Positions 1 to 64,000 of a DNA stretch of 64,000 nucleotides are shown in pieces. Under the pieces are notes generated by a model. That model did no database searches. It saw only the letters and a list, made by a program, of their open reading frames with translations, and was not told the DNA's origin. A program made the translations under genes and the position numbers. How positions within the stretch are numbered: position 1 is the stretch's first letter; each line of letters opens with the position of its first letter. Source of the stretch: Malus domestica (lineage: Eukaryota; Streptophyta; Magnoliopsida; Rosales; Rosaceae); assembly GCF_042453785.1 (NCBI RefSeq), contig NC_091669.1:10676501-10740500 (forward strand). The letters are read 5' to 3'.

Positions 1-3000
1 CTCATTCATGACTGTGTGTGACTCAGTAACGTGAGAGCGTATATACGTAGTTCACTTTAACAATATACATATCAGGAAAGTATAAGACTGCAAGGTAACA
101 TATGATATACTGGCCTTATGACTCTCTATCTTATCCACTGCAGAGAACACATTACTGAACTACATAGCAAACATTTATGATGGCCTTGATGGGAAATATA
201 TCCCATGCTGCAAATTCACATTTATATACTTACTACCAGTTTAGCAAGCATCCTTCCTAAATTATTATTGCCCAACCAATTCTAAAAATTATTATTGCCT
301 GCTTCACAACTTCCATATAGAATCCAGATGGCATATTCCATATTTGGGTTGTTGTACAAAAGCGACAGATATGAGATCAATACATAAGCAAGGCAAAGTT
401 TGATAAATACTGAAATCCAAATAACCCAAAGATTTATACTATAGTTGAGAATAAGCCTACGTTTAGTTTGGAGACGGCAAGGAAATTCCAGTAATAAGAA
501 AGGGGATTACAAAAGTGTTTTACATCTCACAAACCCAAATCCCACATGCACCCAAGCTTACATAATGTGGACCCAAAAGTAAAGGAACTATGTCCTACAT
601 CATTACATATTCATCAGTGTTTTGCCTCTGCCAATACAAAGCTTCCATACACTGATGAACAACACAAGTTACTTTGGGTGTAGTACCAATAAGTAGACTC
701 TTATTCAACCACTTCTTAGCTGCTCTCGGTGCACAATTAAATGCATATAAACTAGTGTGTTAGAGAAGTCAAATAAAACAAAATCAGTGTACCTTAGGAA
801 GTCATATTGAATGGGCAGATAGTAGATACCAGCCTTACAAACATAGGTGACGTGAGTGATTTAAAGCTAAGTAACAAATTCAACCATAGCCAATTAGTCA
901 GCAAAGCCACATAAATATTGCTTATAATAGCCTTCATGGGGAGACACAGCACAAAACATTAAGATTTTCAAGAGTTCTAAGTAGATCAACCAATATAATA
1001 CGACAATACGAGTCACCCACGAGTAAGCCAAATGGAAGAAAATAAACTACTCGTGCAGGGTATTCCATGAAGATCAAAGTATCATTAACTAAGCATGGCC
1101 ATGCGCAACACTATATACAGAAATCATGCTTTTTTAACTGACCTGAATATATGTATGAGGCGTCTTTGAGATGGCAGCTTATTAACTTGCTATGGCTCAA
1201 CCGCTAGTGTCCAAAGTTCACTCTCAAAGACCATGGGGACAGATTTAAGCGCCATCTAAAAAGAATATAACTTAGACAACTGCTGACCCGCACCAAAAGC
1301 TAAATTAGCAAGAAAGTAGATTCCAGCTGCAGATACAAACATCACGATACATCACATAAACCTAAGATGAAGCTAAACTCAATAAAAAGACATGCCCACT
1401 GACTTGCCAGAAACCAGCCAGTCTAGTTTTAGGAAAATTCCCCCTTTTAATCCAGTCCTTAACTATGTATTTTTAGGAATCTTGAGAAAATGCATATCTT
1501 AGACGATTAAAGTTGGATCGACAATCACAAACGATAAACTTACATGAAGGGCAGTTTTCCATGGATAGATAGTTCTTGTTATGATCCTGCAAAGGAGTTG
1601 CGGATGCTGCAATGCGAGCATCGAATGGTGGATAATTTGCATGCAGACTTGTCAAAATAGTTTACCACATTGAATGACACCACAAGCTGGGAAAAGATCT
1701 TCTTTCAAGAATTCTTCATCAGTCATAAGGTTCCAAGATTGCATCTAAGGAAGAATTGAGAGAAGGCCTATAACCAGTATCTTTCATCTTCACAGTCAAT
1801 TCCTCCAATATATCATATATCTCATCACCCTGAGGATGGTTTTGGTTCCTAGATACGAAACAGTTCAAAAAACCGCTAATATCAATCCAACTACATCCAG
1901 TCTCCTTCCTCAAACCTTTTTCCCTCATTTGTTTCCTCACATTATCCACGTTTTCCCACTTGCCTTCCTCGGCATACATATTTGAGAGTAAAACATGGTA
2001 GCCCCTTTTGCCATTTGCTGCCTCTAGTTCAAGCAATTTCCCAGCAACAATCTTTCCCAATTCAAAATGTTTATGAATTCTGCACGCCCCAAGAAGTGAG
2101 CCCCAAATTTCCATCGCATCACCCTCTTCGCCCAACCCTTTGACAAACTCGTAGGCTCAACCATTCTCCCAACCCTCCCTAACATGTCTGCTATACAGCA
2201 ATAGTGTGCCGTTAGTGGTTTAATATTGTATTCCCTTTTCATTGAATCATATATCAAAAGACCTTCGTTAACCAAACCAGCATAACTGCAGGCAGACAAG
2301 ACTGCAACTAAGGTTATGGCATCAGGTGCAATGCCAGATTTCTGCATTGAGTGAAACAAAGAGAGAGCTCTCTCACCCATTCCATGCTGACCGTAGCCCA
2401 GTATCATTGTGGTATATGTGACAGAGTTCTTCTCATGGGATCCAGCGAAAACATTTTCAGCATAAGTGACTGCACCACATTTGGAATACATGTCAATTAG
2501 AGCAGATCCCACGAAGACGTTTTGGGCAAGGTAGTGGCGGATAGAGAACCCATGGAGTTGCTTACCCATATCTATGTTTCCCACTATATTACAAGCTGGG
2601 AGAACCGATGCTAAGGTCACAGCATTTGGGATTAGATTTTGCTCAAGCATCTGCCTAAAGACAAAGAAAGCTTCTTCAGATAGCCCATTCTGTGTGTACC
2701 CAGCAATCATAGAATTCCAAGTAGCCTGATCTCTATCACGGCTGTAGTCTTTTTTGAAAACCCGTTCTGCGATCCTTACTGAGCCAGATTTAGCATACAT
2801 ATCGATGAGATAACTGTCCATCCCCTCAAATTGTATGTCATGCCTAATAAGATAAGCATGAGTCTGCTTTCCAATATCTGGATTTCTAAGATTTGATGAA
2901 GCCGAAAGTAGAGCAGTTACAGTTACCGAATCAATCATGAACCTTTGCTTTTGCATCTCATAAACAAGCATCAAAGCTTCATCATCTAAACCATTTTGCA

Positions 3001-3997
3001 CGAATGCAGAAATCATCGTATTCCATGAAACAACATCCCTCTCAGGCATCTTATGAAAAATTTTGAATGACATGTCAACAGAATTGCACCTTGAATACAT
3101 TACGATAGTCGCATTGAGTAAAATAACGGGCATCAATCTCAAATGCTTGATGATAAAAGCATGCAGCTGTCCGGCTAATTCCAACTGTTGCATCTGTGAA
3201 CATGCAGTTAAAACTGATAGGAAAGTCACCTCATCAAGAATAGCCACTTCTGAGTTTACAGCTTGAAAGAAGAGGTCGATCGCTTCAATAGGACTGTTGT
3301 TTTGAACATATGCACCGATCATAGTGTTCCAAATCTCTGTATTTCTCTCCGAACAATGGTCAAAAATCTTCCTAGCATATTCAAGGCAACCAAGCTCGGC
3401 ATACATAAATATTGCCGAGCTCACAACAAACAAGTCAGTCACGTATTCCCCACCCAACCTAAGAAGCATACTGTATAGTCTCCCATAGCGGAAAGTGCAG
3501 GGAAAACATTGACAAAACTGACAGCACTCGGTGTTATTCTCATTCCCATCATCATCCTAAACTGCTTCACTGCTTCTGCATATCTTTCCGTCTTAACATA
3601 CCACGAAACCAGCGTATTCCAAGCAACCACATTCCTCTTGCGCATTGTATCAAACACTCTACGCACTAAATCATACTGTGAATAATCAAAGTCATAATAA
3701 CAAGCAGAGTACATATTCAAAAGCAAATTGCACACAATCCTACTGGGTTCGGATGACACCGAAGAACATGGCAATGCAGGGCTTACCCATCTTGAAATTG
3801 CGCGTGTCGGTGCAGGCTTTGAGGGTAGAAGAGTAAGTGTAAGGGTCGGCCTTGGTGCCGGGAGAGGCGGATTTCATCTGGGAGTAGAACAAGAGGGCTT
3901 CATTGGCCATGTTGTTGCAGATGAATCCAATGATGATGGTGTTCCAGAGCACGGTGGAGGGGCGAGGCAAAGTATCGAACAGTTGGCGGGCAAGGTG
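1..3997. repeat. Segmental duplication, copy 1
   Basis: Nearly identical by eye to 18495-19264 joined to 27417-30680. The two halves of the other copy are separated by an 8.15-kb insertion that this copy lacks. The match covers the PPR gene body, its 3' flank and unrelated 3' sequence, so it is a genomic rather than an mRNA-derived copy. The left edge lies beyond the window. The right edge falls at a MITE near 3998. Bases 1-1718 hold only the 3' flank of the PPR relic; I see no other gene there. Confidence 0.95.
1719..3997 (-). pseudogene. PPR editing-factor pseudogene (partial copy of the 28380-30848 gene)
   Basis: Reads as the same PLS-class pentatricopeptide-repeat protein as the intact copy at 28380-30848, but in four overlapping reading frames. 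Compared with that copy it has lost one base near 2156, a net 19 bases near 3473, one base near 3748 and one near 3783. Each shifts the frame. The first roughly 55 codons, including the start and targeting peptide, are missing because homology stops at 3997, where a MITE begins. The C-terminal half (frame ending at 1719) is still open and highly similar, so decay is recent. It cannot encode a targeted editing factor as it stands. A spliced product restoring the frame is unlikely because the intact copy is a single exon. Confidence 0.9.
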
Positions 3998-4329
3998 AGG
4001 AGGAGGGATTCCTCCTCAAAATGTTTTGCGGACGATTCATAAAATTTCGTGCTAATGATCGAAACCATTAATGATATAAATCATTATGGAAAGATCATCT
4101 TTATAAAAAAAATTAAAGTAATGGTTGTTAAGTCAAATAACTGCAACAAATAGATAAAACAGCTCATAATACTATTAACAATTCTTACTATATATTTTTA
4201 CACATTTTGATGATATAACGATTTCAAGTGGTGATCTTTACGTAACGACATATAATATGAACAATTCTAACGACAAACACAAAATTTTGAGAGTCCGTTA
4301 CAACACATTTTTAGGAGGATATCCTTCTC
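3998..4329. mobile_element. MITE abutting the PPR pseudogene
   Basis: Imperfect terminal inverted repeats: the left end (about 4000-4033) has GAGGAGGGATTCCTCC and the right end read in reverse has GAGAAGGATATCCTCC, each continuing to a shared CGGAC. The interior is AT-rich with no coding capacity. No target-site duplication is visible because only the right flank is ordinary sequence; the left edge coincides with the point where PPR homology ends. The family was not determined; the ends resemble the Mutator-like MITEs at 32084 and 37731. Confidence 0.6.
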
Positions 4330-5298
4330 ATCGTTTCAGTTGTAAAGTATTATTCTAAGCATATATATCAATTGCATGGCCTGTGGGATGGGGGTGGTGT
4401 TTTAATTCTTGGATTTTTTTTCATGTGGAGGTGATGATGTCATGCCTTTGCTGTCATTTGCTAATTTCTAAAACCCTAGCTAGTACATGATGTTGTCTGC
4501 AGTTAAGATTCCGGAGTTTATAACCAATACCAATGAAGAAGAAAAGTCACCATAATTTATTACAAGTCGTAAGTAGAAGACTATATAGAGACCACAAAAA
4601 AACCACACATAAGATGAACGCAGAGGATTTAATCACATGCGTAGAGAAAGAGTGGGGCTAGCTGTGACTATTTGTTTTGGTAGTGTATAGTGTGTAATGG
4701 CTAATGAAATAGACAGCTCGTATCGGTGAACTTAGGTCCCTTGTGATTGAATATCACACAACTACGAACACAAGACTTATCTGTATATATATGAGGTCCA
4801 GAAATGGGGAAGTGTATATATATTCTCGCGCATAGGATCGATGGATTACAAGTTTACAACAAACGCCACATAGAGCAGAAGAATGTAGATTTATCTGCCC
4901 AAAATAAATTGATTGAGTGTTAGTACATGTCTATGAATAAGTTAGTGGTTGGCAATGCTCACAGCATGTAATGAAGAGTTGGTCATCTGGAGCTTTCATT
5001 ATTATTAGTAAAAACTCTATATTGAAAATGATGTCAAAATAAATTTTTAGGCATGCATTAGGTGCACATACCAGCTGAATTGATTAGTACAGGGCCATTT
5101 TCTAAAAATCTCGACATCAAGATTACTTGTTCACACATTCGTAAGCAAGCTAGATTTTCAAAGAAGAGAAAATGTCACCACAAGATTTTAAGATCCGATA
5201 CGTTGAACTATTGTATTAACGAAGAACTTACAATACAAACGTTGCAAATTACGTACGGTAAAAATAAGCGAGGATAATATAAAAGCCCCCCAACCCAA
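4330..5298. other. Intergenic, no gene seen
   Basis: AT-rich sequence downstream of the UGT71 gene at 5299-6714. Short open frames only (for example 5062-5277) with no recognisable protein. Nothing else supported. Confidence 0.6.
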
Positions 5299-6714
5299 TT
5301 AAATTTGATCAATAAAACGCCCTAATGAAGAGTAAGAAGAACCACCATCCACCAAGGCTTTCTTGCTCTTTTCACTCATTTCCTTCACTCTTTTCCTTAC
5401 ATCACTGTCAAGCTCCATCACTTGCCTTATCCCTCTTTCTATGTCTTCTGCGCTCACCACCACGTCGTTGTCCCTCCGATAATCCATCTTAATCTCCACT
5501 GCCAATCCCAACTCCACCACCAATTGAAAGGCATTCAGGTTTTGCTCCGCGTACATTGGCCATGCGGCAATCGGCACGCCATTCCATAAACTTTCCAACG
5601 TAGAATTCCACCCGCAATGTGATACAAACCCTCCGGTTGCCGGATGGCCTAGGATGGCCGCTTGCGGGGCCCAACCAATCACCTTCCCAACCGTAGCAGT
5701 CCGATCAAGAAACCCTTCGGGCAAGACTGTCTTTAGATCCTCGTAGTCGCTTGGCATAGCTCTCTTGCCTTTAGGTGGGGGCCGGCGAAGGGACCACAAA
5801 AACCGATGTCCGCTGTGCTCTAGCGCGCACGCTATCTCTTTCACCTGGGCCTCACCGAAACTTCCCATGCTTCCAAAACACAGGAACACCACCGAGAAAG
5901 GAGGCTGATCATCAAGCCACCTCAAGACATCCGAGACCTTATCTTCATCACTACTTTTGAGGTTCAATAAGGGTCCCACCGGATACACGGGTGGGATTTT
6001 ATCACCAGAATCAAGATAATGAAGAGCATGCGATTCTAGCTCCATGAATGTATTAACCAAAATACCCTTGGTTTGTTTAAACCTGTTGATGGAGTTGAGG
6101 ATTGTTTTGGTGCTCTCCTTGTCCAGAAACGAACCAGGCAAGACAGAGGCAGGGTAAGGGTTGGTGAAACTCGGGACGGCCAATTCAGCGGTTGAGCTCG
6201 TCAACTCAGTTATATCTATTCCCCCCTCGTCACAAAGCGATTGAAAATGGAACTTAAGTGCGAGAGTCGAAGCGTTGGAGGTGAAGAACAGGTAGGAGGG
6301 AACCTTAAATTCGTTGGCCACGTCCATTAGGCTTGCGCAAAACATGTCGAGCACGAACCCGGCAAGCCGAGGGTTCGACGTCGACTCAGACTGATCTGAC
6401 TCGAGGAGTAAGTTGATAACGGCGTCTCTGACGTGAGATGTGTGATTTTCGACGAGCATTCTTAAGAAGGACCCGGGATTGGGGACAGTGTCTTGTTTGT
6501 CCGGTTGGGCTTCGGGGAGGTTGACGAAGTTGATACGGTGAGAGATTGAAGAATCAGTGTTGGTGAATGGTTGGGCGTGGGGAAGCTTCATGACGAGGAC
6601 TGTGATAAACAGTTGGTCGTCCCGAGCAACGAGTTGCTTTGCCATCTCGACCGTTGATACGATGTGGCCAATGATTGGGGCGGGAACGAACACTAGTTGT
6701 GCTGGTCTCTTCAT
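5299..6714 (-). CDS. UGT71-family UDP-glycosyltransferase (471 aa)
   Basis: Family 1 plant glycosyltransferase that moves glucose from UDP-glucose to a small phenolic acceptor in the cytosol. Single exon, 471 residues, the usual length. The N-terminal acceptor domain carries the catalytic His17 (in PAPIIGH) and the partner Asp123 (in GFVLDMFC). The C-terminal donor-binding PSPG box spans residues 348-391, from WAPQ through HCGWNS to YAEQ; the final Gln is typical of UDP-glucose users. Best family fit is UGT71 (group E), close to apple UGT71A proteins annotated as flavonoid or phloretin glucosyltransferases; the acceptor here is not known. The start is chosen at MKRPAQLVF, matching sister genes, with a TATA box 56 bases upstream. 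It is the first of three same-strand paralogues and looks functional. Confidence 0.93.
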
Positions 6715-6769
6715 CTTTTGAGAAATGGCAATGAAAAGCTGAGCTGTTTTATTTAGAAAAACTCTTTCA

Positions 6770-6777
6770 TTTTATAG
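6770..6777 (-). promoter_or_regulatory. TATA box of the UGT71 gene at 5299-6714
   Basis: CTATAAAA on the minus strand, about 56 bases upstream of the ATG at 6714, a usual plant spacing once a short leader is allowed for. Confidence 0.5.
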
Positions 6778-6879
6778 TAGAATGGTATGATGTCATGCCT
6801 TCGCTCATAGTTTCTGGATTCCCTACACGTCAAGATCTTAATTAATTTTCATACTGGAAAGACTTGGACATCAATAGCA

Positions 6880-7934
6880 AGAAGATAAAACAAAAGGTTG
6901 TCAAATTTTATTTTGGTTCCTCCACTAGCCGTAGTCCATGGATAAGTACCACCAATTAAGTTTCACTTTGTATTTTGGTACTTACGTTTCATATTGCCTT
7001 GAGTAGAATGTTGAAGAATTGAAAACCGACATGGTTCACACGCGGTCAAGATTTCAGTTACTATTACTAAGCACACCATGTTCTATACAGTGGTTATCTT
7101 TTCTTCTTCTTTTCTCAAAAGCAACGAAAGATTCATCATCGAATTAGAATCTTGTTCACAATTAGAATGCTGGGGGTTGGGTTTTGTTCACAATTGGAGC
7201 AGTAGTATAGTCCGATATCAAGACGTCAGAGCGGGGTAAGCAGCCATTATACTAATCACAAAACGAAACTTTCTCAACTTAGTTACATGCACAATCAGCC
7301 ATGTGTTAAATTTCATCACAAAATATTTTGTTGCAAGAAATGAAGTCATTCAATACACGTAATTTAATATGTAGAGTTTCTGATGTGGAATTACATTCTT
7401 CAACAAGATTTCATTCATGGGAAGCCAATCAAATCAGCCCAATTGTGAGTGTAAAATAATAGGCACGAGTAAACCATGTCTAGTGTTGAAACTCACAATT
7501 GTAACCCAAAAAGCAAATAATAGTTCATTAATGAAAGAAGTAAACTGTGAAATTGGCAAATCATTTTCATTAGTTGTTAAGTAACGGTTCACGTAAAAGA
7601 ATTCGTTAACTAAATCTGCAAAGCAGACTAATTACGTGGAAGAGTTGACGAAGTCATTAACTAAACAAGAAGTCATTTTGCAATCCATCTTTCACGCTTG
7701 TACCATCTCAATTAGAAAAGTGGTTGGGATTTGTCAAACTACTGGTGTAAGATGCAGCGTGACATAATTGTTTCAGAATTATATGAACCGACCAAATGTA
7801 TATGGCAACACAGTATTTTAATGCGCGTAGTAGACTAATAGTGACATGTAAACAACACAAATAACAAATTTTCCTAGAAAATTTTCTTAAACTTTTTGAA
7901 TTTTCAAAGTTCTCCTTAAGAATGATCAATAATC
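6880..7934. repeat. Tandemly duplicated UGT71 intergenic unit, copy 1
   Basis: Diverged copy of about 10340-12560. Shared stretches include the blocks near 6900-7080 and 10360-10610, the blocks around 7360-7440 and 11140-11230, and the block at 7665-7795 versus 11380-11500. The copy runs into the 3' part of a UGT71 relic just as the second copy runs into the UGT71 gene at 12609. This shows that gene plus flank was duplicated as a unit. No other gene is seen in 6778-7934. Confidence 0.75.
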
Positions 7935-8740
7935 TTTACAAATCAAAGGGGAAATTTGATCAACAAAACGTCCGAAAGAATTGTAAGAGGAACAATCAAC
8001 CATCAAGGCTTTCTTGCTCCTCACCATGTCCTTCAACCTCTTCCTCACGTCACTATCCTTCTCCATCATCTCCTTTATCCTACGCTCCTGTTCATGTGCC
8101 TTAACATTCGGACTCTCACCGTAAAAGTCCTTCCTGTACTAGATATTAATTTCCTCGGCCAATCCCAATTCCCTGTCCAACTCAAATGCATTGTTAGAGC
8201 ATCTCCAAAGGAGATATCAAAATGTCCACTTAAGTTATAACAGTAAAAAAAGACCAAGTGGTCTCCAATCGAAATGTCAAAACCTACATGACGATGACAT
8301 AGATTGGCAGCAAGAGAGTTATTGTCAAATTTAACAGGAGCTTCAAAATTAATTATTAATGCTTTTAATTAATTTGTTATTGATTTAATCATCATTCCAA
8401 TTAATGTTGTTGTTGACCCCTCTGTTCTTTTTAATCCCGCCTGATTAATATATAAGGGAAACGGTACCATTTTGCAATTAATGTCGCAATTAAGTTTTTA
8501 TTAATTTAATCGTTTATTTTATAATATAATAAAATAATAATTTAATTTGACTTATTGGGTGGACAATAAAAACTTTAAAAGATGTCAAAATGCCATATGG
8601 GCTGTCAAATTTTAATTTTATGTTCAAAATTTGACATCTCCTTTAAAGATGCTCTTAGCCTCTTACAATGGCCACATCGCGACCGGCACGCCAAACCATA
8701 GGCTTTCCAACTTGGAGTGTGAAATCTGATTCCCAGATGT
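7935..8740 (-). pseudogene. UGT71 C-terminal relic, split by a MITE
   Basis: Bases 7935-8193 match the 3' end of the gene at 12609-14060 (last about 80 codons plus 3' flank), and 8655 to about 8740 continue into the PSPG region (the part around [11 protein letters not shown] in the sister gene). The two parts are separated by a 458-bp MITE. Frameshifting indels, and a stop codon in the corresponding frame, are evident by comparison with 12609-12860. Everything upstream of the PSPG box is missing. It is a dead tandem paralogue. Confidence 0.8.
8197..8654. mobile_element. Tourist/PIF-Harbinger-like MITE inside the UGT71 relic
   Basis: 458 bp with terminal inverted repeats of about 26 bp: GAGCATCTCCAAAGGAGAT at the left and, read in reverse, GAGCATCTTTAAAGGAGAT at the right. 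It is flanked by TTA on both sides (8194-8196 and 8655-8657). A three-base TTA target duplication and GAGCATCT-type ends fit the PIF/Harbinger group. The intact sister gene has the single TTA at the matching site, confirming the insertion point. No coding capacity. Confidence 0.85.
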
Positions 8741-8847
8741 CACTAATTAATCTTAGGTATACACAAAATTACTTTATTTTCGTTAATTTTAGAGTTTTAG
8801 TTACTTAGTTATAAATTTTGAATTTTCGTAAATAGTTATTTAAAATA

Positions 8848-9455
8848 GGAAAAATTAGTGTCCAGTCCCTAGTTTCTAATATTCATTGATTAAGACTTTA
8901 TTAGTTTTTAGATTTTGATTAAAGTCTTTATCATTAATATATTAATGAATTACATGTAAGTTACATAATTTTTATAATAAAAATTAGTAATTGATTTAGA
9001 GTTTTAATACTCACACCCTTATTAAAATCCTAATTAATTTTCAATTCAAACATTTTCAAAATATAAAAAATAAAATTAGAATAAGTTTGTACCCATTACA
9101 TTTTTACATTAAAAAAAAATTGATATGTACCAATTTGTTATATGAAAAATGTACCCTTTTTTTTAATACACAATATGTACTAATTTGTTATATGAAAAGT
9201 GTACCCTTTTTTTAATACACAATGTACCCATTTTTTTATATAAAATTCATTCAATATTTTCTCTAATCCATTTTAAAACTTATATGGGTACATTCTATTT
9301 CGTTGATTTGAAAATGTATTATGTCAAGTTTAATAGAAGAAATTTAATAATGTTATTAAGCCTAATATCTTCTTCTTTTTTTGTCTTTTTGAAAAATGTA
9401 CCCATGTTTTGGTACAATAATTTTTTGGTTAGTATTTTTTATGAACGTACTCATG

Positions 9456-9487
<32 letters not shown>

Positions 9488-9736
9488 GGATACACACAAT
9501 ATATTGGAGAGTATAATTTATTTTTAATATTTTTAATCCCATAGATTATGGGTTTTATTTTAAATCTCATTAATATAAATAACTACAAATTTTATTTTTA
9601 AGTTAAAAATATAATATTAATAACTTATATAGAAATACATTATTACATTACTGTCAAGGACTTCGATCAAAAACTAAAAATCACAAAGGTTTCAATCAAA
9701 GAACATTGATAGTTAGGGACCGCATCCAAAATGTCC
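8848..9736. mobile_element. Non-autonomous Mutator-like element
   Basis: 889 bp flanked by the 10-base direct repeat ATTTAAAATA (8838-8847 and 9737-9746). The ends form an imperfect inverted repeat: the left carries GTCCAGTCCCTAG and the right, in reverse, GGACATTTTGGATGCGGTCCC. Further in, ATTAAGACTTTATTAG-type sequence mirrors the right end. A 9-10 base duplication fits Mutator-like elements. The interior is AT-rich with repeated GTACCC motifs and a (TA)n run near 9461-9487. No transposase frame is visible. Confidence 0.75.
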
Positions 9737-9746
9737 ATTTAAAATA

Positions 9747-10340
9747 TATAGACCTTTTAGGGTCATCCTTAATGTTTTTTAATAGAGTTCGATTCCACGG
9801 GTGCATAGGCAAAAATTGTTTGTGAAGTGGACCATAACTAAGAAATTACAAGCAACATAAGTCGGGTTCAAATAGTAATTTTAGACAAATAGTAATTTTA
9901 GACTTGCTATAAATAGCAAGTCAAAATATGTGGAAAAGGAAGTGGACAGCTGACCCGGACGTGACCCGTTTACCCTGGCGCGAACCGACTTCAAACCCGT
10001 TTCCTGCAGCCTTTTTCGACGCCTATTCGAGAGTTTTTTCTAGCGAATCGAAGCCACCCACCACTAGAAAACAACTAAGCGTCACCCCAACTTTCATTTC
10101 GACCCGAATGAACGTCGTCGTCTTCCCTGAGCTCAAGACGGCGATCTCGCCGTTCCTGCACGTTCTGACACCATCCACCACCACCACCTGACTCACCTCG
10201 ACCCCAGAAACAAAACCCTAACTTTCATTTGGGCGTTAGTGCAGCGAGCTTCCCACCAAACGAGGCTTTTCACGGCAATTTCACTGTTCTCAATCCAGTT
10301 TCAGGCCCCGACACGGGTATAATATTGGGAAATACTTGGA
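9747..10340 (+). other. GC-richer segment of unknown origin, possible captured gene fragment
   Basis: Bases 9928-10191 form an 87-codon frame in a stretch clearly richer in G+C than its surroundings. It is followed by AAACCCTAACTTTCATT, a typical plant 5'-leader style. I do not recognise the protein (it begins MWKRKWTADPDVTR). It lies between the MULE at 8848-9736 and duplicated UGT intergenic DNA, and sister copies of the intergenic unit lack it. It may be a promoter or first-exon fragment brought in by a transposon; no function is claimed. Confidence 0.35.
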
Positions 10341-12608
10341 AATCAAGCCAGATAATTAAAAAGGTATCAAATTTGATTTTGGTTCCACTAGTATTCGTAG
10401 TCCACTATGCAATTGCTTTGCCATTATGTATAAAGTAGGTCAAAGAGTAGGAATTGAAAACATATATCTATGGATTAGCACTACCAACTAAGTTTCACTT
10501 TTTTTATTTTGGTACTCAGCACTTACCATATGTTTCATATTGTCTTGAGTAGAAAGTTGAACAATTGAAAACCGACCCGATGCACGCACATTCAGTCAAG
10601 ATTTCAATTACTTAGCACACCAATGTTGTTCTAGTTTAATCAACATAAAATCTGACATGTATTGTTCATTTGAGGATATCCGATCATGTTTGGACGATAG
10701 GATGGGGAGGGGAGGAGGAGTCTGGCATGTGTTGTTCTTACCATAGGAGGCCTCTGTGTATTAAGAGTGAATTTACTTAATATGAGTTGTAAATTATGAT
10801 CTATCAAGTTTTTACTCTAAGATTACATCATTTAAAACCATCTTTAGTGGACCATAAGTGCAACCAATTCGACATTGATAAACTTTTCGTTTTGTAAAGC
10901 AATGAAAGATTCATCATCGAATCAGAATCTTGTTCACAATGAAATGTTGCGGTCAAGGTTTGTTCACAATTGAAACGGCAATAAGGTCATGTCGGGTCAA
11001 GGGAAACCCGCAATGTTACCAATACATCAAAGTCAGGCAAGCGGCCAACTACTAATTACAAATAAAACTTTCTCAACTTAATTACATGCATGGTCCAACA
11101 TATGTTGAATTCTATCCAAAAAAATTATGATGCAAAAAGTGAAGTCATTCAATACACGTAATTTAATACATAGAGTTTCCAATATGGAATGATTATTCAA
11201 CAAGATTTCATTCACAGAAAGCCAATAAAATTGAAAGTTTTAACGACCCTCTTGATATTATTCACTTTTAACGAAAAACCACATTAACTAGGTCTAGCTT
11301 TGAAACCTCGGCAAATCAATTTAATTAATTGGAAGAATTTGAAGAAGTCATTAACCACACAAGAAGTAATTTTGCAATATTTTCAGGCTTGTACCATTTC
11401 AATTAGAAAAGTGGTTATGATTTGTCAACTGCTGGTGTAACATGTGTGACACGATTGTTTCGAAAATATACGAACCGACCGAATGTATATGACAATATGT
11501 TCAAGGGCGTCAGAGATATTGAAGCAATAATAATGAAAAAGGATTGTCTGCCCTTTCACTTCTGATGCTCTTTCATGCCTTCCTGTTTTGTGTGATCACG
11601 GTTAAACCACGTCAACATTTTATATTGTTTTTTTTATAGAGATAATAAAACAAAAATAAATAGTAATATAAAATGTTAACGTGGCTTAACCGTAACCACA
11701 CAAACAGGAGGGCACGGGAGGGCACCGAAAGTGGGAGGGCAGACAATCCTTGTCCAATAAAGAGTACATGTAACAATACAAAAAATATCTTAATGCGCAT
11801 AATACAATAGCAAAATGTAAAAAATCTTTATATATCTTTATATATAAAGCCAACAACTTTTTTTGGAATCACAAGTTTCACAAAAAAAAATTTAGACAAA
11901 AATGCTACGAAAACAAAAAAAAAAATCAAAAGCAACCCAAAATAATGCAGGAGTATTTTCATCATTTTAATAGTATTTTTTTAAATAATTAATTCTTTTT
12001 GTACAACTTTTTTTTTTAAAAAAAATTAGTACCTCACAATAGGTTAGCAATAATAATTCAATCAATTGTTCATTAAATATTGTTTTCTCTATTTTTAAAC
12101 ACGTTCAAAACATCTTAAGATGCGTGTAATGCTTGTTATAAAAAAAGCATTTCGCACGCGCATAATAATGTGATGAAATTAGTTGTCAAATGATTTTTTT
12201 TTCTTGAACAAACGATATTATCTTCATTAAAGGGGAAGGGGTGGGCTTAGCCTCACAATGAGCTAGTAATAATGTGATTCAATCAGTTGTTTATTAAATA
12301 TTATTTTCTCTATTCTAAATGTAAATTCAATTGTTTTGATTGGTCTGTGAGGGGTTTTTTTCTACCAAGATCTAAGATTATTCATTTATTTCAAATATTT
12401 GACTTTCCGTTTGTCAATTCACGCATATAAATACGTTTACAATGTGTAAATCACGCGAAATACGCCGTGATTCAAAAAATATCTTCTGCACGCTCGTGAC
12501 AGTGTGCATGAAGGCTAGTAAAAATAAATGACAACATATTTTCCAAGAAAAATTTAACCCTTTGAATTTCCAAATTTCTCCTTGAGAATGATCATAATCT
12601 TTGACAAA
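10341..12608. repeat. Tandemly duplicated UGT71 intergenic unit, copy 2
   Basis: Diverged counterpart of 6880-7934, extended by a MITE (11541-11750) and by AT-rich sequence at 11800-12540. The latter contains two related blocks (about 12010-12110 and 12180-12320) that resemble LINE 3'-end debris. No gene seen. Confidence 0.7.
11541..11750. mobile_element. Foldback MITE, GGATTGTCTGCC family, copy 1
   Basis: 210 bp that is almost entirely inverted repeat: the left arm starts GGATTGTCTGCCCT and runs to ATATTG near 11630; the right arm is its reverse complement, ending AGGGCAGACAATCC. The arms share GATCACGGTTAAACCACGT-type sequence. A second member lies at 44932-45134, just upstream of LWD1. 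No clear target duplication. Confidence 0.8.
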
Positions 12609-14060
12609 TCATAGGGAAATTTGATCAAGAAAACGTCCCAATGAATTGTAAGAGGAGCCACCAACCATCAGGGCTTTCTTGCTCTTCTCACTCATGTCCT
12701 TCACCCTCTTCCTCACATCACTATCCTTCTCCATCAACTCCTTTATCCCTCGCTCTAGTTCATGTGCCTTCACAACATTTGGGTACTCACCGTACAAGTC
12801 CCTCCTATACTCCATATTAACTTCCACGGCCAATCCTAATTCCCTCACCAACTCAAATGCATTTAGTTGTTGCTCCGCGTACACCGGCCAAGCGGCGACC
12901 GGCACGCCAAACCATAGGCTCTCCAACGTGGAATTCCACCCGCAATGGGACACGAACCCTCCGACGGCCGGGTGGGCTAGGATCGCCGTTTGCGGAGCCC
13001 AACCTATGACCTTCCCAATCCCAGCTGTCCGTTCGAGGAATCCTTCAGGTAGGACTGCCTTAGGATCCGAATAGTCACTAGGGGAAGCGATAATCCCCTT
13101 TGGTGGGGGCTGGCGCAGCGACCACAAGAAGCGATGCCCGCTCTGCTCCAGCCCCGATGCTATCTCCCTCACCTGGTCCTCACCAAAGCTTCCCATGCTC
13201 CCAAAGCACAGGAACACCACAGATGAATCGGGCTGGTCATCTAGCCACTCCAATATATCCGACTTCTGCTGAGCCTGCTTCGAACCCACTTCGGTTTCAC
13301 TGCTCTTTAGGTTCAGAATAGGTCCCACAGGGTACACAGGTGGGGTCTTACCATCAGAAAGTGAATCAAGGGCGTGTGATTCCAACTCAACGAACGTATT
13401 TATCAGAATACCCTTGAGTTCTCTAAACCTGTTGGCATAGCCAAGGAAAGCTTTCGCACCATCCTTGTCCAAAAGGACGCTTGGCAAAACTCCAGCCGGA
13501 ACCGAGTCGACAAAAGTTGGCAGTGTCAACTCAGCATCCGAGCCCTTGAACTCGCTTACGTGCTTGCCATACACGTCGCGAATCGTTTGGATATTAAGTA
13601 CCAGCCCGAGAAACCCGGCCGGCGAAGTGAAGAACATGTACGTAGGAACTCCGAAATCATTGGCCACGTCGATCATTGTCGTGCAAAACATGTCGATGAC
13701 AAACCCGGCAACCCGAGTCGACTCGGACTCTGACTCGGCGAGTTTGGAGACAGCATCTTTGACGTAGGGTTTGTGGCTCTCGATGAATTGGCTGCGGAAG
13801 GCGTTGGGACTTTTGCGCGTGTCGATGTCGGAGGCGGCCTGTGGGAGGGTGATGAAGTTGACACGTGACAACACGGGAGAGGATTGGAGGGAGGATATGT
13901 AGGCCTCTGTACCCTTGGATTCGAAGGGGAGCTTCATGATGAGGACTGTGATGAAGAGTTTCTCGTCTCGAGAGACAAGGAGCTTTGCCATCTCCACAGC
14001 GGAGATGAGGTGGCCGGTGCCGGCAGAGGGGATGAAGACGAGTTTCGTTGGTTGCTTCAT
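12609..14060 (-). CDS. UGT71-family UDP-glycosyltransferase (483 aa)
   Basis: Second intact UGT71 paralogue, single exon, 483 residues. Catalytic His17 (SAGTGH), Asp123 (GFVIDMFC), and PSPG box at residues 354-397 ending YAEQ, the glucose-type ending. It differs from the 5299-6714 gene by a longer loop before the donor domain (around residues 253-267) and a longer acidic insertion near residue 420. It shares the MKQPTKLVF-type start and the SSYNSLGR tail of the family. Expected role: glucosylation of phenolics in the cytosol; acceptor unknown. The relic at 7935-8740 is its nearest relative in the window, so it belongs to the duplicated unit. No frame damage seen. Confidence 0.93.
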
Positions 14061-16125
14061 TTGGAAATTTATTAGGAGTTTGATAGCTTTGGAGGAAATG
14101 AAAATTTAATTAGCTGATTGATGTACAAGCTTCTTTTCTTTAGATGTGTGTCTGTGTATGTCATATACTATATATATATACACACAGATAAATATATACT
14201 CACACACACACATTATAGATGTAAATGATGGAGGTGATGATCTCATGCCTTTGCTGGCATTGGTTAAATTGTTTAGTTAATTCGCAGGATATTTATAACA
14301 AAGACTTGAAAACCAAGAAAAGGACCTTTGGGGGTCAGAGAAAGTTTCATCATGCATGCCTCTTGGCCACAAATTTAGGCAGTCATAATACGAAGAGAAA
14401 TTGGAGTAGTGATCACGGGAATAGATAAGTTGTGTGAATACTCGAGAAAAATTATTAATAAAATAATACGATAAATTCTGTAAATGTTGGATAGAACGGG
14501 AGAGTTCTTTCGTTTTGAAATCCAACTACATAATATATATTTTAAGACTATCCAAATTATAAATAAAAACTCGAAAATAAATCGACGACCTGTAGTAGGA
14601 CTTATATAATAGAGGTGTACCCTAATAATTACTTTTTTTTTATTTTTTTATGAACCAACGTTATTATCTACATTAAAGGGGAGAAAGAATGGGCTTAAAG
14701 TTCACAATAGACTATCAATATTATAGTTCAAATTTATCTTCAGCGATAATCGTATATAAAAACTATCACTTATAAATAAAGAATAATATCATTAAATCGT
14801 AGTACGAAGTGACTAATAATCATTTTTTTAATAGTTACATAAAACATAATGTTTCTAACATTACTCGTCAATCAAACGGACTTAAGTTGAATTCAATTTT
14901 AGGCAACTTTTTTCTTTTTAATATGCTTTATTTCTCCACCCTCACTTCCACGAGCTTATTCTTCTTCGTTCAATATTTTTCTTATATACATTTCCAATAT
15001 TTTAAATGGAATTAATAAAGAAAGACACAATCACCTGAGCTGTGAAAGAACAAATTTGCTTTTTGACCTGGGGGAGTCGTAGCCGACAAGAATACTGCAG
15101 GCTGCGGCTGAAGAAAAAGACAGATTCCGAAAGCTGACCTCGCATGCACCTTTCACCTCATAATCTATATTCCTTTTCCTCTACAGGAGGATTACGATTT
15201 AATTATGTTAACATTTAATATTGATTTTTTTATAAATATAATAAAATAAAAAATAATATGTAAGAGGAGAAGACAAAAAAGATGAGAATAGGAGAAGAGA
15301 AAATTCAATATTGATTTTTTTATAATTATAATAAGACAAAAAATAATATATAAAAGGAGAAGAGGAAAAAGATGACTCTTTTGTAGTTATAACTTATATA
15401 CACATCAGCAGGTTTGAGGAAACAACGGAGCATGCATATTTATGACTCCCTTGCCACGTGGTATCTTACTATGTTAGTGATTTCCGCACTCTGATTTTTA
15501 AACTTACACTCTTTCGTTTAGATTTTTCTTTTATTTCCTACAGAAGGAGGTCTGAAAGGGGTGTGGAAATTGCTCCCGATAATGTGCACGTCGATTGACA
15601 TGGAAATTAAAAACTGCTCATCATGTATGCGTGACTAAAACAATAGAAGTACATATAAGTTGAGAGTTCCGATGTTTGATTAGCTTCGTTTTTGTTCTTT
15701 GTATTAGCCACATGGAAAAATATCAAGAGAATTATCTTAAACATAAAGACTTTGTAATCTCTTTGACATCTCGTATTTTTTACATAATACCCCATAATGT
15801 TATGAAAATTAACTTAAACTGTGAGGTACGTAGCAAGTTCCTAAAAGATCCTATTTTTTAGAGAGTTTCCTTGACATTTCTCTTGATCATATGTGTAACA
15901 TGAAAGTACAAAGATGAAAGATGATGAATTGGAGATTAGCAAAAGCCAATCGCTATCAAATTAATAAAAAAGGGGAACTTTATTAGAAGTGTGACTGGTG
16001 AGTCTTTTTTTACACCTTCAAGCAACAAAAGATCCATAGAGGCTCATACGTACATTGCAACTAAGAAATCATTGGACTTTTGATTTGTTATTATGCTAAC
16101 AAGATAATTAAGCTGCACTAATTAA
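14061..16125. other. Intergenic, repeats only
   Basis: Contains a (TA)n/(CA)n run at about 14167-14210 upstream of the 12609-14060 gene and a block near 14633-14735 related to 12190-12300 (LINE 3'-end-like). It also has two similar AT-rich blocks near 15215-15290 and 15308-15375. Short open frames have no recognisable product. No gene seen. Confidence 0.6.
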
Positions 16126-17544
16126 TCACAGGAAGATCTGATCAATGAGACGGCCCAATGATGAGTGTGAGGAACCACCATCCATCAACGCTCTCCTGCT
16201 CTTCTCACTCATCCCCTGCACCTTCTTCCTCTGCTCACTCTCAACCTCCATCACCTCCCTTATCCCTCTCTCTATCTCCTCCGCCCTCACCACCACCTCC
16301 CCTTCCCTCCTGTAATCCATCTTAATCTCCACCGCCAGTACCAACTCCCTCACCAGCTCAAAAGCATTCAAATGCTGCTCCGCGTACATTGGCCAAGCCG
16401 CAACTGGCACCCCGTACCAGAGACTCTCTAGGGTTGAATTCCACCCGCAATGGGACACGAACCCACCCACCGATGGATGGCCCAAGACCGCAACTTGCGG
16501 GGCCCATCCTATGACCTTCCCTGTCCCGGCCGTGCGGTCGAGGAACCCTTGGGGCAGGACTCCGCTGGGATCAGCATAATCACTGGCGAATGGAAGCTCC
16601 CCCTTTGGCGGGGGCTGGCGTAGGGACCACAAGAATCGGAGGCCGCAGTGCTCAAGCGCGGCGGCTATCTCCTTCACTTGGTCCCCACCAAAGCATCCCA
16701 TGCTCCCAAAGCACAGGAACACCACCGACAAAGGAGGTTGATCATCAAGCCACTCCAAAATTTCCTTCTTTTTGGCCAGCTCCGAGCCTTCAGGGTCACT
16801 CTTCAAGTTCAGTATGGGCCCTACAGGGTACAGCGGCGGGGTTTTGCAGTCGGTAAGAGCTCCGAGGCCGTGGGATTCTAGCTCCATGAAGGTGTTTACC
16901 AAAATCCCCTTGGTTTCTCTGAACCTTCTGGCATGGTTGATGAACTCTGTGGCGCTATCCTTGTCCAGATACATGCCAGGCAAGACTCTAGCAGGCATTG
17001 GGTTGACAAGACATGGCAAAACCAAATCAGGATCCGATTCCTTCAGCTCAGTGCAGTCCTTGTTCTGCTCGTCATGAAGGGTTTGGAGGTGGAGCACAAG
17101 CCCGAGAAAGCCTGCGCCGGACGTGAAGAAGACGTAGGTAGGAACCCCAAACTCATTGGCCACGTCTATCATGGTGGTGCAGAACATGTCGATGACAAAC
17201 CCGACTAGCCTGGGCTTGCAATCAGACTGAAGGGCCTCACTAGTGAGCTTCGCGACTGCATCTCTGACGTGTTGTTTGTGATTTTCAACGAATAGCTTCA
17301 GGAAGAGGCTGGTCTTAATACCCTTCGTCTCTACGGCTTCCTCCGGGAGGTTGATGAATCTGATACGTTCGGCGTCGTCAGCACCCTTGAGCTTCAAGTT
17401 GTACTCCAAGGGCAGCTTCATGGTGAGTACTGTGATGAAAAGCCGGTCGTCTCGAGCAACTAAGAGCTTTGCGATCTCGAACGAGGACGCAAGATGGCCA
17501 ATACCTATCGCAGGAATGAACACTAGCTCTGCAGCTTGCTTCAT
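16126..17544 (-). CDS. UGT71-family UDP-glycosyltransferase (472 aa)
   Basis: Third intact UGT71 paralogue of the minus-strand array, single exon, 472 residues. Catalytic His17 (AIGIGH), Asp119 (GFVIDMFC), PSPG box at residues 347-390 ending YAEQ. The hinge motif LRQPPPKG and the tail [13 protein letters not shown] match the other two. The coding region is more G+C-rich than its flanks, as in the sister genes. Likely a UDP-glucose-dependent phenolic glucosyltransferase; which acceptor (phloretin, flavonol or other) cannot be told. The upstream region has a (TC)n(TA)n tract close to the probable transcription start. Confidence 0.93.
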
Positions 17545-17632
17545 TTTGGAGACGAAAAATAAGTGAGATGGAGATAACTACAGATTATCGGTGCTAAGTT
17601 TAAGTGTTCACTGGTGAATGATGAGATAGGAT

Positions 17633-17636
<4 letters not shown>

Positions 17637-17681
<45 letters not shown>
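17637..17681. repeat. (TC)n(TA)n microsatellite in the promoter of the 16126-17544 gene
   Basis: A run of CT repeats followed directly by TA repeats, about 95-140 bases upstream of the ATG. Such tracts sit near plant core promoters, and the TA half could act as the TATA region. It is likely to vary in length between individuals. Confidence 0.8.
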
Positions 17682-17682
<1 letters not shown>

Positions 17683-17689
17683 ACACTAA

Positions 17690-18494
17690 GTATGTATGTG
17701 TATACATATCGAAGCATGCACATGGATTGTGGTGTTTTATATAACAAATATAAACCACTCACAATTCTTGGAGCTTTCCCTTGGCCCAACCACGAAAGGA
17801 CGTACAAAGCTTTCATGTTATCTTTTTAGTAACGACAGTGCTAATGACCTTTTGAGGTGATAAATCCTGCATTGCCACACACATAACGATGTTTATATGT
17901 ATATGGTGTACGTAAGGAAATCGGTTTCTTCCGTAAGGGAAAAAGGAGAAGCACCAAAGTATATTTAAGTAGAAAGTTGGAAAAGAAAATCTCCATACGG
18001 CTCAACAAAGTTAAAATAAGCAAAAGCATTTTTTTAAGTCTTGGCAGCAACGAAAACTTAGTAGAAGATACTACAATCCGATTATTGTATATAAATGAAC
18101 CTTTTGTCTGACAAGAATATGGATCGTAATAAAAAGTTAAAAAGAAAGATAGGATCATAAAATAATCATGAAAATTAGAGCTTTTACGTGTTGTATCAGA
18201 GAACCCAACGAGATTCGGAAAAGAAAGTGGAACAGAATAAACAGAGAAGAATACCTAGTGAAAGGACTTCCTCCCATTTCTGCACAGAGGAAAATGTCCG
18301 TCTGCAGCTACACCACTAGAACTTCCCTTCAATGGGCAGGGCACAACGGAGCTGTCTGTTTTAGTTTTTGATGGAGATTTCCGCGGCCAGATGCGGTTTC
18401 CTCATGTGCCCTGTAACATGACCAAATTACAGATTTTCTTTCACAGAATTATAACCAATTTAACCTTCAAAAGAACGAAAAGTTTAATATTTTC
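17690..18494. other. Intergenic, no gene seen
   Basis: Mostly AT-rich sequence between the UGT71 array and the second copy of the segmental duplication. Nothing recognisable. Confidence 0.5.
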
Positions 18495-19262
18495 CTCATT
18501 CATGACTGTATGTGACTCAGTAACGTGAGAGCGTATATACGTAGTTCACTTTAACAATATACATATCAGGAAAGTATAAGACTGCAAGGTAACATATGAT
18601 ATACTGGCCTTATGACTCTCTATCTTATCCACTGCAGAGAACACATTACTGAACTCCATAGCAAACATATGATGGCCTTGATGGGAAATATATCCCATGC
18701 TGCCAATTCACATTTATATACTTACTACCAGTTTAGCAAGCATCCTTCCTAAATTATTATTGCCCAACCAATTCTAAAAATTATTATTGCCTGCTTCACA
18801 ACTTCCATATAGAATCCAGATGGCATATTCCATATTTGGGTTGTTGTACGAAAGCGACAGATATGAGATCAATACATAAGCAAGGCAAAGTTTGATAAAT
18901 ACTGAAATCCAAATAACCCAAGGATTTATACTGTAGTTGAGAATAAACCTACGTTTAGTTTGGAGACGGCAAGGAAATTCCAGTAATAAGAAAGGGGATT
19001 ACAAAAGTGTTTTACATCTCACAAACCCAAATCCCACATGCACCCAAGCTTACATAATGTGGAACCAAAAGTAAAGGAACTATGTCCTACATCATTACAT
19101 ATTCATCAGTGTTTCGCCTCTGCCAATACAAAGCTTCCATACACTGATGAACAACACAAGTTACTTTGGGTGTAGTACCAAGAAATAGACTCTTATTCAA
19201 CCACTTCTTAGCGGCTCTCGGTGCACAATTAAATGCATATAAACAAGTGTGTTAGAGAAGTC

Positions 19263-19264
<2 letters not shown>
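18495..19264. repeat. Segmental duplication, copy 2, left part
   Basis: Matches window positions 1 to about 771 almost base for base. Ends with the LINE target-site duplication TGTGTTAGAGAAGTCAA at 19248-19264. Continues on the far side of the insertion at 27417. Confidence 0.95.
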
Positions 19265-19294
<30 letters not shown>

Positions 19295-19889
19295 AGCCTT
19301 TTCCCACTAAGTGGGGTCGGCTATATGAATCCTAGAACGCCATTGCGCTCGGTTTTGTGTCATGTCCTCCGTTAGATCCAAGTACTCTAAGCCTTTTCTT
19401 AGAGTCTCTTCCAAAGTTTTCCTAGGTCTTCCTCTACCCCTTCGGCCCTGAACCTCTGTCCCGTAGTCACATCTTCGAACCGGAGCGTCAGTCGGCCTTC
19501 TTTGCACATGTCCAAATCACCGGAACCGATTTTCTCTCATCTTTCCTTCAATTTCGGCTACTCCTACTTTACCTCGGATATCCTCATTCTCAATCTTATC
19601 CTTTCTCGTGTGCCCACACATCCCACGAAGCATCCTCATCTCTGCTACACCCATTTTGTGTACGTGTTGATGTTTCACCGCCCAACATTCTGTGCCATAC
19701 AACATCGCTGGCCTTATTGCCGTCTTATAAAATTTTCCCTTGAGCTTCAGTGGCCTACGACGGTCACACAACAATGCTGGATGCACTCTTACACTTCATC
19801 CATCCAGCTCGTATTCTATGGTTGAGATCTCCATCTAATTCTCCGTTCTCTTGTAAGATAGATCCTAGGTAGCGAAAACGGTCGCTTTT
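19265..19889 (-). mobile_element. RTE LINE 3' end with (TTG)n tail, truncated
   Basis: On the minus strand this encodes the last about 190 residues of the LINE protein (through [14 protein letters not shown] and RIHIADPT, then a stop), with frame breaks, followed by a short 3' end and a (TTG)n tail (the (CAA)n run at 19262-19294 on the plus strand). It is homologous to 24161-24740 with scattered differences, so it comes from a different LINE copy. The junction to LTR-like sequence lies near 19889, in a shared TTTGTG. Confidence 0.9.
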
Positions 19890-21329
19890 TGTGATCTTCG
19901 CTAAATTGCTCCGGTCATTAGTGTGGATAAGTATATAAATGGATAGAGATAGGAAAGCAAACACAAGATGTACGTGGTTCACCCAGATTGGCTACGTCCA
20001 CGGAATAGAAGAGTTCTCATTAATTGTGAAGGGTTTACACAAGTACATAGGTTCAAGCTCTCCTTTAGTGAGTACAAGTGAATGATTTAGTACAAATGAC
20101 ATTAGAGTACAAATGACATTAGGAAATATTGTGGGAGAATGATCTCGTAATCACGAAACTTCTAAGTATCGGAGTGTGGTATCATCTTGACTTGCCTTAT
20201 CTGTCTCATAGGTAGATGTGGCAACTTCTCTGGAAGTACTCTTCCTCCATCCAGGGGTGGTATCTTTAACTGGTGGAGATGCACAAGGTAATGTATCAAT
20301 TTCACTTGAAGCTTACTTGTAGTTTCAGGCTTGGTCAAGCGCGATACAAACCATGTAGTAGGAGTCCCCCAAGTCGCCGAGCTAGGGGATTTGCTGAAAG
20401 AGGTGACAGACAAGGTAAGCAATCAGAGCTCCGGCTGATTGTTCACCTTCTCCCCATCTTGCAGCAGCATGAAGGATAAAGAGAAGAAAAATGAGAAGAG
20501 ATGATATGGGATACTTTTGCTTTTGAAGAAGTAACTTTCCACAGGCTTATTCTTGAACTGAGCTGGAGGGTTTTCTGGTTTCCTCCAGAGTATAAGGCCG
20601 ACTGAAGAATTTGAGGGTCAAAACAAGTCCATCAAATCTAGAGTACGTTCGACCCTGCTGATATGGGATACTTTTGCTTTTGACAGAGTAATGGATGGAT
20701 CGGCACGTGTGCTGTTACGCTTGTCTCCACATGCTTCCTTGTATCCTTCGCACTTGCCCTATCTGTTCCTCAAGCAGATGCGGTATCTTCCCTGGCAACA
20801 TAAGATGTTGAAGATGAGTACTCGAGAGCAATGCCAGGTAAGTAATCAGATAAGGGGTTCCAGGCTGTCAGTTCCTGGCTGGGAGCTTGATTTCCAGTGC
20901 TGACTGATTGCTCTCTTTCTCCTTGTCTTGCAGGTAAAAACAAGGCCAAAGGAAAAGACAGGGAAAAAGCATGATATGGGATACTCTTGCTTTTAACCCT
21001 GATGATATGAGATATTCTTGCTCTAGTATAGCTTGTTTGCAAAGGTATTATCGGGGGGAAAGAAAGCTGAATATTTCGAAAGGCTTCGTTGGGAGTGCCC
21101 TCTCAGATACGAGGAAGGGTTGAGCATTTTTGCAGGTCTGCCTGTCCGTTGGGGATGGAGGTCGACATATATAGGAGTCTCCCTAACAACAAGTAGTAAT
21201 GCTATTCCTTTACCCTGCTTGGTCATAGCACGGTAGTGGGAGCTGCCAGCTTCACATGTTTTAACTCTGTCAGAGCACTTTGAAAAAGTGGTATGTGTTA
21301 TCTGGCTCTCGAGATTCGGAGAACGATGC

Positions 21330-23060
21330 TTCTTCGATTTTTGAGAAAGCAATCATGGTGGGGGTCTGGCTCTCGAGATTCGGGGAGCAGTGTCTCTTCG
21401 ATTTTTGAGAAAGTAATCATGTTGGGAGTCTGGCTCTCGAGATTCGGAAGGCGGTGCCTCTTCGATTTTGGAGTAAGCAATCTTGTTGGGAGTGTTTTCT
21501 CGGATGTGAGTAAATGTTGGGCATGTTTGCTAGTCTACCTTGCCACGAAGCACGGAGGTTGACACACAGGGACTTTCCAATTATCCAGCAGTGGTACTGT
21601 TCCTTTACCCTTGTGGGTAATAATATGGTAGCTAGACCTTCAAAATTTATGTGTCTAAACTTTGTTAGTGCTGTTTCTTTGCTATTCTTTTACCTTTCTT
21701 GGTCAGAGCGATGTAGTGGGAGCTGCAAGCTTCACGTGCTCAACTTTGGCAGAGACTTTGACAAAGTTATCTGTGGTACCCATGAGCTATTGTTGCGTGT
21801 GGGAAGTGGGTGATTGAACAGTAAGATTCATGTGCTTTCTACTTCACCAGAAGTCTTCGACAGAATGCCCATAATTTCCGCAAAGCTAAGTGTGCGTGTG
21901 ACAGGTGCTGACAAGGCTAGAAAAGAAGGTGCCTCTTCGATTTCTGAGATCGGCCCTCGTGGTCTCTGAGCAGCCCAGCTTTTGAGAAAGCGAGCGCCTC
22001 TTCGATTGATTCGGATAACGATGCCTCTTCGATTTTTGAGAAAGCGATCATGCTGGGGGTCTGGCTCTCGAGATTCGGGGAGCAGTGTCTCTTCGATTTT
22101 TGAGAAAGTAATCATGTTGGGAGTCTGGCTCTCGAGATTCGGAGGGCGGTGCCTCTTCGATTTTGGAGCAAGCAATCTTGTTGGGAGTTTTCTCGAATGT
22201 GAGTAAAGGTTGGGCATGTTTGCTAATCTACCTTGCCACGAAGCACAGAGGTTGACACACAGGGACTTTCCAATTATCCAGCAATGGTACTGTTCCTTTA
22301 CCCTCTCTTCGATTTTTGAGAAAGTAGTTATGTTGGGAGTCTGGCTCTCGAGATTCGGAGGACGGTGCCTCTTCGATTTTGGAGCAAGCAATCTTATTGG
22401 GAGTGTTTTCTCGAATGTGAGTAAAGGTTGGGCATGTTTGCTAGTCTACCTTGCCACGAGGCACAGAGGTTGACACACAGGGACTTTCCAATTATCCAAC
22501 AGTGGTACTGTTCCTTTACCCTTGTGGGTAATAATATGGTAGCTAGACCTTCAAAATTTATGGGTCTAAACTTTGTTAGTGCTGTTTCTTTGCTATTCTT
22601 TTACCCTTCTTGGTCAGAGCGATGTAGTGGGAGCTGCAAGCTTCACGTGCTCAACTTTGGCAGAGAACTTTGGCAAAGTTATCTGTGGTACCCATGAGCT
22701 ATTGCTGCGTGTGGGAAGTGGGTGATTGGACAGTAAGATTCATGTGTTTTCTACTTCCCCAGAAGTCTTCGACAGAATACCCATAATTTCCGTAAAGCTG
22801 AGTGTGCGTGTGACAGGTGCTGACAAGGCTGGAAAAGTAGGTGCCTCTTCGATTTCTGAGATCGGCCCTCGTGGTCTCTGAGGAGCCCAGCTTTTGAGGA
22901 AGGGAGCGCCTCTTCGATTTCTGAGATCGGCTTTCGTGGTCTTTGAGCAGCCCAACTTTTGAGAAAGCAAACACCTCTTCGATTTATGAGATCAACCCTC
23001 GTGGTCTCTAAGCAGCCCAGCTTTTGAGAAAGCAAACGCCTCTTCGATTTCTGAGCAAGC
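21330..23060. repeat. Array of CTTCGATTT-containing repeats
   Basis: About fifteen occurrences of CTTCGATTT or close variants. They fall in larger units: a block at about 21380-21830 is repeated at about 22090-22310 and 22310-22735. The last part is a clean 65-bp tandem repeat with starts at 22843, 22908, 22973 and a partial unit at 23038. The units encode no long frame in the sense direction. They lie inside the LTR-type fossil, upstream of its open frame. Confidence 0.85.
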
Positions 23061-23216
23061 GCCTCTTCGATGTCTGAAGCTCCGTTGAGTGCAGCTTTTT
23101 ATAGGGGCTGGCATTAAGTTCCAAAGCACACTTGAATCTCCACCAGTAGAAGCTCCATTCTTGCACTTCTAAGATCTTGATTTGTCCGACCTCTTCTCTC
23201 TTCAATACCTTTGAAA

Positions 23217-23891
23217 ATGTCTGGCCCCTCCGACCGTCGTTTTGACTTGAACCTTGTTGAAGAGGCAGCCCCGCCTTCTCCAGACAACATATGGCGCCCA
23301 TCCTTCGTCTCCCCTACTGGTCCTCTTACCGTTGGGGATTCCGTGATGAAGAATGATATGACCGCTGCGGTGGTGGCCAGGAACCTTCTCACTCCCAAAG
23401 ATAACAGACTACTTTCCAAACGGTCTGATGAGTTAGCTGTTAAGGATTCACTGGCTCTCAGTGTTCAGTGTGCAGGTTCTGTGTCTAATATGGCCCAACG
23501 CCTATTTGCTCGAACCCGCCAAGTTGAATCATTGGCGGCTGAAGTGATGAGTCTCAAACAGGAGATTAGAGGGCTCAAGCATGAGAATAAACAGTTGCAC
23601 CGGCTCGCACATGACTATGCTACAAACATGAAGAGGAAACTTGACCAGATGAAGGAAACTGATGGTCAGGTTTTACTTGATCATCAGAGATTTGTGGGTT
23701 TGTTCCAAAGGCATTTATTGCCTTCGTCTTCTGGGGCTGTACCGCGTAATGAAGCTCCAAATGATCAACCTCTGATGCCTCCTCCTTCTAGGGTTCTGTC
23801 CAGTACTGAGGCTCCGAATGATCCCCCTCCGATGCCTTCTCTTTCTGGGGCTCTACTGACTGCTGAGACTTCTCCTAAGCAACCTTTGTGA
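23217..23891 (+). CDS. Coiled-coil protein of the LTR-type element, unknown function
   Basis: Open frame of 224 residues from MSGPSDRRFDLNLVEE (an in-frame ATG lies two codons earlier, at 23211). Visible parts: an acidic N-terminus; a polar central stretch; a predicted coiled coil at about residues 95-140 (QVESLAAEVMSLKQEI, then LKHENKQLHRLA); and a C-terminal tail with a repeated proline-rich unit (EAPNDQPLMPPPS, then EAPNDPPPMPSLS). No zinc knuckle, protease or polymerase motif. I associate it with multi-copy, unnamed proteins in apple annotations, but could not check this. It sits after a long repeat-rich leader. It could be a gag-like remnant of the element or a captured host frame. Confidence 0.55.
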   Translation: MSGPSDRRFDLNLVEEAAPPSPDNIWRPSFVSPTGPLTVGDSVMKNDMTAAVVARNLLTPKDNRLLSKRSDELAVKDSLALSVQCAGSVSNMAQRLFARTRQVESLAAEVMSLKQEIRGLKHENKQLHRLAHDYATNMKRKLDQMKETDGQVLLDHQRFVGLFQRHLLPSSSGAVPRNEAPNDQPLMPPPSRVLSSTEAPNDPPPMPSLSGALLTAETSPKQPL

Positions 23892-24151
23892 AGGCTCCAT
23901 CTTGTTTGTTTATTTTGACTCATGTATATGTATATATTTGTAGCTTATCGGGGATATCAATAAATAAGTTTTCCTTCATTTCAACGTATTGTGTTAAATA
24001 CACCAAAGCCTTCTTCGCTAAGTTCTTTGAATTTTCTTTTGTTGAAGCTTGTATGTTGAAGCTTTCTGAGTGGAGCATGTAGGTTGGGGTAGTGTTCCCT
24101 TAATTTTTCGAGTGAGGAAAACTTCTCGGTTGGAGACTTGGAAAATCCAAG

Positions 24152-27100
24152 TCACTGAGTGGGATCGGCTATATGAATCTTAGAACGCCATTGTGCTCGG
24201 TCCTGTGTCATGTCCTTCGTTAGATCCAAGTACTCTAAGTCTTTTCTTAGAGTCTCTTCCAAAGTTTTCCTAGGTCTTCCTCTACCCCTTCGGCCCTGAA
24301 CCTCTGTCCCATAGTCGCATCTTCTAATCGGAGCGTCAGTAGGCCTTCTTTGCACATGTCCAAACCACCGTAACCGATTTTCTCTCATCTTTCCTTCAAT
24401 TTCGGCTACTCCTACTTTACCCCGGATATCCTCATTCCTAATCTTATCCTTTCTCGTGTGCCCACACATCCAACGAAGCATCCTCATCTCCGCTACACCC
24501 ATTTTGTGTACGTGTTGATGCTTCACCGCCCAACATTCTGTGCCATATAGCATCGCCGGCCTTATTGCCGTCCTATAAAATTTTCCCTTGAGCTTCAGTG
24601 GCATACGGCGATCACACAACACGCCAGCTGCACTCTTCCACTTCATCCATCCAGCTTGTATTCTATGGTTGAGATCTCCATCTAATTCTCCGTTCTTTTG
24701 CAAGATAGATCCTAGGTAACGAAAACGGTCGCTCTTTGGTATTTCTTGATCTCCGATCCTCACCCCTAACTCGTTTTGGCCTCCATCTGCACTGAACTTG
24801 CACTCCATATATTCTGTCTTTGATCGGCTTAGGCGAAGACCTTTAGATTCCAACACTTCTCTCCAAAGGTTAAGCTTTGCATTTACCCCTTCCTGAGTTT
24901 CATCTATCAACACTATATCGTCTGCGAAAAGCATACACCAAGGAATATCATCTTGAATATGTCCTGTTAACTCATCCATTACCAACGCAAAAAGGTAAGG
25001 ACTTAAGGATGAGCCTTGATGTAATCCTACAGTTATGGGAAAGCTTTCGGTTTGTCCTTCATGAGTTCTTACGGCAGTCTTTGCTCCTTCATACATATCC
25101 TTTATAGCTTGGATATATGCTACTCGTACTCCTTTCTTCTCTAAGATCCTCCAAAGAATGTCTCTTGGGACCCTATCATACGCTTTTTCCAAATCTATAA
25201 AGACCATGTGTAAATCCTTTTTCCCATCTCTATATCTTTCCATCAATCTTCGTAAGAGATAGATTGCCTCCATGGTTGAGCGCCCTGGCATGAACCCGAA
25301 TTGGTTGTCCGAAACCCGTGTCTCTTGCCTCAATCTATGCTCAATGCTCTCTCCCAGAGCTTCATTGTATGACTCATTAACTTAATACCCCTATAGTTCA
25401 TGCAATTTTGTACGTCGCCCTTATTCTTGTAGATAGGCACCAAAGTGCTCGTTCGCCACTCATTTGGCATCTTCTTCGTTTTCAAAATCCTATTGAAAAG
25501 GTCAGTGAGCCATGTTATACCTGTCTCTCCCAAAACTTTCCACACTTCGATTGGTATATCGTCTGGGCCTATTGCTTTTCTATGCTTCATCTTCTTCAAA
25601 GCTACCACCACTTCTTCCTTCCGGATTCGACGATAAAAAGAGTAGTTTCTACACTCTTCTGAGTTACTCAACTCCCCTAAAGAAGCACTCCTTTCATGTC
25701 CTTCATTGAAAAGATTATGAAAATAACCTCTCCATCTGTCTTTAACCGCGTTCTCTGTAGCAAGAACCTTTCCATCCTCATCCTTGATGCACCTCACTTG
25801 GTTTAGGTCCCTTGTCTTCTTTTCCCTTGCTCTAGCTAGTTTATAGATATCCAACTCTCCTTCTTTGGTATCTAGTCGTTTATACATATCGTCGTAAGCC
25901 GCTAACTTAGCTTCTCTGACCGCTTTCTTCGCCTCTTGCTTCGCTTTTCTATACCTTTCACCATTTTCATCGGTCCTCTCCTTGTATAAGGCTTTACAAC
26001 ATTCCTTCTTAGCCTTCACCTTTGTTTGTACCTCCTCATTCCACCACCAAGATTCCTTTTGGTGTGGGGCAAAGCCCTTGGACTCTCCTAATACCTCTTT
26101 TGCTACTTTTCGGATACAACTAGCCATGGAATCCCACATTTGGCTAGCTTCCCCCTCTCTATCCCACACACATTGGGTGATTACCTTCTCTTTGAAAATG
26201 GCTTGTTTTTCTTCTTTTAGATTCCACCATCTAGTCCTTGGGCACTTCCAAGTCTTGTTCTTTTGTCTCCCTCTTTTGATATGTACATCCATCACCAACA
26301 AGCGATGTTGATTAGCCACGCTCTCTCCTGGTATAACTTTGCAATCCTTACAAGTTATACGATCCCCTTTCCTCATTAGAAGAAAATCTATTTGTGTTTT
26401 TGACGACCCACTCTTGTAGGTGATCACATGTTCTTCTCTCTTCTTAAAGAAGGTGTTGGCTAAGAAGAGATCATATGCCATTGCAAAATCCAAGATAGCT
26501 TCCCCATCCTCGTTTCTCTCTCCAAAACCATGGCCACCATGAAAACCTCCATAGTTGCCTGTCTCCCTGCCCACGTGTCCATTTAGATCTCCTCCTATAA
26601 ATAACTTCTCCGTCTGAGCAATTCCTTGCACCAAGTCTCCAAGGTCTTCCCAAAATTTCTCCTTCGAACTCGTATCCAACCCTACTTGAGGTGCGTACGC
26701 ACTAATCACATTGATAAGTTCTTGTCCTATTACAATCTTGATTGCCATGATTCTATCTCCTACCCTCTTGACATCTACAACATCTTGTGTCAAGGTCTTG
26801 TCCACGATGATGCCAACACCGTTTCTCGTTTTATTTGTGCCCGAATACCAAAGTTTAAACCCTGAGTTTTCTAGATCCTTTGCCTTACTACCAACCCACT
26901 TAGTTTCTTGTAGGCACATAATATTTATCCTTCTCCTCACCATAACTTCCACTACTTCCATAGATTTTCCCGTTAAGGTTCCTATATTCCACGTTCCTAA
27001 ACGCATTTTGCTCTCTTGAACTCTACCCTTCTGTCCTAGCTTCTTCACCCTCCCCCGTCTAATAGGATCAAAGTACTTCTTTTGTGTGTCCCGTGTAAAG

Positions 27101-27309
27101 TTGATAGGAGCATATGCTCCCAAACAACTTTGAGTGGAGTCGTTCGAAAAGAAGTTTCTACGGCCCCCTTGCTCATTTAACACTGCATCCGGGTGCCGAT
27201 GGAGATACAGCGACCCTTGCTCACTTATCACTGTGCTCGGGCCACACAGCGCGCCACTTACGGGTGACGCCCTAGCTTTAGCGCGATTTTGTTCTGGATT
27301 CATTTTCAT
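24152..27309 (-). pseudogene. RTE-clade LINE ORF: endonuclease plus reverse transcriptase, one frameshift
   Basis: Two abutting frames make up one LINE protein. The first (27309-25330, 659 aa) has an N-terminal extension. Its APE-type endonuclease carries TWNIGTLTG, CLQETKW, GGDLNGHVG and a closing NQHRLLVMDV. The start of the reverse transcriptase follows (AIGPDDIPIEVWK, LVPIYKNKGD). The second (25333-24152, 393 aa) has the remaining RT motifs: [37 protein letters not shown] and the catalytic FADD in [10 protein letters not shown]. It ends with the [14 protein letters not shown] tail usual in plant RTE elements. A one-base loss near 25345 separates them, so the copy is inactive as read, though otherwise well preserved. 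Its own 3' end is replaced by antisense LTR-type sequence within the last codons. Confidence 0.9.
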
Positions 27310-27416
27310 AAGGATTCGACGTGATCATGGAGTGCCGGCTGTCGACTACCTGACGCCCTCCCCCTCCTCCTTTATCCGGGCTTGGGACCGGCAATGTAAA
27401 ATTACATAGGCGGAGA
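27310..27416 (-). other. 5' untranslated end of the RTE LINE
   Basis: About 107 bases between the first Met and the 5' edge of the insertion, including GTCAGGTAGTCGACAGCCGG on the minus strand. Followed directly by the right-hand target-site duplication, so the LINE 5' end appears complete. Confidence 0.75.
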
Positions 27417-30400
27417 TGTGTTAGAGAAGTCAAATAAAAGAAAATCAGTGTACCTTAGGAAGTCATATTGAATGGGCAGATAGTAGATACCAGCCTTACA
27501 AACATAGGTGACGTGAGTGATCTAAAGCTAAGTAACAAATTCAACCATAGCCAATTAGTCAGCAAAGCCACATAAATATTGCTTATAATAGCCTTCATGG
27601 GGAGACACAGCACAAAACATTAAGATTTTCAAGAGTTCTAAGTGGATCAACCATTATAATACGACAATACGAGTCACCCACGAGTAAGCCAAATGGAAGA
27701 AAATAAACTACTCGTGCAGGGTATTCCATGAAGATCAAAGTATCATTAACTAAGCATGGCCATGCGCAACACTATATACAGAAATCATGCTTTTTTAACT
27801 GACCTGAATATATGTATGAGGCGTCTTTGAGATGGCAGCTTATTAACTTGCTATGGCTCAACCGCTAGTGTCCAAAGTTCACTCTCAAAGACCATGGGGA
27901 CAGATTTAAGCGCCATCTAAAAAGAATATAACTTAGACAACTGCTGACCCGCACCAAAAGCTAAATTAGCAAGAAAGTAGATTCCAGCTGCAGATACAAA
28001 CATCACGATACATCACATAAACCTAAGATGAAGCTAAACTCAATAAAAAGACATGCCCACTGACTTGCCAGAAACCAGCCAGTCTAGTTTTAGGAAAATT
28101 CACCCTTTTAATCCAGTCCTTAACTATGTATTTTTAGGAATCTTGAGAAAATGCATATCATAGACGATTAAAGTTGGATCGACAATCACAAACGATAAAC
28201 TTACATGAAGGGCAGTTTTCCATGGATAGATAGTTCTTGTTATGATCCTGCAAAGGAGTTGTGGATGCTGCAATGCGAGCATCGAATGGTGGATAATTTG
28301 CATGCAGACTTGTCAAAATAGTTTACCACATTGAATGACACCACAAGCTGGGAAAAGATCTTTTTTCAAGAATTCTTCATCAGTCATAAGGTTCCAAGAT
28401 TGCATCTAAGGAAGAATTGAGAGAAGGCCTATAACCAGTATCTTTCATCTTCACAGTCAATTCCTCCAATATATCATATATCTCATCACCCTGAGGATGG
28501 TTTTGGTCCCTAGATGTGAAACAGTTCAAAAAACCGCTAATATCAATCCAACTACATCCAGTCTCCTTCCTCAAACCCTTTTCCCTCATTTGTTTCCTCA
28601 CATTATCCACGTTTTCCCACTTGCCTTCCTCGGCATACATATTTGAGAGTAAAACATGGTAGCCCGTTTTGCCATTTGCTGCCTCTAGTTCAAGCAATTT
28701 CCCAGCAACAATCTTTCCCAATTCAAAATGTTTATGAATTCTGCACGCCCCAAGAAGTGAGCCCCAAATTTCCATCGCATCACCCTCTTCGCCCAACCCT
28801 TTGACAAACTCGTAGGCTTCAACCATTCTCCCAACCCTCCCTAACATGTCTGCTATACAGCAATAGTGTGCCGTTAGTGGTTCAATATTGTATTCCCTTT
28901 TCATTGAATCATATATCGAAAGACCTTCGTTAACCAAACCAGCATAACTGCAGGCAGACAAGACTGCAACAAAGGTTATGGCATCCGGTGCAATGCCAGA
29001 TTTCTGCATTGAGTGAAACAAAGAGAGAGCTCTCTCACCCATTCCATGCTGACCGTAGCCCAGTATCATTGTGGTATATGTGACAGAGTTCTTCTCATGG
29101 GATCCAGCGAAAACATTTTCAGCATAAGTGACTGCACCACATTTGGAATACATGTCAATTAGAGCAGATCCCACGAAGACGTTTTGGTCAAGGTAGTGGC
29201 GGATAGAGAACCCATGGAGTTGCTTACCCATATCTATGTTTCCCACTATATTACAAGCTGGGAGAACCGATGCTAAGGTCACAGCATTTGGGATTAGATT
29301 TTGCTCAAGCATCTGCCTAAAGACAAAGAAAGCTTCTTCAGATAGCCCATTCTGTGTGTACCCAGCAATCATAGAATTCCAAGTAGCCTGATCTCTATCA
29401 CGGCTGTAGTCTTTTTTGAAAACCCGTTCTGCGATCCTTACTGAGCCAGATTTAGCATACATATCGATGAGATAACTGTCCATCCCCTCAAATTGTATGT
29501 CATGCCTAATAAGATAAGCATGAGTCTGCTTTCCAATATCTGGATTTCTAAGATTTGATGAAGCCGAAAGTAGAGCAGTTACAGTTACCGAATCAATCAT
29601 GAACCTTTGCTTTTGCATCTCATAAACAAGCATCAAAGCTTCATCATCTAAACCATTTTGCACGAATGCAGAAATCATCGTATTCCATGAAACAACATCC
29701 CTCTCAGGCATCTTATGAAAAATTTTGAATGACATGTCAACAGAATTGCACCTTGAATACATTACGATAGTCGCATTGAGTAAAATAACGGGCATCAATC
29801 TCAAATGCTTGATGATAAAAGCATGCAGCTGTCCGGCTAATTCCAACTGTTGCATCTGTGAACATGCAGTTAAAACTGATAGGAAAGTCACCTCATCAAG
29901 AATAGCCACTTCTGAGTTTACAGCTTGAAAGAAGAGGTCGATCGCTTCAATAGGACGGTTGTTTTGAACATATGCACCGATCATAGTGTTCCAAATCTCT
30001 GTATTTCTCTCCGAACAATGGTAAAAAATCTTCCTAGCATATTCAAGGCAACCAAGCTCGGCATACATAAATATTGCCGAGCTCACAACAAACAAGTCAG
30101 TCACGTATTCCCCACCCAACCTAAGAAGCATACCGTGTAGAACATTCGCGTTCTTATAGTCTCCCATAGCGGAAAGCGCAGGGAAAACATTGACAAAACT
30201 GACAGCACTCGGTGTTATTCTCATTCCCATCATCATCCTAAACTGCTTCACTGCTTCTGCATATCTTTCGGTTTTAACATACCAAGAAACCAGCGTATTC
30301 CAAGCAACCACATTCCTCTTGCGCATCGTATCAAACACCCTACGCACTAAATCGTACTGTGAATAATGAAAGTCATTATAACAAGCAGAGTACATATTCA

Positions 30401-30680
30401 AAAGCGAATTGCACACAATCCTACTGGGATTCGGAAGACACCGAATAACATGGCAATGCAGGGCTTTACCCATCTTGAAATTGCGCGTGTCCGCGCAGGC
30501 TTTGAGGGTAGAAGAGTAAGTGTAAGGGTCGGCCTTGGTGCCGGGAGAGGCGGATTTCATCTGGGAGTAGAACAAGAGGGCTTCATTGGGCATGTTGTTG
30601 CAGATGAATCCAATGATGATGGTGTTCCAGAGCACGGTGGAGGGGCGAGGCAAAGTGTCGAACAGTTGGCGGGCAAGGTG
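27417..30680. repeat. Segmental duplication, copy 2, right part
   Basis: Continues the match to copy 1 (about 755-3997) after the LINE insertion. Contains the intact PPR gene; homology to copy 1 ends at 30680, about 55 codons inside the PPR frame. Confidence 0.95.
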
Positions 30681-30848
30681 GGGTTGGCCTTCCTGGCAGA
30701 GTTTGCTGAGGCGGGAGCGGATGGTGGGGGTTTTGAGCTTTGGGAGGAGGAGGATTGGGGAGGAGAGGTGGTCCGGGGCGGTGGGTGTGGTGGTTTGAGC
30801 GGTGGGGGAGGGTGTGGAGAGAGGAAGAGGAAGAGCAGAGGAGGCCAT
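28380..30848 (-). CDS. PLS-class PPR RNA-editing factor, AEF1/MPR25-like (822 aa)
   Basis: Single-exon pentatricopeptide-repeat protein. Residues 1 to about 45 are rich in Ala, Ser, Thr and Pro, as in plastid or mitochondrial targeting peptides. From about residue 50 to 720 it is a chain of PPR motifs of the P-L-S pattern, with repeated cores such as VVAWNTLVSWYVKT, EIWNTMIGAYVQN, VVSWNTMISAFVQNG and SVTYTTMILGYGQHG. The C-terminal E domain includes GCSWIDISG; there is no DYW deaminase domain, so it would recruit one in trans. The sequence resembles Arabidopsis At3g22150 (AEF1; rice MPR25) throughout, as I remember it; that protein is known for editing of plastid atpF and mitochondrial nad5. 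The start at MASSALPLP gives the full transit peptide. A broken copy lies at 1719-3997. Confidence 0.9.
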   Translation of the reverse strand: MASSALPLPLSTPSPTAQTTTPTAPDHLSSPILLLPKLKTPTIRSRLSKLCQEGQPHLARQLFDTLPRPSTVLWNTIIIGFICNNMPNEALLFYSQMKSASPGTKADPYTYSSTLKACADTRNFKMGKALHCHVIRCLPNPSRIVCNSLLNMYSACYNDFHYSQYDLVRRVFDTMRKRNVVAWNTLVSWYVKTERYAEAVKQFRMMMGMRITPSAVSFVNVFPALSAMGDYKNANVLHGMLLRLGGEYVTDLFVVSSAIFMYAELGCLEYARKIFYHCSERNTEIWNTMIGAYVQNNRPIEAIDLFFQAVNSEVAILDEVTFLSVLTACSQMQQLELAGQLHAFIIKHLRLMPVILLNATIVMYSRCNSVDMSFKIFHKMPERDVVSWNTMISAFVQNGLDDEALMLVYEMQKQRFMIDSVTVTALLSASSNLRNPDIGKQTHAYLIRHDIQFEGMDSYLIDMYAKSGSVRIAERVFKKDYSRDRDQATWNSMIAGYTQNGLSEEAFFVFRQMLEQNLIPNAVTLASVLPACNIVGNIDMGKQLHGFSIRHYLDQNVFVGSALIDMYSKCGAVTYAENVFAGSHEKNSVTYTTMILGYGQHGMGERALSLFHSMQKSGIAPDAITFVAVLSACSYAGLVNEGLSIYDSMKREYNIEPLTAHYCCIADMLGRVGRMVEAYEFVKGLGEEGDAMEIWGSLLGACRIHKHFELGKIVAGKLLELEAANGKTGYHVLLSNMYAEEGKWENVDNVRKQMREKGLRKETGCSWIDISGFLNCFTSRDQNHPQGDEIYDILEELTVKMKDTGYRPSLNSSLDAILEPYD

Positions 30849-31559
30849 GGCTATGGTGTGTGTGAGTTGCTCTGTTATTTTCCCTCCTAAATTGTGGATT
30901 GGGATTATCCTTTTTTTGGTTGGTTGGTAGTCTGCTAGGCTTCCGTTTCCATGAACTTTTAACTTTCATTTTCCAACCTCTTTGCCCTCTTCACCAAAGT
31001 AAAAAAAAGTGCACGATATGTACCGGATGAATAAATGTGCCTTTAAAAATTAAATATCTATATAGTATAAATGAGTATCAAAATTATTTTAAATTTTAAC
31101 TTACATGCGTTTGCTAAAATATGGGTATCACATCAGAATTATTCTAACATGAGACAATTAAATATGAACAATTTATCTTCTTCAACTAAAGTCAATCAAA
31201 TATAATTTTCCTCTTCAACTAAAATCAAATCACTTGCCAAAGGTTACCAAAGGCAAAAGGTATTGATCTTAATCATAATATTAAAAATATGTTTTAACTT
31301 CAAACAAAATACCCCTAATCAAGTTTAGTACATGTTTGAACTTTTTTTTAACCAAATAGGGACTGATTAGATGAGATTAACTCTTTGATCGTCAACAATA
31401 AAGAAATGACCGTTGCACCTGAACCCCTCCCCATGTCCCCCTCTACTAGTTTTTATTAATAAAAATGAAGAAAAAGAGAACAAACAAGGACTAGGCAAAT
31501 ACCCGCAAAAGAAATATATGTGTAGAATAAAACCCACTTGACGAAGAGGCCATAAGCAA
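30849..31559. other. Upstream region of the PPR gene and AT-rich spacer
   Basis: Holds the probable promoter and leader of the 28380-30848 gene (no convincing TATA box) and AT-rich sequence. No other gene seen. Confidence 0.5.
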
Positions 31560-31840
31560 TTATTCCAATCAACCAACAATTTACCAACAATAGTTAGAGC
31601 CTTAGATAAGAAGTGAAGAACCATAGTGGGATCTGTTTCTATCCAAAGGTGCTTCTATTCACGAACCCAAAAACTACTCGAACCACCTCAATAAGCTAAA
31701 ATTTCTGCAACAATTGGACTCACAAAACTTGTAGTAAAAGAACCAAGAACCTAACCTTCACTTGTACGGAAGACCCTCCAAAACCAGCTCGTCCATTGTT
31801 ACAAGAACCATCAATATTTACTTCAACGCAGCCTGCGGAA
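31560..31840 (-). pseudogene. LINE RNase H-like domain remnant
   Basis: On the minus strand, broken frames give EVNIDGSCNNGRAGFGG (31771-31835) and VLHFLSKALTIVGKLLVDWN (about 31565-31624). These are the start and later part of the RNase H-like (RVT_3) domain found at the end of L1-type plant LINE proteins. Stops and frame changes between them show heavy decay. No reverse transcriptase part is seen nearby. Confidence 0.5.
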
Positions 31841-32083
31841 GCTGCTAGTAAACTGAAACAAAGAAGGTGTCATAGCCAAAAGTGGAGAAACGCCTTGCAA
31901 AGACATAATAGTTAAGGAAGTAGAGATCGATCGCTGACTAGAAAAAGCATACCAAACTAATTCGCGAAAACGATTAGTGAACAAACGTTTCGTAAACACC
32001 AAGGTTACCTCAAGCTCTTCAAACTAGAATTCTAGACTGATTTTGAAAGCTAAACAAGCTTATGGCAGTATTTGGCAAGAAAA

Positions 32084-32283
32084 GGAAAGAGATCCTCTTT
32101 GGATCTCTTCCATTAAGATCACCGAATCAAGTGATCCAGTCCTTGAAATTTGATTCAACAACTAAACCTAAAAACAGGGGCTTTTAAGAGTTATAATACT
32201 TTAGCCGTTGAATCAAATTTTAAGAGTCTGGATCACTTGATCCGGTGGTTTTGATGGAAGAGATCCGAAGATGATATCTTTCC
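32084..32283. mobile_element. Mutator-like MITE, GATCC-rich family, copy 1
   Basis: 200 bp flanked by the perfect 9-base duplication GCAAGAAAA (32075-32083 and 32284-32292). Ends: GGAAAGAGATCCTCTTT at the left and GGAAAGATATCATCT at the right in reverse. The interior folds back, with ATCACCGAATCAAGTGATCC mirrored by GGATCACTTGATCCGGTG. Related in sequence to 37731-37927. Confidence 0.85.
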
Positions 32284-32323
32284 GCAAGAAAAAACCTAAA
32301 AGTGTATGCTTCATAATAGTATT

Positions 32324-32838
32324 TGTTGATGCACAAAATCAGTGAGGACTTTGGTACAACAGAAAGTGTTAAATTTGTGACCTTCGCTAGATTGCTCTGG
32401 TCACTAGTGTGGATAAGTATGCAAATGGATAGGGACAAGGAAGCAAACACAAGATATACGTGGTTCATCCAGATTTGCTACGTCCACGGAGTAGAGGAGT
32501 TCTCATTAATTGTGAAGGGTTTACACAAGTACATAGGTTCAAGTTCTCCTTTAGTGAGTACTAGTGAATGATTTAGTACAAATGACATTAGGAAATATTG
32601 TGAGAGAATGATCTCTATTTATAGAAGAGAGTTTCTAGTTTCATTCTGACATTGACACGTGTCGTGTTGTGATTGGCTTTTGATGTTGACATGTGTCGCG
32701 CTATGATTGGCTTTTGATGTCGACACGTGTCGCGCTGTGATTAGCCTCCTGGTTGGAGGGAAACTCTTCTGGATCGTTGACGGTATAATGTTGACCAGTG
32801 CTCAGTAGTTTCGGGATTGGTCAAGTTTAGTACAAACA
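32324..32838 (+). mobile_element. Solo LTR
   Basis: 515 bp with canonical ends TGTTGATGCAC and TAGTACAAACA, flanked by the 5-base duplication GTATT (32319-32323 and 32839-32843). No internal region, so it is a solo LTR left by recombination. The same LTR family forms the start of the element nested in the LINE at 19890. Superfamily not determined; TGTT...AACA ends are common in plant LTR retrotransposons. Confidence 0.85.
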
Positions 32839-32868
32839 GTATTTGTTTTTGTTAGTTTATGGAAAATT

Positions 32869-33077
32869 TGTTGAAATATCTCACATTGACCGTATCTCTG
32901 TAAAAGAAGAGTTTAAATATCCCAACCCTACTTTAACTAACACTGAGGCATTTTGTGATAAAACTACACACCTAATGGATTGTGTAGGTGGTAATTACCA
33001 AGTTGAGAACAATATCGATGTTATTAGAAGTAGACATTTGGCCTGTCTCTCTAATAATTCTATATGGTATCAGAGCC
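32869..33077 (+). mobile_element. LTR fragment with tRNA-Met-type primer binding site
   Basis: Fossil. An LTR-like stretch beginning TGTTGAAATATC (32869) is followed at 33065 by TGGTATCAGAGCC, the usual initiator-tRNA-Met primer binding site of plant LTR retrotransposons. No coding region follows. Only this 5' part remains. Confidence 0.6.
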
Positions 33078-33231
33078 AAAGAGCGGACCCATAATGTACT
33101 GCCACATGATGGGTGGGTCCCCTTGGCCTTGTGCAATGATGGTGGGTACCTTGGCCTCATGTGTAGGGTGAGTCCATGTAGTTGTCGATATGTCGATCTC
33201 CCACATGTGACCCGCTAAATATGAAGCACTT

Positions 33232-33258
33232 GGATTATTATTATTATTATTATTATTT
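33232..33258. repeat. (TTA)n microsatellite
   Basis: About nine ATT/TTA repeats between LTR and LINE debris. Confidence 0.8.
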
Positions 33259-33289
33259 TGCTTCTAGTTCTTTCTTGTCCTCTTTGATC

Positions 33290-33420
33290 ACTTTGAACTT
33301 GTTGGAAAAAATACATTTCACAATTGCATCACATGGTTTTTTCATTGTTCTCATATATTTCAAGAAGAGAATGCGGTTGCTGACAAGTTAGCAATTTAGG
33401 CCTCCTCTCGCCTATACTTG
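33290..33420 (+). pseudogene. LINE RNase H C-terminal remnant
   Basis: The plus strand reads FQEENAVADKLA-like sequence near 33355-33395, which matches the closing EGNAVADRLA motif of the RNase H-like domain in plant L1-type LINEs. It is short and broken, and on the opposite strand to the remnant at 31560-31840, so it is a separate insertion or an inverted piece. Confidence 0.4.
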
Positions 33421-33734
33421 TTTAGCATGTGACTCCACCTCTAGAGACTTTTCCTTTTCTGCATTGGAATTTTTTGAGTATGCCGGCCTACAAATTTGTC
33501 TCCCCTTCTTAGTGGATGATTTTCTTTTCTTTTTTCCTAATCTTTTTGGTTTTTTTTTTTTGCAAGCTCTTACCTTGTAGTTTTTATTTAAAAGAGTTTA
33601 GGCCTTTTGTTCCCCCTATTTGTATTTTTTTTCCCTCCAAAGCGTAAAGTTATATCCCTCTAATTAGGTGAATATTTTTTTTTTGTATCAATAAAATTCT
33701 CTTGTACTTGAGGTTTTCTTTAAAAAGAAAAAAA

Positions 33735-33890
33735 AAAGTTTTAATGAAAAGTCTGCGGTACTATTTACTTTAACGAAAAAACTACATTTTTGCACTAAAA
33801 AGTCAAACCTAGTACTATTTATTTTACCCTTTTTTTTGTCGATATCGTTAAAACTCAAAATTTTCAAATCCTTTCCATTAGTTTTCCTAA
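33735..33890. mobile_element. Short MITE-like repeat, TTTAACGAAAAA family, copy 1
   Basis: Closely related to 39288-39437: both have GTACTATTTACTTTAACGAA-type and CACTAAAAAGTCAA-type blocks and end in CATTAGTTTTCC. Ends are weakly inverted (TTAATGAAAA-like). No coding capacity. Confidence 0.65.
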
Positions 33891-33904
33891 AATAAAAAAG
33901 AGAG

Positions 33905-34010
33905 AGAGAGAACATGAGAATCAGGCGAATTTCAATGAGAATCATCTTCCTTACAAGAACAAGGGGAAAAGCAAATCACATCATCCTTTTGTGGTGGCCT
34001 GCGTACGGAC
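33905..34010. repeat. Dispersed repeat shared with 49870-49975
   Basis: About 100 bases around ACAAGAACAAGGGGAAAAGC and TGTGGTGGCCTGCGTA occur again at 49870-49975. One copy lies about 900 bp upstream of the UGT71K-like gene, the other about 600 bp downstream of a UGT85A gene. Nature unknown. Confidence 0.6.
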
Positions 34011-34384
34011 CACAGCCTGGCCAATTCCTCCTGTAGTCCAATTGGTATTTCATGATAATGTGGTCCAACCGAAGATGAAGTGAAACAACTTGTAGTACAT
34101 GATGCATGAAGTGACGTAAGCAAATGGAGACACTCATTTATGATATGCCATCTATCAAGAATAATTTACATGTTATTAATACACTGACATGTAATATCTT
34201 GAGTTAATAAAATAAAAATACGTAGACAAAAAGCTTCAACATATATATTATTGACACGAGATACTAGCATAGCAATATAATTATGCTACGTAACTCCTTC
34301 TCGGTCTATACCATCCAAGTCCTTGAAGTCTGTAGTAGCTAAAAAAAAAAATAGAAGTTGATCCCGGTCTTCACTGCATGCCTC

Positions 34385-34750
34385 ATATCTATCATTGGGT
34401 ATATTTGTCCCGCTTCGAGGGAAAAAAAAAATCTTGCATATACTTATAAGTAATTGAGTTACTCTTTATTATTGACAATTGATTTTATGATGAAATCTCA
34501 ACTTTCTTCGTAGTATGAAAGCAAGTTGTCCCATGTTAAAGCCCAGTGACCACACATCCATATCTCTCGACTTGTGTTGTCTACGAGTTAGACCTGAAAA
34601 TTCTCCACACGTGAGAGATGTGTTGAGAGTTAACCCTCTCAATCCCATATTAGGGAAATAATGGACCTTGCATATGCTTATAAATAATTAACCTACTTCT
34701 TATATTGCTAATTGATTTTATGGTAAAATCCCAACTCTCTTCAATTTGTC
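34385..34750. repeat. Two LTR-like blocks upstream of the UGT71K-like gene
   Basis: Bases about 34404-34507 and 34590-34745 share a CTTGCATATACTTATAAGTA-type block followed by an ATTGATTTTATG-type block and an AAATCTCAACT-type block. A third copy is at about 36880-37045, upstream of the truncated duplicate at 37152. The sequence around TGTTGAGAGTTAACCCTC looks like fossil LTR ends. Between 34011 and 34385 nothing is seen. Confidence 0.5.
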
Positions 34751-34911
34751 ATTCTCTTTCTAAATATTTACATTTTTTTCTCTTCATATGTAAATTGTCC
34801 ATACCATAAAATAGACGTTCCTTCGTCCTTCGTCCACACACCACCCCTTCCAAAATTTATATTTAGAAGCGATTAAATTTTTTTGTATCACCTCAGTTGA
34901 TCATACGCACA

Positions 34912-36625
34912 ATGAACAGATCAGAGCTGGTGTTTGTTCCGACACCGACGGTTGGTCATCTTGTATCAACCATAGAGTTTTCGAAACGATTACTCGACTG
35001 TTGTGACAAATTCTCTGTCACAATCCTTGTCATGGAATCAGCATTTGAATCCTCAACTACTTTGATCTCAAACCCTAGCACTACTCAATCACTTGCAGCC
35101 TCCCATGCCCACATAAAAATCGTAGACCTTCCCAGTGTGCACCGCCCACTCGAGATTCTTCAACAATCTGTGGAGAAATACCTCACCGTTTTCATAGAGA
35201 ACTACAAGTGTCACGTAAGAGACGCAATAGCCAACCATGTTCTGCCCAACTCCTCCGTTTCTGGTTTGGTTGTTGATATGTTCTGCACCTCCATGATTGA
35301 CGTAGCCTATGAGCTCAAGGTTCCATCTTATCTGTTTTTCACTTCCGGGGCTGGTTTTCTAGGGCTTCTTCTCCACCTTCCCGGACGCTATGACCGACTT
35401 GGCATGGTGTTCAAACCATCGGACCCTGAGTCGGTCGTGCCGAGTTATGCCAACCCAGTTCCTGCAAATGTTCTTCCTTCGTTTGCTTACGAGGACACCG
35501 GGTACAGTTGCTTTGCAAACCACGCTAGGAGGTTCAAGGAAACCAAGGGTATAATCGTCAACACGTTTTTTGAGCTGGAGTCCCATGCGGTTAGCTCACT
35601 TTTGGATTGTGAGACTGAGATCCCTCCTGTTTACACGGTGGGACCCCTTATTGGTGAGCATCATGTGAAACCGTCGGATCGGGCCAAATTTGGAAAGATC
35701 ATGACGTGGCTTGATGATCAGCCTCCGAAATCAGTGGTGTTCCTCTGCTTTGGGAGCTCTGGAAGTTTTGATGAGGCCCAACTGAGAGAGATTGCAGTTG
35801 GATTAGAAAAGAGTGGTAAGAAATTCTTGTGGTCCGTAAGGAAAGCCCCACCTAAGGGCCAGCTTGTAACGCCAGGTTAGTTTACAATTTATTATCGAAA
35901 AATAATTTTCGCTTTTGACCTTTTATGTATCTTTATTTATTTTTTGAATTAATACTTGAATCAAAATAAAATCAAGAAATATATGTAGGAATGTACAAAA
36001 AGTAACAAGAATTTGTCGAACATTACTTCTCTTACTCACGCAACTAATTTAGTCATTATTTTTCACTTTGTTAGTCAATTTGGTCTCTCCCCTCCATGTT
36101 TAAATTTTTATGAACATTCTAGGCTTAGAAAATGTAATGACAGGTGAGTACTCAAATTATGAGAAGTTTTTGCCTCAAGGATTCTTGGAGAGGACCAAAG
36201 ATGTTGGTATTTTGTGTGGTTGGGCCCCACAAGTGGAGGTCCTGGCCCACAAAGCGACCGGAGGGTTCGTGTCGCACTGTGGATGGAACTCCATATCAGA
36301 GAGCTTGTGGCATGGTGTGCCTATTGTGACTTGGCCTCTGTATGCAGAGCAGCAGATTAATGCCTTTCAGATGGTGAAGGATTTGGGGTTGGCCGTGGAG
36401 CTGAGATTGGACTACAGAACAGACGGTGGTAATCATTTTGTGGTGGCAGATGAGATTGAGAAGGCTGTGAGGTGTGTGATGGACGGTGATGGTGCGGTGA
36501 GGAAGAGGGTTGAGGAGATGAGTGAAGTGTGTAGGAAGGCTGTTGGCGATGGTGGATCTTCCTCTACTTCGTTTCAACATTTGATTAAGGTTATGTTGGC
36601 ACGCCTTGACAATAAGGAGGAATGA
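34912..36625 (+). CDS. UGT71K-like UDP-glycosyltransferase, two exons (481 aa)
   Basis: Exons 34912-35875 and 36144-36625 joined across a 268-bp GT-AG intron (CAG/GTTAG donor, GACAG acceptor, phase 1). They give a continuous protein through QLVTPG and [11 protein letters not shown]. Residues: catalytic His16 (TPTVGH), Asp122 (GLVVDMFC), PSPG box 347-390 from [10 protein letters not shown] to YAEQ. The C-terminal half ([34 protein letters not shown]) is closer to apple UGT71K1, as I remember it, than to the minus-strand UGT71 array. Without splicing, the first exon frame stops at 35880, leaving no PSPG box, so splicing is needed. The start is placed at MNRSELVF, matching the duplicate at 37152; an in-frame ATG five codons upstream is less likely. 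Likely phenolic or phloretin glucosyltransferase. Confidence 0.88.
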
Positions 36626-36879
36626 TCCTAGCATACGTAAAAGCAATGGATTTTGTGTGCTCAATAACAAGTCTAGTGCAAGTGTTTATTAATGTATGGT
36701 TGGCATACAGTCTTATCGATAAGTGATTTTCGCATTTTGTTTTCTTTATGCACTCCTTTATTTCTTTTTTCTAGCATTTGGAATAAATCAAGAGGTAGAA
36801 ACAAGACAAATGCCGTTGTCTCACGTGTGAAACCCTATGGCTACACGTGCTCGACATCTCCTGATTTGTACTTTTCACG

Positions 36880-37045
36880 TTCTAAGCTTAAAAATGCACC
36901 ACACGTCAAGGGGCGTGTTGAGCTTTAATCCTACATCAGAAAAAAAAGAAACCTTGTATATGCTTATAAATAATTGAGCTACTCTCTCATATTGCCAATT
37001 GATTTTGTAGTGAAACCTCAATATTTTTCAATTTGTCATTCTGTT
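36880..37045. repeat. LTR-like block upstream of the UGT71K pseudogene
   Basis: Related to the two blocks at 34385-34750 (CTTGTATATGCTTATAAATA, then ATTGCCAATTGATTTTG). It was probably carried along when the 5' part of the UGT71K gene was duplicated. Confidence 0.55.
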
Positions 37046-37151
37046 TCAAAATACTTATTTTTTTCATCTTCATAAATTGTCTATACCACATAAAATTTAT
37101 ATCTAGACTCAATTAAAATTATTTGTACAATCTCAACTGACTATATGCACA

Positions 37152-37514
37152 ATGAACCGATCAGAGCTGGTGCTTGTTCCGACACCGGCGGTTGGTCATC
37201 TTGTATCAACCATAGAGTTTTCGAAACGATCACTCGACTGTTGTGACAATTTCTCCGTGCAATCCTTTCCATGAAACCACCATCTGAATCCTCCGCTACT
37301 TTGGACTCGAACCCTAGCACTGCTCGATCACTTGCAGCCTCCCACGCCCACATAAAAATCATAGACCTTCCCAGTGTGAACCGCCCGTTCGAGATTCTTC
37401 AACAATCTGTGGAGAAATACGTCACAGTTTACATAGAGAACCACAAGTGCCACGTCAGAGACGCCATAGTTGACCATGTTCTACCCAACTCCTCTATTTC
37501 TGGTTTGGTTGTTG
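37152..37514 (+). pseudogene. Truncated duplicate of the UGT71K-like gene 5' end
   Basis: Matches the first about 120 codons and the promoter-proximal region of the 34912 gene, starting with MNRSELVLVP. A small deletion near 37258 shifts the frame. Homology ends abruptly at about 37514, after GLVV and just before the catalytic Asp, where unrelated sequence begins. No PSPG box. Non-functional. Confidence 0.9.
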
Positions 37515-37730
37515 CGCTTTTACTTGTGCTGAAAAAATTTGGATAATGGGACGGTTACCTGAGCTCCGAGTGCCTCTTTTTAAGCCCATATTGTTACACG
37601 CTGTGCTAATTTAAATTGATGGTTTGATTATTATTTAAGTTTTGATAAACGTACTCATTTTTTATTGATAACACGTTATTTATTTTACAAATTTAGTCTC
37701 TTAGAACCACTACCTAGATTAAAATTGAGG

Positions 37731-37927
37731 AACACAGATCCTCTCCGGTTTTGTGCAATCGTAGCTCGGGGATCAATGGATCCAGGCCATTGAAATTTGA
37801 TTTAACGGCTACAAATAGGGGCTCCTCTAAAAGTTATAATAATGATAGCCGTTGGATCAAAATTCAATGGTCATGATCCATTGCTCCTTGGGCTCCGGTT
37901 GCACAGATCCAAAGAGGATCTGTGTTC
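37731..37927. mobile_element. Mutator-like MITE, GATCC-rich family, copy 2
   Basis: 197 bp flanked by AAAATTGAGG on both sides (37721-37730 and 37928-37937). Ends AACACAGATCCTCT and, in reverse, GAACACAGATCCTCT. The interior has GGATCAATGGATCC-type palindromic sequence and a block shared with 32084-32283. Confidence 0.85.
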
Positions 37928-38031
37928 AAAATTGAGGACAATGATCAGCTAACAAATTGTCAAAATTCTCATCTGGGTTATATGTAAAAAATTTGCCCAT
38001 ATGAAAATGGGCATTGTTGGAGGATAATAGA

Positions 38032-38760
38032 TAGGGGTGGGCATAAAAACCGACAAATCGGAAAATCGAATCGAATCGTGACAAATAGATTGTAAAAAAC
38101 TGTGTTGACAAAAAAAGTCAAAATCGGAACAAAAACTAAACCAAACCGTTTTAAACGGTTCCGGTTCCGGTTTGAAAATATTAAGAACCGAAGAAACCGG
38201 ACTGAACCGCTTTTAATATAAATTATTGTTTTATTATTACTTTTATATAAATAAGATATTTTTCTAAGAAGACCATGTGCATAAGCCTAATGTTTTTCTT
38301 CACTTCTCTCCCCCTCCTTTGTTGTTTTATCACTTTTATCTCCCTACATTAATTTTCTCCATTCTTTTCCAGTATATTATGCATTATGTACATTTTAGTT
38401 TTAGTTTAAGATCTACACTTTGGTCTTGATACGAGCTTTTTTATCTTTTGATTTATATTTATATGCACACTTTCTATCCTCCGGTCACAAATCTTGTAGA
38501 TCTAGTAGTGGAAACTCGAATTTACTTGCATTTGTGGTTGAAATATGTGTTTGGTATTAGAAGTAGAAAATTAGAAAAAACATATATATAATTTTGGTTA
38601 GAACTGTAAATCGGCATGAACCAAACCGAAATCGTCATAGACTGAACCGTATGATTTTTGTAATAAATTTAAGCGGAACAAAACCAAACCGTTGAAATTT
38701 TTCGATTTCGGTTTCATTTTGAGGGTGGAACTGGGCCTAACCGGACCGTGCCCACCCCTA
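38032..38760. mobile_element. Non-autonomous hAT element
   Basis: 729 bp with perfect 12-bp terminal inverted repeats TAGGGGTGGGCA and flanking 8-base duplications ATAATAGA/ATAATAGG (38024-38031, 38761-38768; one mismatch). Both subterminal zones are full of ACCGAAACCG-like repeats, usual for this hAT group. No transposase. The interior 38230-38600 is AT-rich and unrecognised. Confidence 0.85.
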
Positions 38761-39126
38761 ATAATAGGAAAACGGTGCTTATGTGAGGTTTCTTGTTTTT
38801 TAGTTTTAATTTTTTTTAAAGAAAAATTGTGAATTAAAAAATGGTACAACTTTTTTTCGGTATTTTGTCCATTACTGCACTAAACGCTTTGTTCTGCTTA
38901 GGGCCAGTTTGTAATTGTTGTGCTTTTTTAATAAACTGCTTTTGCTGTACTTTAAGAATAATCAGTTACAAAATAAGGCAGCTGAGCGCTTGATAAATTA
39001 TATTTTACAAAGTGTTGTGAGTATGAGAAACAGTGTTTAGAAAGATAAATAATGTCATTTTTAAGAATATATGAGCGTATTACATGAATTAAAAATCTTT
39101 TAAAAGCTCAACTCTGCTTTTTATTA

Positions 39127-39612
39127 AGGTAATGCTAGGAAAACAAATTTTGTAAACTAAATGATGTATCACCAATAGGAATGAGCACGTTTATCAACAC
39201 TAAGTAATAAGCCAATCATTTACTTCATGTCCTTTAGTTTCCAAAATTTTGGTTATAAATTTAGTCTACCTAACATTATCCTTTTATTAACGAAAAGCTC
39301 CCGGTACTGTTCATTTTAACGAAAAACCACATTTTTACACTAAAAAGTCAATCCTGGTACTATTCACTTTACCCTTTATTTTGTCCTTATCATTAAAACT
39401 CAAAGTTTTCAAACCATTTTCATTAGTTTTCCTTTTATTAAATAAGCTTTTAAAAGCAATCTATTGACGATTTTTAAAGGAATACTAAATTTACAAACTA
39501 AATGATGTGTTACTAATAGGAATAAACACGTTTATCAACGTTTAAGTATCATCAACTTCCATGTCTTTTAGTTTCTAAAATTTTGTCTACAAATTTAGTC
39601 TCTCTAACATTA
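39127..39612. mobile_element. Cluster of three small MITEs
   Basis: 39127-39283 and about 39473-39612 are members of one family: AATGCTAGG-type start, AAACTAAATGATGTGTTAC interior, and AAATTTAGTCTCTCTAACATT end, which is the inverse of the start. Between them, 39288-39437 is a second copy of the TTTAACGAAAAA repeat at 33735. A third member of the first family is at 49673-49822. No coding capacity. Confidence 0.7.
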
Positions 39613-42595
39613 TTCATTTTTTATTGCTTAACTTTAAAGTAAAACAGTTTTTGTGAAGAAGAAAAAAAAGAAAATACTAAACAGGCTTTAGTCCAAGTCA
39701 AGATCAAGACAGTCTGAATCTCTTAAAGCTAGTATATTCCAAGATAGTCAAGCAAAGGAATTGGGGGAACGGAGCTCAGACTATCAGAGGTATAGATTCA
39801 CATTCCTAATTTTTTATTTATTTATTAATTTCAACTGGATCTGAGAAATTCTAAATCATGGATCTATGAATGGTGTGTGTTGAGTCTCTGATCATCTCTA
39901 TTTTTTGTTCATCAAATGATCTATGTAGTGTCTCTATGTATCTGTGCATCCATGTATGAATATGATCTTTGCAAGCTCATTATTGTCCAGGAAAACTACC
40001 TAAATTATCGATTCCTTGCTTTCTACGTACAATGTTATCAGATTCTATTTTCTAATTTTCTGATTTTAGGGTGGAGGGAGTGCTAATATAGTAATTTTCA
40101 GGTATTTTGGGTCTTTGAGGGATTTTTTTGGGTAACTTTGTGATTTGCAGTTGATTTTAGGAATTGATTTGTTTGGTTTGAATGCACTGACATAAGTTAT
40201 TGTTTCTGTTAATGTAGATGACGGAAATCGACCCGAGTTCAAACTGAAATGATATGATTATTTTGGTCATGTTGAGAACTCAGAACCCTTTCTTAATCTT
40301 TCCTGTTTTTGGAATTGAGAAATTGGGTTAATTTTATGATGGTTCACTGAGAATTTGTTAATCCTTTTAATGCATATGAGATATGGTTTCTGCTTTCTAA
40401 GATCTATTTCTGGTCTTTAGAAATTGCTTGATTTGGTATTGTCAAATGGAATATGAATTTCCGTGTTGACTATGTCAGTATGTTGTTGTAGTTGTCTAAT
40501 TGGATACGATATAAGTTGAGGTGTTGACATGAAATCGGACACAGGTGGTTTTCCTCGATTTTGTGGGATAAAGTTATAGTTTGATTTAGGCTATAAATGA
40601 TAACCAAATTAAGTTCAATGAGTTGTTACAATCGGAGGCTGATGGCATTTTGAACTATTTAGATACAACTGAAGTGGAGAAAGATAGCTCAATGGCTTCC
40701 TATGGTGCAATGTACTTCAGAATCCTTTAGTTCAGAAGCCAGCAGAATCAAATGACGATCTTGGGCTAAGAAAGAAATCATTATCTGATATTGGGAACCT
40801 ACTGGTATGCTTCATTATCCTTTTTGAACCCTGCTTTATTTTTCTTAAAGAACTAAAATGTTTTATAGTGAGTACTTTGTTCTCCGCTCTAACAATTTTC
40901 TTACCCTTATATAGGATTGTTTGCGTTTCAGAAGTGTGTTTTAAAGGTACTTATGACTCCTAATTGCCATTTTGCATTCAAAATATACTCTATTGTTTGC
41001 TGCGGTTTACCCCTTGGAGCATTTCATTACTTTTCTCCTTACTCTCTCACTGAAATTTTTTAAACCCTATATAGGTGAATGCAGACGCTGCAAAACCCGG
41101 CTCAAAGAATTGTAGATGCTGAAGACAAAAAAGAAGCAGAGGATGCATTGCAAGCAGAAGGTTAAGATAAATTTTTCGTTATGAAAGAGAACATTGTCTT
41201 CATTTGCCTATGCTTATTACTACAAATTTAATTTATATGCTTGAAACTTACGTTGTCATATCATAGTTCAATACGAATATATTTGTGTTATTGGATAAGC
41301 ATCGGCCAACTGGAAGGCTATTGACGTTTCTTATAAAGAAATCAGAGTCATCTTCTCATTTTCGATGTTGAAGATTTGGTTGCATTTTAATATTTATAGG
41401 CCAAGACGAAAGAAAAAGATTAGGCTAATTGTTTATGAGCCCCTAATATCTATAGTGACCTTTTGGAAATTATATGATATTTCAGATGTCCTAAAGGTTA
41501 ATGTGCCAAGTCATTATGTTGGCACGATTCTGTTTTAGTATTTGTTGGATTAGAATGTACTCATTGTTTTAAGTGAGTATTATTTTTGACTCCTGATAAA
41601 TATTTAGATTGATAAATCAAAGGGCAGGGAGGGAGAGGCGGATAAGCTCTTGGTTTTGGGTGTTTTAACATGTTGATGTTGTGTGTTTTACTGTTTTATT
41701 AGATTTGGTGCTTCATATACAGATAATGTATTAATGATTCAGATTTCCGATTTGAAATTTTCATCATTATTCCATTGATTTAGTAATAAATTTATGCCTT
41801 AATTTAGCATTTTCATCATGATGAGTATTGGGGACATAGTAGGAGAGGTGGTTGATTCTATAGGGAAAGGGACCAAATCCCTTCCACCAAGTCCAACAAT
41901 CCAAACCCTTGAAATTTAACTAACGTAACTGAAATGCCACCGTGACGTCACAACCTAGGGGCTAGACTAGGCAATTTTGGCCTGGGGACTAACTGGGCTC
42001 TCCCATAGCCCAATGACTTGGAAGAGATGGAGGAGATTTTGGTGTGGAGAAGGTATTTAATCCACTATCGTCAGGAGATAGTATCATGTTGGAATTGCTC
42101 AAATGAAAGGTACAAAATATGGTTAGGTCAGGCAATTTCTCATATGACGCATTAACGCAACACAAAATAACATAAAATTAACAGATTTCATGTTATTCCG
42201 TTAACGAGTTGTGTTGTTACTGGTCATCTGTTAAGAACTAGTTAACGAGTCGTGCCGCTATCAAGTCACCCATTAAAATAAACAAGTATGATATGGAAAC
42301 AACCTAGTTGTCAGGTCTAGATGTTAGGCATGACAATTTTTGCATGACTTGTTAACCTGACATGAAATGACAAAAAAATACTAGATTCCAAGTAAACCCG
42401 TTAACAAGTCGGGTTGTTATCATGTCACCTGTTAAATTCATATAATGAATTTGATGTGACATAATTTGTTACAATAGTGGATATGACACAAAAAAGACGA
42501 CATGAGAAGGCAAATTTAGTTAGACTTTCTAGTCAAAATGGTTTCTGAGATTGACGTAACTTTCATTTTGGTCTTAAGATTTGAAATCGATAGAA
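39613..42595 (+). other. Long AT-rich stretch with exon-like pieces, unassigned
   Basis: On the plus strand a few pieces look like exons. About 39690-39792 (SQAKELGERSSDYQ-like reading) is followed by GTATAG. About 40610-40802 (PAESNDDLGLRKKSLSDIGN) is followed by GTATGC. About 41077-41160 is rich in Lys/Glu codons. Stops interrupt the joined readings and I do not recognise the protein. It could be a decayed gene or a non-coding transcription unit. Bases 41160-42595 show nothing further. Confidence 0.3.
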
Positions 42596-43229
42596 GTTGT
42601 CTATAGGGGTGGGTTCAAAAAACCAAAAACCGAAAACCAAACCGGACCGAGGCAAAAAAAAAACCGAACCGAAAAAAAACCGAATCGAAACTATCAAACC
42701 GAACCGAATCTGGTCAGTTCGGTTTCGGTTTTTGAGGTTCGGAAACCGAACCGAACCGATATATATATTTAATTATTTTTTTCAATATTATAAATAGTTT
42801 AGTCATACAATCATAACAAAACAAAACCTGTTGCCAAGTTGGTTTTAGGGAAAATTTTCAAGTTGCAGCGCAAGGGTTCGAACCCTCATGCCTCCAACAT
42901 TTCAGAAAAGTTTTTTAATTTTTTTGAGAAATCAACAAAACCCTTTAAGTTAACCCTAGCCACTAGCAGCCACACCTTTTATTCATTCCCCTCTTCTCTC
43001 TCTCGTTCCCTTCCCTGCCTCCAGTGTAACCCTAACCCAGTAACCTTCTCGCGCAGCCGAGCCTCCTCTCTGTCTTTCTCAAACTCTCTGTCTCTCTTGG
43101 TCTTGAATCCCAGGCGACCCGCGACGGCGCGACCTTTCTCACTCTCAATCTCTCACACCTCGCCCTTGCCGTGAGCTTCTTCTTGCCGTTTCGAGCCCCA
43201 AAAATCAAACGCCACGGCAAACAGGCGCT

Positions 43230-43447
43230 GAAAAATGGATGGGGGGAGTTCCGGCGCTGCTTCCGACGCTGCAATCGAAACCCTATGAACTAGATGATGG
43301 TGCTTCAGCGACCTCGAACAAGTGAAGGCGATGATCCTGATCCACTCCGCCTTGTCCGATGACACGCGTACTGTGGTGGATTCGGTGGAGTTGGAGCTCA
43401 CCAACATGGACCTCAAATCCATCTCCTCGGCCCCAAAGTCCTCCAGG
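43230..43447 (+). pseudogene. Captured exon of unknown gene in the hAT element
   Basis: After a CT-rich, leader-like stretch, an open reading gives DLEQVKAMILIHSALSDD (about 43310-43365) followed by SVELELTNMDLKSISSA and an apparent splice donor GTATTG at 43448. The composition is clearly G+C-richer than the hAT ends. I do not recognise the source gene. Confidence 0.5.
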
Positions 43448-43956
43448 TATTGACTCCTCACAAGTTTTTCTTTCTGTATGTTTACATATTCTTTTTTCTG
43501 TGTGTGTCGAACTGGTGGTTAAACATGAGATTCTTTATAAAGTACATACTTATATCTAGTGGTTGGACTATGTGGTATTCAATTTTGTTCTGGATTCTCG
43601 AGGAAGGTAGACCTGTTTAGTAGCATACTGCTTTTATGTGACATATAGCTAAGATTTGTGCTGAAGCAATGTTGGTGAATCAGAAAAAGCTTTTGCAGTA
43701 TGGTGCTAAATTTTTACTTTTACAGACAGTAATGATGATTTGATAAGGAAATTTTAGCACTTGCAAAGGAACATAGTGATAGTATAAGCATGAGCAACTC
43801 TTGTTGAAGTTTTCTGGTTTAAGAGACCAAGAAACGCTTTTAAATTCTGAAATCCTAGTCATTAACATTATGTAAATTAGTTAAAGTTTTCGTATTGAAT
43901 TTGAATGCCATTTCCCTACTTGCCCCTGTTTTGGGATCAGAACTCACTTGTTCCAG

Positions 43957-44325
43957 GCTTGTACCGGTGATAGTCACTGGCACTGCATCAAAAGACAGGT
44001 ATAGATTAGAAGCTATTAAGTTAAACTACGCTTTTTGTTTGATTTAGTTTGCACGGTAGGGCTGAGAATTTCTTCTTGTAGTGTACCAAACATCAAGTTC
44101 AATGTGGCTAAGGTGTTGCAGTCGATTATTCCGATAGTTGATCAGTCGGTAAGTAATAGAGATCTTTTCATTTGATAGTCCTTACGCAAAGGAGCATAAT
44201 TTTCAAAATACAATACTGAAATCGAGTTAAAGCACTGAAAGCACTTATGCGTAACACGCTTTGCACAGGTGGTGGAGAAAACTATTCGTCCTTGTTTGCT
44301 TGAGCTTAGTGAGGACTCACACCTC
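43957..44325 (+). pseudogene. Captured exons of PP2A 65-kDa regulatory subunit A
   Basis: Three exon-like pieces with intact AG/GT borders. 43957-43998 reads LVPVIVTGTASKD. 44082-44148 reads VPNIKFNVAKVLQSIIPIVD. From 44269 it reads VVEKTIRPCLLELSEDSH. Together they follow the last HEAT repeat of plant PP2A-A (Arabidopsis: ASKDRVPNIKFNVAKLLQ, then VDKTIRQCLVDLSED, as I recall). The frame is lost after about 44325. Introns are kept, so the capture was from genomic DNA, not from mRNA. Confidence 0.85.
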
Positions 44326-44931
44326 AGTACAACATAAACCTGATGTTTATGCCCAAACAAATATCTATGACGAGCATCAGCGGTCACAATGGGCATGATG
44401 TGTGTGTGTTGTGTTGTGTTGAATAACCGAAAAAGGATGACTCTGAAGTGACTTTGAATGTAAACTTTCATATTTTAAATTTTTTTTTTAAATTTTTGGA
44501 GGAAGAAAAAAAAAAAAAACCAAAAAAAAAAACCGAACCGAAAAAAAACCGAAAAAATTTGAACCGAACCGAACCGAACCAAAATTTCGGTTTGGTTTCG
44601 GTTTTGGGAAAAAACCGAACCGTTGAGAACCGAACCCAGCCCTAGTTGTCTATGAATAAGAATAAAATGACAAAAATACCTTCAATTTTAGTCAAATTGT
44701 TTTGGCCCATTATTATTAAATTGATAATATTTTCGTCACGTTAATCCTTATTTAATAGAATTACGAAATGATCAAAATAGTTGATCGTGGATAAAGTTTG
44801 GGACCCCTTCTATTGATTAGGCCAAACAAATGAATTGATGCATGTTAATTTATAATTCCAAGTTCATTTCCTCGTCAAGCTGCAACTTGCTACCTGCAGG
44901 AGGTGTTCACTTACTTATTTGTAGTGGACGT

Positions 44932-45134
44932 GGATTGTCTGCCCTCCCAATTTCATACCCTTCTTATCTCTTTTTATTTCTGTGATCACGGTTAAATCAC
45001 GTTAATATTTTATATTCTCATTATTTTTTATTTTATTATTTTTATAAAAAAATTAATATAAAATAACGTGATTTAACCGTGATAAAAAATAAAAAGAAAT
45101 GAGAAGGGGATGAGATGGGGAGTGTAGGCAATCC
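44932..45134. mobile_element. Foldback MITE, GGATTGTCTGCC family, copy 2, in the LWD1 promoter
   Basis: 203 bp, left arm GGATTGTCTGCCCTCCC and right arm ending GTAGGCAATCC in inverse. Both arms carry GATCACGGTTAAATCACGT-type sequence. Related to 11541-11750. It ends 128 bases before the LWD1 start codon, so it lies in the promoter or leader. Confidence 0.8.
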
Positions 45135-45262
45135 TTTAGAGTTGCTTCATTTCATCGGGGATTGGATATAATTTAATTTTGGTGTTTCGAGGCAGCGGGG
45201 GCGGTGGATTGGTAATCGTAGTAAGTTGGAAAATAGTGCTATTGGGGGATAGAGAAACAAGG

Positions 45263-46327
45263 ATGGGAGCGAGTAGAAATAGCGACCCGAATCAGGACGG
45301 GTCAGATGAGCAGCAGAAACGATCGGAGATCTACACCTACGATGCGCCGTGGCACATCTACGCCATGAACTGGAGCGTCCGTCGGGACAAGAAGTACCGG
45401 CTGGCCATCGCCAGCCTCCTCGAGCAGTACCCAAACCGAGTGGAGATCGTGCAGCTTGACGACTCAAACGGGGAGATCCGGTCGGACCCCAACCTGTCCT
45501 TCGAGCACCCGTACGCGCCAACCAAGACCGTCTTCATCCCGGACAAGGAGTGCCAGAAGCCAGACCTGCTGGCCACCTCCAGCGATTTCCTCCGCGTGTG
45601 GCGCATCTCGGGGGATGAGGACGACTCGGACTCATCCTCGCCTGTGGAGCTCAAGTCCCTCCTCAACGGCAACAAGAACTCCGAGTTCTGCGGGCCCATC
45701 ACCTCCTTCGATTGGAACGAGGCGGAACCCAAGCGCATCGGCACCTCCTCCATCGACACCACGTGCACCATCTGGGACATCGAGCGCGAGGCCGTGGACA
45801 CCCAGCTCATCGCCCACGACAAGGAGGTGTACGACATCGCTTGGGGCGGCGTCGGTGTATTCGCCTCCGTCTCGGCGGACGGTTCCGTGAGAGTGTTTGA
45901 CCTGCGCGACAAGGAGCACTCCACCATCATTTACGAGAGCTCGGAGCCGGACACCCCCTTGGTCCGCCTGGGATGGAACAGGCAGGACCCCAGGTACATG
46001 GCCACCATCATCATGGACAGCGCCAAGGTGGTGATCCTCGACATCCGCTTCCCGACCCTCCCCGTGGTCGAGTTGCAGAGGCACCAGTCCAGCGTCAACG
46101 CCGTTGCCTGGGCCCCACACAGCTCTTGCCACATCTGCACGGCCGGTGATGACTCCCAGGCCCTCATCTGGGACCTCTCCTCCATGGGCCAGCCAGTGGA
46201 GGGCAGCCTTGATCCCATTCTGGCCTACACGGCTGGGGCCGAAATCGAGCAGCTGCAGTGGTCCTCTTCCCAGCCTGATTGGGTTGCAATTGCCTTCTCT
46301 ACCAAGCTTCAGATACTGAGGGTATGA
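45263..46327 (+). CDS. LWD1/AN11-type WD40 protein (354 aa)
   Basis: Single-exon gene encoding a WD40 beta-propeller protein, almost identical in most of its length to Arabidopsis LWD1/LWD2 as I remember them: [20 protein letters not shown] near the start, [20 protein letters not shown] in the middle, and [20 protein letters not shown] at the end. LWD proteins act in the nucleus with TCP factors to promote CCA1 expression in the clock and photoperiod control; the related TTG1 branch controls anthocyanin and trichomes. WD repeats occupy about residues 80-350. The start is set at [13 protein letters not shown], since an upstream in-frame ATG at 45179 adds 28 residues not seen in the family. A Ser/Asp-rich insertion ([11 protein letters not shown]) sits near residue 120. 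Strong G+C bias in the coding region. Confidence 0.93.
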
Positions 46328-47538
46328 TCAAGTATGGCCACTGACCAGGCATTTCACCAAGTCCTCCAGACTCCAGTTTGTGGCCAAATGCCATCGCTCA
46401 GCTGCTCTTTAGTCAGTCCTCCTTCCTAGTTCGCAGTTCCTAGTCGTAGTCGTAATTAAGATAATACTACCTCACTCTGTTACTTTATTGACAATTGATG
46501 TCAACATTAGCTGATATGCTCCTTGCCTCGGATATTTCTTACGAAAATGCGTCTTTGTCGATGATAGTCCTAGATTTCTGCCGATGAAATTGTATCTGAT
46601 TTCTCTCTGTTTCTCCTTGCGATTTTCATACGAGAGGAGATTGTCACCTACCTGACCATCACAGTCTGCTCCTTAGCTTAAAATTCTGTCGCATGCACCT
46701 CTGCCGTTTAGCTGATTTGACCAAACAGTATGATTTAGTGAGTTATGCAAGCATGACATGACAATTTGTTAGTGAGTTTGTTTCCTCATTACTAGTCAAG
46801 GTATTGGAGTCTCATCCTGTATTTGCTAATGAAACAATACAAGCATTTTATGCTAGAAAGCCGGAAAAGCTCCAACACTAACAGCTTGTGATTGCTGATG
46901 CATTCTCATCTTGCACTTTTAAAGCGTTTGCGCTTCTGTTAGAGGAGGTGTTGGCGACTTGTGTATTTTTAGGAATTACAAGGGCAGTGATTTCAACACT
47001 CTTTTACTTTCCGCACACCCTTGTTTATCTAATGGCTACAAAATAAAGAGAAGACAATAGCAGCGAAGGCAATGGATCGAAATAGAGAGGATCTGGCGTG
47101 AGTAGAGAGAGAAGAGAGAGGAGATGAGAACAAGGAAATCTGCCAAACAATTCGTGAGGCAACCTTAAGCCACCACCAGATGGCGAGTCATGACAATAGC
47201 AACAAAGATGAGAAAGATGAGAAAAGATGAGAAAGAGAGGAGGAGAGAGGGAAGACAGTCTTAATCACTGAAGCTAGTCCATTACGAGAAAGTTCAGTGC
47301 AACAAGCACACCGTTAAGTTTCTATTTTGGCTGCGCTGTATGCCTCTGTCATGAAACAAAAGACAACTAGTCAATTACCTTGTCGCCCAAGATTAATTTT
47401 TGCGTAACCTGCAAGTCTTAAAGGAGCACGCATTCAATTTGACTTACAGTTGTGTATACTTTTCAGAACAGCACTACTCTGTATATATTATATATATTTG
47501 TGTTGAGTGCAAGCACAAACGTATAAGCACAATCTAAG
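46328..47538. other. LWD1 3' flank and purine-rich spacer
   Basis: Contains the LWD1 3' UTR and a GA-rich tract at about 47090-47250 with GAGAGAGAGG- and GATGAGAAAGAT-type repeats. No gene seen. Confidence 0.6.
47482..47497 (+). promoter_or_regulatory. TATA region of the UGT85A gene at 47539
   Basis: TATATATTATATATAT about 42-57 bases before the ATG. It is preceded by AGCACTACTC, which aligns with the AGCACTATA box of the two downstream UGT85A genes. Confidence 0.55.
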
Positions 47539-49258
47539 ATGGATTCCAAGGCAGCAGCTAACAATAAACTTCATGCTGTTTGTATTCCAGCTCCAGCTCA
47601 AAGCCATATAAAGGCAATGCTTAAATTTTCAAAGCTACTCCACCATAGAGGTTTTCATATAACCTTTGTCAACACAGAGTTCAACCACAACCGCTTTCTT
47701 AAATCTCTTGGACCCAATTCCCTCGATGGCTTGCCTGATTTTCGATTTGAAACCATTCCAGACGGCCTTCCACCAGACTCCAACCAAGATGCCACCCAAG
47801 ACACCTCTTTAGCATCCGATGCCATCAGCAAAAACCTTTTGCCTCCGTTTCGAGACCTCCTCATAAAACTCAACGACGCGGCGATTTCGATCAATAATGT
47901 TAGTCCTCCAGTGACTTGCATTTTCTCAGATGGTTTCATGCCATTTACAATCACAGCTGCTGACGAAATTGGACTCCCTTTGGTACTCTTCTTTCCTATT
48001 TCTGCAGGCAGCTTCATGGGCTATAAACAATACCCTACTTTGGTGGAAAAGGGTATTGCACCACTCAAAGGTAGCGAAACAAATCATTTGAATAAGCTAA
48101 TTGCATAATTTTATTGATCATTTATTTTTTAACAAAAAATTAAAATAGTGTATTGCACCATATTAGCTCCTCGGAGTAGGTGTAGAACGCAAAACATACG
48201 GTCCTACACACTCGGGGAGAGTCCACGCCCATCAATCGTCCTATTGTTTAATCTCTTGTTTCTAAACGTATGATATTTAATTTCATTTAATTACTCTTAC
48301 TTGAGTGTTAATTATATATGTAGATGAGAGCTGTTTGACAAATGGCTTCTTGGACAAGGTAATAGATTGGATTCCAGGAATGAAGGATATTCGTTTAAGG
48401 GATCTACCGACAAATTTTCGAACTACAAATCCAAACGACAGCGTGTTCAACCTCAGTTTGGAATCAGTGGAAAGAGTTGATAAAGCTTCAGCAGTAGTTG
48501 TTCATACTTTTGAAGCATTGGAGCCAGATGTTTTGAATGCTCTCTCCTCAATGCTTCCACTTGTTTATGCCATTGGCCCTCTCCAGTTGCTTCTCAATCA
48601 CTTACCAAAAGATCCCTTGAACGATATGGGATATAGCCTGTGGAGAGAAGAAACAGAGTGCCTTGAATGGCTAAACTCAAAGCCACCAAATTCAGTTGTT
48701 TATGTGAATTTTGGCAGCATAGCAGTCATGACACCAGAACATCTTGTAGAGTTTGCATGGGGACTTGCAAATAGCAAGCTTCCATTCTTTTGGGTAATCA
48801 GGCCTGATTTGGTTGTCGGTGAATCGGCGATTTTGTCACCTGAATTTGTAGCTGAAACCAAGGAGAGGGGTTTGATAGCAAGTTGGTGCCCACAAGAGCA
48901 AGTCCTTAGCCACCCTTCAGTTGGAGGCTTTTTAACACACAGCGGTTGGAATTCGGTTATTGAAAGTTTGTGTGCAGGAGTTCCTATGCTTTGTTGGCCT
49001 TTCTTTGCTGACCAACAAACTAACACTTGGTGTGCTTGCAATGAATGGGATATTGGGATGGAGATTAGTAATGATGTCAAAAGAGTAGAAGTACAGGAGC
49101 TTGTTAGAGAGTTAATGGAGGGAGAAAAGGGTAAGAAAATGAAAATTAAGGTCATGCAGTGGAAGAAACTTGCAGAAGAATCCACCAGTCCAAATGGTTC
49201 CTCATCCACAAACCTAGACAATTTAGTCAATAATGTACTATTAAGAAACTCTTTTTAG
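47539..49258 (+). CDS. UGT85A-family UDP-glycosyltransferase, two exons (488 aa)
   Basis: Exons 47539-48070 and 48324-49258, with a 253-bp GT-AG intron at the position conserved in UGT85A genes (PLK before, DESCLTNG after; phase 1). Residue His23 in PAPAQSH is the catalytic base; the usual Gly before it is Ser here. PSPG box in exon 2 from WCPQEQVLSH through THSGWNS to FFADQ; the ending Gln fits UDP-glucose. UGT85A enzymes glucosylate cyanohydrins, monoterpenols and iridoids; almond UGT85A19 makes prunasin from mandelonitrile, so a cyanogenic or aroma glucoside role is possible but unproven. First of three tandem copies. Without splicing, each exon frame stops or lacks a start. Confidence 0.92.
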
Positions 49259-49672
49259 TAGAGTGATAGCGCTAATGAGTTAAATAATAACTTTTGTTGG
49301 TTGTCTACTTGTCTTAATTACTAGAAATATGAACTTGCATGCCTACTGTGTCATAAATTAGCATATGAGAATCTATTCCTGTGTTTGGATAAGAAAATTT
49401 AAGATTATTAAGAAATTTCAAAATGATGGAAATAGAAACGACAGAATTTTAATTTTTCAAATTTGTGAAATTTGTTGTTCGGTTAATCTAAAAAAACAAT
49501 GAAATTTAAGTATGAAATTTTTTATTTTTAAACTTTCACTCTTAGAAATTTGGAAATAACACCTATTTACATGAAATTTAAACTTGGAAATTGGAGCCAG
49601 GGCCAATTTGTAATGCTAGGTCAGACAATTTATTTTCGAATAATGATTATCACACATCTTTTTATGTTGAGT

Positions 49673-49822
49673 AATGCTAGGGAGACTAAATTTGCAGATT
49701 AAATGATGTGTTACTAATAAAAATGTGCATGTTTATTAAAGGTTAAGTAATAATCCAATCATCATCTTCCATATCATTTAGTTTACAAAATTTTATCTAC
49801 AAATTTAGTTTCCTAGCATTAC
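49673..49822. mobile_element. Small MITE, AATGCTAGG family, third copy
   Basis: TAATGCTAGGGAGACTAAATTTG at the left (first bases TAATGCTAGG) mirrored by the right end TTTCCTAGCATTA. Interior ATTAAATGATGTGTTACTAA as in 39127-39612. About 150 bp. Confidence 0.8.
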
Positions 49823-49825
49823 CTT

Positions 49826-52540
49826 TTTGTCTACAAAATTAATCTTTATACAAATTTTGTCTACAAAAGGAGAAAATGAGAAGGAAAATTTGAATGAGAA
49901 TCTTCTTTCTTCCTTACAAGAACAAGGGGCAAAGCAAATCACATCCTTTGTGGTGGCCTGCGTATGCTGCTTAATCCCTCTACGAAAAAATGAGAAGGAA
50001 AATTTGAACGAGAATCTTTTTTCTTCCTTACGAAAATTTTGTCTACAAATTTAATCTCTCTACAAATTCTATTCATGGTTGAGGTGTCTTTTCAGGGTAA
50101 ATGGTTTATATTGAAGGCTATTGATACTGCAATTTAATTCTATTCAATAAAACTTTTGTCTCTTATTTTGTTAATTTGGGGACAAGCTGTTTAATTTTGA
50201 ACTAATTTTGTGTGAGGTTGACTGGGTAGGAGTTCGTATGCTGAAATCTTGCGTTGGAGCTTTTGGGTTCCTAAGAAAGCTAAGGAAGAGATCTCCAACA
50301 TCACTCAGGATCTCTCTGTATGGAATTCTACCACCTGCTAATTTCCACACACCCTCTCTGTCTTTTTGTTGCATGCATTGTTCTTGATCTTGATCATATT
50401 GTTTTCTTTTGTGGGAATTAATCCTGCTGCTTAATAGGGAAGACCCACCCCATTTGATCACTTTCCCAATTTAATAATTTTTCTTAAAAGTAGAAAGCTA
50501 ACATGTTATATATGTACATGGTACTTAATTAGGTTTCGTTTTAGGATTGATTTTGTGGGTTTAGGATCTTGGTTGGTTAATGTCCTGCTTGGTCACTGAG
50601 AATTTTCAATTTTTCCAAAGCTTTGAATTGGAAAAGAAAATTCTTCTGATGTTTAATTGAAATGGGTATTTCAAAGATTGCATATTTTTTGGAATTTTCG
50701 GGCTTGGAAGCTCAAGAGGCTATGCCACTGGTATTTCAAATGGTAATTTTGAATTTTTTGCAAGTGATGGAGTAATTTCTTATGGATTTATTGGGTTTGG
50801 ATACAATTGTTTTGGAAATTGACATACTTTTTTGTCTGTCATTAGTCAATGAATCCCTTCGATTTGAAAAGGTGTACTCTTGCTATTTTTTTCAATCGGA
50901 TCTTGAACTTCTTCTGCTCAATTTGCAGCTTAATTATTTTCATTTGATTTTTATAATTTTTTTGTATTTTATTTGAGTTTAATTTGTTGAGATATGTTGA
51001 ATTCGGTTGCTTGAGTAATTAGGGATTTGGTTGTTTGAGTGTCCTTAAGAGTAGCAGATCGAATCGATTTCTGGAGCGCTATATATGTCCCGCACACTGT
51101 CACTGTGCTTATTTGTGTGTCGGTGACCTTAATTTTGGTGGTGTTTGATATCCAACAGAAAAAGATGAAATTGGAATCTATGTTTGTCTAATTTTGAAGT
51201 TGTGCTGAAATCCAGAGTTTTATTTGACTGTCTATATATTTGATTCGAGTACGGATTCTGCCATGGTTTTGCATTCAGTGTGTATCCCATCTGGAAAAAA
51301 GGAGAGATGTGAGATTTTTGAAACTGTTTTCATTTAGGTAAACTTAGGGGTGGTTTGGGAGTGAGGTGCTTAAAAAAAAAGCACCAATGAAAAAAAGTTG
51401 TGAGGGTTTTAGGTGTTTGGTAAACTGAAAAAAAAGGGCTTATTTTGGAAGCTGTTGTGAGAATAAGCTGAAATCAAAGGAAAAAGCTGAAGCTGCTATT
51501 TGCAGCTTTGGAAAACTGGTTTTTTTTCAAAGCACACGGAGCTACAGTGCTCCTTTAATGAAAAGACCCACTATCAAACTGCTTTTTTTCCTTCCAAAAG
51601 CACTTTTACAAAAAAGTTTACCAAACACTCTGCTGATTTATTTCACAGCCGCTTATTCTCACAGCACAACCACTTATTCTCACAACAGCATTTTTTCAAA
51701 GCACATCAATAGCAAACCAGCCCTTAGTTTTCATTTTTTGTGGTGTCTATAGGGAGATTGGTTTTCTATCAATTTTTTATTGAGATGTTTTTTTGGCAAT
51801 CTGTAGTTTCGGATTCGTTTATGTTTCGTGCTTCTGTGTAATTGAACTAGGGTTTATTAAACTCAATCACTTCCTTTTATGCTCCTGCTTTGTTACGGTA
51901 CAACTCATGACGGTTTGTTTCTTTGATTGTAAATTTCAGAAGAGCAACTTTTTATGGGATCGGTTGCTGTGACTGTTTCTAAGATGCTGTGAATATTTGG
52001 TTTCTGGAATATGATTAATTTTCTTCTTCTTCTTCCATGCTTGCTTTCTATGATGGACAATGTCCCCTTTTTTTCTTAGGTAAACAGCCTTTTCACTATC
52101 TTGCATGCTTCGGCAACAAAGATTATTAAAACTGCATGTCTATTATAGAGAGAGAGATAGATGTAGGGAGAAGTTGGAATTGGAGAGAGAGAGAGGGTGA
52201 GGGAGGGATGAGGTTGCTTTCCAAAGATTTGTTTGGAATTGTTTCTCCAGTTCTTTGTATTTGTTTGGGATTGTTTCTTTTTTACTGAATTATTTTGGTT
52301 TCTGCCGCTAAAATCTGATTTCTGCTATTAATTGCTGCCGAAATGTGACTTTTGTTATTAATTTTTAACCTTTCATGTTTATGCTGCTTTTGGATTCCAT
52401 TTGAATCAAATAATGTAGTTAATCTTGATATGAATTCTCTTTGCAACAAGATTAGGGACTTTAGTTTAAATTATCACTAATTTGTTCTTGATTTGGCATT
52501 GAATCTTGGTTAATTTGGACTGCCGGTGGTTACTTCTGAT
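49826..52540. other. AT-rich spacer with repeats
   Basis: Includes the dispersed repeat copy at 49870-49975 (see 33905-34010) and the hAT MITE at 51345-51725. Also contains T-rich, intron-like sequence. The short frames have no recognisable product. No gene supported. Confidence 0.5.
51345..51725. mobile_element. hAT-like foldback MITE
   Basis: About 381 bp. Ends TAGGGGTGGTTTG and, in reverse, TAAGGGCTGGTTTG. Internal arms mirror one another (GTGAGAATAAGCTG versus CAGCCGCTTATTCTCAC; AAAAAAGCACC-like versus CAAAGCAC-like). No target-site duplication found. The ends resemble the hAT elements at 38032 and 42604. Confidence 0.65.
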
Positions 52541-52542
52541 AT

Positions 52543-52590
52543 AAAGGAGAAGCTGCAAGAGCTTATGATCTTGCTGCACTTAAGTACGAC
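52543..52590 (+). pseudogene. AP2-domain gene fragment
   Basis: The reading GEAARAYDLAALKY matches the highly conserved ARAYDLAALKYWG segment of the AP2 domain in AINTEGUMENTA/AP2-type transcription factors. The flanks do not continue the domain (DCSL follows in place of WG) and no second AP2 exon is seen. A stray exon fragment, origin unknown. Confidence 0.5.
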
Positions 52591-52799
52591 TGTTCTTTAA
52601 CTCATATAAACTTTCCGGTAGGGTTCAAACTGTTAAGAGTTTTATGATTTTGTAAAAGCTTTTAGTAGCAGAAGCTTGGTCTATTTGCAGTTGCATTATT
52701 ACACTATACAAAGCTAGCAACAGCTTAGCCCCATTCACAAATACATATTTACTTCGTCCTTGGCGTCTACGCTTATTGCTGTCACTTCTCCTTTTTGAC

Positions 52800-55700
52800 G
52801 AAATTACGGTCTGCCCTCAGTCTCCAACTTTCTTTTGCAGTTACACTCCTGTGCTCTCGCAGAGGGAAGCTCATGGCTCACACTATCGCTTGGGCCAATC
52901 TCGGCCTCACTCACCCGTCTGACATCGACGCCCCAAAGGTATATTTCTCTCATCGCTTTCGGAATCCAGTATATATGTGTGTGCATATTCGCCAATGGAA
53001 ATTTGTAATTTTGATTGTTGTCTGGTGTTGGTTTTGTGAAAAATGGTTTGTGGTGTGTGGGTTTGTGATTGCGTAGAGGTATTGATTGTTGTATTTGTTA
53101 GTTTTGTGATGTAGTTTGATGGATTTGTATCGGTAAAGATCCGATCTTTATATGTAGGGTGATTATATTTTTTTATTGTTTGATTGACTTTATGAGATAA
53201 GACCAATAAGTGATTGATTTTTGTTAATGAGGTTTTTATTTTTATTATTTATATAAATATATGTGTGTATATAGATGTGTGTGTGTGTATATAGATTTAT
53301 ACATAGAAGGAAGATGGATGGATAGGTGTATGCTTAGTAGGAGAAAATTAAAACCACATCAAACAACTCACATTTAAAGCTCTTTTTTTTTTCTCTTTTG
53401 ACAAATCTCTCTTTGTTAGATTGCTAGGGGGTTGCACCGTGTGAGGGCCATTTATGTTTTATTATAGGCGTATCTATAGTTTTGGGAACTGGAGAAAAAA
53501 TGTGGAACAAATCATTTGCACAGCAGAGGCCAACTTGATTATTTCTCGAATTTATAGTGCACAAAAATGGTTTAGTTTATATGTGGAGGGGATGAGAGAA
53601 GGCAGATATGCAAATGCTGTATCAGATATGATTCCTTTTTACATATTTCTGTGCTCACATTTGTAGTTTTAAGATTGTTGTGGGTGTTTCGTAACATTGA
53701 AGGATTCCCTGTTCCAAGAATTGTTATTCCATTCGATTTTGTGAGTCGAATCGTGAAATATAGCGATGAACTCTCTTTTTTTCTTGGTCAAAATTTAAGT
53801 TTATATTGTCCTAATCAATTGTTTCGAGTGTATATCTAAATGTGGCTGGTGAACTCGAACTGAGTCTGATATGTCAATCGCTTAAAGTGAAATGCTTTGT
53901 AGGTTTGATTTGATTTCCAAGAGATTCAATCATTGTCTTAGGCATCCTAATTCCTAAGAAATCTATTGTGCTAAGTTCTTTTTAGTAGGAAATTATGGTT
54001 GCTGATTTTAGCAATGGATTGAGTCTTTCTATTTGCTATGATTATATCTCTAAACAAGCATGACTTTAAATTAGGTGCAAATGAAAAATTTTGTTTACAA
54101 GAGAAAATGGATAGGTGTATGGTAATTAATCTTTGTTTTTCTTCCACTACATTATTTGATTTTTTGGTTGTTAAATCAAATCCGTTTGATGCACTACGCT
54201 ACCAGCAGAAACGCAACGTTCATGAACTATTTTCTTTCAATTGCTCCTTAAACATAAGAGGCCATACTAGCATAAGCTGTTTGGCACGAGATTATTTAAA
54301 ACTTATGTAATCGACTCATTTTTTGTGTCATTTCATGTTGGTTAGGTGAAGTTTATTTGGACTGTTATGAACCTATAATTCTGTTATCCGAACTGCAGTA
54401 TATAAACTTGGTTATTTACTGCTCACGCCATTGAAGCACAAAAGTTGTTCCTGCACTAAGTTCTTTATATCGAAATTGAACAAATTTAATTTTCCTTTAT
54501 ATCCAAATGCATTGAAGTAATTTTGAGTTGTATGACATGATTGTTCAATTATGGCCTTGGCCGAGGCCCCTTGCAGTTTACTGACCATTTCACCTAGGCC
54601 TTAAGCTTTCATATTCTTCGTTAGACCAAATTAGTTGTGTTGGATTCAAAATATTTCTAAAATCTCTATTTTTTTTTTTTTTGGTGTGGCTTCGGTCATT
54701 TAACTAAAATTTCATTAGATTTGGTCTTCGAATTTTAAAGTCTTTGAGTTGCTAATGGATTTAATTTGTTTCCAAATTTCAGAAATTTGGATCATTGGAG
54801 CAAGAAGTTGGTTCCTTGCCATTTTGAGGTATATATATACACCCTCATTTTTATTCAAAGCCTAATTAGTTATTTACATTTTTTAATTTATCTTTGTGAA
54901 GCTTTCATGCTTGGATTTTAAATATATAATTCAATTTTGTTCGTTTTAGCTTAGAATGGAACTAGGCTTCTTTCTATTTTGTGCGCGTGTCTATATCTGT
55001 CCATTTATGTAAAACTTGAGATAACTAAGCATGTATTTGTACCAAACCCCATTCCAATTGAATGGTTGGTGTATTTGTTCCAAACGACATTTGAATTGGA
55101 TGATTGGTTTATTTGTTCTAAACCCCATTAGAATTGTATTTGTATTTCTGCCTTTTATGGATGATTGGTGTAGCTACTATGATTGTCAGATTGTGTATGT
55201 TGGTTATTGCTTAACTGAGCAAATAAAATTAGCAAAAAAGTAGATGCTATGTCAGTGTATGCCAATGGGGAGTGTAGCTATGAAATATATGATTACATTG
55301 ATCAAGGATGATGAGTATAACAGAGTCCTAACTGAGCAATATATGTTAGTGACTCAGTGTAGATGCTATGCTTTGAATTTAGTGAGTTTTTTTGTTGAAT
55401 TTCTCTTGCTTCATTTTATTTTTTAGATGTACAAGAGTAGAAACCTTCCGTACAGAAGCTTCACATCCTCTCTTAACAATTTGTGTGTCTTTCTGTCGAA
55501 ATTATTCATGTCTTCTTGTATTACGGTTTCAAAAAGGATTTCAATATTATTCATGTCTTCCTGTATTACGGTTTCAAAAAGGATTTTATTCAGCGTTGGT
55601 TTCGATATGATAGTATCCTGTTAACCACTATCCTGTTAACTATCCTATGGAACAAAGTTCACAATTTCTTATATTTAGACTCAAATGCCAATAGATTATG

Positions 55701-56600
55701 AGTGGTTTTTAATCTTTGAAGATCTGGCATCTGGTTTGTAGATTTCTCTTATGCCGGGTTTTACCTTTCTTATGTTGTTTTTTTTTAAATTAATTTTTTT
55801 GGAATTTTCAGAATTTTGGGTCATTGGAGGCAGAAATTGGTTGCTTGCTTGACACGATGAGGTATATAATTATACACCCAATTGACTTTGATCTTTATGT
55901 TTTTAATAATTGCGAAAGAGTAGTGTTAATAATTGAGAAATCTGTGTTAAACATGTTTACATGACAAATTCATCTTAGAGATTTGTTTGGCTTTGAAATT
56001 CCATCAAAAGCTATGGTTTTTGTGCGACTGATTTTGTGAGGGAGATAAGGCACGACCTTCTAATTTGGTTTTTTCTTCCTCATTTTTGAAATTCCTTCAA
56101 AATCTTGCAATTTGCCTTTCTAAATTAGCTTAAGAGCTTACATAAAATTGAAAATTTCGTTAATTTGATCATTGAGATTGGTTCTGAAATTCCAATTTGT
56201 TTGAGCAATGACAAATTGGGATTGGTTTTTAAATTTCCCCATTCAAAAATACATAGCAATTTTAGCTACCATTTGTTAAGCAAATACATGGCTAATAATT
56301 AACGTCTGTTTACTCTCAAAAAACCTTTCCCAAATCCTCAAATACATAGCTAATTCAATTAAACGCACATTTGATTGCTGCAATCAATGCCAGATAATCT
56401 TGAGAGTAAGCATTGTTCAATTTTAATTGCCAATCACAGCTGAAATTATCTTATTTATTACCACTATTGATTTGGATCTGTAATACACAATGTTTAGATC
56501 ATTTGGCTTCTAGCTACTTTAGTTTTTCAGCATTGAATTGTAGGATTAAGGTTTTTGATTGAGTTCTTATTTAATTTCAGATTGGAATGGGTACAATCTG
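52800..56600 (+). other. Possible unrecognised multi-exon transcription unit
   Basis: A G+C-richer frame ends MAHTIAWANLGLTHPSDIDA and PK (52873-52938) at a GTATAT donor. Two similar exon-like pieces follow, each bounded by CAG and GTATAT: 54783-54828 (KFGSLEQEVGSLPF then stop) and 55812-55861 (NFGSLEAEIGCLLDTMR). A further CAG acceptor lies at 56580. The two middle pieces are duplicates of each other about 1 kb apart, and only the second keeps the frame open. I do not recognise the protein. It could be a small gene, a non-coding transcript or a relic. Confidence 0.3.
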
Positions 56601-58600
56601 AGCACTCCTAAAACTGAAAAGTTCTCCAAAGATTGCGAGAATGGTTGTGTCAGATATGGTTTATTGTCCATGCAAGGATGGCGTACCACAACGGAGGATG
56701 CTATGAGTGCATTAAACTTTTCTCTTCCTATTTGAAGTTGTTTTCAGAACATAAATTCTTTTATGTCCATTCTCAGAAGTTTCTACTGTTGTATCATTTT
56801 CCGTCTTTATTTTGCATGCTATAGTTAGGATTCAACTGAATATGATTTTACTTGACATGTTCAAATCCTCATAATCATGTTCTTGAATTTTACTATATGT
56901 ATCGTGTTCTTTGCATTTCATTATCTGAACTCTGTTATTTGAATTTGGTTACCTGAATCGTGCCTAAAATTTGATATGGCCAGTGGCCTTGTATGGCTGG
57001 CTGGTGTAATTTGGGAGGTTTTTAGTCAATGGGAGACAGAGGACAAAGGTGTGGGGCAATGAAGTCAAGTGGGATTAGGAATTTAGGATAGAATTTTTGC
57101 GAATTTATGGGATTAGAAGTCTTCCTTTATTTTTGTCTTGGTGTGATCAATTGTAACAAAGAATTTTCATTAAATTGAGGCAGTGGACCTACTAATTTTC
57201 AACCGTTGTTCATCTACAGTCTTCTCCATTCTCTTGGACCAAGCATGAAATCCCAAGCACTCTATCACCACAAAGCTGAAAAGCAATCCAACAAACTCTT
57301 TTTCTAGAAGCACTTAACAAAACCTTTATATGGGTTAATTGTTGTTTCAATTATACCAGATTGAAAACGAGCATGGAACCATTGGTCAAGCATACGGGCT
57401 GTTGCTTCTTTTTCTCAGGGAAACAGAGCATTTTTTGCAACCACATATTTTGTAATCAGCTTGATTGACTGTATATAAAAGTTAAGTTGCTTATCTTACC
57501 TACATCATTCACTCATCTATCCTTTTTGTTCGTTCATGACTATATTGATTTTTTTTCTTCAGGTTAAATGTGTCTTATTCATATAGTTAAAGCTCGTGCA
57601 TTCAAGTCTCGCAGCAACACGCTGGCATATTACTAGTAATACACCTATTTTATGGGTACCGTATGTATTTTGATAATTCAAGAGAGAGCAATCAAATTAT
57701 TACATGTTACCCTGAATGTGCAAAATGGGATCGATCCAGTAAATGTTATGCATAGATGTTTAGCCAGCCACCATCTTCAATTTTTGCCTAGATATTAGGT
57801 TTTTTTTTTTTAGTTTTTTTTTAAATTTTTTTTTAAAGGTTGAACTTAATGTTACATTATTTTACGATCTATAATTACAAAGAAATAAGGTCATGGTGTC
57901 ACCGTTGTCAAATTATTATATGATTTTACGATATAGATCATTTCTCCTGTCATGATTTTACGAACTATAATTAATTAGTCAAAGATACAAGATCGCATCC
58001 AATTTTTATAGAAATTTAGCTAACAACTCCAGCACTATCGACAGGAATAGAAGAACTAGTGCATATAACCAAAGAAAATTGAGATGGTGAAGTGACGGGG
58101 GCCGCCTTTGATTTTAATGGTAAGTGGCCAATAAGATTATTTTACGGCATCTTCCCTATAGATTTCTGTATCCTTACGTTACCGTAAAGCATTTCTCATA
58201 CTCTATTAAATAAGGGGGAAAGCCTTGCAGTCGTGATCAAATAGCTGTCTTTCTGTCTTGCTCGATTGATTTTTTCGTTGAACGGGTATTTGTTGGCGGC
58301 CAAATCTACCATTATGTCAATCCGTAAAATGACCTTGCCTATTTTCTTGGAAATCTCTCTAAATTTACTTAACCGGTCTGCACAGGAAGGAGAGATTTTT
58401 TAGTGTGATCGGCACACGAAGTGGTACACCACGTATCATTATATAAATGATAGGATTTGTGTGTCAGAAAGCTAATAACTTAGAAAATAAAATTTTCCAC
58501 TACTTATATAAAAACATGTGGTGTACCACCCGGGTTCGCGTCTCAATTAAAAATTTCTCCCAGGAAGCCAGAACAGTAGATGTTGAAAAGTAGCTCAGTA
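56601..58600. other. Spacer and upstream region of the UGT85A gene at 58656
   Basis: AT-rich. A block at about 57645-57765 recurs upstream of the third UGT85A gene at about 62842-62945, so part of this DNA was duplicated together with the genes. No gene seen. Confidence 0.55.
57645..57765. repeat. Duplicated UGT85A upstream block, copy 1
   Basis: Around 100 bases containing TATTTTGATAATTCAAGAG and GGGATCGATCCAGTAAATG, repeated at 62842-62945 with few differences. Lies about 0.9 kb before the second UGT85A gene; the other copy lies about 0.7 kb before the third. Confidence 0.8.
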
Positions 58601-58604
58601 GCAC

Positions 58605-58611
58605 TATAAAT
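58605..58611 (+). promoter_or_regulatory. TATA box of the UGT85A gene at 58656
   Basis: TATAAAT within AGCTCAGTAGCACTATAAAT, about 45-51 bases before the ATG. The same AGCTCAGTAGCAC block precedes the TATA box of the third UGT85A gene. Confidence 0.65.
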
Positions 58612-58655
58612 GTCTGCGTTTGAGCAAGCACTGCAATTGCAAACGTATAATCTAA

Positions 58656-60216
58656 ATGGGTGCCACAGCAGTAGCTACTAAGCCTCATGCTGTTTGCATT
58701 CCACTTCCGGCTCAAGGCCATATCAAGGCAATGCTTAAATTTGCAAAGCTCCTCCACCATAGAGGCTTTCATGTTACCTTCGTCAACTCCAAGTACAACC
58801 ACAGGCGCTTTCTAAAATCCTCGGGCCCCAGCTCCCTTGATGGCTTGCCTGATTTCCAATTCAAAGCCATCCCAGACGGCCTTCCAGATTCAGATGCAGA
58901 TACCACCCAAGATGTCCCATTGCTTTGTGATTCAATCAGAAAACAAAATTTCTTGGCTCCCTTCCGTGAACTACTCATGAAACTCAACGGTGATGCCATA
59001 TCAACATCCACTAATCCTCCAGTAACTTGCATAGTTTCAGATGGTTTCATGTCGCCGTTCACAATCACAGCCGCTGAAGAGATTGAAGTCCCTATGGTGC
59101 TGTTCTACACTATTGCTGCATGCAGCTTTATGGGCTGTATACAATTTCGCGCTTTGGTTGAAAAGGGACTTGCACCACTCAAAGGTGACATAAATACAAC
59201 TTTTCAAACAATTGCTTAATTTGTCTTTTAACTCTTATTTGCTTATTTCTAAGCATGTAAATGATTTTTTTCGTGTTGTAGATGATATCTGTTTGACAAA
59301 TGGCTATTTGGAAAAGGTTATAGATTGGATTCCAGGAATGAAAGATATCCGTTTAAAGGAGCTCCCAACCTTTATTCGGACTTCAGATCCTGACGACATC
59401 ATGTTTAACTTCATAATGGAATCAACCGATAAAGCTCATAAAGCTTCTGCAGTTGTTCTTCATAGTTTTGATGCCTTAGAGCCAGATGTTTTGGAGGCTC
59501 TCTCATCTATGCTTCCACTTGTTTATCCAGTTGGCCCTCTTCAATTACATCTCAATCAAATACCAGAACACCCCTTGAATATTGGATATAGTCTATGGAA
59601 AGAAGAAACAGAGTGCCTCGACTGGCTAAACACAAAGGCGCCAAATTCAGTTGTGTATGTGAATTTTGGCAGTATAACAGTTACGACACCTGAACATCTT
59701 GTCGAGTTTGGCTGGGGACTTGCAAACAGCAAGGTTCCCTTCTTTTGGGTAATTAGACCTGATTTGGTTATTGGCCAATCAGCGCTTTTGCCGCCCGAGT
59801 TTTTGGCTGAAACAAAAGAAAGAAGTCTCATTGCGAGTTGGTGCCCACAAGAGCAAGTCTTGAACCACCCATCAGTGGGAGGATTTTTAACACACAACGG
59901 TTGGAATTCAACCATGGAGAGCCTCACTGCAGGAGTGCCTATGCTCTGTTGGCCATTCTTTGGCGACCAGCAGATGGACTGCCGCTATAGTTGCAATGAA
60001 TGGGGCATTGGCATGGAGATTAGTAATGATGTGAAGAGGGATGAGGTAGAGAAGCTTGTCAAAGAGTTAATGGAGGGAGAGAAGGGTAAGAAAATGAAAA
60101 ATAAGGTCATGATGTGGAAGAAGCTTGCAGAAGAAGCTACTGAACCACATGGTTCTTCATCCAAAAACTTAAACATGTTAGTGAATCAAGTGCTACAGAG
60201 GAGGATGGGGGCCTAG
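58656..60216 (+). CDS. UGT85A-family UDP-glycosyltransferase, two exons (487 aa); C-terminus altered by a SINE
   Basis: Exons 58656-59184 and 59282-60216 with a 97-bp GT-AG intron at the family position (PLK, then DDICLTNG). Catalytic His in PLPAQGH near residue 22; PSPG box from WCPQEQVLNH through THNGWNS to FFGDQ. It is very similar to the first and third copies. The last codons are unusual: after VNQVLQR the frame runs into a SINE, giving RMGA and a stop. The second copy of the target-site duplication downstream would read VNQVLQRKI then stop, the probable original end. All catalytic parts are intact, so activity is likely kept. Substrate class as for other UGT85A enzymes (cyanohydrins, terpenols), not determined. 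Confidence 0.92.
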
Positions 60217-60302
60217 TTGCAGTGGCACTAGAGCCAAGAAAACTCCCACCTCACTCAAGTTCGATTCTCACCACCCCCAAATTTAACGAGTGACAAAAAA
60301 AA
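60201..60302 (+). mobile_element. tRNA-derived SINE in the last codons of a UGT85A gene
   Basis: About 102 bp flanked by the perfect 17-base duplication AATCAAGTGCTACAGAG (60184-60200 and 60303-60319). Head GGGGGCCTAGTTGCAGTGGC resembles a pol III A box region, and AAGTTCGATTCTC fits a B box. It ends in an A run. It supplies the stop codon of the 58656-60216 gene. Confidence 0.85.
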
Positions 60303-60319
60303 AATCAAGTGCTACAGAG

Positions 60320-60969
60320 AAAAATCTAGACCGTCATCCGTAAGAATATTTCTAGTCATGTATTTCTTCCTTTAGCTCTAGCGATGTTTTGTTATTGTTA
60401 TTTATTGCCTCAAATAATAATTGGCTATAGCTATATAAATAGTAGGGTGGTGCTATCCATGCAACCATTTTTACTTCTCACACGTTCTTTGTTAAGTTTT
60501 ATCTTTTGATTTTTTTAATTCATTCGATTCAATGACTAAATGCACAACATTAAAAAGAAGGAAAACACAAACAGGGTTAAAGGAAATTATAGAAAATAAA
60601 TTCCTACTTTGAATATCTAAAGTGTGCAATAATCGAACATCTAAAATATGCTCTTTTGACATATTTGAGGGACCTATTACTCTTTCACATATCCTATTTC
60701 TTTATTCTTTTTCTTTTCTCACTCTTGATGAACATGGTGCTCATGGCAACTCATGGTTTGTCTCCTTCAATTTTGTAAGGTCATAATTATATATTGTAAT
60801 GGTTAAAACCTCATGACGATTATGTGAAAAAAAGTAATTTGATGGGGTTATTTCAAGAGGTTTGTAATTACCTCTAAAGGTAAAATTTTAATTTTAATTT
60901 TTTTTATATGATAAATTTTCGAATGAAATTTTAACAGATGGAGTTTTGTGAAATCAATTTTAAACCCAA
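60320..60969. other. 3' flank of the second UGT85A gene
   Basis: Includes the likely original 3' UTR and AT-rich sequence. No gene seen. Confidence 0.5.
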
Positions 60970-61187
60970 GGGGTGCAACTGTACTTTCAAAAGTCTCAAA
61001 GAATTTTTATCAAAATATAAAAAACCTAAATATGAGTGGTGTAATTTGAGTGTAAGTGAGAGTATGAAACTGCACTAACAAATTAGCTTATCTATATCTC
61101 ATATCTGTATGAACTAAAGCCCGCCTAACATGACTCGAAATGTATCATCATTTGACATAAAAGCTAAGAAATAGGTTATGACCTTAT
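60970..61187. repeat. 218-bp direct repeat, left copy
   Basis: Repeated at 62599-62816 with very few differences. The two copies bracket the LTR fragment at 61188-62598; the left copy ends exactly where the LTR begins. Confidence 0.9.
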
Positions 61188-62598
61188 TGTTAGGGTGATA
61201 TTTTATATATATTTGATAACTCTTTTACCTATAACTTAGTCATGATTTTATAGTAAATTGGTGAGTTTGATGTGTTTTTGTGCGATTTTTGTAGAGAACA
61301 TAATTCGTGAATAAAGCAGGGAATTGGAAGCTTAAATTAGAGAAACTCAAAGAATTATCGAATGAGATGTGACTGATGGGCTGGAGCAAAGAATGGAACA
61401 ATACATCATATAGGAAATTGGATCATTAAAGCAAGCCCAATAAAATTAGGCGGTGCAAGCATGCGGTGATGTGTTTTCCCAAAAAGAATTGGGTTTGAGA
61501 GTCCAAAACGGCATGGGATTAGGCAAAAAGAAAGAAAAGGCATAGAAAGAAAAGGAGGTTTTGTTTTTAGCAGCCGCAAAAGGAGGGGAGGAGGACGAGA
61601 CTCCAGCTTTCCAGTGGGGGTACGCTTGGGAGAAGGTGGCAGTTTTGGGGTTTATCGCATACGGTTCCAGAATTAGGGTTTTGGGTTTCTTTATGTCATC
61701 GAATTCATCCATGTTTGTCATTAGTTTAATCATGAACTAAGTCCTTTTGCTAGGATTAGGGTGTACTCTTATCATGAATATCTAATTCTTATTATTTCAT
61801 ATTGATCTCGGTTGTTTTCCATGTTGAGTAATTGTTATTGTGCTTTATCGTTATCAAATAACTGGCCATTATTTGTGTGAAGAACTAAATTGGGACTGAC
61901 AGGTTGAGTTTAGTAGATTGCTTCTCATAACGATTACCATGAATTACATAATTGAGTAGACATACTGGTTATGATTTGTGTAGTATTGTGAAATTATCCA
62001 TTTAGCGTAAAGGGATTCGATTCTCTACTTTTGTGGCTAGACATAGCATGGGTAGATAGTTAGAAACACAGTTAGTATATTCTGAAAGGAAATATTGACG
62101 AATCAAGGGATAATTGCTAGCAACATGGGAATAAGTTGAGTTTAATATGAATAACGGGATTAGATGGGATTGAGAATGAGGAACCTGATGTCCTAGTGCT
62201 TCAATATATTAATTTTTCATAATTCATTCACTTTTACTTCGTGTTTGTTCAATTGATATTTTCAATTTCATTTGATTTTTTGCATATTCGAATTTGTCAT
62301 CGTTATCCATCTTTTATTTAAGTTAATAAAACTAGCTACGGCCATTGTTTGAAGTCAATCTCAATAGTAAATTTAGGTTAATCTCAATAGTAAATTTAGG
62401 TTAATCCGATCCTTGTTTGAACGACACTCTACTTATCACTATATTACTTGGACGATATTGTACACTTGCAATTATCAACAACAAGTTTTTGGCGCCGCTG
62501 CCTCGGATCGAATTTAATTCTATTTTACTTTTGTGATTTTGTTTAGTTTATTTAAATTTTATTTTCGTTTTTTTATCATCATTTGACAAAAAAGCTAA
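61188..62598 (+). mobile_element. LTR with tRNA-Asp-type primer binding site, fossil
   Basis: Broken LTR retroelement. The LTR runs about 61188-62480 (TGTTAGGG to ATCAACA). It is followed by TTTTTGGCGCCGCTGCCTCGG, read here as the TGGCGCC-type primer binding site matching tRNA-Asp, as in several Ty3/Gypsy groups. Only about 100 bases of internal sequence follow before the second 218-bp repeat. One LTR only; no coding genes. CTTAT occurs before the LTR (61183-61187) and after the right-hand repeat. Confidence 0.7.
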
Positions 62599-62816
62599 GG
62601 GGTGCAAATGTACTTTCAAAAGTCTCAAAGAATTTTTATCAAAATATAAAAAACCTAAATATGAGTGGTGTAATTTGAGTGTAAGTGAGAGTATGAAACT
62701 GCACTAACAAATTAGCTTATCTATATCTCAAATCTGTATGAACTAAAGCCCGCCTAACATGACTCGAAATGTATCATCATTTGACATAAAAGCTAAGAAA
62801 TAGGTTATGACCTTAT
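62599..62816. repeat. 218-bp direct repeat, right copy
   Basis: Near-identical to 60970-61187. Followed by another CTTAT. Confidence 0.9.
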
Positions 62817-62841
62817 CTTATCAAATAAAAAACCTAATTGA

Positions 62842-62945
62842 TGGGTACGGTACCATATGTATTTTGATAATTCAAGAGAGAGGAATCAAATTATGACATG
62901 TTACCCTGAAGGTGCAAAATGGGATCGATCCAGTAAATGTTATGC
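62842..62945. repeat. Duplicated UGT85A upstream block, copy 2
   Basis: Counterpart of 57645-57765. Bases 62946-63520 hold AT-rich promoter-distal sequence with no gene seen. Confidence 0.8.
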
Positions 62946-63521
62946 ATATATATAAGAATATTATTAATGATAATAAAAACTTTTGCGGGTGTTCTTATTG
63001 TTGGTCATAACAACTACCAAATACACATACATGAGATATACAAGCAGACTGAAAAAAATAAAACAGAAAAGAGAGAGAAGTAAGACAGGACATTGTCTCA
63101 ATAAAACTAGCTACGGCCATTGCATTAGGGACTAAAATAACAACATTATAGAGAGGATTGGCTTGGGTATGATTATTCACTATATTGAAGGCATTTAAAA
63201 CGAAGAAATGGATGACAAATTCCTTATTTTGTCCAAATTGAAGGCTACTCATGCAAAAAAGGTATGCCTACAAATCTCCCAAAACAAAGGATTAAAAGAG
63301 ACAACTATTTTCATGAGTAACCTACAAATCCTGGAAAACTTTCCTTAATTTATATTAATTATAATGATCAATCATATTTAACTTGACAAGCAAGAAATAA
63401 CAGACAGGGAGGGAAAGGTCCGTATTTCAACTTTTGCTCCTTCATCTCCTAGGTTCAATGTGCCTAACAGCTACGCCTCTTTTTTTGACCTCCTATACTT
63501 CAGGAAATCACAAGACATGTA

Positions 63522-63569
63522 GAAAAGTAGCTCAGTAGAAAAGTAGCTGAGGAGAAAAGTAGCTCAGTA
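63522..63569. repeat. Three 16-bp tandem repeats just upstream of a TATA box
   Basis: Units GAAAAGTAGCTCAGTA at 63522, 63538 (two changes) and 63554. The sister gene at 58656 has one such unit at the same place. The repeats stop five bases before the TATA box of the third UGT85A gene. Confidence 0.9.
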
Positions 63570-63573
63570 GCAC

Positions 63574-63581
63574 TATATAAA
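63574..63581 (+). promoter_or_regulatory. TATA box of the UGT85A gene at 63628
   Basis: TATATAAA within AGTAGCACTATATAAACAG, 47-54 bases before the ATG. Confidence 0.7.
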
Positions 63582-63627
63582 CAGTCTGCATTTGTGCAAG
63601 CAATGCAAGGCAAACACAAGACCTCAA

Positions 63628-64000
63628 ATGGATCCCACAGCAGTAGCGACTAAGCCTCATGCTGTTTGCATTCCGGCTCCAGCTCAAGGCCATATCAAGG
63701 CAATGCTTAAATTTGCAAAGCTCCTCCACCATAGAGGTTTTCATATTACCTTTGTCAACACTGAGTACAACCACAAGCGCTTTCTAAAATCTATGGGCCC
63801 CAATTCCCTTGATGGCTCACCTGATTTCCAGTTTGCAGCCATCCCAGACGGCCTTCCAGATTCAGATGAAGATGCCACCCAAGATGTCCCATTGCTTTGT
63901 GATTCAATCAGAAAACAAAAATTATTGGCTCCCTTTCGTGAACTACTAATGAATCTCAACAGTGATGCCATATCAACATCCATTAATCCTCCAGTAACTT
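63628..64000 (+). CDS. UGT85A-family UDP-glycosyltransferase, partial at the window end
   Basis: Third tandem UGT85A copy; the first 124 codons are present, starting [20 protein letters not shown]. The catalytic His lies in PAPAQGH near residue 22. The sequence is nearly the same as the 58656 gene, down to [12 protein letters not shown], so this is a young duplicate. The PSPG box and second exon lie beyond the window. No frame damage in the visible part. Its promoter differs from that of the sister gene by the 16-bp triplication. Confidence 0.9.

Follow-up and report, generated by a model that had tools for sequence, protein, structure and literature searches.

A young insertion in the apple genome and a probable high-copy family of chimeric LINEs with an LTR-type segment between two LINE 3′ ends

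The block at positions 19248–27433 of the window, the 64,000-nt stretch of Malus domestica DNA that was analysed, is very probably a young representative of a chimeric LINE family that has reached high copy number as one unit. The copies examined have a constant order: a LINE with an endonuclease-reverse transcriptase frame, an LTR-type segment of ~4 kb, a 5′-truncated LINE 3′ end and a (TTG)n tail. A preliminary description had reported this order and its two junctions at the window locus, and a genome-wide search with at most 3 mismatches gave many matches: the junction between the second LINE end and the LTR-type sequence (J1) was found at 2,483 sites and that between the LTR-type sequence and the first LINE end (J2) at 2,476, the reversed-pattern control giving 0 for each.

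At the locus the LINE lies on the minus strand, with endonuclease and reverse transcriptase domains recognised by Pfam. As already described, the 8.15-kb block is surrounded by a perfect 17-bp target duplication, TGTGTTAGAGAAGTCAA at 19248–19264 and again at 27417–27433, and this one perfect duplication around the whole supports integration as a single unit by LINE retrotransposition. The minus-strand (TTG)n tail (CAA repeats on the plus strand) at 19265–19294 terminates the second LINE 3′ end, segment B (19295–19889, minus strand), which by repeat comparison is 5′-truncated at 19889. J1 (19886–19892), defined by comparison with the simple LINE L101 and a stand-alone LTR, leads into the insert between the two LINE ends (19890–24154, 4.27 kb). 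This consists of an LTR-like part (19890–20353, right limit approximate), delimited against the stand-alone LTR, and, by repeat comparison, an internal part with degenerate tandem repeats (20354–24154). Beyond J2 (24153–24162) lies the first LINE 3′ end, segment A (24155–24738, minus strand), which codes for the C-terminal part but stops short of the terminal ~13 nt and tail of this LINE. The two LINE 3′-end copies, 19305–19891 and 24153–24738, are 93.4% identical over 587 columns, which bears out the earlier statement that this end is present twice with differences. The LINE 5′ end (27310–27416, minus strand) is placed by six other copies, whose match stops at 27415–27418 where their own target duplications stand. 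Among the repeats listed for the window, none of at least 15 nt brackets the inner part alone.

The LINE frame, also on the minus strand, comprises a reverse transcriptase part (24155–25369; PF00078, E 1.5e-31) and an endonuclease part in a 659-aa frame (25333–27309; PF03372, E 8.1e-10), with a break near 25.37 kb in the window copy. An intact frame of 1,052 aa was present in four of the eight copies examined. These intact frames extend one codon beyond the LINE stop, whose TAG reads CAG at the composite's J2, to a TGA created by the junction (24152–24154, minus strand), giving the C-terminus ...ADPTQ. Judged from the sequence, the fusion thus left the predicted protein intact and cost the LINE only ~13 nt and the tail. 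Endonuclease and reverse transcriptase in one frame, together with target duplications, are typical of RTE. The two domains (PF03372, PF00078) indeed share one frame, as in plant LINEs of this clade, and two more of its features were observed, the (TTG)n 3′ tail and variable target duplications with 5′ truncation.

LINE tails of the same subfamily numbered 4,247 genome-wide, J1 reaching 58% of this frequency. Among the 100 exact tails listed for contig C1, 49 are accompanied by an exact J2 on the same strand, always at a distance of 4.0–5.05 kb (mean 4.57 kb), and five shifted controls on this contig paired only 0–3 of 100; 16 of its 65 exact J2 sites lacked an exact tail partner. Most loci (64 of 68) match the window copy as one co-linear piece and the remaining four as two. 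J1 was present in all four composites belonging to three other length classes and in three of six tails without an exact J2 partner. In a midpoint-rooted tree, segments A and B formed separate clades of 36 sequences (support 0.58) and 40 sequences (support 0.97), respectively. Extrapolated, 2,476 copies of 4.57 kb would amount to about 11 Mb or 1.7% of the 651-Mb genome, the LINE part excluded.

The composite inserts like a LINE, with its own target duplications, a tail at the 3′ end and scattered 5′ truncations. Exact target duplications of 13–20 nt, all different, were found in 10 of 14 testable pairs elsewhere, and two long-form copies read by eye have them as well. The remaining four pairs show no long duplication, 5–7 nt at best; for one of them, L031/L081, the match stops early, so the right end may have been missed. 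Nine of 30 J2 loci stop at scattered points within 1.6 kb of J2, and the flanks past these stops are unrelated to one another. Their own target duplications and these scattered stops with unrelated flanks indicate that the chimera predates the spread of the copies and moves as a LINE. Near J1, a 5′ stop within ~1.5 kb was found at one of 33 distinct J1 loci (L005); L020 was rejected as a further 5′ truncation, its match resuming after loss of part of the repeats. Truncation on the 5′ side can seldom fall within the insert, given that J1 and J2 occur almost equally often. This rate is low for a LINE. Three of four stretches examined on C1 for LINE 5′ ends matched, and L110 did not. Only 58 sites match the 27 nt at the 5′ terminus of the window copy, while three other composites extend to the LINE 5′ end region and differ there by small insertions or deletions; this 27-nt sequence was discarded as a counter of full-length copies.

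Concerning age, four copies ~4% diverged around the second LINE end carry both junctions, and J2, the only junction looked at in this set, is carried by five copies that are 93.3–96.9% identical by piece. These five led us to reject a young-only origin. A transcript would begin at the LINE 5′ end and extend across the LTR-type part as far as the second LINE end. There the reverse transcriptase from the upstream frame would start, because the first end lacks its last ~13 nt and tail, and it would copy the entire RNA.

Both junctions sit in short shared sequence near 19889 and 24155, as had been noticed: J1 has a 4-nt homology (TTTG) and J2 a 10-nt homology with one mismatch. At J2, CACTGAGTGG is common to the LINE end, which reads CACTAAGTGG, and to the LTR-type element, which reads CACTGAGTGG-TCGTGAG. 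Beyond this point the related locus L075 continues CACTGAGTGG-TCGTGAGAC, with two more sites nearly identical in letters, and comparison with L075 places the J2-side end of the insert inside the LTR-type element rather than at an LTR edge. A pattern joining the insert end directly to an LTR start at J2, with at most 2 mismatches, gave 0 matches; J2 is therefore not such an edge. L076 looked like a native J2 context but has a LINE tail ~5.0 kb away on the same strand, which makes a composite cut close to J2 the likelier reading; L074 may be either native context or a cut composite.

The left end of the insert matches a stand-alone LTR-like piece in the window (32376–32615, 86%), in line with the LTR-type segment previously seen between the two LINE ends, and starts ~7 nt inside the LTR as judged against the stand-alone LTR at 32367. 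A search at L075 and in 6 kb beside it for a complete native LTR-type element, with both its LTRs, found neither LTR-like piece there. The insert holds a 224-aa open reading frame (23217–23891, plus strand) without Pfam match, which runs opposite to the LINE, whereas a TATA-like TCTATAAATAG read by eye in the stand-alone LTR lies on the LINE's strand and hints at the opposite direction; the insert may thus lie in either orientation relative to the LINE, and not necessarily in antisense as first described. At 35 of the 39 loci compared, which include one non-composite, the 224-aa frame stays open for 215 aa or more. Relative to L075, 39 codons are amino-acid-changing and 16 silent (codon positions 25/13/23), a comparison that gives no clear sign of constraint.

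That one perfect duplication encloses the whole block would suit a 3′ transduction or template switch made at the window locus, as the preliminary description had proposed, but each junction occurs at ~2,480 sites, older copies included. Of that interpretation, the one-unit LINE insertion and the placing of the junctions in shared sequence stand, while the single event at this locus has to be given up; we regard a single-event transduction there as extremely improbable. Nor is the composite a classical 3′ transduction, in which the upstream LINE would keep its 3′ end: here ~13 terminal nt and the tail of that LINE are missing. There is likewise hardly any chance that the block is an LTR retrotransposon with the two 590-bp LINE pieces as its ‘LTRs’. 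Two 93%-identical direct repeats do enclose 4.3 kb; however, the A repeat forms the terminal part of an open LINE frame, and the target duplications enclose the LINE composite rather than the two repeats, whereas an LTR retrotransposon would have short ones directly outside its LTRs.

For the founder, which would have formed once, we slightly favour nested insertions over a double template switch. By nested insertion, to which we give an even chance, a 5′-truncated LINE (B) and a full LINE (A) would have entered one LTR-type element, and A's tail would have been lost in a small deletion from CACTGAGTGG to the LINE A end, letting transcripts continue to B. J1 resembles an ordinary 5′-truncated LINE end within an LTR, the J2 homology fits a small deletion, the LTR part may have either orientation, and LINE insertion into LTR elements is reported for poplar (PMC11288735, in excerpt). 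Against this, neither founder locus nor J1-only precursor was found, and the deletion must end exactly where the LINE's stop codon lies, although no other deletion would have kept the LINE working. The double switch during LINE reverse transcription, whose chances we put somewhat below even, would require the enzyme to leave LINE RNA at TTTG, copy RNA of the LTR-type element, then jump to CACTNAGTGG in a second LINE RNA, near its 3′ terminus, and copy this RNA to the 5′ end. Short homologies at both junctions and a J2 landing ~13 nt from the LINE tail agree with this route. Normal LTR-element mRNA ends in R and so lacks the outer LTR edge at its 3′ end. The middle template, however, must include the LTR nearly to this edge or be antisense RNA, so a read-through or antisense transcript is required either way. 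A tripartite chimera of Magnaporthe, which has a 14-bp duplication, has been ascribed to such a double switch. The same source, however, describes the parts of known chimeras as sharing one transcriptional orientation; among its 33 fungal elements it counts 28 different sites, and microhomology is absent (excerpts of PMC2104539).

The composite resembles LINE 3′ transductions of the human L1 type, in which sequence beyond the LINE frame travels with the element and a later 3′ end is used; it departs from them in that the upstream LINE has lost its 3′ end and the carried segment is fixed in the whole family. SVA is also a chimera amplified as one unit by the LINE machinery and encodes no reverse transcriptase, whereas the composite has an intact reverse transcriptase frame in the four copies mentioned. 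With plant RTE-clade LINEs, for which (TTG)n tails are on record in the available part of PMC3747384, it shares this tail, but differs by ~4.9 kb after the stop codon and by two LINE 3′-end copies. The same source, as excerpted, presents SINE/LINE pairs with a common 3′ end, in which a LINE end on foreign sequence is taken to be what attracts the LINE machinery; here too a LINE 3′ end is attached to foreign sequence, although the foreign part follows a full LINE and is not a short non-coding element. According to the excerpts of PMC2104539, the Magnaporthe MINE and tripartite chimeras also fuse a LINE to copies of other transcripts, with a 5′-truncated LINE at the 3′ end, target duplications and insertion as one unit. 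The whole chimera likewise lies inside one target duplication in the window copy, in 10 of 14 pairs and in the two copies read by eye. However, MINE has non-coding RNA as its 5′ part and the composite a full coding LINE, with LTR-type DNA as its middle; 31 MINEs with many junctions were counted, whereas one junction pair, the only one searched, recurs here at ~2,480 sites. In searches of open-licence PMC papers, no listed title or start of an abstract described this chimera.

Whereas fungal LINE chimeras number 33 (PMC2104539, in excerpt), here one chimera gave rise to a high-copy family, some of its frames being intact. LINEs as a whole make up 4.1% of the GDDH18 apple genome in the excerpted account of PMC13334179. 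Repeat finders could take the 590-bp LINE copies on either side of the insert for LTRs, which may have a bearing on the report of a LINE clade within the LTR-element calls of apple (PMC11197308, in excerpt). The composite also offers a clean test of what the reverse transcriptase requires at the RNA 3′ end. More tentatively, and at clearly less than even odds, an autonomous LINE may have acquired a new 3′ region of almost 5 kb, made up of an LTR-element piece followed by its own 3′ end in a second copy, the stop codon coming from the junction, and in this 8-kb form have become the main amplifying form of its subfamily. If so, the added part may help rather than be mere cargo, possibly through RNA stability, export or escape from silencing.

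The composite is enclosed by a 17-nt direct repeat (19248–19264 and 27417–27433), confirming the preliminary description of a single target duplication around the LINE, the LTR-type part and the doubled LINE end. On the minus strand it runs from the LINE 5′ end through an endonuclease-reverse transcriptase (RT) frame (Pfam PF03372 and PF00078, respectively), interrupted near 25.37 kb in this copy, to segment A (the first of two LINE 3′ ends, 24155–24738), 4.27 kb of LTR-type sequence and segment B (the second LINE 3′ end, 19295–19889), followed by a (TTG)n tail. Segments A and B, both on the minus strand, share 93.4% identity over 587 columns. Within the insert, a 224-aa frame with no Pfam match (23217–23891) reads on the plus strand, with the LTR-like part on its 5′ side; no TGG was found in the 15 nt after this part on the plus strand, the expected place of a primer site. 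Of 39 loci examined, 35 keep at least 215 aa of this frame open, among them the related, non-composite LTR-type locus L075. A stand-alone LTR-like piece (32367–32838), with TG...CA ends and differing 5-nt flanks (GAAAG, GTATT), is 86% identical to the insert's left end over 257 columns and, by our own reading, carries a TATA-like TCTATAAATAG on its minus strand. The plus-strand frame, with the LTR-like part on its 5′ side, agrees with the antisense insert of the preliminary description, but the TATA-like sequence and the lack of a TGG do not, and the insert is only possibly antisense.

We searched the genome for the segment B/LTR-type junction near 19889 (J1) and the LTR-type/segment A junction near 24155 (J2). 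This search, proposed in the preliminary description, recovered about 2,480 sites of each: allowing up to 3 mismatches, 2,483 for J1 and 2,476 for J2, together with 4,247 for the LINE tail and 0 for reversed patterns. At least 40 exact copies were present among 351 candidates for the J1 region (19830–19960), and at least 40 among 1,323 for the J2 region (24080–24230). A single co-linear match to the window copy was obtained for 64 of the 68 loci fetched first, and two pieces for the other four (L042, L047, L054 and L063). Identity to the window copy was 97.8–99.7% for J1 loci (38 loci, 33 distinct sites) and 98.1–99.5% over the main piece for J2 loci (30 loci), the window being counted as one in each set and several loci of the two sets being the same element; the smaller pieces reached 96.2–97.4% in L042, L047 and L063 and 100% in L054. 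On contig C1, 49 of the 100 exact tails listed were paired with a same-strand exact J2, always 4.0–5.05 kb away, against 0–3 of 100 in five shifted-position controls, and 16 of 65 exact J2 sites compared had no exact tail partner. J1 was present in three of six tails lacking an exact J2 partner, the others being two simple LINEs and one short copy, and was identical in four composites drawn from three other length classes.

Insert length varies between composites, since tail-to-J2 distances group into classes. On C1 the shortest class lies at about 4.02 kb, and the longest, near 5.05 kb (5,040–5,054), accounts for 13 of 49 copies. The classes suggest subfamilies formed through repeat gain or loss in the insert, and a rearrangement near 22925–22974 common to L042 and L063 is perhaps a subfamily mark. 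L020 carries a shortened repeat in the insert, not a 5′ truncation. The LINE 5′ part is fused to a point near 25.0 kb in L054 and 24.8 kb in L047, with 2.3 and 1.6 kb missing and a different break in each.

The composite moves as a LINE. Sixteen end pairs were examined for target duplications, and 10 of the 14 testable ones showed exact duplications of 13–20 nt, each of distinct sequence (the other four, 5–7 nt repeats at best); we estimate a chance 13-nt match in the stretches compared at the order of 5e-5 per pair. Two long-form C1 copies run to the LINE 5′ end, where they are 97–98% identical to the window copy, with duplications of 19 and 14 nt identified by eye. A third C1 stretch (L111) extends into the 5′ end region, and the fourth compared (L110) gave no match. 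Small insertions or deletions distinguish copies here (27389–27415 compared with L108, L109 and L111), with TGTAAAATTACATAGG in the window and TGTAAGACATAGG in L108 and L109. In nine of the 30 J2 loci the match ends no more than 1.6 kb from J2, two of these end points lying 1 nt apart, and two of the 30 skip ahead to 5′ LINE sequence; flanks past the stops of truncated loci did not match each other. The J1 set of 33 distinct loci has one (L005) that breaks off within about 1.5 kb.

We infer one founder, because segments A and B form separate clades and older composites carry the same J2. A midpoint-rooted tree of 36 of 37 segment A sequences (one was too short) and 40 segment B sequences (after dropping 5 repeats) separated the two with supports of 0.58 and 0.97, respectively; mean distance was 1.5% inside each clade and 6.6% between them. 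Of the two simple LINEs included, L101 grouped with the B side and L102 stood apart. J2 is common to five older composites, whose pieces match the window copy at 93.3–96.9% identity.

How this founder arose was considered from the junctions. The three sequences compared at J1, GCTCTTTGG in the simple LINE, TAAATTTGTG in the stand-alone LTR and GCTTTTTGTG in the composite, have TTTG in common. L075 carries the LTR-type element at 90% identity over 977 columns, and its 9 kb gave no LINE match; at the point of J2 it continues as CACTGAGTGG-TCGTGAGAC, and two further sites, seen as 35-nt matches only, continue identically or nearly so. The LINE reads CACTAAGTGGGGTCGG here and the composite CACTGAGTGGG(A/G)TCGG, a homology of ten positions with one mismatch. 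The short inner-junction homologies of the preliminary description were found, and they fit the template switching it invoked as well as nested insertion. A double switch accommodates both junctions, but its middle template must extend almost to the LTR outer edge and so requires an unusual RNA; for this reason we lean towards nested insertion followed by a small deletion, which also fits both. Chimeric LINE products of template switching are described from fungi and mammals (PMC2104539), and (TTG)n-tailed RTE LINEs are known from plants (PMC3747384); our searches of open-licence PMC papers found no chimera of a coding LINE and part of an LTR element that had become a high-copy family.

The fusion spared the LINE protein. 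The simple LINE terminates as ...GAC CCC ACT TAG TGG GAA AAG GCT TTG (TTG)n in segment B, as borne out by the L101 and L102 tails, and J2 reads ...GAT CCC ACT CAG TGA CTT: the LINE stop codon reads glutamine and the following, junction-made codon is a stop. An intact 1,052-aa frame ending ...IHIADPTQ was present in 4 of the 8 copies with both pieces of the LINE part in hand. About 13 nt and the tail of the first LINE were lost at J2. The lost part is where an RT of this type would be expected to start, and segment B would supply its replacement; recognition of 3′ ends is described for SINE/LINE pairs (PMC3747384).
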